38,846 bases of DNA from an uncultured Bacillota bacterium. GTDB taxonomy: Bacteria > Bacillota_I > Bacilli_A > RF39 > UBA660. Positions within the stretch are counted from its first letter, which is position 1. Each line of letters opens with the position of its first letter. A model generated the notes under the pieces. It was not told where the DNA came from. It searched no databases and was given only the letters and a program-made list of their open reading frames with translations. Of this stretch, positions 1 through 38,846 are shown piece by piece. Location of the stretch: NCBI GenBank assembly GCA_947168485.1, contig CAMVLZ010000014.1:1-38846 (forward strand), read 5' to 3'. A program made the translations under genes and the position numbers.

Positions 1-39
1 TCTCATTAGACATCAGCTCCAATTAATTAATTGCTTTTT

Positions 40-67
40 ATAATATCACTTTTTTCTTAAAAATCAA
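40..67 (-). promoter_or_regulatory. Predicted promoter for a minus-strand gene beginning at the window edge (candidate ATG at complement 4-6)
   Basis: Minus strand TTGATT (62-67), 16-bp spacer, TATTAT (40-45) with TG extension; GGAG at 17-20 followed by ATG at 4-6. Confidence 0.5.
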
Positions 68-71
68 GTAT

Positions 72-1385
72 TTAATCAAAATAAGGTTTATCCACAGTTT
101 TGGGGATATTCATATCTTTAGCATAATCTTCAAACTTCTCTACAGTATCATTTTGCATTTTTTCAGTTACTCTAACGTAAATATTATATGTTGTATCTAT
201 GGTAGAATGTCCTAATCTTTTTGATACTGCTTTGATATCTGCTCCACTTTCTATCAACCTAGTTGCATGTGTATCTCTAAAGTCGTGAAATCTTGAATTG
301 ATTCCTAATTCGTAATGTATTACTTTAAAAGCATATTTTGGCGTGTCAGTTCCCAAAAATTGACCATTTTCTTTAATAAAAACTAATTGAGCTTCTGGTA
401 ATCCTACTTCTAATTCTGCTTTAGCATCTATTATTTTTATTTCAGGCTTATTTGTGAATTCATTTATTACTCTTTTCTCATAGTGAAGCAAATAACTATC
501 TCCATAAAACTTTCTATTCTCTTCTTGTTCTTTTTTGTATTCTTTTAGAGCTTCTACTAGTCTATCTCCTATAGATATTGTCCTTTGACTTTGTGGATTT
601 TTACAATTTCCATAATACCAAATTGTTGTAGAATGTCCTTTAGTAATATTTTTCCTTTTTGGTAACCCTAATTGATTCTTTTTAATTATGTTTTTATTAA
701 CCGTTATTGTCTTGTTTTCAAAATCAATGCAGTCCCAAGTTAATCCATATACTTCTGATACCCTTAATCCAGTATAATAAGCCGTTAATAATGAATAATA
801 AATAGAATGTGATTCTCTAAATCTATCCAATATTCTTTCCACTTCTTCCTGTGTAAAAATATGAGCTGGGTCTTTATCTATTGTTTCATATCTAGGTGCA
901 TGCACATTTTGCGCTGGATCTGAATTAATATAGTTTAATGTATAACACGCATACTTTAGTGATCCTTTTAAAACTTTCAAGATACTTGCTATAAAGCATT
1001 TAGAGAAAGAATTTTGTACATAGATATTATTCATCATCTCCTGAAGCAATCTAGTATCTAATTGTGATAATCTATAATGTCCTATTCTAGGTTTAATATG
1101 ATTCTTTATAATGTTGCAATAAGACATAATTGTAGAATATCTTAAATTAATTTTAGCATAATTATCTATCCAGTAATCCAAGAAGTCTGAATATGACATA
1201 TCTTTAGTATTAACTTTTTTTCCTGAATATTCATACTCATTATATGCTTTTATTCCTTCATCAAATGCTTCCTTTCTTGTTGCAAAACCACTTTTATTAA
1301 TATACTTCCTCTTTCCATCAACTTTTGCTATTTCAAATTGGTATTGATATACCTTTCCTCTTTTCATGACTCTTACATTAGCCAT
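72..1385 (-). CDS. int: Tyrosine recombinase / phage-type integrase
   Basis: C-terminal catalytic signature: TGLRVSEVYGL, HDFRDTHATRL, LGHSTIDTTYNIY; N-terminal SAM-like core-binding region; SD AAAGGAGTGAG before ATG. Confidence 0.93.
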   Translation of the reverse strand: MANVRVMKRGKVYQYQFEIAKVDGKRKYINKSGFATRKEAFDEGIKAYNEYEYSGKKVNTKDMSYSDFLDYWIDNYAKINLRYSTIMSYCNIIKNHIKPRIGHYRLSQLDTRLLQEMMNNIYVQNSFSKCFIASILKVLKGSLKYACYTLNYINSDPAQNVHAPRYETIDKDPAHIFTQEEVERILDRFRESHSIYYSLLTAYYTGLRVSEVYGLTWDCIDFENKTITVNKNIIKKNQLGLPKRKNITKGHSTTIWYYGNCKNPQSQRTISIGDRLVEALKEYKKEQEENRKFYGDSYLLHYEKRVINEFTNKPEIKIIDAKAELEVGLPEAQLVFIKENGQFLGTDTPKYAFKVIHYELGINSRFHDFRDTHATRLIESGADIKAVSKRLGHSTIDTTYNIYVRVTEKMQNDTVEKFEDYAKDMNIPKTVDKPYFD

Positions 1386-1416
1386 AATGTTCTCACTCCT
1401 TTTCTTTGCAAGGAAC

Positions 1417-1447
1417 GAAAAAGAACAGGCAACAATATGCCTGTTCT
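1417..1447 (-). terminator. Intrinsic terminator between secA and integrase, inside the predicted int leader
   Basis: Perfect 10-bp inverted repeat AGAACAGGCA(1422-1431)/TGCCTGTTCT(1438-1447), followed on minus strand by TTTTT. Confidence 0.75.
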
Positions 1448-1451
1448 ATAA

Positions 1452-1601
1452 TGTGAACATTTTTATCAATTTGTTCGCACAACTTAAATACTCTATATTC
1501 TCTTTATTTATAAGGCTTTGCGAGTATTATATAATATCAAAATATTTTTTATGCGAACTTTTTGCGAACATTTGCCATTTTTAGCACGAGATTTTGCGAA
1601 C
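1452..1601. repeat. Cluster of TGYGAAC heptamers upstream of int
   Basis: TGCGAAC at 1552-1558, 1563-1569, 1595-1601; inverted GTTCGCA at 1473-1479; TGTGAAC at 1452-1458. Confidence 0.75.
1526..1539 (-). promoter_or_regulatory. Predicted int promoter (extended -10)
   Basis: Minus strand TG-A-TATTATATAAT upstream of int, lying between the TGCGAAC repeats. Confidence 0.45.
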
Positions 1602-1629
1602 ACGAATGCTCTAAAACCCTTATTTTATG

Positions 1630-4122
1630 CTATTTACCGTGGCATTGTTTAAATTTTTTGCCAGACCCACATGGACAAGGATCATTTCTACCTACTTTTT
1701 GTACTCTTTTAGGTTTTTGTTTTACTGTTCCTTGATCTGGGTCATTTGTTCTTATGTTTTTAGTATTTTCTTTTCTTTCAATATTTTGTCTTATTTCTGC
1801 TCTTTGAAGTGTTATTGATATTTCTTGATCTATTCTTTGTAACATGTTATCAAATAAATCATAACCTTCCATTGTGTATGCACGTAATGGATTTTCTTGA
1901 GCATATCCTCTTAAGTGAATTCCTTCTCTTAAGTGAGACATTGTATTGATATGTTCCATCCAATGTCTATCTAATATTTGTAATGAAATTACTTTTTCAA
2001 ATTCATTTGATATTTCTTCAGGTAATGTATTAAATTTAGCTTCGAATTCAGCAATTAATTTTTTACAAATAATATCTATAACATCATCAGGTTGTTTTTC
2101 TTTTATTTCTTTTAATTCTATATCTTTAGCTAATAAGTTTTGATTTACATAATCAGCTATTTTTGTATAATCATCTTCTGTTAAATATCCTTCTGGTGGT
2201 AAATGAGATTTTACTACATCTTCTACATGATGACGGAATGTATCAATAACCATGTCATGAATTGAATCACTATCTAAGATTCTATTTCTTTTACCATAGA
2301 TTATATCTCTTTGATCATTCATTACATCATCATATTCTAGTAATTGTTTTCTTATATCAAAGTTGTTTCCTTCAACTCTTTTTTGAGCTGATTCTATACT
2401 TCTTGTGAATGTTTTAGATTGAATTGCTTGATCTCCTAGACCCATATTCTTCATCATTTCACCAATACGATCTGATCCGAAACGAACCATTAAATCATCT
2501 TTTAATGAAACAAAGAATTGTGTAAATCCAGGGTCTCCTTGACGTCCAGAACGTCCTCTTAACTGATTATCAATACGACGTGATTCATGACGTTCAGTAC
2601 CAATTACACATAATCCACCTAATTTTTTAATTTCATCTGATAGTTTAATATCAGTACCACGACCAGCCATGTTTGTTGCGATAGTTACTGATTTATGTTG
2701 TCCTATATTAGCGATTATTTCAGCTTCTCTTTCATGGTTCTTTGCATTTAATACTTCATGTGGAATTTTTGCTTGTTTTAACATATTAGATATTAATTCT
2801 GAAGTTTCTATAGCAATAGTACCTATTAATACAGGTTGTCCTTTATTGTATATTTCTTTTACTTTTTCAATAATTGCTTTATACTTAGCTTCTTTTGATG
2901 CATAAACTAAGTCTGGAGCATCTATTCTTATTACTGGTTTATTTGTAGGTATTTCTATAACATACATGTTATAAATATTTCTAAATTCTTCTTCTTCTGT
3001 TTTAGCAGTACCTGTCATACCAGATAATTTATTATACATTCTGAATAAATTTTGGAATGTAATAGTCGCTAGAGTCTTAGTTTCTTCATTAATAGTAACT
3101 CCTTCTTTAGCTTCAATAGCTTGATGAAGTCCATCAGAATAAGCTCTACCTTTCATTAAACGACCAGTGAATTGATCTACTATAACAATCTCTCCATCTT
3201 GTACTACATAGTCTACATCTAACTTCATAGCATAGTTTGCACGTAGCGCTTGGTTGATAAAATGTAGTAGTGTAGCATTTTCTATATCGTAAAGATTGTT
3301 TATATGGAACATTTTTTCTGCTTTTTCAGCACCTAAGTCGTTCATATTAACTGATTTAGTCTTTTCATCATATGTGAATTCTTTTCCTTCAGTTAAACTC
3401 TTAGCAAATCTATCTGCTTGTTGATATAGATTTGCATTTTTCATTTCTCCACCTGAAATAATTAATGGAGTTCTTGCTTCATCTATTAATACTGAGTCAA
3501 CCTCGTCAACTATTGCGAAATTTAGAGGTCTTTGTACTCTATCTTCTTTTCTAACTACCATGTTATCTCTTAAGTAGTCGAAACCAATTTCATTATTAGT
3601 AGAATATAAAATATCACATTTATAAGCTTCTTGTTTTTCTTCTGCTGACATTTCTCTTGTATTAACTCCTACAGTTAATCCTAAGAATCTGTGAATTCCA
3701 CCCATCCATTCAGCATCACGTCCAGCTAAGTATTCGTTAACTGTGATAATATGTACACCTTTTCCATCTAATGCATTAACGTATGCAGGTAATACTGATG
3801 TTAATGTTTTTCCTTCACCTGTTTTCATTTCAGCAATATTACCAAAGTGAATTGCTAAAGCACCTAATATTTGTACATAGAATGGTTTTTCTCCTATTAC
3901 ACGAAAAGCAGCTTCTCTTGCAGTAGCAAAAGCTTCTACTAATATATCATCTAATGTTTCTCCATTAGCTAATCTCTCTTTAAATTCTTCTGTTTTACTT
4001 TGTAATTCTGTGTCTGTTAGTTTTGAATATTCATCTTCTAAGTCCATTACTTGATCTGCTATTTTAGTAAATCTTTTTAATTCTCTATATTCATGGTCAA
4101 GTAGTTTTTTTAGTATACCCAA
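1630..4122 (-). CDS. secA: Preprotein translocase ATPase SecA (TTG start)
   Basis: MKTGEGKTL, ERHESRRIDNQLRGRSGRQGDPG, C-terminal zinc motif GRNDPCPCGSGKKFKQCHGK. Confidence 0.98.
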   Translation of the reverse strand: MGILKKLLDHEYRELKRFTKIADQVMDLEDEYSKLTDTELQSKTEEFKERLANGETLDDILVEAFATAREAAFRVIGEKPFYVQILGALAIHFGNIAEMKTGEGKTLTSVLPAYVNALDGKGVHIITVNEYLAGRDAEWMGGIHRFLGLTVGVNTREMSAEEKQEAYKCDILYSTNNEIGFDYLRDNMVVRKEDRVQRPLNFAIVDEVDSVLIDEARTPLIISGGEMKNANLYQQADRFAKSLTEGKEFTYDEKTKSVNMNDLGAEKAEKMFHINNLYDIENATLLHFINQALRANYAMKLDVDYVVQDGEIVIVDQFTGRLMKGRAYSDGLHQAIEAKEGVTINEETKTLATITFQNLFRMYNKLSGMTGTAKTEEEEFRNIYNMYVIEIPTNKPVIRIDAPDLVYASKEAKYKAIIEKVKEIYNKGQPVLIGTIAIETSELISNMLKQAKIPHEVLNAKNHEREAEIIANIGQHKSVTIATNMAGRGTDIKLSDEIKKLGGLCVIGTERHESRRIDNQLRGRSGRQGDPGFTQFFVSLKDDLMVRFGSDRIGEMMKNMGLGDQAIQSKTFTRSIESAQKRVEGNNFDIRKQLLEYDDVMNDQRDIIYGKRNRILDSDSIHDMVIDTFRHHVEDVVKSHLPPEGYLTEDDYTKIADYVNQNLLAKDIELKEIKEKQPDDVIDIICKKLIAEFEAKFNTLPEEISNEFEKVISLQILDRHWMEHINTMSHLREGIHLRGYAQENPLRAYTMEGYDLFDNMLQRIDQEISITLQRAEIRQNIERKENTKNIRTNDPDQGTVKQKPKRVQKVGRNDPCPCGSGKKFKQCHGK

Positions 4123-4167
4123 TTAAAACACCAACCTTTCTTCATCAGTAAACACTATTATAACAAA

Positions 4168-4195
4168 AAAAAAGGAATAAATAAATATTCCTTTT
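4168..4195 (-). terminator. Terminator after hpf
   Basis: AAAAGGAATA/TATTCCTTTT inverted repeat (4170-4179/4186-4195) followed by T9 on minus strand, immediately before the TTGTTATAAT secA promoter. Confidence 0.75.
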
Positions 4196-4206
4196 ATTAT
4201 ATTATT

Positions 4207-4731
4207 TTATTCTGAAGTAATTACTCCATAGTCTTTGTCTTTTCTTCTATATACAACTGCTGGTTTACCAGTTTCATCATCTTTATACATAAAGAAATCA
4301 TGTCCTAGTAATTCCATTTGAAGAATTGCTTCTTCTTCATTCATTGGTTTTACTTCTACTGTTTTTCTTCTTGTGATTTTCTTTTCTTCTTTAGCTGGTT
4401 TGATTGCTTCTAAAGCAAAATCTTTATTATTGTTTATTTTCTTTGAAGATAATCTAGTTTTGTTCTTTCTAATTTGTCTTTCAAGTTTATCAATTGTTTT
4501 ATCAACAGCTGCATAAAAGTCGTCTTTCTTTTCTTCCGAACGTAAAATATACGATTTTAATGGAATAGTTACCTCCACTCTAGGTGAATCTTTGTCAGCT
4601 TTTACTATGACTTTAGCTCTAATGGCTGATGGATTATCTAAATACTTATCTAGTTTAGATAATTTCTCCTCTATATAATCTTTCATAGCTTGAGTGACAG
4701 TTATTTTGTCTCCTCTGATAATAATTTCCAT
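4207..4731 (-). CDS. hpf: Ribosome hibernation promoting factor, long form
   Basis: N-terminal S30AE fold and C-terminal QMELLGHDFFMYKDDETGKPAVVYRRKDKDYGVI; adjacent to secA. Confidence 0.95.
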   Translation of the reverse strand: MEIIIRGDKITVTQAMKDYIEEKLSKLDKYLDNPSAIRAKVIVKADKDSPRVEVTIPLKSYILRSEEKKDDFYAAVDKTIDKLERQIRKNKTRLSSKKINNNKDFALEAIKPAKEEKKITRRKTVEVKPMNEEEAILQMELLGHDFFMYKDDETGKPAVVYRRKDKDYGVITSE

Positions 4732-4788
4732 ATTATCGCCTCCTTGTACTTATAGTATATCAAATATAACAAAGAAAAAGAAGTAAAT

Positions 4789-5871
4789 TTATTTTACTCC
4801 CATTATTTTATCTCTTATTTTTTTAGTAATTGTTGGACTTTTATCAGAAATTATAGTTGTATGTAATATAAACCATAAGAATATAATTAATATTATTATA
4901 TAGATTATTTGTCCAACTGTTTTATCTACTAAGACATAGAATATTGACGCTAGAGCAAATAGTATATCTATAGCATATATTATTAATACTGTTTTTAATT
5001 GTGATGATGTAATTCCTAATAATTGATGATGTAGATGTTGTCTATCTGCTTTAAATGGTGGTTGTCCTTTTAGCAATCTTCTAATAATAGCAAATAATGT
5101 ATCTAATATAGGTATTCCTAGGATTGCTACTGGTACAAAGAATGATATTAATGCCGGTCCTTTGAATTCTAATAATGTAATTACACCAATTATAAATCCT
5201 AAGAATGTAGCTGCATCACCTGCGAATATTTTAGCAGGATAAAAGTTATGTAATAAGAATCCTAATGTTGACCCTAACATTATTAATGATAATATCAATA
5301 CTAATGAATTATATCTAGCTTGAGAAAGTGCTATTATTGCTATTGTTGCAAAGAATATTGAACATATTCCTCCACTTAATCCATCTAATCCATCTATTAA
5401 ATTAATTATATTAGTACATGCTACTAAGAAGAATATTGTTATTGGATATGCTAACCATCCAAAATCAAAGTGTAGACCAAATGCTGTAATGTTACTTAAT
5501 AATATTCCTCCATAGAATACTATTACACTGGCTGCTATTAAATGTCCTAATAGTTTATGTGTTGCTTTAATAGATTTTATATCATCTACTATAGAAGTTA
5601 ATATTATTACAAAACTACCTATTAGAATAGAATTCATTCTAATACTTTGTTCTCCAAATAACATATAACCGAATAGGAATCCTAGGAATATACCTACTCC
5701 TCCTAGTTTAGCTACCTCTCTTTTATGAATATGTCTTTTTCCTTCAGCATTTGTAGGTCTATCTACAGCATCTATATGAAATGCTACTTTTCTCATTAAT
5801 ACCATTATTATTGCTGAAAAAATAAATGTTACTAATACTATTTTACTTGATAATAAAATTTGTTCTTTCAC
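4789..5871 (-). CDS. tagO: Undecaprenyl-phosphate GlcNAc-1-P transferase, TagO/WecA/MraY family
   Basis: Multi-TM protein with KREVAKLGGVGIF, NIINLIDGLDGLSGG, KADRQHLHHQLL motifs. Confidence 0.88.
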   Translation of the reverse strand: MKEQILLSSKIVLVTFIFSAIIMVLMRKVAFHIDAVDRPTNAEGKRHIHKREVAKLGGVGIFLGFLFGYMLFGEQSIRMNSILIGSFVIILTSIVDDIKSIKATHKLLGHLIAASVIVFYGGILLSNITAFGLHFDFGWLAYPITIFFLVACTNIINLIDGLDGLSGGICSIFFATIAIIALSQARYNSLVLILSLIMLGSTLGFLLHNFYPAKIFAGDAATFLGFIIGVITLLEFKGPALISFFVPVAILGIPILDTLFAIIRRLLKGQPPFKADRQHLHHQLLGITSSQLKTVLIIYAIDILFALASIFYVLVDKTVGQIIYIIILIIFLWFILHTTIISDKSPTITKKIRDKIMGVK

Positions 5872-5888
5872 AATGAGTCACTTCCTTC

Positions 5889-6890
5889 TTAATCCTCATT
5901 ATCCTTATTTATTAATTTTATATTATTTAAAAGTACTCCTGTACCTTCAGCTACACAATTTAGTGGTTCTTCTGCTATTAAGATTGGAATTTTTAATTCT
6001 TGTTTAAATAATTCTTGAAGTCCCCTTAATTGTGAAGCTCCTCCAGTTAAGATTAATCCTCTATCCACAATATCTGCTGATAATTCTGGAGGTGTATCTT
6101 CTAGTACTTCATTAGTTGCTTTTATCATCTTTTTAACACTATCTTTTAGAGCTTTTTCTGTATCTTCTTCTGTTATTGTTATAGTATCAGGTAATCCAGT
6201 ATCTAGATTTCTTCCTTTTACTTCTAATTTTTCTTTCTTATTAGGTTTATAAACATTAGCAAATTCTATTTTTATAGTCTCTGCAGTTTTTTCACCTATT
6301 AATAATCTATACTCTTTCTTTAAATATTTAATTATATCTTGATCTAATTTATTTCCTGCTACTCTTATAGATTCTGAAACAACTATATCATTTAATGATA
6401 ATACTGCTATATCTGTTGTTCCTCCTCCAATATCTACTACCATACTTGCAGAAGGTTTAGTTATATCCATTCCTACTCCTATGGCTGCTACTTTAGGTTC
6501 TTCTTCAATATATACCTTTCTAGCACCAGTTTGTTCTGCTGCTTCTTTTATAGCATTTTTTTCTACTTGAGTAATATTTGTTGGACAACAAATTAGTATT
6601 CTTGGTCTTCTGAATATTGTTTTTCCTTTTATCTTTTTTATAAAAGTATTTAACATTATTTCAGTTAACTCAAAATCTGCAATTACTCCATCTTTCAATG
6701 GTCTTATTGCTTTTAATTTATCAGGAGTTCTTCCTAGCATTTCACTTGCTTCATTTCCTACTGCAAGTACCTCTTTAGTAGTTGTATCTACTACTACTAA
6801 TGATGGTTCATCTAATACTATTCCACTTCCTTTTATATAAATAACTACATTTGCAGTTCCTAAATCAATACCGATATCTTTTGAAAACAA
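5889..6890 (-). CDS. mbl: Rod-shape actin homologue Mbl/MreB (TTG start proposed)
   Basis: MFSKDIGIDLGTANVV, ICCPTNITQVEKNAIKEAAEQTGARKVYIEEEPKVAAIGVGM; TTG at 6890 has SD GGGGTGA and aligns with the Mbl N-terminus. Confidence 0.93.
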   Translation of the reverse strand: MFSKDIGIDLGTANVVIYIKGSGIVLDEPSLVVVDTTTKEVLAVGNEASEMLGRTPDKLKAIRPLKDGVIADFELTEIMLNTFIKKIKGKTIFRRPRILICCPTNITQVEKNAIKEAAEQTGARKVYIEEEPKVAAIGVGMDITKPSASMVVDIGGGTTDIAVLSLNDIVVSESIRVAGNKLDQDIIKYLKKEYRLLIGEKTAETIKIEFANVYKPNKKEKLEVKGRNLDTGLPDTITITEEDTEKALKDSVKKMIKATNEVLEDTPPELSADIVDRGLILTGGASQLRGLQELFKQELKIPILIAEEPLNCVAEGTGVLLNNIKLINKDNED

Positions 6891-6912
6891 ACTCTTCACC
6901 CCTATTCTGTGT

Positions 6913-7110
6913 TTAAATCAATTTAAATGTCATATATATATCATATACAAAATTAGTTACTAAATATATCATTGATAAAGCTATTAAAAAATAGAAAGTA
7001 GTTGCTTGAATAACTCTATTCTTTTTAAATATAGAGTTAATATTTACTGCTTCTAAAGACCAAATAACTAAAATAGATACTATTATATAAATAAATATCT
7101 TACCACTCAT
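6913..7110 (-). CDS. DUF1146 (YwzB-like) small membrane protein
   Basis: Two-TM ~65 aa protein beside mbl and rpiB, as in Bacilli. Confidence 0.7.
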   Translation of the reverse strand: MSGKIFIYIIVSILVIWSLEAVNINSIFKKNRVIQATTFYFLIALSMIYLVTNFVYDIYMTFKLI

Positions 7111-7546
7111 AGTTACCCTCTTCATATTTAGTTATCTTATCTATTCTTCTTTGATGTTTTTCTTCATTAGAAAATGGAGTGTTAATAAATGTTTTTACTA
7201 TATTTAAAGCTTCTTCATTAGTAGTTTTTTCTCCAAAAGCAACTATATTAGAATTATTATCATTTCTTGTATACATTGCTTCTTCAGAAGTAGTTACTTT
7301 TGCACATCTTACTCCTTTTACTTTATTACATGCTATAGAAATACCAATTCCTGATCCACATATTGCTACTCCAAAGTCTACTTCTTTTTCAACTACAGCT
7401 TTTCCTAATTTAAAAGCATAATCTGGATAATCAGTTGATTCTTCACTATTTGTACCATAATCAACTATTTCATAATCAGTTAATTCATTTTTTAAGTATT
7501 CTTTTAATTTATATCCTCTATGATCACTAGCAATTCCTATTTTCAT
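7100..7546 (-). CDS. rpiB: Ribose-5-phosphate isomerase B / RpiB family
   Basis: MKIGIASDHRGYKLKEYL, ICGSGIGISIACNKVKGVRCA. Confidence 0.95.
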   Translation of the reverse strand: MKIGIASDHRGYKLKEYLKNELTDYEIVDYGTNSEESTDYPDYAFKLGKAVVEKEVDFGVAICGSGIGISIACNKVKGVRCAKVTTSEEAMYTRNDNNSNIVAFGEKTTNEEALNIVKTFINTPFSNEEKHQRRIDKITKYEEGNYEW

Positions 7547-7597
7547 ATTTAATCTCCTCATCTACTAAAATTATATCATAGTAATATATTATAATAA

Positions 7598-7623
7598 AAT
7601 AAAAAAACTGCATTAAGCAGTTT
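7598..7623 (-). terminator. rpmE terminator with the rpmE stop codon in its loop
   Basis: AAACTGC(7605-7611)/GCAGTTT(7617-7623), loop 7612-7616, T-run on minus strand; rpmE stop 7613-7615. Confidence 0.8.
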
Positions 7624-7828
7624 CTTTTTGATCGAATCCATATTTTTTGTTGAATTTGTCTACACGACCTGCACGTGAAGCACGTGATTGTTTTCCTGTA
7701 TAGAATGGATGACATTCTGAACAAACTTCAACATTTATACTTTCTTTAATAGATTTAGTCTTAAAAGTATTTCCACATGCACAAGTAACTGTACATTCTT
7801 TCATTTCTGGATGTATTCCTGTTTTCAT
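7613..7828 (-). CDS. rpmE: 50S ribosomal protein L31 (zinc-type)
   Basis: [22 protein letters not shown]...[12 protein letters not shown]. Confidence 0.97.
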
Positions 7829-7848
7829 TAATACTTCCTCCCTTCGCC

Positions 7849-7868
7849 ATAACTTTAATTCAAGTTAT
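7849..7868 (-). promoter_or_regulatory. Hairpin in rpmE 5' leader, candidate L31 autoregulatory leader
   Basis: ATAACTT/AAGTTAT 7-bp stem with 6-nt loop directly before GGCGAAGGGAGG SD region. Confidence 0.4.
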
Positions 7869-7922
7869 AGATATATAAATGCCTAATTAATATAACATTA
7901 AATTATAATAATTTCAAGTATT

Positions 7923-9176
7923 TTATACTTCTTTTAATGTTATTTTTGCTCCGACACTTTCTAATTTTTCAATGATTTGTTCATAACCTCTTAAAATATG
8001 TTCTACATTAGTAATTGTTGTAGTACCTTCAGCTAATAAACCTGCTGCTACCATTGCAGCTCCAGCACGTAAATCTGTTGCAACTACAGTAGTACCATTT
8101 AATTTAGTAGGTCCTTCAATTGTTGCTGTTTGATTTTTAACTGTTATGTCTGAACCTAAATCATTTAAATATTTTATATGCATAAATCTATTTTCCCAAA
8201 TAGTTTCTACTACTTTTGATTTTCCTTCTGCTTGAGTTAATAAAACTGTAAATGGTTGTTGTAGATCTGTTGGGAATCCAGGATATACAGCAGTCTTAAT
8301 AGTAGTATGTTTTAACTTGTTGTTATTAGATACTATTGCATAATCTTGTCCTACTTGTATATCAATTCCTACTTCTTCTAATTTAGATAATACTGAATCT
8401 AAATGTTCAGGAATTAAATTATCTACTTTAAAGTTTTTACCACATAAAGCTCCTATTATTAAGTAAGTTCCTGCTTCAATTCTATCAGGTATTATTTCAT
8501 GGAAACATTTGTGTAGTTTTTCTACACCTTCTATTTTAATAGTAGAAGTACCTGCTCCAACTATTTTAGCTCCCATATTATTTAAGAATGTTGCTACATT
8601 TACTATTTCTGGTTCTTTAGCAGCATTATCAATTACTGTTTTTCCTTCTGCTAATACAGCAGCTAACATTATATTAATAGTTGCTCCTACTGAAGCTATA
8701 TCTAAATAGATATTTGCTCCTACTAATTTATCTGCCTTAACAGTATATTTATTTTTAATTTTAGTTACTTTTGCTCCTAAAGCTTCAAAACCTTTTAAGT
8801 GTAGATCAATTGGTCTAGCACCTATTGAACATCCTCCTGGGAAAAACATTGATACTTCTTTGTATTTACCTAGTAATGCTCCCATAAAATAATAAGATGC
8901 TCTTAGTTTCTTAGAATATTCTTCTTTTATTTCTCCATTTTTCATTTTACTAGGGTCAATTACTAAACTACCACTAGCACGAGATGTTTTAACATTCAAT
9001 TCATTTAAAATATCACACAAAGCATCTGTATCAGTTATTTCTGGTACATTACATATAGTAACTTCTTCATCAGTAAGTATTGCTGCTGGAATTATTGCAA
9101 CAGTAGCATTTTTTGCTCCACTTACTCTAATTGTTCCTGATAGTTCCCTTCCTCCTTCAATTTCCATTATTTTCAT
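7923..9176 (-). CDS. murA: UDP-N-acetylglucosamine 1-carboxyvinyltransferase
   Basis: GGRELSGTIRVSGAKNATVAI, LRASYYFMGALLGKYKEVSMFFPGGCSIGARPIDLHLKGFEALGA. Confidence 0.97.
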   Translation of the reverse strand: MKIMEIEGGRELSGTIRVSGAKNATVAIIPAAILTDEEVTICNVPEITDTDALCDILNELNVKTSRASGSLVIDPSKMKNGEIKEEYSKKLRASYYFMGALLGKYKEVSMFFPGGCSIGARPIDLHLKGFEALGAKVTKIKNKYTVKADKLVGANIYLDIASVGATINIMLAAVLAEGKTVIDNAAKEPEIVNVATFLNNMGAKIVGAGTSTIKIEGVEKLHKCFHEIIPDRIEAGTYLIIGALCGKNFKVDNLIPEHLDSVLSKLEEVGIDIQVGQDYAIVSNNNKLKHTTIKTAVYPGFPTDLQQPFTVLLTQAEGKSKVVETIWENRFMHIKYLNDLGSDITVKNQTATIEGPTKLNGTTVVATDLRAGAAMVAAGLLAEGTTTITNVEHILRGYEQIIEKLESVGAKITLKEV

Positions 9177-9186
9177 ATAACCGCTC

Positions 9187-10035
9187 CTAATCTAGTCGTG
9201 TTTTAAATAACGCAACTTTTTCTTTTATTTTTTCTTTAATAGCTTGTTCTCCTGCTCCAATTACTTTTCTAGGATCATAAACTTCCTTATCTTCATCAAG
9301 TTTCTTTCTTACAGCTTCAGCCCAAACTATTTGAAAATCAGTATTAACATTTATCTTTGATGTTCCAGAAGCAATAGCTTTTTCTATTTTATCTCCTGGT
9401 ATTCCTGATGCTCCATGTAGAACTAATGGTATAGGTAGAGCTTCATTTATTTGACTCATTCTTTCGAAATCAAGATTAGGTTCACCTTTATAAACTCCAT
9501 GTACACTACCTAGTGCTGGTGCTAAAGAATCTATTCCAGTTTCATTATACATTGTTAAACAATCTTCTAATGTAGCATTCATTGCTTCAGCTGAAATATT
9601 ATCTTCAGTTCCACCTATATGTCCTACTTCTGCTTCTACAGAAACATTATGCTTATGAGCATAATCAACTACTTCTTTAGTAATTCTAATATTTTCTTCT
9701 AATTTATGCTTAGATGCATCAATCATTACTGATGTAAATCCTGCATCTATAGCACTTTTACAAAGTTCAAAACTTTGTCCATGATCTACATGCAAACAAA
9801 CTGGTATTGTTATATTAAGATCTTTCATTAATCCAGTAACCATACCATATATTGTATTAAAACCACCCATGTATTTACAAGCACCTTCACTAACTCCTAA
9901 AATTACGGGTACTTTTAATTCTTCACATTCTTCTAAAATGTATTTTGTCCACTCTAAATCATTTATATTAAAATGAGGGACTGCATACTTATTTTGTTTT
10001 GCTTTATTAAGCATATCTATAAAATTAACTAACAT
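9187..10035 (-). CDS. fba: Class II fructose-bisphosphate aldolase
   Basis: MLVNFIDMLNKAKQNKYAVPHFNINDLEW, CLHVDHGQSFELCKSAIDAGFTSVMIDASK; start moved from 10080 because upstream codons overlap the promoter. Confidence 0.95.
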   Translation of the reverse strand: MLVNFIDMLNKAKQNKYAVPHFNINDLEWTKYILEECEELKVPVILGVSEGACKYMGGFNTIYGMVTGLMKDLNITIPVCLHVDHGQSFELCKSAIDAGFTSVMIDASKHKLEENIRITKEVVDYAHKHNVSVEAEVGHIGGTEDNISAEAMNATLEDCLTMYNETGIDSLAPALGSVHGVYKGEPNLDFERMSQINEALPIPLVLHGASGIPGDKIEKAIASGTSKINVNTDFQIVWAEAVRKKLDEDKEVYDPRKVIGAGEQAIKEKIKEKVALFKTRLD

Positions 10036-10046
10036 ATCATCACCTA

Positions 10047-10055
10047 ATTTTATCA
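10047..10055 (-). promoter_or_regulatory. fba promoter, extended -10 TG-A-TAAAAT
   Basis: Minus strand TGATAAAAT with only 11 nt (TAGGTGATGAT) to the fba ATG at 10033-10035. Confidence 0.5.
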
Positions 10056-10100
10056 TAGATAAAACTACAACTTTTGTCAATTAATGTACCTAAATTATAC

Positions 10101-10919
10101 TTATTTGATGTAAATAAAGACCATTCTATCTCTACCTTGTAAATCCTTCTTCACTTCAAATTCTACTTCACCTAAACTATCTTGTGCTAACTTTTGTATA
10201 TCATTCGCCTGATCAGAGCCTATTTCTAGGGCAATTAGACAAGTTTGTTTCATGTGGTTTTTGATATCTTTAAATATCTTTTTATATATATTTAATCCAT
10301 CTATACCAGCATATAATGCTATATGTGGTTCATTATCTTTAACTATATCTTCTATTTCTTCATCATCTTTTATATATGGTGGATTAGAAATAATAATATC
10401 ATATTTTCTATCTATATTTTCAAATACATCACTTTGTATGATATTAGCTTTAGAATTTAAATTTCCACAGTTTTTGTGAGTAACTTTTAATGCTTCAGGA
10501 GAAATATCTATTAAATCCACAGAATTTGTGGAAAGTTTTTTCTCTAATGTTAATCCTATTACTCCTGATCCACATCCTATATCAATTATATCCACAGGTT
10601 CTGTGAATAATTCTTTTGCTTTTATTATAGTATTTTCAACTAACTCTTCTGTTTCAAATCTAGGTATTAATACATTTTCATCTATATAAAATTTATTTCC
10701 ATAGAAATTAACACTACCTATTACATATTGTAGAGGTTTATTATTTACCATTGCTTCTACTTCTCTTTTATATAAATCTAATTTTTCTTCTTCTATTACA
10801 TCATCTAAATGTAATAATAGTTCTAACGGATTTATACCTAATAAATCTGCTAATAAGAGTTTAGCATGATCTGAGTGAATCTTACTTTTAGCAAATGTTA
10901 GTGCCTCATCAATTGTCAC
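10101..10919 (-). CDS. prmC: Release factor glutamine methyltransferase
   Basis: NPPY motif in IIISNPPYIKDDE, DIGCGSGVIGLTL; overlaps prfA. Confidence 0.95.
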   Translation of the reverse strand: MTIDEALTFAKSKIHSDHAKLLLADLLGINPLELLLHLDDVIEEEKLDLYKREVEAMVNNKPLQYVIGSVNFYGNKFYIDENVLIPRFETEELVENTIIKAKELFTEPVDIIDIGCGSGVIGLTLEKKLSTNSVDLIDISPEALKVTHKNCGNLNSKANIIQSDVFENIDRKYDIIISNPPYIKDDEEIEDIVKDNEPHIALYAGIDGLNIYKKIFKDIKNHMKQTCLIALEIGSDQANDIQKLAQDSLGEVEFEVKKDLQGRDRMVFIYIK

Positions 10920-11979
10920 TTTCTTCTCCTTGAAGTTTTCTTATTTCTTCTTCTTTTCTTAAAGCAGTGAATAACTCATCTAAATCCCCATCCATTACTC
11001 TATCTAAATTCTTTGTAGTAAAACCAATTCTATGATCAGTTACTCTATTTTGAGGATAGTTATAAGTTCTTATTTTTTCTGCTCTATCTCCAGTACCAAT
11101 TTTACTTCTTCTTTCAGCACCTGCTTCTTTTTCTTGTTCAGCTAATTTCATATCATATAAACGAGCTTTTAATACTTTCATAGCTTGTTCTTTATTTTGA
11201 ATTTGACTTCTTTCATTTTGACAAGTTACTACTGTATTTGTAGGTAAGTGAGTAATTCTTACTGCTGAGTCTGTCGTATTAACACCTTGTCCACCCTTAC
11301 CACTTGATCTATAGATATCTATTCTTAAATCATTAGGATTTATTTCTATATCAATATCATCATCTACTTCAGGCATAGCAAGTACAGTCGCTGTTGAAGT
11401 TTGAAGACGACCATTAGCTTCTGTAATAGGAACTCTTTGTACACGATGTGATCCTGACTCATATTTAAAGAATGAATAAGCTTTATCTCCTTTAATAATA
11501 AACTCTATTTGACTAAATCCTCCTGCAGTTCCTTCTTCAGAATCATATACTTGATAAGAGAAACCTTGTTTTTCAGCATATCTAGTATACATTCTAAATA
11601 AGTCTCCAGCAAAAATATTAGCTTCATCTCCACCAGCAGCTCCTCTAATTTCAATAATTACATTTTTATCATCATTAGGATCCTTTGGTATTAATAATAT
11701 TTCTAATTGAGCTTCTAAATCTTCTTTTTCTTTACTTAAAGAATTAAATTCTTCTTTAGCTATTTCACCTAATTCTTTATCATTCATTAATTCTTTAGCT
11801 TCATCTATACCATTTAATACTTCTTTGTATCTTTTATAACATTTTATTAAATCTTCTAAATTAGCTAATTCTTTTGAATATTCTTTTGTCTTTTTTATAT
11901 CACTTAATACTTCTTGTGTAGTTAACTCTTTTTCTATAAAGTTATATCTTTCTAGAATTTTATCTAGTCTTTCTATCAT
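10909..11979 (-). CDS. prfA: Peptide chain release factor 1
   Basis: EIRGAAGGDEANIFAGDLFRMY, GGQGVNTTDSAVRITHLPT. Confidence 0.98.
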   Translation of the reverse strand: MIERLDKILERYNFIEKELTTQEVLSDIKKTKEYSKELANLEDLIKCYKRYKEVLNGIDEAKELMNDKELGEIAKEEFNSLSKEKEDLEAQLEILLIPKDPNDDKNVIIEIRGAAGGDEANIFAGDLFRMYTRYAEKQGFSYQVYDSEEGTAGGFSQIEFIIKGDKAYSFFKYESGSHRVQRVPITEANGRLQTSTATVLAMPEVDDDIDIEINPNDLRIDIYRSSGKGGQGVNTTDSAVRITHLPTNTVVTCQNERSQIQNKEQAMKVLKARLYDMKLAEQEKEAGAERRSKIGTGDRAEKIRTYNYPQNRVTDHRIGFTTKNLDRVMDGDLDELFTALRKEEEIRKLQGEESDN

Positions 11980-11998
11980 AATAAGCCATCCTTTCAGT

Positions 11999-12014
11999 CG
12001 TTTGTATTATATCA
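11999..12014 (-). promoter_or_regulatory. prfA promoter TGATATAATACAAACG, predicted +1 G at 11999
   Basis: TATAAT at complement 12006-12011 with TG extension and ACAAACG discriminator. Confidence 0.7.
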
Positions 12015-12023
12015 TAAATATAT

Positions 12024-12059
12024 CGTAAAAAAAACTAGATTAGTTATCTAATTCTAGTT
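12024..12059 (-). terminator. rpoE terminator overlapping the rpoE stop codon
   Basis: AACTAGATTAG(12033-12043)/CTAATTCTAGTT(12048-12059), T-run on minus strand; stop 12040-12042 inside stem. Confidence 0.75.
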
Positions 12060-12471
12060 CATCTTCATCTATAATTACTAAATCTTTTAGATCTTCATCA
12101 GTAGAATCATCTTCGAAATCATCTGTATCATCATAATCATCTTCATCATCTAGCATGCTCATTTCTTCTTTTTCTTCTTCCTCTTCCTCTTCCTCTTCAT
12201 CATCTTCAGTTGTTGTTCCTTGTTTATGATTAATACTTAAATCCCATTTACCATTATCTAAAAAAGTAAAATTCTTATCAGTTGCTAATTGAGTATAGTA
12301 ATCTGCTATTTTATTTTCAAATGTAGATTCTGGTAATTCTAATAATTCTATTATTCTTTTGAATAAATCTGCTGTAGATATAGGTTCTTTTTCTTCCTTT
12401 AATATTAATGTTGTCAATTCCTTATTTGATAATACTTCTAAGTCTTCTTTTTTCATCTTATCTAACTTCAT
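12040..12471 (-). CDS. rpoE: DNA-directed RNA polymerase delta subunit
   Basis: N-terminal HARE-HTH-like domain, highly acidic C-terminal tail, between argS and prfA. Confidence 0.85.
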   Translation of the reverse strand: MKLDKMKKEDLEVLSNKELTTLILKEEKEPISTADLFKRIIELLELPESTFENKIADYYTQLATDKNFTFLDNGKWDLSINHKQGTTTEDDEEEEEEEEEKEEMSMLDDEDDYDDTDDFEDDSTDEDLKDLVIIDEDELELDN

Positions 12472-12564
12472 ATTATATTCCTCCTGATAACACTAATTTG
12501 AAATCAACGACATACTTATATCATATATATTTTATAAATACAATAGATTTTTTTTATTTTATTA

Positions 12565-12592
12565 AAAAAAGTCTTAATATTAAGACTTTTTT
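12565..12592. terminator. argS terminator, perfect 28-bp palindrome
   Basis: AAAAAAGTCTTAAT|ATTAAGACTTTTTT directly after argS stop (12593-12595). Confidence 0.8.
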
Positions 12593-14335
12593 CTACATCT
12601 TTTCAGGTACTTCTATACTTAATATATCTAATAAAGTATTTGATATACTTAATAATACTTTAGTTAGAGCTAACCAAGTAGTTCTCTTTTGAATATCTTC
12701 TTCTGTTAATACTTTGTTTTTAGCATAGAAAGTATTAAATTGTGAAGTTATTAAGTATAGATAATCTGTAATATCATTTAAAGATTTAACTTTAATTGCT
12801 TTTTCTAAAACATTAGGTAAATCTAAGATAGATAAGTACATATCTTTTAACTCTTCATCAATATAACTTATTTCATCATTCTCCATACCTTGGGCATTCT
12901 TTAATAATGATTTCATTCTTATTGTTGAATAAAGTACATATGGTCCTGTTTTTCCTTCTATATCAGTAAATTTCTCTATATCAAAGATATAGTCTGTCTC
13001 TACTGATGGTAATAAATCAGCAAATTTAAGTGCCGCTATAGACACTTTTTTAGCTATTTCAGGAGCTTCTTCTTTAGTTACTTTATCATTATTAATTCTA
13101 TTTAGTGTAGACTCATAAACTTCATCTAATAAAGCTTTAAGAGTCATTATTCCACCATCTCTAGTTTTATAAGGTTTTCCATCTTTACCATTCATTGTTC
13201 CATATCCAACATGAATCAATTGATCTTGTTTAAATAAACCTAGTTTTTCGATTGCTCTAAAAACTTGAGTAAAGTGAAGTGATTGTCTATGATCTACTAC
13301 ATACCATACTTCATCAGGATTAATTTCTTCTTTTCTTTGAACTAAAGTACAAAGATCTGTTGTAGCATATGAAATTGAACCATTACTCTTAATATATAAA
13401 AGTGGTGGTATATCAATTTTATCAGTCTCTTCAGCAACATCAATTACTTGGGCTCCTTCACTTTCTCTAACAACACCTTTTTCTTTAGTTATTTCTTCTA
13501 ATTGATCAAAGTATTCAACAGCGTCACTTTCACCATTCCATAATTCGAAATTAACATTTAAATCATCATAACACTTTTTAATATCAGCTTTTGAAATATC
13601 AACAATTCTCTTCCATAAATCATAATATCCTTTTTCATGATGTTGAATTTTATTAGTAATAACTCTTCCTTCTTCTAAATAATCCTCATCCTCTTTAGCT
13701 TTAGCTGATGCGATTGGATATATTTCTTCTAGATCTTCATTTGTAATTGGTAACTCAATATCATCATAATTACCATCAAAATTCTCATCAAAGAATGGAA
13801 GATCAGGATATCTTCTTTTAATTTCAGTCTCAACAAAACCAAGTGGTCTACCATAGTCTCCTAAGTGAGCATCTCCTACTACTTTATAACCTAATTTTTG
13901 AGCTAATCTCTTAATAGCTTCTCCAATATTCGCACTTCTTAAGTGACCAACATGTAATGCTTTCGCAACATTTGCTCCACCATAATCAACTATAACAGTC
14001 TTATCACTAACTGGTTCAATTAACTTGTCTGTATCAGCTACAATACTATTTATACTTTCTATAATATAGTTATCTGATAAGGTTATGTTGATGAAACCTG
14101 GTCCTGCTATATTAACATTAGTAAATTTATTATCTTTATCTAGTAATTCTTTTATATCATTTGCTATTTGGATTGGTGATTTATGATAAACTGATGCTAA
14201 TTTCATACAATCATTTATTTGAAAATCACCTAAATCTTTTCTTTGAGAAGGTTTTAATTCTATATCTTCAATCTTATAACCTGCTTTATCAAATATTTCT
14301 TTTAATTCTTTATTTATATCTTTAATTATGTTCAT
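12593..14335 (-). CDS. argS: Arginyl-tRNA synthetase
   Basis: VDYGGANVAKALHVGHLRSANIGEA, HFTQVFRAIEKLG, GKPYKTRDGG. Confidence 0.97.
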   Translation of the reverse strand: MNIIKDINKELKEIFDKAGYKIEDIELKPSQRKDLGDFQINDCMKLASVYHKSPIQIANDIKELLDKDNKFTNVNIAGPGFINITLSDNYIIESINSIVADTDKLIEPVSDKTVIVDYGGANVAKALHVGHLRSANIGEAIKRLAQKLGYKVVGDAHLGDYGRPLGFVETEIKRRYPDLPFFDENFDGNYDDIELPITNEDLEEIYPIASAKAKEDEDYLEEGRVITNKIQHHEKGYYDLWKRIVDISKADIKKCYDDLNVNFELWNGESDAVEYFDQLEEITKEKGVVRESEGAQVIDVAEETDKIDIPPLLYIKSNGSISYATTDLCTLVQRKEEINPDEVWYVVDHRQSLHFTQVFRAIEKLGLFKQDQLIHVGYGTMNGKDGKPYKTRDGGIMTLKALLDEVYESTLNRINNDKVTKEEAPEIAKKVSIAALKFADLLPSVETDYIFDIEKFTDIEGKTGPYVLYSTIRMKSLLKNAQGMENDEISYIDEELKDMYLSILDLPNVLEKAIKVKSLNDITDYLYLITSQFNTFYAKNKVLTEEDIQKRTTWLALTKVLLSISNTLLDILSIEVPEKM

Positions 14336-14673
14336 TATATTACCTCTATTCTATATTCTATTGTTTCTTCTTCTAATTTGAATTTTTCTATTAGATTATA
14401 GTCATTATTACTATATTCTATAGATTCTAGTTTTAATTTGATAGTTGAACCAACAGATTTTACATCAATAATAGCTTCTCCATTCTTAAAATCATATATC
14501 ATTGACATATTATCGTTAGTTCTCTCAAGTCTCCGATTATCATAATCATATTTAACTTTTGTTTTATCTTCTTCTTTATATGTAATAATATTATCTTTTA
14601 AGATAGCTTTAGTCACACTATTTATGTCATCATATTCATTATTAATACTATAATTAATCTTAATTTTAGACAT
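14335..14673 (-). CDS. DUF1934 (YwiB-like) protein upstream of argS
   Basis: Size, beta-rich sequence, and conserved location overlapping argS. Confidence 0.65.
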   Translation of the reverse strand: MSKIKINYSINNEYDDINSVTKAILKDNIITYKEEDKTKVKYDYDNRRLERTNDNMSMIYDFKNGEAIIDVKSVGSTIKLKLESIEYSNNDYNLIEKFKLEEETIEYRIEVI

Positions 14674-14749
14674 AGTACCACCTCAATTAAGTGTATTATA
14701 ACACAATTACCTTTATTTATAAATTATAACTATATTATTTATTATTTTA

Positions 14750-14758
14750 TGATATAAT
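14750..14758 (+). promoter_or_regulatory. Extended -10 promoter TG-A-TATAAT for lemA-like/pta unit
   Basis: TGATATAAT followed by AGAGGTGAT SD and ATG at 14781. Confidence 0.65.
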
Positions 14759-14780
14759 TTCTATAGTAGAGGTGATTTAT

Positions 14781-15332
14781 ATGAACTACGAAATTATATT
14801 AATTATACTTACTGTTATTTGTTTTCTTTCTCTTATATTTGTTATATTTAAAAATAAATATAATTTTGCGATTATAAAGATTGAAGAAGCTGAAGATAAC
14901 TTAGGTATTTACTTAGATAAAGAAAAAGATTTATTAGAAAGAGCAATTCCTGTTATTAAGAAGGAATTAAAGTATGATGATTATTTATCTGAATTAGATA
15001 GTTATGATAGAAATAATATGAATTTATTTCAAGCTAATAAAATATTGAGTCATTCTTATAATGAATTAATGTCTACTATTGATGATAATGAGAAATTACT
15101 TAAGAGTGATACTATTAAAAAGATATTAGAAGAATTAGAAGATAATGATGAGAATAGAATAGGTACTATTAAGTTTTATAATGATTCAGTAGTTAAATTT
15201 AATAAGTTAATAAAATCATTTCCTAGTAATATAGTTGGTTTCTTATGTAGATATAAGAAAAAAGATTTTTATACTGATGAAGATAAAGAAATTAATGAAA
15301 TTATTAATAAGGATGAAGAGGTTGAAGAATAA
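14781..15332 (+). CDS. LemA-like membrane-anchored protein (divergent)
   Basis: N-terminal TM; C-terminal ENRIGTIKFYNDSVVKFNKLIKSFPSNIVGFLCRYKKKDFY resembles the LemA YN..V..YN..I..FPsN pattern; stop overlaps pta ATG (TAATG). Confidence 0.6.
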   Translation: MNYEIILIILTVICFLSLIFVIFKNKYNFAIIKIEEAEDNLGIYLDKEKDLLERAIPVIKKELKYDDYLSELDSYDRNNMNLFQANKILSHSYNELMSTIDDNEKLLKSDTIKKILEELEDNDENRIGTIKFYNDSVVKFNKLIKSFPSNIVGFLCRYKKKDFYTDEDKEINEIINKDEEVEE

Positions 15333-16318
15333 TGAGTTTTATAAAGAATATTATAGAGAGAGCTAAGAGTGATAAGAAAACTATTGTATTACCTGAAACA
15401 ATGGATAGAAGAGTATTAGATGCTGCGGATAAGGTATTAAAAGAAGATATAGCTGATATTATACTTATTGGTAATAGTGATAGTTTTGATAGTGATGGAT
15501 TAGATCTTAGTAGAGCTAGAGTTATTGATCCTAATAAAGATATTGAATTAACTAAAGATGTTATTAATAAATTATATGAATTAAGAAAAGAAAAAGGTTT
15601 GACTTTAGAAGATGCAGAAAAATTAATTAAAGAAGATTATATGTATTATGCTTGTATGTTAGTTAAGATTGGTATGGCTGATGGTGTTGTATCTGGAGCA
15701 TGTCATTCTTCTGCAAATACTTTAAGACCTGCATTACAAATAATTAAAACTAAAAAAGATTGTAAATTAGTATCAGCATTTTTCTTAATGATAGTACCTG
15801 ATTGTAAATATGGTAGTGATGGTACATTTATATTTGCTGATTCTGGATTAGTTCAAGATCCTAGTGCTTCTAAGTTAGCTGCGATTGCTAAAGATAGTGC
15901 TACTAGTTTTGAAAAATTAGTTGGAAAGGATGCTTTTGTAGCAATGATATCTCATTCTACTAAGGGTAGTGCTTCTCATGTATTAGTTAATAAAGTTGTT
16001 AAAGCTACTGAGATAGCGAAGAAAAGATATCCTGAGTTGAAATTAGATGGTGAATTACAAGTAGATGCTGCAATAGATGAAGATGTTGCTAAAAGTAAAG
16101 CACCAGATTCTAACGTAGCTGGTAAAGCTAATGTACTTATATTTCCTAATTTAGATTCAGGAAATAGTGGATATAAATTAGTGCAAAGACTTGCTAAAGC
16201 TGAAGCATATGGTCCAATTACACAGGGTATTGCTGCTCCTATCAATGATTTATCTAGAGGTTGTTCTAGTGATGATATAGTTGGTGTTGTTGCAATTACT
16301 GCTGTTCAAGCACAATAA
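15332..16318 (+). CDS. pta: Phosphate acetyltransferase
   Basis: GMADGVVSGACHSSANTLRPALQIIKT, SHSTKGSA, LDGELQVDAA. Confidence 0.96.
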   Translation: MSFIKNIIERAKSDKKTIVLPETMDRRVLDAADKVLKEDIADIILIGNSDSFDSDGLDLSRARVIDPNKDIELTKDVINKLYELRKEKGLTLEDAEKLIKEDYMYYACMLVKIGMADGVVSGACHSSANTLRPALQIIKTKKDCKLVSAFFLMIVPDCKYGSDGTFIFADSGLVQDPSASKLAAIAKDSATSFEKLVGKDAFVAMISHSTKGSASHVLVNKVVKATEIAKKRYPELKLDGELQVDAAIDEDVAKSKAPDSNVAGKANVLIFPNLDSGNSGYKLVQRLAKAEAYGPITQGIAAPINDLSRGCSSDDIVGVVAITAVQAQ

Positions 16319-16346
16319 AAAAGACATATATATATGTCTTTTTTTA
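16317..16346. terminator. Bidirectional terminator shared by convergent genes
   Basis: AAAAAAGACATATATATATGTCTTTTTT; both flanking stop codons touch the arms. Confidence 0.85.
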
Positions 16347-17558
16347 TTTTCTAACTAATCTTTTACCATCTTCAACAACATAGTTTCCTAATTCTTGTAC
16401 CCATTCTGATAATGAAGTTATTTTTCTTTTTGGTTTATCTTCTTCTATAGATTCTATTTCAACTGGTTCAGCTGTAATTACTTGTGTATCTTTTCTTGAA
16501 CTTCTTTTTATAGGTTCTTCTAACTTTTGTTTTTCTTCTTCTGATTGAGCTTTTAAATTTTGTTCATGTTTCTTATAATTTTCATAGAACCAATCTACTT
16601 GTTTATCTAAATAATCTGCATATTCTGGATCTTCTAATATAATATAATTTTCTAATCCTTTAAAACAATTTATAACGACAGTTTTTTCTCCGTCTTCTGC
16701 ACTTAATAATATTGAATTGTTGAATTGCATTAGATTATCTTCATTAATACTATCTAATTTAGATGCGATAGCTCTAGAAACAGTTTCAAATGTCGCATCA
16801 TCTTCTAAATCAATTGTATTTGTTAATTCAGATAATTTGCAAGCTACTAAGAATTCTAAATTGTTTTCTCCGGAAACTCTTGTAGGTTCTTCTTTTTTAT
16901 GTTCAATTATCCATTTCTTATTTTCATATTCAATATATTTTTGAATTCTTTCTGCCATTTCTTTATCAATTTCTTTTTCTTCTTCAAGTGTATTGTGTAA
17001 TTCTTTTAATGTTTCTTTTGCTTTTTCTATTTCCATAGGTTTATTCCCTTTCATTTTTATTTCTTCAGCTTTTCTTTTTGCACTTTCTCTGTCTTCTTTA
17101 AATTGTTGCATTTTTTGATATTGGTCATGTATGTTATTTGTAAGTTCTTCTGCATAATCATGATCTGCTTCTGCGATTGCATATTCAATATTTTTATAAA
17201 AATCAATATAATATACTAAGTCATTATCATCATCAAATAATTCAATTGGTTCATCATGTTCTAAAAATTTAGGTTGTCCTATTGCACATAAATATTTAAT
17301 TTTTTGAACTGCCTTTTTTTCTAATTCTTGAATTGTATCTAAATTTTCTATGTCGTAATCTTTAATTATTTCATCAATTCTTTTGTTAATAGCAGCTTGT
17401 ATCTTACTACCTTCATAATCTTCAAAAGACTCATCTATTAACCATTTTCTATTGCTAAGTCCAATTGCTCGATTAAGTTTACTTATAGTTTCGTTATTAT
17501 TTTTTCCTAATAATTTTATCTCATTATGAAGATTATCTATTATTTCTTTTGAATTCAA
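16344..17558 (-). CDS. Uncharacterised protein with two internal repeats and a coiled-coil linker (TTG start)
   Basis: Extended -10 TGTTATAAT and SD GGGGAGTGAT upstream; NRKWLI/NKKWII and FYKNIEYAIAEADHDYAEEL/CFKGLENYIILEDPEYADYL similarities. Confidence 0.85.
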   Translation of the reverse strand: MNSKEIIDNLHNEIKLLGKNNNETISKLNRAIGLSNRKWLIDESFEDYEGSKIQAAINKRIDEIIKDYDIENLDTIQELEKKAVQKIKYLCAIGQPKFLEHDEPIELFDDDNDLVYYIDFYKNIEYAIAEADHDYAEELTNNIHDQYQKMQQFKEDRESAKRKAEEIKMKGNKPMEIEKAKETLKELHNTLEEEKEIDKEMAERIQKYIEYENKKWIIEHKKEEPTRVSGENNLEFLVACKLSELTNTIDLEDDATFETVSRAIASKLDSINEDNLMQFNNSILLSAEDGEKTVVINCFKGLENYIILEDPEYADYLDKQVDWFYENYKKHEQNLKAQSEEEKQKLEEPIKRSSRKDTQVITAEPVEIESIEEDKPKRKITSLSEWVQELGNYVVEDGKRLVRK

Positions 17559-17618
17559 AAGTATCACTCCCCTTAAATATGCTCAGTATTATAACATATT
17601 TTTGTTATTTTGTAAACG

Positions 17619-18281
17619 TTATTCTACTCTCCAGTCTATCTCCATTATACCATTCTTTTTTAAAAAATCATTAGTTTTTGAAAATGGTTTACTTCCAAAG
17701 AATCCATTACGTGCTGAAAATGGTGATGGATGTGCTGATTCTATAACTAAATGTTTAGGATTAGTTATTAAATTCTTCTTACTTCTAGCATAAGCTCCCC
17801 ATAATATAAATACTATTGGAGTTTCTCTTTTATTTAATATTTTTATAACATTATCGGTAAATATTTCCCAACCTCTATCTTTATGTGAAGTTGGTTTATG
17901 TTCTTCTACAGTTAATACTGCATTTAGTAGTAATACTCCTTGTTTAGACCATGGTATTAGTGAGTTTTTCTTAGGAAAAGGAATTCCTAAGTCAGATTCT
18001 AATTCTTTAAATATATTCTTTAGAGAAGGTGGTTTTAATACTTCATTGCTTACTGAAAAAGATAATCCTTCTGCTTGATTAGGTCCATGATATGGATCTT
18101 GTCCTAGAATTACTACTTTTACTTTATTATAGTCAGTATATCTAAATGCATTAAATACTTTATTTTGAGGAGGATATATTGTCTTTTGTTTATATTCTTC
18201 TTTTATAAAGTTTATTAAATTTTTGAAGTATTCTTCATTATACTCACTTGATAATACATTGTCCCATGAATTTCCTATCAT
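17619..18281 (-). CDS. ung: Uracil-DNA glycosylase
   Basis: VVILGQDPYHGPNQAEGLSFSV, ESAHPSPFSARNGFFGSKPF. Confidence 0.98.
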   Translation of the reverse strand: MIGNSWDNVLSSEYNEEYFKNLINFIKEEYKQKTIYPPQNKVFNAFRYTDYNKVKVVILGQDPYHGPNQAEGLSFSVSNEVLKPPSLKNIFKELESDLGIPFPKKNSLIPWSKQGVLLLNAVLTVEEHKPTSHKDRGWEIFTDNVIKILNKRETPIVFILWGAYARSKKNLITNPKHLVIESAHPSPFSARNGFFGSKPFSKTNDFLKKNGIMEIDWRVE

Positions 18282-18289
18282 ATAATCAC

Positions 18290-18745
18290 CTACTTATGAT
18301 ATGATTCATTATTTATAATTTTATAACTTCTATATATTTGTTCTAAAAGATTTATTCTAAATAATTGATGAGGAAAAGTCATTTTAGAAAATGATAATTT
18401 GAAATTACTTCTTTGTTTTACTTCATCACTTAAACCTAAACTTCCTCCTATAACAAATACTATATTAGAATAATTTATTTGTTTATTATCTAAGAATTCA
18501 GCAAATTCTTCAGAAGATAATTCTTTTCCTTCTATTTCTAATGTTATTACATATTCTTTTGAATCAATATGTTTTAATATATTTTGTCCTTCTTCATATA
18601 GTACTTTGTTTTCATCATTATATGATAAGTCTTTTAATTCTATTATTTCTAGTTTTGTATATTTAGAAAGACGTTTTTCATATTCTTTTAAGGCTTCTTT
18701 TAAATAATTTTCTTTTAATCCACCTACACATATTATTTTTATCAT
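18290..18745 (-). CDS. rlmH: 23S rRNA pseudouridine1915 methyltransferase RlmH
   Basis: VFVIGGSLGLSDEV, FPHQLFRINLLEQIYRSYKI. Confidence 0.96.
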   Translation of the reverse strand: MIKIICVGGLKENYLKEALKEYEKRLSKYTKLEIIELKDLSYNDENKVLYEEGQNILKHIDSKEYVITLEIEGKELSSEEFAEFLDNKQINYSNIVFVIGGSLGLSDEVKQRSNFKLSFSKMTFPHQLFRINLLEQIYRSYKIINNESYHK

Positions 18746-18747
18746 AT

Positions 18748-19506
18748 TTATACCTCTATTAATGACGTTCCTTTTGATTGAGATGCGACTATTATTTCTT
18801 TATCACTAATGTAGTCTTTTATTGTAGATAAAGCTAAATCAGGTGTATTGTTTGTTTCACTAAGATGAGCTAATACTATGTACTTTGTGTTGTCTCCTAT
18901 TATCTTTTTTAGATATTTAGCTGTTGTTTCATTTGATAAATGTCCATAATCTGATATAACTCTTTCTTTTAAGAATCTTGGATAAGGTCCATCCATTAAC
19001 ATTTTTTCATCATGATTAGATTCTATTATATATATATCTTTATTTATAATATTATTTAATACTTTTCTATTTAAATAACCTGTATCTGTTATATATACTA
19101 GTTCTTTTGCTTTATATTTTAATTTATATCCTACTGAATATGGTGCATCATGTGAAGTATGTATTAAATTTACTTCTACATCTAATATTTTATCTTCATC
19201 ATCTATAAAGATGCATCTATCTTCTGTTAATTCAGGTACTTCAGTTTTTAATGAATTATACATTTTCTTAGGAATAAATAGTTTTATATTACTTTTCTTT
19301 AATAAAGTACTTAATCCATTGATGTGATCTTTATGATTGTGAGTAATTAATAATCCTGTTATTTCATCACTAGTTATACTTAATTCTTCTAGTGCTTTTG
19401 TTAATTTTTTGTAAGAGATTCCTATATCTATAATTAGTTTTATAAAATCAAGAAGGATAATTGTACAATTACCCTTTGATCCACTTTCTATAACTTTAAT
19501 TTTCAT
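18748..19506 (-). CDS. walJ: MBL-fold metallohydrolase, WalJ/YycJ family
   Basis: SGSKGNCTIIL, LITHNHKDHINGL, YGHLSNE; next to rlmH. Confidence 0.88.
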   Translation of the reverse strand: MKIKVIESGSKGNCTIILLDFIKLIIDIGISYKKLTKALEELSITSDEITGLLITHNHKDHINGLSTLLKKSNIKLFIPKKMYNSLKTEVPELTEDRCIFIDDEDKILDVEVNLIHTSHDAPYSVGYKLKYKAKELVYITDTGYLNRKVLNNIINKDIYIIESNHDEKMLMDGPYPRFLKERVISDYGHLSNETTAKYLKKIIGDNTKYIVLAHLSETNNTPDLALSTIKDYISDKEIIVASQSKGTSLIEV

Positions 19507-21014
19507 TAATATACACTCATAGCATTAAATGCTCTTGATCCTCCATGGTAAGGGAATCCTCTCCACATACCAAAGTGTAAGTGAACTCCTGTAGCAAATC
19601 CTGTTTGACCCATTGCACCAATAACTTGTCCTTTTGATACATTGTCTCCTACTTTAACTATTTTTCTTGATAGATGGGCATAAAGTGTATAATATCCATT
19701 ATGGTGATCTATAGTTACATATATACCATTATCAAACTTTTGTGATGATTGAACTACTGTTCCTGCTTGAGCAGCAAATATATTTGAACCATATCCACAT
19801 CCAGCTATATCTGTTCCATCATGTAATACTCCCCAACGATATCCGAATGGTGATGATACAGATGAACAAGTTGCTGGCCATCCCCAAGTTCCTTTAGTTT
19901 TAACAGCATCTCCATATCCAGGTCCTGTATAAGTTCCCCATCCTCCACCAGATGGACGTTTTTTAGTACCTTTTATTATTATTTCTTTAATAGGTTCTTT
20001 TACTACTTCTTTATTTACAGTTACTGTATTTGATATTTCTCCGTTAATCATTTGTACTTTTTGAGTTACTATGTTTTCTCCATTAACTCCTTTTTGTTTA
20101 GTTTCAGAGAAATCAGTATATTTATTCTTATTATATTTAGTTTCAGTTGTATAGTGTTGTTGTTCTCTTTTTACTACATGATCTTCTTCTACTATTTCTA
20201 GTTGTGGTTTGATTATTCCTACTTTTAATTGTTGTCCTGGATATAAAAGAGTATTCTTATCTGTTATATCAGGATTAGCAACCATAAGTTCTTCTGTAGA
20301 CATTTTATTATTGAATGCTACATCTTCTAGAGTATCTCCTTTTTTTACTTTATATACTTTAGAATCTTCAGTAGTACCAAATACTAAGTATTTAGTTAAT
20401 TCCTCTGAGTCTGTATATATTTTTTCATCTACTGGAACTTTTATCTTTTTAATAGTTACTTTATTTTTAATATAAATATTTTCTATTATTTTACCTACTT
20501 CTTTTATTTCTTCTTGTTTATCTTCTTTATATGTATTAAAACTTTCTGCTGATACAAATGATTTAGCAGTATTCTCTGCTGAATCAGTAAATACATTCTT
20601 TTTTAATACATATATTTTTTGAGTTTTAGTTTTTGATTTTTCTTTGTCATTACTTTTTGTAACTCCATTTATCTTTACAACATATCCATTAATAGTAAAT
20701 GGTGATATGTTAGCTATTTTGTTATAGATTGATTCTGTAGATAAAATATTATTACTATAAGTAGTTTCTTCAATAATTGATAATTCACTAGGAGCATATA
20801 CTTTTTTAACTTTATATTTCTTTTTTACTTCTTCTTGTTTTTCATCTATATATTTATTTAGATCTTCTTTAGATTTAATTAAACCTAATGAAACTCCTTT
20901 TAAATATACTCTATATACTTTATGAGGTTTAGTTAAATATTTAGTTGTAAAACCTAGTGTTATTGGTATTAACAATATGGTTAATAATAAAACTAATTTT
21001 ATTTTATTGTTCAT
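19506..21014 (-). CDS. Peptidoglycan endopeptidase: TM anchor, LysM, G5-like, M23 domains
   Basis: VKKGDTLEDVAFNNKMSTEELMVANPDI LysM; HDGTDIAG ... YTLYAHLSRKIVKVGDNVSKGQVIGAMGQTGFATGVHLHFG M23. Confidence 0.92.
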   Translation of the reverse strand: MNNKIKLVLLLTILLIPITLGFTTKYLTKPHKVYRVYLKGVSLGLIKSKEDLNKYIDEKQEEVKKKYKVKKVYAPSELSIIEETTYSNNILSTESIYNKIANISPFTINGYVVKINGVTKSNDKEKSKTKTQKIYVLKKNVFTDSAENTAKSFVSAESFNTYKEDKQEEIKEVGKIIENIYIKNKVTIKKIKVPVDEKIYTDSEELTKYLVFGTTEDSKVYKVKKGDTLEDVAFNNKMSTEELMVANPDITDKNTLLYPGQQLKVGIIKPQLEIVEEDHVVKREQQHYTTETKYNKNKYTDFSETKQKGVNGENIVTQKVQMINGEISNTVTVNKEVVKEPIKEIIIKGTKKRPSGGGWGTYTGPGYGDAVKTKGTWGWPATCSSVSSPFGYRWGVLHDGTDIAGCGYGSNIFAAQAGTVVQSSQKFDNGIYVTIDHHNGYYTLYAHLSRKIVKVGDNVSKGQVIGAMGQTGFATGVHLHFGMWRGFPYHGGSRAFNAMSVY

Positions 21015-22368
21015 TGTTTCCCTCCACCTTTTTTTGTTCTTTTCTTAGATTTAAGAATGTAGATGTATTCTTTTTAAATAGTAATTCTATTGTCGCTGTA
21101 GGTCCATTACGATGTTTTCCTATAATGAATTCACTTAAACTATTATTATCTTCTGTTCTAGATTCTTTATTATAATAGTCATCTCTATATAAGAATCCTA
21201 CTATATCAGCATCTTGTTCAATTGAACCTGATTCTCTTAAATCACTCATTATTGGTCTTTTATCTTCTCTAGATTCTACCGAACGAGAAAGTTGTGATAA
21301 TGCTATGATAGGTACATTTAATTCTAAAGCTAATGTCTTTAAACTTCTTGATATATCTGAAACTTCTTGTTGTCTATTTGTACCATAGTTTTTACCACCA
21401 GAAATTAATTGTAAATAATCTATTACTACTAGAGCAAGTCCTTGTTCAGATGAAGCTAATCTTCTACATTTTGCTCTAATATCACCTATTGTTATACCTG
21501 ATGTGTCATCTAATACTAAATTAGTTTGATTTAATTGAGCAATTGCTTCGCTTACTCTTTTCCAATCTTCATTCATTAGATTACCTGTTCTTAGTTTGTA
21601 AGCATCAATTTGTCCTTTTGATGAAATAATACGAGTTGCTAATTGTTCTGCAGGCATTTCTAAGTTAAATACAGCTACTGCTTTTTCTTGTGTTTGTGCA
21701 ACATGAGTTGCAATATTTAGGGCAAAAGCTGTTTTACCCATAGCAGGTCTTGCGGCTATAATTATTAATTCACTACCATGTAATCCTGTAGTTAATTTAT
21801 CTAAATCATATAAACCTGTAGATAATCCTGTTATAGTATTTTTATTTTCAGCTAAAAATTCTAAATTTGCTTCTGTTTTATTAAGAATATCTTTTATACT
21901 TCTAAATTCACTAGATTTTCTATTTTTTACAATATCTAGTATTTTCTTTTCTGAATTATCTAATACATCATTAATAGGTTCTTCAGTATTATAACCATCT
22001 GTAGCGATTTCTTCTGCTGTTTGGATTAGATTTCTTAATATTGAAGCATCTTCTACTGTTTTTATATAGAAATCTATATTTGTTGCTGTTGGAACGTAAT
22101 CTACTATTTCAGTTAAGTATTCTACTCCACCAACCTCTGTTAATATTTTTTTCTTTTTTAATCTTGATGTTACTGTAGTAATATCTAGGGGGATTTGTTC
22201 TTCCATTAATTCTACCAATGTAGTAAATATCTTACTATTTTTATCACTATAAAAAGATTCAGCAGTTAAGTTTTCACTTGCTTTTTGTAGTGCATATTTT
22301 GATAAGAAACAAGCTCCTAAAACTGATTCTTCAGCTTCTAAATTATTAGGTAGTTGTTTTAATGGCAT
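21004..22368 (-). CDS. dnaB: Replicative DNA helicase
   Basis: LPNNLEAEESVLGACFL, IIAARPAMGKTAFALNIA, VVIDYLQLI. Confidence 0.98.
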   Translation of the reverse strand: MPLKQLPNNLEAEESVLGACFLSKYALQKASENLTAESFYSDKNSKIFTTLVELMEEQIPLDITTVTSRLKKKKILTEVGGVEYLTEIVDYVPTATNIDFYIKTVEDASILRNLIQTAEEIATDGYNTEEPINDVLDNSEKKILDIVKNRKSSEFRSIKDILNKTEANLEFLAENKNTITGLSTGLYDLDKLTTGLHGSELIIIAARPAMGKTAFALNIATHVAQTQEKAVAVFNLEMPAEQLATRIISSKGQIDAYKLRTGNLMNEDWKRVSEAIAQLNQTNLVLDDTSGITIGDIRAKCRRLASSEQGLALVVIDYLQLISGGKNYGTNRQQEVSDISRSLKTLALELNVPIIALSQLSRSVESREDKRPIMSDLRESGSIEQDADIVGFLYRDDYYNKESRTEDNNSLSEFIIGKHRNGPTATIELLFKKNTSTFLNLRKEQKKVEGNNEQ

Positions 22369-22378
22369 ATTATCACCT

Positions 22379-22819
22379 CTACTTTACTAAATGTACTTTT
22401 ACAGTTGCTATAACTTTTGGATATAATTCTATATCTACTTTATGAAACCCTAATGTAGATATAGAGTTATCTAATTTAATCATGTTTTTCTCTATTTTTA
22501 TATTGTTTTTTGCTAGTTCATCTTTAATTTGTTTTGGACTTATACTTCCAAATACTTTGTCTCCTTGACCTGTTTTTACTTGGAATTCTAAAGTCATTTT
22601 ATCTATTTTTTCTTTTAGAGCTAAAGCTTCTTCTTTAGCTTTTTTATCACTTTCTTTTTTCTCTTTTTGTTCTTTTTCTAATTGTCTTAAAGATTCAGTT
22701 GTCTTTAATACGGCATATCCTTTTTTTATAAGGAAATTTTCAGCGTATCCAGTTTTAACATCTTTAATGTCTCCCTTTTTACCTTGTCCTCTTAAATCTT
22801 TAATGAAAATTACTTCCAT
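22379..22819 (-). CDS. rplI: 50S ribosomal protein L9
   Basis: MEVIFIKDLRGQGKKGDIKDVKTGYAENFLIKKGYA. Confidence 0.97.
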   Translation of the reverse strand: MEVIFIKDLRGQGKKGDIKDVKTGYAENFLIKKGYAVLKTTESLRQLEKEQKEKKESDKKAKEEALALKEKIDKMTLEFQVKTGQGDKVFGSISPKQIKDELAKNNIKIEKNMIKLDNSISTLGFHKVDIELYPKVIATVKVHLVK

Positions 22820-23805
22820 TATTTTACCTCCTCTTCAATTATTTCTTTTAACTTATCATGAACTTTACTTATTTTATCTTCATTAACAACTGCTGCTCCA
22901 TGATAAGTATCTCCTCCTCCATTAAAATTTGATAATATTTTGTTTATATCAAAATTTCCTAAACTACGTGCACTTATACCTATTTGTGTTTTTGATATTT
23001 TTGATATAACGAATGATGCTTCTATATTATTAAAATATAATAAAGTATCTGCTGTTTTAGCAATATCTTCTCTGCGATATATAGTATATGGAGTTGCTTT
23101 AGTTATTGCTATCTTATTATCAATTATTTCTATATTAGTTAACATTTTTTCTCTTTCAATATACTCATTAATATCTTGTTTTAATAAGTATTGAACTTTT
23201 TGAGCACTTGCTCCTAAACATGATAAATAATATGCACAATAGTATGTTTCTTGTGTTGTTTTTAAAGTAAAGTTGTTTGTATCTAATACTATTCCTGCTA
23301 GTAAAACTGTAGAATAATATGGATCTAGTTCTACTTCATATGCTTCTAATAAATTAACAATCATCTCACAAGTACTTGATACTTCTGTATCTATAATTTC
23401 AACTGTATTTTTAATTGTAGTTGTTCCTTTATTATGATGATCTATTATCATTTTATTAGAAAATAACTTTAATGCATCTTCTGATTGTACTAGTTCTTTT
23501 TTATTTGTATCACATATTATTAATAAGTTTTTCTTTTTATTTTTATGTAAATTTTTTTCTATTTCTTCTTCTTTTACTATGTTTAAACATCCAGTTAATT
23601 CTTTTAATACTTTTTCTACTCCTAATTCATATTTCTTTTCTTCTATGATTATGAAGCAATTTTTATTCTTTTTAGATAATATTTCATATAGACCTATAGT
23701 ACTTCCTAAAGCATCTAGATCTAAATTTTTATGAGCCATAAGAAAAATATTCTTTGCTTTTCTTATTTCTCTCATTATTTGTTTTTTATTCTCTACTATT
23801 CCCAT
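22819..23805 (-). CDS. DHH/DHHA1 phosphoesterase, GdpP-like catalytic domain only
   Basis: AHKNLDLDALGSTIGLY, ICDTNKKELVQ, MIIDHHNKG, AGIVLDTNNFTLKT, C-terminal NGGGDTYHGAAV; located between rpsR and rplI. Confidence 0.88.
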   Translation of the reverse strand: MGIVENKKQIMREIRKAKNIFLMAHKNLDLDALGSTIGLYEILSKKNKNCFIIIEEKKYELGVEKVLKELTGCLNIVKEEEIEKNLHKNKKKNLLIICDTNKKELVQSEDALKLFSNKMIIDHHNKGTTTIKNTVEIIDTEVSSTCEMIVNLLEAYEVELDPYYSTVLLAGIVLDTNNFTLKTTQETYYCAYYLSCLGASAQKVQYLLKQDINEYIEREKMLTNIEIIDNKIAITKATPYTIYRREDIAKTADTLLYFNNIEASFVISKISKTQIGISARSLGNFDINKILSNFNGGGDTYHGAAVVNEDKISKVHDKLKEIIEEEVK

Positions 23806-23880
23806 CTTCATCCTCCATAGTCGTACTTCCTCAATATATATTTTACTATGTTTGTAGGAATATTACAAATAATTATAAAT

Positions 23881-23907
23881 AAAAAAAGTAGTATTAAATA
23901 CTACTTT
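23881..23907 (-). terminator. rpsR terminator containing the rpsR stop codon
   Basis: AAAGTAGTATT/AATACTACTTT with T-run on minus strand; stop 23901-23903. Confidence 0.8.
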
Positions 23908-24119
23908 GTATATGGTAAAACAGCAATAGCACGTGCTCTTTTAATTTCTTTAGCAATAACTCTTTGATGACGAGCGCATGTACCAGTGATTCTTCTTGGA
24001 ACAATTCTTCCTCTTTCATTAATATATCTTCTTAAAGATTCAGGATCTTTATAATCAACTGTTTTTCCAGTACATAATTGACATACTTTTTTTCTTCTTC
24101 TATTGTTAAACTCTGCCAT
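23901..24119 (-). CDS. rpsR: 30S ribosomal protein S18
   Basis: [47 protein letters not shown]. Confidence 0.98.
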
Positions 24120-24131
24120 GATAACCTCCTT

Positions 24132-24611
24132 TTAAAATGGTAATTCATCATCGCTTATTTCTATATTTTGACCAAAGTCTGCAAAAGGATTAGTATCTAC
24201 ACTAGTACTTTTTGCAGCAGAATCATCAGTAAAATCATATGGTGTTGGTTCTGATGATGAACTATTATTTGATTGATTTGCATTATTAGAGTTTTTAGTT
24301 CCTAAAAATTCTACAGAATTTGCGATAACTTCAGTAACATATCTTTTTTGACCATTTTGATCATCATAATTTCTTACTTGAATTCTTCCTTCAACAGCAA
24401 CTTGTGATCCTTTTGTTAAATAATTTTTAACATTTTCAGCTTGTTTATTCCATACAACAACTGGTATAAAATCAGCTTCACGTTCTCCACTTTGTCCTGT
24501 AAAAGCTCTATCAACAGCAATAGTAAAATTGCATACTGCTGAGTTATTTCCAGAAGTATATCTTAATTCTGGATCTCTAGTTAATCTTCCTATTAAAACT
24601 ACTCTATTCAT
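24132..24611 (-). CDS. ssb: Single-stranded DNA-binding protein
   Basis: MNRVVLIGRLTRDPELRYTSGNNSAVCNFTIAVDR; acidic DDELPF tail. Confidence 0.98.
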   Translation of the reverse strand: MNRVVLIGRLTRDPELRYTSGNNSAVCNFTIAVDRAFTGQSGEREADFIPVVVWNKQAENVKNYLTKGSQVAVEGRIQVRNYDDQNGQKRYVTEVIANSVEFLGTKNSNNANQSNNSSSSEPTPYDFTDDSAAKSTSVDTNPFADFGQNIEISDDELPF

Positions 24612-24625
24612 ACAATACCTCTTTA

Positions 24626-24919
24626 TTAATTATTTTCATTTACTCTTACTACTAAGTGACGAAGTAAGTTTTCATTAATTCTTACTACGTGGTCAAATTC
24701 ATCGATAGCTTCTTTATTAGCTTCTACTTCAAATAAGAAGTAGTATCCTGATTTAAATTTCTTAATTTCATAAGCTAATTCTTTTTGACCCATTGCTTTT
24801 TCTGATAAGATTTTTGCTTTATTAGAAGTTAATACTTCTTTTAATTCTTCAGCTGTTTTATTAATTTCAGTTTCTTCCATATCAGGTCTAACAATAAATG
24901 TTATTTCGTAATTAGTCAT
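24626..24919 (-). CDS. rpsF: 30S ribosomal protein S6
   Basis: MTNYEITFIVRPDM, KAMGQKELAYEIKKFKSGYYFLFEVEA. Confidence 0.97.
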   Translation of the reverse strand: MTNYEITFIVRPDMEETEINKTAEELKEVLTSNKAKILSEKAMGQKELAYEIKKFKSGYYFLFEVEANKEAIDEFDHVVRINENLLRHLVVRVNENN

Positions 24920-24934
24920 GACTACACCTCCTTT

Positions 24935-24979
24935 TGGACTAATGGGTACTTGAAAGTACCAAGGAGTATTAAAATACTC
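24935..24979 (-). promoter_or_regulatory. Two-hairpin rpsF leader, candidate S6:S18 autoregulatory element
   Basis: Minus strand from predicted +1: GAGTATTTTAATACTCCTTGGTACTTTCAAGTACC, two 7-bp stems in tandem. Confidence 0.45.
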
Positions 24980-24994
24980 GTATGTATTATAACA
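24979..24994 (-). promoter_or_regulatory. rpsF promoter TGTTATAATACATACG, predicted +1 G at 24979
   Basis: TATAAT at complement 24986-24991; TAGACA 17 bp upstream. Confidence 0.75.
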
Positions 24995-25046
24995 AAGTTA
25001 ATATTAATTGTCTAGTTAAAAATTTGTATGTATTTTAAAAATTGTA

Positions 25047-25055
25047 TGATAAAAT
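25047..25055 (+). promoter_or_regulatory. Extended -10 promoter TG-A-TAAAAT for zinc-ribbon gene
   Basis: TGATAAAAT then TAGGTGATGTATATG. Confidence 0.6.
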
Positions 25056-25072
25056 TATTGTAGGTGATGTAT

Positions 25073-25864
25073 ATGAAAATAATTGAAAAGAAATGTCCTA
25101 ATTGTGGAGCAGGATTATCATTTGGAGAGAATGATAAAAGTTGTAAATGTGAGTATTGTCATAGAGAATTTGAAATTGAAAGAGATGAAAAGAAAGAAAG
25201 TATAGATGCATATAACTTAATTGATCCAGAGACTGCAAAGACTGTTGCTAAAACTGGTATTGCTGTATTTGCTATTTCTTCTATAATTCCAATTATAGTA
25301 TTCATTATTGTTTTGATTGGTTTTATATTTATAGGAGTTAATATTGCTAAAGATATTAATAAAGATCCTTTTAAAGACGATGATTCAAAAGTAGTAGAAA
25401 CTGAAAAAGCTAAAGTTATTTCTAATATAAATGAATTAAATAATACTCAATTAAAACTACTTGATACTAATTGTTATAGTGTTACTAATACAAAAGGAGA
25501 ATCTAGTACTAAATATAGTTATGATGATGAAGATGATGAGGTTATTAAACATATTCTTGCATATAAAGATAATTCAAATTATTTGTTTGTTGTAAGAAAA
25601 ACTTTATTTATTAATTTCTTTAATAAGAGTGATAAAAAGACAGTTATTATTCCTGTTAAATATGAAAATGTTGTTAATACATTAGATCGTTTGAGTGATG
25701 AAAGTGAAAACATATTAGATGGATATAAGGTAGATGCTCCTAAGTATTATTTAAATGGTTCTAAGACTAGTTATCTTAGAGGAGGATATTCTGATTATAA
25801 TAAATTCTATGCTGAGAAGATTACTCCTTTGAAGAATAATGGATATAAAATAACTGAAAAATAA
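25073..25864 (+). CDS. Zinc-ribbon membrane protein of unknown function
   Basis: KKCPNCGAGLSFGENDKSCKCEYCHREF, one strong TM segment (IIPIIVFIIVLIGFIFIGV), C-terminal extracytoplasmic-type domain. Confidence 0.75.
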   Translation: MKIIEKKCPNCGAGLSFGENDKSCKCEYCHREFEIERDEKKESIDAYNLIDPETAKTVAKTGIAVFAISSIIPIIVFIIVLIGFIFIGVNIAKDINKDPFKDDDSKVVETEKAKVISNINELNNTQLKLLDTNCYSVTNTKGESSTKYSYDDEDDEVIKHILAYKDNSNYLFVVRKTLFINFFNKSDKKTVIIPVKYENVVNTLDRLSDESENILDGYKVDAPKYYLNGSKTSYLRGGYSDYNKFYAEKITPLKNNGYKITEK

Positions 25865-25888
25865 AAATGAAGATTACTCTTCATTTTT
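25863..25888. terminator. Bidirectional terminator between convergent genes; minus-strand stop in loop
   Basis: AAAAATGAAGA TTAC TCTTCATTTTT; stop 25874-25876 lies in the loop. Confidence 0.8.
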
Positions 25889-26653
25889 TTTGTAATAAAA
25901 TCCTACAAAATTTTGTCCTTTTTTATTATTGTTACCTTTAACAAACATAGTATGTGATGCATAACTATTATCATCTGCTGTATCTATAGGACTAAATTTT
26001 ACTTCTTTTATATCAAATTGTTTTATTTGATTAATAATTGCTTGTTTCATATCTATATGAAAGCCATCTTCTTCTTTTATAATAGCATCATGCCATACTT
26101 CTTCATTTGTAGCCCATATAGGATATTTATCATATATATAATGTTCTTTATGAACAAATGATCCTATATATAGATATAAATCTTTTAATTTTGAATCAAA
26201 ATTATCAATTAAAGTCATTATTAAATGTTTAGGTAATTCTCTATTTATATGGATTGTATTAGTATGACATAAGGCAGTTATTCCCTGTACTCTATCTTCT
26301 AAAATTAGTACTGGACAATCTGCTTGTCTATGTCCTACTACTACTCCTTCATATTTTCTTGATAGTACTAAAATGTCTCCATGTATTTCTTCATCAAAAA
26401 AGTCTTCTTTTTGCATATAACTATCATCTAATAATACATATTTATTATCTGGATAATCACCGTTATCTTGCATTTTTTGTTTTACTTCTATCATTTTTAG
26501 ATAGTTAAAATTGAATTCTTTACCCATTTCCTTTCTAGTATTTAGAAAGGCATTTTCTATATACTTTTTTGATTTATTTGAGTAAAACTTTTCATTTTTA
26601 CTAAATGTTCCTTGTTCATTATTTGCTTCAAAAATAATTATTTTTGATTCCAT
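25874..26653 (-). CDS. Divergent YfiH/laccase-domain (multicopper polyphenol oxidase-like) protein
   Basis: VVVGHRQADCPVLILED ... GITALCHTN resembles the ADC-P and catalytic-His segments of the family. Confidence 0.6.
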   Translation of the reverse strand: MESKIIIFEANNEQGTFSKNEKFYSNKSKKYIENAFLNTRKEMGKEFNFNYLKMIEVKQKMQDNGDYPDNKYVLLDDSYMQKEDFFDEEIHGDILVLSRKYEGVVVGHRQADCPVLILEDRVQGITALCHTNTIHINRELPKHLIMTLIDNFDSKLKDLYLYIGSFVHKEHYIYDKYPIWATNEEVWHDAIIKEEDGFHIDMKQAIINQIKQFDIKEVKFSPIDTADDNSYASHTMFVKGNNNKKGQNFVGFYYKKNEE

Positions 26654-26661
26654 ATTCTCTC

Positions 26662-27762
26662 CTATACATTAAATCTAAAATGACATATATCTCCATCTTG
26701 AACTATATAATCTTTTCCTTCTAATCTAAGTTTACCTGCTTCTTTTACTTTTAGTTCATCTCCATACTCTATTAAATCATCATATGAGATAACTTCTGCT
26801 TTTATAAATCCTTTTTCAAAATCTGTATGAATAACTCCAGCACATTTTTTAGCATTCATTCCTTCTTTAAATGTCCATGCTCTTACTTCATCTGGACCTA
26901 CTGTAAAGAATGTTCTCAATCCTAATATTTTATATGTTGCTTGAACTAATTTATCTAAACCTGATGCATCTAATCCTAACATTTCAAGCATTTCTTTTTT
27001 TTCTGTTTCATCTAACTCTGATAAATCTTCTTCTACTTTTGCGCATAATACTACTACTTGAGATCCTTCTTTATCTGCATATTCTTTTACTTTTTTTACA
27101 TATTCATTTTCTTCTTTACCTATTTCTTCTTCTGAAATATTAGCTAAGTATATTATTGGTTTTAATGTTAAAAATGAAAATGCCTTAATACTTAGTAATT
27201 CGTCTTCAGTGAAATCTACTTGTCTTAGAGCTTTTCCTTGTTCTAAAGCAGTTTTTGCTTTTTCTAAAGCTTCTACTTCAATTAGATCATTTTTATCTTT
27301 TGTAGTTCTTGCTTTCTTTCCAACTTTTTCTAATCTATTATTGACTATATCTAAGTCTGCTATTGCTAGTTCTAGATTTATTGTTTCAATGTCTCTTATT
27401 GGATCTATATTCCCTTCAACATGAATAATTTTTCCATTATCAAAGCATCTTACTACTTCTACTATCGCATCTGTTTCTCTTATATGAGATAAAAACTTAT
27501 TACCAAGACCTTCTCCTTTTGATGCTCCTTTTACTAATCCAGCAATATCAGTAAATTCATATGCTGTTGGTATAAATTTCTTAGGATTATACATATCTCT
27601 TAATTTATACATTCTTTCATCATTTACTGTTACTACTCCTACGTTTGGTTCTATTGTAGCGAATGGGTAATTTTCTGCTAAAATCTTTTGATTTGTTATC
27701 GCATTGAATAAAGTTGATTTTCCTACATTAGGTAATCCTACAATTCCAGCTGTTAAACTCAT
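26662..27762 (-). CDS. ychF: Ribosome-binding ATPase YchF/Obg-family
   Basis: GIVGLPNVGKSTLFNAIT, RAWTFKEGMNAKKCAGVIHTDFEKGFIKAEVI, FRFNV C-terminus. Confidence 0.98.
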   Translation of the reverse strand: MSLTAGIVGLPNVGKSTLFNAITNQKILAENYPFATIEPNVGVVTVNDERMYKLRDMYNPKKFIPTAYEFTDIAGLVKGASKGEGLGNKFLSHIRETDAIVEVVRCFDNGKIIHVEGNIDPIRDIETINLELAIADLDIVNNRLEKVGKKARTTKDKNDLIEVEALEKAKTALEQGKALRQVDFTEDELLSIKAFSFLTLKPIIYLANISEEEIGKEENEYVKKVKEYADKEGSQVVVLCAKVEEDLSELDETEKKEMLEMLGLDASGLDKLVQATYKILGLRTFFTVGPDEVRAWTFKEGMNAKKCAGVIHTDFEKGFIKAEVISYDDLIEYGDELKVKEAGKLRLEGKDYIVQDGDICHFRFNV

Positions 27763-27776
27763 AATATCCCTTCTTT

Positions 27777-27792
27777 CGTTTGTATTATATCA
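27777..27792 (-). promoter_or_regulatory. ychF promoter TGATATAATACAAACG, predicted +1 G at 27777
   Basis: TATAAT at complement 27784-27789 with ACAAACG discriminator. Confidence 0.7.
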
Positions 27793-27850
27793 AATATTAA
27801 TTCTTATTTAAAGAAGTTAAACCTTTTTTATAGATTTTAATAAGTAGTTT

Positions 27851-27859
27851 TGTTAAAAT
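27851..27859 (+). promoter_or_regulatory. Extended -10 promoter TG-T-TAAAAT for CofE-like gene
   Basis: TGTTAAAAT then GGAAGGTGATATATTTG. Confidence 0.55.
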
Positions 27860-27879
27860 TAAAATGGAAGGTGATATAT

Positions 27880-29067
27880 TTGAGATGTGTTGGTACTGTA
27901 GTACGTGGTATTCGTACTCCTATCATTAAAGAAAATGATGATTTAGAAAATATTGTTATTAATTCTTTAATGGATGCTAAAGAAAGTGAAGGTTTTGAAT
28001 TTAGAGATCGTGATGTTGTTGCTATTACTGAGGCTGTTGTTGGGATTAGTCAAGGTAATTATTGTACTGTAGATGATATTGCTACTGATATTAAAGAGAG
28101 ATTCAATAATCCTGAGAGTTTAGGTATTGTTTTTCCTATACTAAGTCGTAATAGATTTTCTTTAATATTAAAAGGTATTGCTAGAAGTACTAAAAAACTT
28201 TATGTTCAATTATCTTTTCCTAGTGATGAAGTTGGTAATGGTATTTTAGATGAAGAGAAATTTGATCATAGTGATTATAATTTAGGTAGTGTAATTACTG
28301 AAGATGAGTATTCTCAAACCTTTGGTGATTGGATTCATCCTTTTACTGGAATTAATATGATTGATTTTTATAGAGATTTAATTAAAGAACAAGGATGTGA
28401 ACCTGTATTTATATTAGCTAATAATGCTATGGAAATATTGAATTATACTAAAAATGTTATTAATTGTGATATTCATACTAGATTTAAAACTAAGAATATT
28501 CTTGAAAAGAATGGTGCTAAATGTATTGGTTTATTTGAAATTATGAATCACTCTGTTAATGGGTCTGGTTTTAATGAAAAGTATGGTTTGTTAGGATCAA
28601 ATAAATCTACTGAAGAGAGATTAAAATTATTTCCTAAAGATGGACAAAAATTAGTAGATGGTATTCAATCTAAGTTAAAAGAATTAACTGGTAAGAATAT
28701 TGAAGTAATGGTATATGGTGATGGTGCTTTTAAAGATCCTGTTGGTAAGATATGGGAATTAGCTGATCCTGTTGTTTCTCCTTTTTATACTAGTGGACTT
28801 GAAGGTACTCCTAATGAGATTAAATTAAAGTTTGTTTCTGATAATAAGTTTCCTGATCTTAAGGGTGAGGAATTAAAAACTGCTATTAAAGAAGAAATTA
28901 GAAAGAAAGCTGCTGATTTAAAGGGACAAATGATTACTCAAGGTACTACTCCTAGAAGATTAACTGATTTAATTGGTTCATTATGTGATCTTACTAGTGG
29001 TAGTGGAGATAAAGGTACTCCAGTAGTCTTTATACAAGGATATTTTGATAATTTAAGTGATGAATAA
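27880..29067 (+). CDS. CofE-like (coenzyme F420-0:L-glutamate ligase fold) protein, TTG start
   Basis: [88 protein letters not shown] supports TTG at 27880. Confidence 0.7.
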
Positions 29068-29069
29068 AA

Positions 29070-29095
29070 AAAAGAAAGGTTTAAACCTTTCTTTT
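29070..29095. terminator. Bidirectional terminator, perfect 26-bp palindrome
   Basis: AAAAGAAAGGTTT|AAACCTTTCTTTT; minus-strand stop 29094-29096 overlaps the arm. Confidence 0.85.
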
Positions 29096-30689
29096 ATAAT
29101 GTTGGATATACTCCTCCACCTATAGGTGCTCCAATTATATACCATCCTATAATTATTAATACCCATGTTAGAGCTATTATCAAGAAGTATGGACTTATCA
29201 TACTTAATGATTTTCTTATAGTATATGGTTTTGATTTATCTAAGTTATAAATATTTAAATAACCTATATAAATAACAAATGAAGCAAGTAATGGTGTAAT
29301 ACCATTTGTCATAGATAGAGATGTTCTCATTACTATTTGTGCAAACTCTGGTGTAATATTTGATTGCATAAACATAGGTACAACTACTGGTGAAAATATC
29401 ATCCATTTTTGAGTTGGACTTGTTAAGAATATATTAGAAACTGATATGAATAAAAGTGTTACTAATATTAGTGGTATTCCACTTAAATTCATTGTTTCTA
29501 TTAAATTAGCAAACCAAGTAGTAATTAATAATCCTATATTTGTTTCTTTATAGATTGTAATAAATTGACTTACTACAAATATTAATAAGAATAAACTACC
29601 TAAATCTTTAAATTTAGATGCAGATTGTTCTATTATTTCTTTATCATTTTTAACAGTTTTTGCTCCTAAACCGTAAGCAATACCTGTAATTATAAAGAAT
29701 AATGAAACACAATAAGTAAAACTATCTTGGAAGTATGCCTTTTCTCCAAATAACTGATCTACATAAATATTTGTTGAATTATCTAATAATAATCCTGAAT
29801 AAGGTAGACCAGGTACTAATGCATATATATACATTAATATAAGTACTATTGAAACTACAAGGGCAAATCTTAGTCCTCTTTTTTCATTTCTTTCTCTTTC
29901 TATTTTCTTTTGTTCTTCTTCTTCATAATTAATTACTCTATATTGTTCAGTTTTAGCAAATTCTTCTTCTCTTTTATAATGACCAACTTTTGGTGCTATT
30001 AACTTTTCTATTATTATAGTACCGACTATCGTTATTATTATTGTTGCTACTACTAAGAATATTAAGTTAGAAGAAAGTGGTACATGGTAATTAGCATCTA
30101 CTAAGTGAGAAGCTAACTCTGTATAATCTTTTAGAGCTATATCCATTGATCCTACAAAGAATGAAACTCCATATCCAAATGATACTCCACAGAATGTTGT
30201 TACTATTCCTAGTATTGGATTTCTTCCATTAATGAAGTAAATAAGTGCAAACATTGGAATTAGTATTGCATATCCTACTTCATTTATTAATGAAGAAATA
30301 GTTGCTATAAAAATAACTAATAATGTTAATACCCATTCTGGCATTTTCTTTAAATATTTTTTAGAAAATGTTTCTATTAATCCAGTACCTTCTGCTATTG
30401 ATAAACCAATTAATGATATAAGTAATGTTCCTAATGGAGCAAAACTTAAGAAATTAGTCATTGCATTAGACATTAAACTCTTTATAGCGGTAAATGAAAA
30501 TATTGATTCCATTGCTATAAGTACAGGTTCTAATGTTACTGCATTTTTATCTATAGTATTATATGTAGCAGATAATTCAATCTTGGCTAATATGCCACTA
30601 AATACAATTAATACAACTGTTAAGAATATAAATACTGTGATTGGATGAAAATAAAACTTTTTTAATTTTAATTTCTTTTTATCTTTCAT
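29094..30689 (-). CDS. AbgT-family transporter
   Basis: Polytopic; NFLSFAPLGTLLISLIGLSIAEGTGLI, TSPTQKWMIFSPVVVPMFM, IGAPIGGGVYP. Confidence 0.8.
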   Translation of the reverse strand: MKDKKKLKLKKFYFHPITVFIFLTVVLIVFSGILAKIELSATYNTIDKNAVTLEPVLIAMESIFSFTAIKSLMSNAMTNFLSFAPLGTLLISLIGLSIAEGTGLIETFSKKYLKKMPEWVLTLLVIFIATISSLINEVGYAILIPMFALIYFINGRNPILGIVTTFCGVSFGYGVSFFVGSMDIALKDYTELASHLVDANYHVPLSSNLIFLVVATIIITIVGTIIIEKLIAPKVGHYKREEEFAKTEQYRVINYEEEEQKKIERERNEKRGLRFALVVSIVLILMYIYALVPGLPYSGLLLDNSTNIYVDQLFGEKAYFQDSFTYCVSLFFIITGIAYGLGAKTVKNDKEIIEQSASKFKDLGSLFLLIFVVSQFITIYKETNIGLLITTWFANLIETMNLSGIPLILVTLLFISVSNIFLTSPTQKWMIFSPVVVPMFMQSNITPEFAQIVMRTSLSMTNGITPLLASFVIYIGYLNIYNLDKSKPYTIRKSLSMISPYFLIIALTWVLIIIGWYIIGAPIGGGVYPTL

Positions 30690-30891
30690 TATTTTCCTCC
30701 TCTTCCACAATTTTCTTTAACTTTTTATTGAACTCTATTCTAGGAATTAGAACAGTTCTTCCACAGTTAATACATTTTATTTTTATATCGGCACCTGTTC
30801 TTGTTATTTCCCATAAATTTGTTCCACATGGATGAGGTTTTTTCATTATTACTTTAGTGCCAACCCCATAATTTAAAACTCTATTTTCCAT
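30679..30891 (-). CDS. DUF951 protein
   Basis: VIMKKPHPCGTNLWEITRTGADIKIKCINCGRTVLIPRIEF. Confidence 0.88.
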   Translation of the reverse strand: MENRVLNYGVGTKVIMKKPHPCGTNLWEITRTGADIKIKCINCGRTVLIPRIEFNKKLKKIVEEEENNER

Positions 30892-31684
30892 TATGCACCT
30901 CAATTTGATTATAAGGAATCTTTACCTGTTCTTTTTCTAAACGTTTCTTTATTTCTTCTCTTAAGAATCTTTGTGTTTCATAATGTTTAGTTGGTTCTGT
31001 TTCAACAACGACTCTATATACTACTGAAGAATCTGATAAATCATTAACTCCTAATAATCTTAATTCTCCTGTTGCATTTGGTATTTTTCCTTTTAAATCT
31101 TCAATAATCTTATTAAATATCTTTTTAACTCTTTCATTATCTTCTTCATAGGCAACTGCTACATCAACTATTGCTAAAGAATCATTAATTGAATAATTAA
31201 TAACTTTATCCATATATCTATTAGCAACTATATATGTTGATCCATTAAAATGTCTTATTCTTGTAGTTTTTAATCCTATAAATACTACTTCTCCTAAGAA
31301 TCCATCTACTTCAATAGAGTCTCCTATTTCATAATTACCTTCACTTATAATAGAAAAACCTGCTATTAAATCTTTTGCCATATCTTGGAAAGCTAAACCA
31401 ATTATTGCAGTTGTTATTCCTAATCCTGCTACTAATGATGTAACATTTATTCCAAAATTTGCTAATATAGCTAAGATTTCTATAATTACTATTATATATT
31501 TAATTATATTAATAATAAGTGTATTTATAGTTTTAATACGTTGTTTTCTTTGTTCAGACATTCTTTTATTAGCATGATGTGAAGCTTTTATTATTATATT
31601 CTTTATTATCTTATAAACTATAATTCCTATTACTATATATATAATAGGTTGAATTATTATTTTTAAATCTATATTATTTAACAT
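30881..31684 (-). CDS. mscS: Small-conductance mechanosensitive channel, MscS family
   Basis: TSLVAGLGITTAIIGLAFQDMAKDLIAGFSIISEGNYEIGDSIEVDGFLGEV. Confidence 0.93.
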   Translation of the reverse strand: MLNNIDLKIIIQPIIYIVIGIIVYKIIKNIIIKASHHANKRMSEQRKQRIKTINTLIINIIKYIIVIIEILAILANFGINVTSLVAGLGITTAIIGLAFQDMAKDLIAGFSIISEGNYEIGDSIEVDGFLGEVVFIGLKTTRIRHFNGSTYIVANRYMDKVINYSINDSLAIVDVAVAYEEDNERVKKIFNKIIEDLKGKIPNATGELRLLGVNDLSDSSVVYRVVVETEPTKHYETQRFLREEIKKRLEKEQVKIPYNQIEVHNGK

Positions 31685-32577
31685 TAGTTACCACTCTCAT
31701 TCAAATTCATGATTTCTAATATTCTATTAAGATCATTAACATTAACAAATGAAATTTCTATCTTATTAGATTTAACTTTTACTTTAGTTCCTAATTTTTC
31801 ATTTAAAGCTTCTTCTAAATATTTATATTCATTTGTATCTTTTTTCTTTGTTACTTTATTTCTTCTAGTAAAATCTTTTGAAGAAGAAGTCATATTTTCT
31901 AATTCATGAACACTTATTCCTTCTTTAACTATTTTATTAGCTAAGAATTCTTGTTGTTCTTTACTTTCTAGTTTAGATAATACTCTTGCATGAGCCATAG
32001 ATAAATCTTTTGATTCAATCATACTTTGAATTGATGTTGGTAATGTTAATAATCCTAACATATTTGTTATATGTGATCTTGATTTACCTAATCTTTTAGC
32101 TAATTCTTCTTGTGTTAAATTTAAATTTTCTTGTAGTTTTTTATAAGCATTTGCTTCTTCTACAGCATTTAAATTTTCTCTTTGAAGATTTTCTAAAAGA
32201 GCAATCTCCATCATTTCTTGATCATTGAAATCTCTAATGATTGCTGGAATTTCTTCAAGTCCTGCTATTGTTGATGCTTTAACTCTTCTTTCTCCAGCAA
32301 TTATTTCGTATCCTTTGATACCTTTTTTTACTATAATTGGTTGAATTACACCATGTTCTTTAATAGAAGCAGCTAATTCATTTAATGCTTCTTGATCAAA
32401 TACTTTTCTAGGTTGATATGGATTAGCATGTAATTCATTTAATTTAATATTTTCAATAGCATCTTTTGGTGTTTCGTTTATAATTCTTTCTTCTACTTGT
32501 TCATAATTAATTGGTTCATTATTAAATAATTCTTCAAGACCTCTTCCTAGAGCTCTTCTTTTATTATCAGTTTCCAT
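31684..32577 (-). CDS. parB: Chromosome partitioning protein ParB (Spo0J)
   Basis: KRRALGRGLEELF, GYEIIAGERRVKAS, MEIALLENLQRENLNAVEEANAY, GKSRSHITNMLGLLTLP. Confidence 0.95.
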   Translation of the reverse strand: METDNKRRALGRGLEELFNNEPINYEQVEERIINETPKDAIENIKLNELHANPYQPRKVFDQEALNELAASIKEHGVIQPIIVKKGIKGYEIIAGERRVKASTIAGLEEIPAIIRDFNDQEMMEIALLENLQRENLNAVEEANAYKKLQENLNLTQEELAKRLGKSRSHITNMLGLLTLPTSIQSMIESKDLSMAHARVLSKLESKEQQEFLANKIVKEGISVHELENMTSSSKDFTRRNKVTKKKDTNEYKYLEEALNEKLGTKVKVKSNKIEISFVNVNDLNRILEIMNLNESGN

Positions 32578-33352
32578 TTCTAGCAATCACTTCCTTAGCC
32601 AAATTTATATATGCTTCTGATCCTCTACTCTTTGGATCATATGCAATAATTGGTTCTCCATGAGATGGAGCCTCTGTTAGTCTTACTAATCTAGGAATTA
32701 TTGTGTTATATACTTTTTCTTTAAAGAATTTTCTTATTTCTTCTACTACTTCAAATCCTAAATTAGTTCTAGAATCTAACATAGTTAATAGAACCCCTTC
32801 TATATTTAATGTTGGATTTAAATTCTTTTGAGCCAACATTATTGTTCTTAATAATTGAGTAATTCCTTCTAAAGCAAAGAATTCACATTGTACTGGAATA
32901 ATTACTGAATTAGATGCTGTAAGAGCATTAGTAGTAATTACTCCTAATGATGGAGGACAATCTATAATAATATAATCATATTCATTCTCAATTGGAGATA
33001 AATATTTCTTTAATTGTTCTCCTTTAGAAAAGTTCTCTTCTTTTTTACTTCTTTCAATTAACTCTATATTTATTCCTGCTAAATTAATAGTAGCTGGTAT
33101 TACTGATAAGTTCTTATATTTTGTTCTTATGATTGCTTCATTTATATTACAATCACCTATTAAAACATCATATATGCTCTTATCTATATCACCCTTGTTT
33201 ATACCAACACCAGTTGTAGTATTTCCTTGAGGATCTAAATCTATTAATAAAACTCTTTTTCCAAGAGCTGCTAAAGATGCAGAAAGATTGATGCTAGTTG
33301 TTGTCTTTCCTACTCCACCTTTTTGATTTACTAAAGATATTGTCTTTCCCAT
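32567..33352 (-). CDS. parA: Chromosome partitioning ATPase ParA (Soj)
   Basis: MGKTISLVNQKGGVGKTTTSINLSASLA, LLIDLDPQGNTTTGVG, IIDCPPSLG. Confidence 0.97.
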   Translation of the reverse strand: MGKTISLVNQKGGVGKTTTSINLSASLAALGKRVLLIDLDPQGNTTTGVGINKGDIDKSIYDVLIGDCNINEAIIRTKYKNLSVIPATINLAGINIELIERSKKEENFSKGEQLKKYLSPIENEYDYIIIDCPPSLGVITTNALTASNSVIIPVQCEFFALEGITQLLRTIMLAQKNLNPTLNIEGVLLTMLDSRTNLGFEVVEEIRKFFKEKVYNTIIPRLVRLTEAPSHGEPIIAYDPKSRGSEAYINLAKEVIARNGN

Positions 33353-33418
33353 CTTATCACCCATTTCTTAATTACTAATTTATTGTATCAAATATTGGGT
33401 TTTTTTTAAATGTTTTTA

Positions 33419-33444
33419 GAAAAAAAGTAGAAATTTCTTTCTAC
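33419..33444 (-). terminator. noc terminator immediately after a TAATAG tandem stop
   Basis: GTAGAAA(33427-33433)/TTTCTAC(33438-33444), T-run on minus strand. Confidence 0.7.
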
Positions 33445-33446
33445 TA

Positions 33447-34775
33447 TTATTTATCTATTTTAATTATAACTTGATATTTTTGTGGGAAGTCCATTTCTTC
33501 CATAGAAATACTTATTCCTTTTTCCTTTAAAGAATTAACTAACTCTTTAATATTATCTTTAGCTGTATCAACAGTAACTTCCTCATTAGGTTGTTCTTTT
33601 TGTTCTCCAATATCTATTTCATTTGGAAGATTAATTTCTGATAAATCAGGAGTCTTGAAATAATCTTCTACATTAGAAGTTTCATCATCTTCTGTAGTTT
33701 CAGCTGTTTTTACAATTGCTTCAGCTGGTGTTAAGAAGTTTCCTTCTTTTGGTTCTTGTTTAACTGTTGGTGTTGGTAAATTTAGTAAACTATCAAGTGA
33801 TGAACCTCCAGTTGCTGGAACTGAATTAATATCTTGAGCATTATTCTTTATATCTTCTACATTAGGTGTTGTTCCAGTTAAAAATGTATGTGAACTATTA
33901 TCTTCTTCATCTTCATTATCATCTATATTACTATAATCTAAGAATTTTTCTTCTCCACCTGGATTATTATCATCAAGTATTTTTACTTTTCCTACTTCTT
34001 CAGTTGGATCTTTTATTTCAGTAGTAGGTTTAAGTGGAGCATTATTGATAAAATTATTCAAAAAATTTTCAGGACCTTTACTTTCTGTTGCTGGTGGTGT
34101 ACTAGGTTGGTCTACAGGTTGAGGTATATCTGTTGGACTAGGTACTTTTTCTTCTTTTTCTTTTCTTGGATATATTTTATCTATTTCTTTTTCTAAATCT
34201 CTAACATTAATTTTTTCACTTATTACTCTTTTTAACATTTCTGTTTGTTTTGCTGAATCCTCTATTCTTAATAGTGTTCTAGCGTGACGTTCAGAAATTT
34301 CTTCAGATAGAAGTGCTTTTTTTACATCATCATTTAATTGAAGTAATCTTAATTTATTTGCAACTGCTGATTGTGATTTACCCATAGTTTTAGCTAACTC
34401 TTCTTGTGTCATTTCATCTAACTCAAGAATTTTTTGGTATGTTTTAGCTTCTTCTATAGGATTAAGATTTTTTCTTTGTAAGTTTTCTAGTAGTGCAACT
34501 TTTGATGATTCTTTATCATCTAAATTATTAATAATTGCAGGTATAGTAGTTTTTCCTGCTAAAGCAGATGCTTTATATCTTCTTTCTCCAGCAATTATTT
34601 CATATTTACCATTAACTGATCGAACTATAATAGGTTGAATAACACCATGTTCTTTAATAGAAACAGCTAATTCTTTTAATGCTTGATCATCAAATACCTC
34701 TCTAGGTTGAAACTTATTAGGTATGATATCATTTAGGTTTAATTGTACTACTTCTTTTTTATCATCTTGATTCAT
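33447..34775 (-). CDS. noc: Noc-type ParB-family protein with extended acidic linker
   Basis: ParB CTPase motifs (GKYEIIAGERRYKAS, VALLENLQRKNLNPIEEAKTY), Noc-like GKSQSAVANKLRLL and ISERHARTL, C-terminus TVDTAKDNIKELVNSLKEKGISISMEEMDFPQKYQVIIKIDK. Confidence 0.88.
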   Translation of the reverse strand: MNQDDKKEVVQLNLNDIIPNKFQPREVFDDQALKELAVSIKEHGVIQPIIVRSVNGKYEIIAGERRYKASALAGKTTIPAIINNLDDKESSKVALLENLQRKNLNPIEEAKTYQKILELDEMTQEELAKTMGKSQSAVANKLRLLQLNDDVKKALLSEEISERHARTLLRIEDSAKQTEMLKRVISEKINVRDLEKEIDKIYPRKEKEEKVPSPTDIPQPVDQPSTPPATESKGPENFLNNFINNAPLKPTTEIKDPTEEVGKVKILDDNNPGGEEKFLDYSNIDDNEDEEDNSSHTFLTGTTPNVEDIKNNAQDINSVPATGGSSLDSLLNLPTPTVKQEPKEGNFLTPAEAIVKTAETTEDDETSNVEDYFKTPDLSEINLPNEIDIGEQKEQPNEEVTVDTAKDNIKELVNSLKEKGISISMEEMDFPQKYQVIIKIDK

Positions 34776-34842
34776 AAGCATCCCTCTATTCTTTCCTATA
34801 ATATATTATATATTATTTTTATATATCTTTCAATTAAAAAAT

Positions 34843-34866
34843 AAAAACTCTTAATAAAGAGTTTTT
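34843..34866 (-). terminator. Terminator overlapping the stop of the YbaK-like gene
   Basis: AAAAACTCTT AATA AAGAGTTTTT; stop 34865-34867. Confidence 0.75.
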
Positions 34867-35401
34867 ATAATTCAACTATTTTAGCTTCATGATTTATATT
34901 TGGAAGTATTACTTCTAATAAATCTTTAGTTTTTATTTTTATATGACGTAGACTTGTTCCTGTATTACATGAGAAGTATTCTTCTTCTGTGATTGGTTTA
35001 TCTATTACTACTTGAACTTTTCCTTCTACATCTTTTATAGAACATAATACACTTGCACTACCTGGAGTCACTCCAACTATATCTAATAAGTCATCTACAC
35101 TAGCAAAAGATACTCGTGAGCATTCCATTTCTCTAGAGAAATCTTTTGTTACAAATGGTTTATCTGCTGGAAGTACTACTAGATAATATTGAGTCTTTTG
35201 TCTATTGCATACAAATACTGTTTTTCTTATTTCTGATCCTAATTTTTTATCTAGTTCTATGCAAGACTCCATAGTATTAGCTTCATCATTATCAATTCTT
35301 TCAAAATCAATATTTAATTCTTTTAACTTATTAAATATTAACTCTTCTACCTCATTTTCAAATTTTTCAGGTATCTCTTTTGTAATTTCACTTATGTACA
35401 T
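34865..35401 (-). CDS. YbaK/ProX (PrdX-type) aminoacyl-tRNA deacylase domain protein
   Basis: LGSEIRKTVFVCNRQKTQYYLVVLPADKPF, GVTPGSASVLCSIKD, CNTGTSLRHIKIKTKDLLE; SD GGAGATATTT before ATG at 35401. Confidence 0.82.
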   Translation of the reverse strand: MYISEITKEIPEKFENEVEELIFNKLKELNIDFERIDNDEANTMESCIELDKKLGSEIRKTVFVCNRQKTQYYLVVLPADKPFVTKDFSREMECSRVSFASVDDLLDIVGVTPGSASVLCSIKDVEGKVQVVIDKPITEEEYFSCNTGTSLRHIKIKTKDLLEVILPNINHEAKIVEL

Positions 35402-35440
35402 AAATATCTCCTTTTTTATTTGATTATATACCTTTTTAAT

Positions 35441-35480
35441 AAACAAAAAAAGAGAAAAATTAATTTTCTCTTTTTTGTTT
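35441..35480 (-). terminator. Long-stem terminator after rsmG
   Basis: AAACAAAAAAAGAGAAAA / TTTTCTCTTTTTTGTTT near-perfect inverted repeat. Confidence 0.7.
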
Positions 35481-35534
35481 TTTCTTACTTCAGTTGATGC
35501 TGGTAATGATGCTATTTTTATAGAATAAATAACC

Positions 35535-36176
35535 TTATTTTTCAATGTTTGTAATACTTATTAAACTTCTTTTACTCTTCTCAATAGGTAATTCAAATTT
35601 AATAATTTTTTCTATTTTATACTTTTTATTTAACTTTTCTTCTACTTCTTTAGTTAATTCAGAATCAATATCAGCTTTCATAGCAATAAGTTTTCCATTC
35701 TTTTTAACTAAATGCATTGTATAATCCATTAACTTTTCAATGTTAGCTACTGCTCTTGATGTAACTATATCAAATTTTTCATTATATTCTTCTGCTCTAA
35801 TGTGAATAGTTCTTATTCCTTTTAATTGTAATTTATTTATTACTTCATCAAGAAACTTAAGTTTCTTTTCTCTAGCATCTACTAATACTATATCTAAATG
35901 TGGATAAAATATTTTCAATACAACTCCAGGGAAACCTGCTCCTGTACCAATATCACATAGAGTATTATAATCATTTAAATCTATTATTTTATTAATAGTT
36001 AGTGAATCATAAAAATGTTTTAAATATACTTCTTCTTTATCAGTAATTCTCGTTAAATTTATCTTAGAATTCCATTCTATCAATAGGTTAAAATACTCCT
36101 CTAGTTTTGATAATTGTTCTTTTGTAGCATTTATTCCTAACTTATTAAGTTCTTCTATAAATATTTTATCTGTCAT
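35535..36176 (-). CDS. rsmG: 16S rRNA m7G527 methyltransferase
   Basis: YNTLCDIGTGAGFPGVVLKIFYP, IVTSRAVANIEKL. Confidence 0.96.
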   Translation of the reverse strand: MTDKIFIEELNKLGINATKEQLSKLEEYFNLLIEWNSKINLTRITDKEEVYLKHFYDSLTINKIIDLNDYNTLCDIGTGAGFPGVVLKIFYPHLDIVLVDAREKKLKFLDEVINKLQLKGIRTIHIRAEEYNEKFDIVTSRAVANIEKLMDYTMHLVKKNGKLIAMKADIDSELTKEVEEKLNKKYKIEKIIKFELPIEKSKRSLISITNIEK

Positions 36177-38046
36177 TATATTTTCTCCTCAAATAAACCA
36201 TTAATATAGATATATCAGCTGGATTTACTCCACTTATTCTTGATGCTTGTCCTAAAGATAAAGGTCTAATATCTTTAAGTTTTTCTCTTGCTTCACTAGC
36301 TAGATTTAATACATCATCATAATCTATATCTTCTGGAATACCCTTTGACTCTAAAGATAACATTTTTTCTGCTTCTTTATTTGCTTTTTTTATGTATCCT
36401 TCATATTTAACAATTATTTCAACTTCTTCTTTAACATCATTTGAATAATTTAATTCTATAAAGTTAGATAAATCATCTATTGATATTTCTGGTCTTTTTA
36501 AGAATTCATATAATGATATTCCTTCATTTAGAATTGATGTATCTAATTTTTTTAGAATTTCTTTTGTTTCTTTCTTAGGAGTTATTCTTGTTTCTTTTAA
36601 TAAATTAGTTAATTCTTCAATATTATTCATTTTATCTTTAAATAATTTATATCTATCATCATCTATTAAACCAACTTCTCTACCATATTCAGTAAGACGA
36701 GAATCAGCATTATCATTTCTTAATAATAATCTATATTCTGCACGTGATGTTAATAATCTATAAGGATCTTTAATTCCTTTAGTAACTAAATCATCTATTA
36801 GTACTCCAATATATGATTCATTTCTTTTTAAAATTAAAGGTGCTTTTCCTTGTAATTTTTGATTTGCATTTATTCCAGCAATTAAACCTTGTCCTGCTGC
36901 TTCTTCATAACCAGATGTTCCATTTATTTGTCCTGCTGTAAATAGATTTTCTATTAATTTTGTTTCTAATGAAGGTTTTAATTGTTTTGAATCAATTGCA
37001 TCATACTCTATAGCATAAGCATATTTTAATATTTTAGCATTTTCTAAACCTTCTAATGAATGAACTAATTCATCTTGTACATAATAAGGCATACTAGTTG
37101 AAAATCCTTGTATATATATAGTATTTCCATACTCAGGATCTGATTCTACATTACTTTCAGGTTCTAAGAACAATTGATGTCTTTCTTTATCAGAGAATCT
37201 TACTACCTTGTCTTCTATTGATGGGCAATATCTTGGCCCTACTCCTTGAACATATCCTCCGTACATAGATGATTCTTGTAGATGATCATTTATTATTTTA
37301 TGTGTTTTATCATTTGTATAAATTAAATGACATGGTACTTGGTTGTCTACATCATAAAATGTTTTATTGTCAAAAGAGAATGTTCTTATTACGTTGTCTC
37401 CTGGTTCTAACCTAGTCTTATCATAATCGATAGAATGTTTGTCTATTCTTGGAGGTGTTCCTGTTTTTAGTCTTAGAATATTGAATCCTAAATCTTTTAA
37501 TTTATCTGATAAGTGATTAGATCTTTTTTCTCCATGTGGTCCTGAAGGAGTTCTATCTTTTCCATTTAATATATCTGCTTTTAGATATGTACCTGTAGTT
37601 AATATTACTGCTTTTGATGAAATCTTCTCATTATTTTCTAGTACTATTCCTTTAATAGTATCATTTTCTACTATTAAGTCTTCTACCATAGCTTCTTTAA
37701 TAGTTAGATTTTTTTCTTGATTTAGAGTTTTCAACATTTCTTGTGGATAAATATTTTTATCTTCTTGAGCACGTAATGCTTGTACTGCTGGTCCTTTTTT
37801 AGTATTTAGCATTTTCATTTGGATACATGCTTTATCTGCATTTTTACCCATTTCTCCACCTAAGGCATCTATTTCTCTAACAACTATACCTTTAGCTGGA
37901 CCTCCAATAGAAGGATTACAAGGCATATCAGCAACATTTTTAATATTACCTGTTACTAAAAGTGTTTTATTACCTAATCTAGAACTAGATAGAGCAGCTT
38001 CACATCCAGCATGTCCTCCTCCAACTACAATTATGTCATATTCCAT
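36166..38046 (-). CDS. mnmG: tRNA uridine-5-carboxymethylaminomethyl modification enzyme MnmG
   Basis: YDIIVVGGGHAGCEAALSSSRLG, CNPSIGGPAKGIVVREIDALGGEMG, AAGQGLIAGINA. Confidence 0.98.
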   Translation of the reverse strand: MEYDIIVVGGGHAGCEAALSSSRLGNKTLLVTGNIKNVADMPCNPSIGGPAKGIVVREIDALGGEMGKNADKACIQMKMLNTKKGPAVQALRAQEDKNIYPQEMLKTLNQEKNLTIKEAMVEDLIVENDTIKGIVLENNEKISSKAVILTTGTYLKADILNGKDRTPSGPHGEKRSNHLSDKLKDLGFNILRLKTGTPPRIDKHSIDYDKTRLEPGDNVIRTFSFDNKTFYDVDNQVPCHLIYTNDKTHKIINDHLQESSMYGGYVQGVGPRYCPSIEDKVVRFSDKERHQLFLEPESNVESDPEYGNTIYIQGFSTSMPYYVQDELVHSLEGLENAKILKYAYAIEYDAIDSKQLKPSLETKLIENLFTAGQINGTSGYEEAAGQGLIAGINANQKLQGKAPLILKRNESYIGVLIDDLVTKGIKDPYRLLTSRAEYRLLLRNDNADSRLTEYGREVGLIDDDRYKLFKDKMNNIEELTNLLKETRITPKKETKEILKKLDTSILNEGISLYEFLKRPEISIDDLSNFIELNYSNDVKEEVEIIVKYEGYIKKANKEAEKMLSLESKGIPEDIDYDDVLNLASEAREKLKDIRPLSLGQASRISGVNPADISILMVYLRRKYNDR

Positions 38047-38070
38047 ACAAATCACCTATGTCCCTTTTTC

Positions 38071-38086
38071 CGTATGTATTATAGCA
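38071..38086 (-). promoter_or_regulatory. mnmG promoter TGCTATAATACATACG, predicted +1 G at 38071
   Basis: TATAAT at complement 38078-38083; TTGTTA 17 bp upstream. Confidence 0.78.
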
Positions 38087-38112
38087 AAATTTCATATATT
38101 TAACAACATTTA

Positions 38113-38121
38113 TGATATTAT
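38113..38121 (+). promoter_or_regulatory. Extended -10 promoter TG-A-TATTAT for the right-edge membrane protein
   Basis: TGATATTAT then AAGGTGATATTTATG. Confidence 0.55.
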
Positions 38122-38139
38122 ATATTTAAGGTGATATTT

Positions 38140-38712
38140 ATGATACAAATTATTGACTATATATCAGGTGAACAACAACTATTTATTTATATTTTTTCTT
38201 TAATGTTTGCTTTTTGTTTTTTAAGTTATACATTAGTTGCTTTAGGTAATAATTATAATTTTAAAATTACTTCTACATTAATATCTATTTGTTTAATTAT
38301 TCTCGTTTGTAACACTTTCATATGTTTTAGTGATTATTATAACTTCATTTTTAATTATAACTCTGTAGAAATTAAAATACCTATATTATTTTATTTATCT
38401 ATAATATTCTTAATATTTTGTCTATTAATAGATATTCTTTCTATAGTTTATGTATTTATTAAAAATAGAATTGGTAAAGAGATTTTTGCATCTATTATAT
38501 TTATGATGACTAGTTTTACTTTTTATATGCAAAAAGTTTATGATAAAGAGTCTTTTAATAGAATATTTGAGAATTATTCAATTAAAGATAGTAAATCTAT
38601 TCTTATAAATAATATTTATCATTATTGGTATATTCTAGTTATTGGTATTATTATAACTATCATTTATCTAATTATATGTAGAAAAAAATATAAAAAAGAG
38701 AAGTCTAATTAG
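38140..38712 (+). CDS. Uncharacterised multi-TM protein
   Basis: Several hydrophobic segments; SD AAGGTGAT before ATG at 38140. Confidence 0.75.
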   Translation: MIQIIDYISGEQQLFIYIFSLMFAFCFLSYTLVALGNNYNFKITSTLISICLIILVCNTFICFSDYYNFIFNYNSVEIKIPILFYLSIIFLIFCLLIDILSIVYVFIKNRIGKEIFASIIFMMTSFTFYMQKVYDKESFNRIFENYSIKDSKSILINNIYHYWYILVIGIIITIIYLIICRKKYKKEKSN

Positions 38713-38718
38713 ACTTCT
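38699..38718. terminator. Bidirectional terminator with plus-strand stop codon in the palindrome
   Basis: AGAAGTCTAA|TTAGACTTCT; TAG stop 38710-38712 inside; mnmE stop 38720-38722 adjacent. Confidence 0.8.
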
Positions 38719-38719
38719 T

Positions 38720-38846
38720 TTATTTTCCTACACAGAAATTTTTAAATAGATTATCTATTATTTCATCTGAGTATGTTTCTCCTATGATTTCTCCTAAAGT
38801 ATCAAAAGCATCTTTTAAATCTATTTCTACCATATCAATTGGCATC
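38720..38846 (-). CDS. mnmE: MnmE (TrmE) C-terminus, truncated by window edge
   Basis: Translated minus strand: [41 protein letters not shown], with the FC[IV]GK C-terminal motif; not in the ORF track. Confidence 0.95.

Follow-up and report, generated by a model that had tools for sequence, protein, structure and literature searches.

Noc is usually described as a membrane-anchored protein with many binding sites over most of the chromosome, and the large gut-associated lineage analyzed here departs from both parts of this description. After loading at its DNA sites (NBS), Noc closes in a CTP-dependent manner to form a sliding clamp, which goes on to bind the membrane (PMC8429893). We analyzed a 38,846-nucleotide stretch of DNA from an uncultured Bacillota bacterium (GenBank contig CAMVLZ010000014.1, hereafter the window), which encodes a Noc homologue with a long acidic linker and without the N-terminal membrane-targeting helix.

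The noc locus and the identity of its product

The noc ORF (33447-34781, reverse strand) encodes 444 aa from the ATG at 34781, or 442 aa from a second ATG at 34775. On the same strand, it comprises a ParB_N CTPase domain (34476-34754, residues 10-102), an HTH_ParB domain (34176-34472, residues 104-202), an acidic low-complexity linker of ~197 aa (33576-34166, residues about 206-402), and a Noc-type C-terminal domain composed of a helix and a beta-hairpin (33450-33575, residues 403-444). The gene adjoins soj (ParA; 32567-33364) and has rsmG (35535-36176) as a conserved neighbor; parB (31684-32586) encodes the ParA-binding motif ALGRGLEELF, and all three genes also lie on the reverse strand. A YbaK-like deacylase ORF (34865-35545), the listed TTG start of which is probably upstream of the true start, separates rsmG from noc. 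The noc, soj, and parB genes are linked in the window, unlike in many other family genomes (G021, G030, G026, and others), where the gap between noc and parB amounts to tens of kb or whole contigs. An integrase-like ORF at 72-1385, with the look of a tyrosine recombinase by eye, lies beside secA at the contig edge, where an integrated element may end. The relatives that form the family are labelled uncultured Bacilli, Erysipelotrichaceae, or other Firmicutes and come largely from animal gut and rumen.

The assignment of the window ORF to Noc, as proposed in the preliminary description, was confirmed by phylogeny. In a maximum-likelihood tree built from 54 core domains (32 Noc and 22 ParB proteins from the window family and other Bacilli families), ParB and Noc were split at a support of 100/100, with the window protein on the Noc side. 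The family Nocs, including the window protein, formed one group (support 93/91), and the ParBs of relatives formed a clade apart from noc. All 22 ParBs in the tree carry the ParA-binding motif, and the corresponding LG[RK]GL motif was looked for in the window Noc and was absent. The best curated family of the window ORF in NCBIfam was TIGR04285 (nucleoid_noc; E-value 5e-86). Its score of 288.2 bits is below the curated cut-off of 315 bits because the alignment covers only profile positions 1-203 of 255, ending at the start of the linker; the Noc of the nearest relative scored similarly (289.5 bits). The window ParB also matched this profile (241 bits), so TIGR04285 alone does not decide between Noc and ParB, and the decision comes from the tree. 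The closest solved structures by sequence were the Geobacillus and Bacillus subtilis Noc proteins, and Noc entries ranked top in the fold search.

The residues that govern DNA specificity and CTP binding point in the same direction. Residues Q137, K143, Q148, and R165 of the window Noc correspond to literature positions 173, 179, 184, and 201, and among the 79 family Nocs the equivalent of 173 is Q in 78, that of 179 is K in 78, and that of 201 is R in 77. The window Noc thereby has the NBS-type combination of Q173, a K or R at 179 or 184, and R201 (PMC7383237). Of the two CTP-binding motifs, both present in the window Noc, GERR is invariant and EN.QR nearly invariant among the 79 proteins. 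The residues listed in the preliminary description, including a Gln at 184 in place of the Lys of Noc, were as stated, but no meaning could be attached to this replacement: position 184 holds almost any residue across the 79 family Nocs, and their DNA sites remain canonical. No special explanation is needed because a K or R at 179 or 184 was enough for most NBS-specific variants in published selection data (PMC7383237).

ParB (Spo0J) shares with Noc the CTP-clamp fold, a nearby gene, and an origin-proximal site cluster, and differs from it in having R at 173 and the ParA-binding motif, in binding parS, and in belonging to the separate clade. The ParB of the window clade (L034, L035) has Ala (SMAHAR) at the position where ParB orthologues reportedly have an invariant Gly201; Gly or Ser is found there in other family ParBs. 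A third match to ParB_N, a short one within a frame of 79 aa, was observed in one genome (L003; G000:C20:8084-8272) and is probably a fragment or a plasmid-type relic. Based on these sequence comparisons, we concluded that the window ORF is a true Noc, an orthologue in a family of small-genome Bacilli.

Absence of the N-terminal membrane-targeting helix

The N-terminal amphipathic helix that targets Noc to the membrane is absent from the window Noc, as had been noted from its sequence. An upstream in-frame start was searched for, and none was found: the first ATG is preceded by eight in-frame codons (YIIGKNRG) and then by TAA, and a hidden N-terminal helix is excluded since these eight codons hold no other start. 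The 79 family Nocs likewise have no helix-sized extension. They begin 14-30 residues, typically 16-18, before the PN[RK]FQPR motif, and much of this segment already forms part of the fold's first strand. Every Noc homologue examined previously had a predicted N-terminal amphipathic helix (PMC4331003), and the family Nocs depart from that statement. The window family is not alone in having lost the helix, since some short-linker Nocs of families f13 and f19 (L155, L195, L197, L198, L203) also start directly at the CTPase fold.

A conserved acidic linker in front of the C-terminal domain

The linker of the window Noc consists of P, E, D, T, S, N, Q, and G residues to 68% and has a net charge of about -31. 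Long Nocs were present in every family genome where noc was found, with linkers of 88-469 aa (median 203 aa) and a median net charge of -25 among the 79 proteins. The long acidic linker of the preliminary description was thus borne out, at ~197 aa, and is conserved in relatives. AlphaFold2 prediction with the 79-row family alignment as input gave confident core domains and a linker of low confidence (~205-400). The C-terminus was predicted at residues 404-442 as a helix followed by two strands (pLDDT >90), and its consensus in 79 relatives reads AI..IR.....L...G......E.DF...YQIIIKI.K. The alignment and the model both support the earlier assignment of the C-terminal 42 residues as a Noc-type, predicted dimerization domain.

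A Pfam search with the linker alone matched no family. Within otherwise unalignable surroundings, however, the linkers share a bipartite motif, [DN]hxxIKxNAxDI (motif D) followed by LDxLL (motif D2). Motif D was scored with a position-weight matrix trained on half of the family and tested on the other half, both ways, against shuffled decoys; 57 of the 79 linkers exceeded the 1% decoy threshold, and 50 of these exceeded every shuffled decoy. Where D2 is present (40 linkers), it follows motif D by 6-13 residues in all cases except one (39 of 40). In the window Noc, motif D is NVEDIKNNAQDI (33828-33863, residues 307-318) and D2 is SLDSLL (33783-33800, residues 328-333), both on the reverse strand, and short helices were predicted at these places (308-314 and 329-332), with a confidence of the block of about 78 at best. 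A detectable motif D is missing from 22 of the 79 linkers, and therefore one partner may not serve all. A fixed order of a further motif, E, after D was rejected, as it held in only 21 of 37 cases.

Three hydrophobic linker segments had been singled out as possible partner-binding motifs, and all three exist. One of them, SSLDSLLN, is part of the widely conserved module, whereas conservation of the remaining two, FLNNFINNAPL (34032-34064, reverse strand, residues 240-250) and EDYFKTPDL, is largely limited to the closer clade, in which the former takes the form F[LV]N..PL.PT. The linker motif EDYFKTPDLSEINLP (33624-33668, reverse strand, residues 372-386) is likewise kept in this clade. This conservation supports the view that the segments may be motifs of a partner-binding type. 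Neither a C-terminus that fails to align, nor an upstream start supplying a helix, nor close relatives lacking the linker, each of which the preliminary description had named as grounds for abandoning its reading, was encountered.

Canonical Noc sites of the relatives lie near the origin, often among parS sites

The canonical Noc site, ATTTCCCGGGAAAT, was searched for in 15 genomes with up to two mismatches, so that the obtained map covers canonical sites only. Exact sites were found in 13 of these genomes, 27 in total and few in each. All 27 are origin-proximal: 24 lie on the noc contig at a distance of at most 24.7 kb from noc, and the remaining three adjoin parS in G009 or fall within the gyrA-tadA spacer in G060. 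Of the 10 one-mismatch sites, eight are origin-proximal and two, both from one genome (G019), have an unplaced position, whereas two-mismatch matches were at control level. The 10-mer TTCCCGGGAA occurred in 50 of the 58 family genomes, with almost no occurrence of its reversed control. The family genomes are mostly metagenome assemblies.

The gyrA-tadA spacer in many of the fetched regions contains NBS mixed with canonical parS (TGTTTCACGTGAAACA). One such region (L166) has eight NBS, each paired with a parS. Another (L123; G022:C1:88500-90147) is built of tandem units of ~79 bp, in which 13 NBS alternate with 12 parS up to the contig end, and similar sets occupy this spacer in L121, L124, L126, L131-L133, L137, and L138. 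The members of a parS-NBS pair are 45-60 bp apart in L166 and L138. Further NBS precede or separate mnmE and mnmG, or lie a short way upstream of noc or upstream of gyrB; others fall inside dnaX, ybaB, mfd, or rsmI. Two genomes have the order [parS/NBS]-gyrA-gyrB-...-dnaN-dnaA-...-yidC-...-mnmE-mnmG-rsmG-noc, and in G057 dnaA is located between the cluster (about 8 kb away) and noc (6 kb away).

In the window's own genome, the assembly of which is without the gyrA query region, no NBS was detected within two mismatches. The nearest relative, whose Noc is 81% identical, has only a one-mismatch NBS, which in the expected spacer (L162) is flanked by one parS on one side and by two on the other. 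NBS-like 12-mers (TTTSSSSSSAAA) were not found in the own genome either, and another candidate, TTCTCGTGAA, which seemed repeated there, was dropped because it did not exceed its control in the family.

The sites located inside genes suggest that the NBS sequence itself is maintained. In rsmI of four genera (L168, L171, L172, L175), the NBS falls on the same codons, ATT TCC CGG GAA ATA (ISREI), and in dnaX of three genera (L163, L174, L177) it is likewise encoded by the same codons, in a variable region of the gene. The codons TCC and CGG account for none of the 5317 codons of the window. The NBS DNA itself seems conserved since the in-gene sites use codons that are otherwise unused in the window, which is strong evidence for selection on the sites themselves. 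Taken together, the canonical sites of the relatives suggest that NBS in this family are confined to the origin region, among parS sites. This origin-only map goes beyond the preliminary description.

Proposed function of the family Noc

From the anatomy of the protein and the site map of the relatives, we infer that Noc of this family is probably an origin-marking clamp whose linker docks partners, and not a nucleoid-covering, membrane-anchored protein. Noc clamps would load CTP-dependently at NBS beside ParB clamps and remain on the origin segment; these loading and clamp steps should be kept because the CTP-binding motifs, the specificity residues, and the sites of the relatives are kept. 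The membrane step is missing at its usual place, and docking by the linker would stand in for direct membrane binding. The linker joins the HTH to the C-terminal domain and would therefore be expected to line the DNA-holding ring of the clamp and make it larger, while its motifs would present a docking surface to an origin partner, possibly a protein of division, replication, or segregation. Sites restricted to the origin would make the Noc complex a marker of the origin region and not of the nucleoid. The earlier proposal that nucleoid occlusion may proceed without direct membrane anchoring was thus upheld in one respect, as the usual N-terminal helix is absent, but the origin-only site map of the relatives opposes genome-wide occlusion and argues that this is not the job of the family Noc.

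Profile searches identified no MinD above the curated cut-off in any of the 58 family genomes. The best MinD-profile matches shown were mostly soj genes adjoining parB, and the window soj, the top match of its genome, fell well short of the MinD cut-off. The family therefore seems to lack a Min system. We tentatively suggest that Noc and ParB may together form a single composite complex on the interleaved NBS and parS near dnaA. Within it, Noc clamps with an enlarged, motif-bearing linker would recruit a partner, and origin position would be coupled to division in this way instead of by membrane-based nucleoid occlusion or by the apparently absent Min system.

The site map bears on two other explanations, both of which we regard as unlikely. 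Noc could mainly restrain firing by DnaA, with the linker docking DnaA or another initiation factor. By analogy, this reading draws on Staphylococcus aureus, where cells without Noc over-initiate replication and suppressors map to dnaA (PMC5540599), and it is consistent with the location of NBS within about 10-20 kb on either side of dnaA. However, the dnaA spacer itself contained none of the NBS observed, most of which lie beyond gyrA or near mnmE, mnmG, or noc. The alternation of parS and NBS, both in the ~79-bp tandem units and in the closely spaced pairs, would instead fit an auxiliary centromere, in which Noc, alongside ParABS, helps to segregate the origin or load SMC instead of acting in division; but Noc is without the ParA-binding motif, and the interleaving may also reflect co-duplication or a common need for origin proximity.

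The linker bears on two further readings. Membrane binding could have moved instead of being lost, so that a linker segment ([KN]FF[NST][LFM] or LDxLL) touches the membrane and the classical mechanism persists from an internal position. A strict KFFN-like motif was counted in 13 of 72 linkers, where shuffles predict 0.14, and a looser form in 33, where they predict 5; the motif is similar to the Phe pairs found in known Noc helices. We nevertheless find this relocation improbable: the family linkers are strongly acidic, whereas the B. subtilis helix requires flanking positive charge (PMC4331003), and the strict FF form is uncommon, with the window Noc having NFLT at that place. That the linker is a neutral spacer of unconstrained length, with motifs alike through shared ancestry only, is also improbable in our judgment. 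Its wide range of lengths and mostly unconserved sequence would agree with such a spacer, but motif D persists between genera with unalignable linkers, the spacing from D to D2 is tight, and the motif scores are far above those of shuffles. The origin-marking clamp with a partner-docking linker is the reading that we favor, and on sequence grounds the family appears to separate the CTP-clamp activity of Noc from membrane binding and genome coverage. It offers a natural system for asking about the role of Noc at the origin and about the partner that it recruits.

Comparison with known Noc systems

The literature searched, which excludes most subscription papers, does not describe any Noc with a long linker or with sites restricted to the origin. 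A partial parallel was found in family f17 (L157/L189), where Noc also has a long acidic segment and NBS near noc on one contig. The acidic segment of roughly 390 aa (L157; L189:2874-4916) is placed after the C-terminal domain in these proteins and ends in DGFWNLFK, and the short N-terminus is hydrophobic (MALFNRK); the FWNLFK-bearing tail might be a relocated membrane-binding end. Origin restriction is separable from the inserted linker, since the f17 NBS lie near noc without a linker inserted before the C-terminal domain. In single-contig genomes of other families (G071, G085, G106), sites with at most one mismatch were located from ~50 kb to >1 Mb from noc, although some of these far sites may be chance matches.

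The Noc proteins of B. subtilis and Geobacillus (PDB 7ol9, 7nfu, 7ng0, and 6y93) have the same CTPase and HTH fold, the same Q/K/R residues, and the same type of C-terminal domain as the window Noc. The gene order rsmG-noc-soj-parB is also the same, apart from the YbaK-like ORF between rsmG and noc in the window, and the canonical NBS is that found in the relatives of the window. In contrast, the Noc of these bacilli has an N-terminal amphipathic helix and a short linker, while the window Noc has neither, its linker being ~197 residues long. The distribution of sites differs as well: about 70 NBS are distributed around most of the B. subtilis chromosome (PMC4331003). The spread over most of the chromosome apart from the terminus that marks classical nucleoid occlusion was not found in the 13 relatives with exact sites, where the few NBS are origin-proximal in 27 of 27 cases. 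The Noc of S. aureus comes closer, sharing the core NBS, an origin-side bias, and a possible role in replication, but almost all of its 41 sites fall in the 700 kb nearest to the origin (PMC5540599), whereas those of the window family are few, mixed with parS, and located within about 25 kb of noc.
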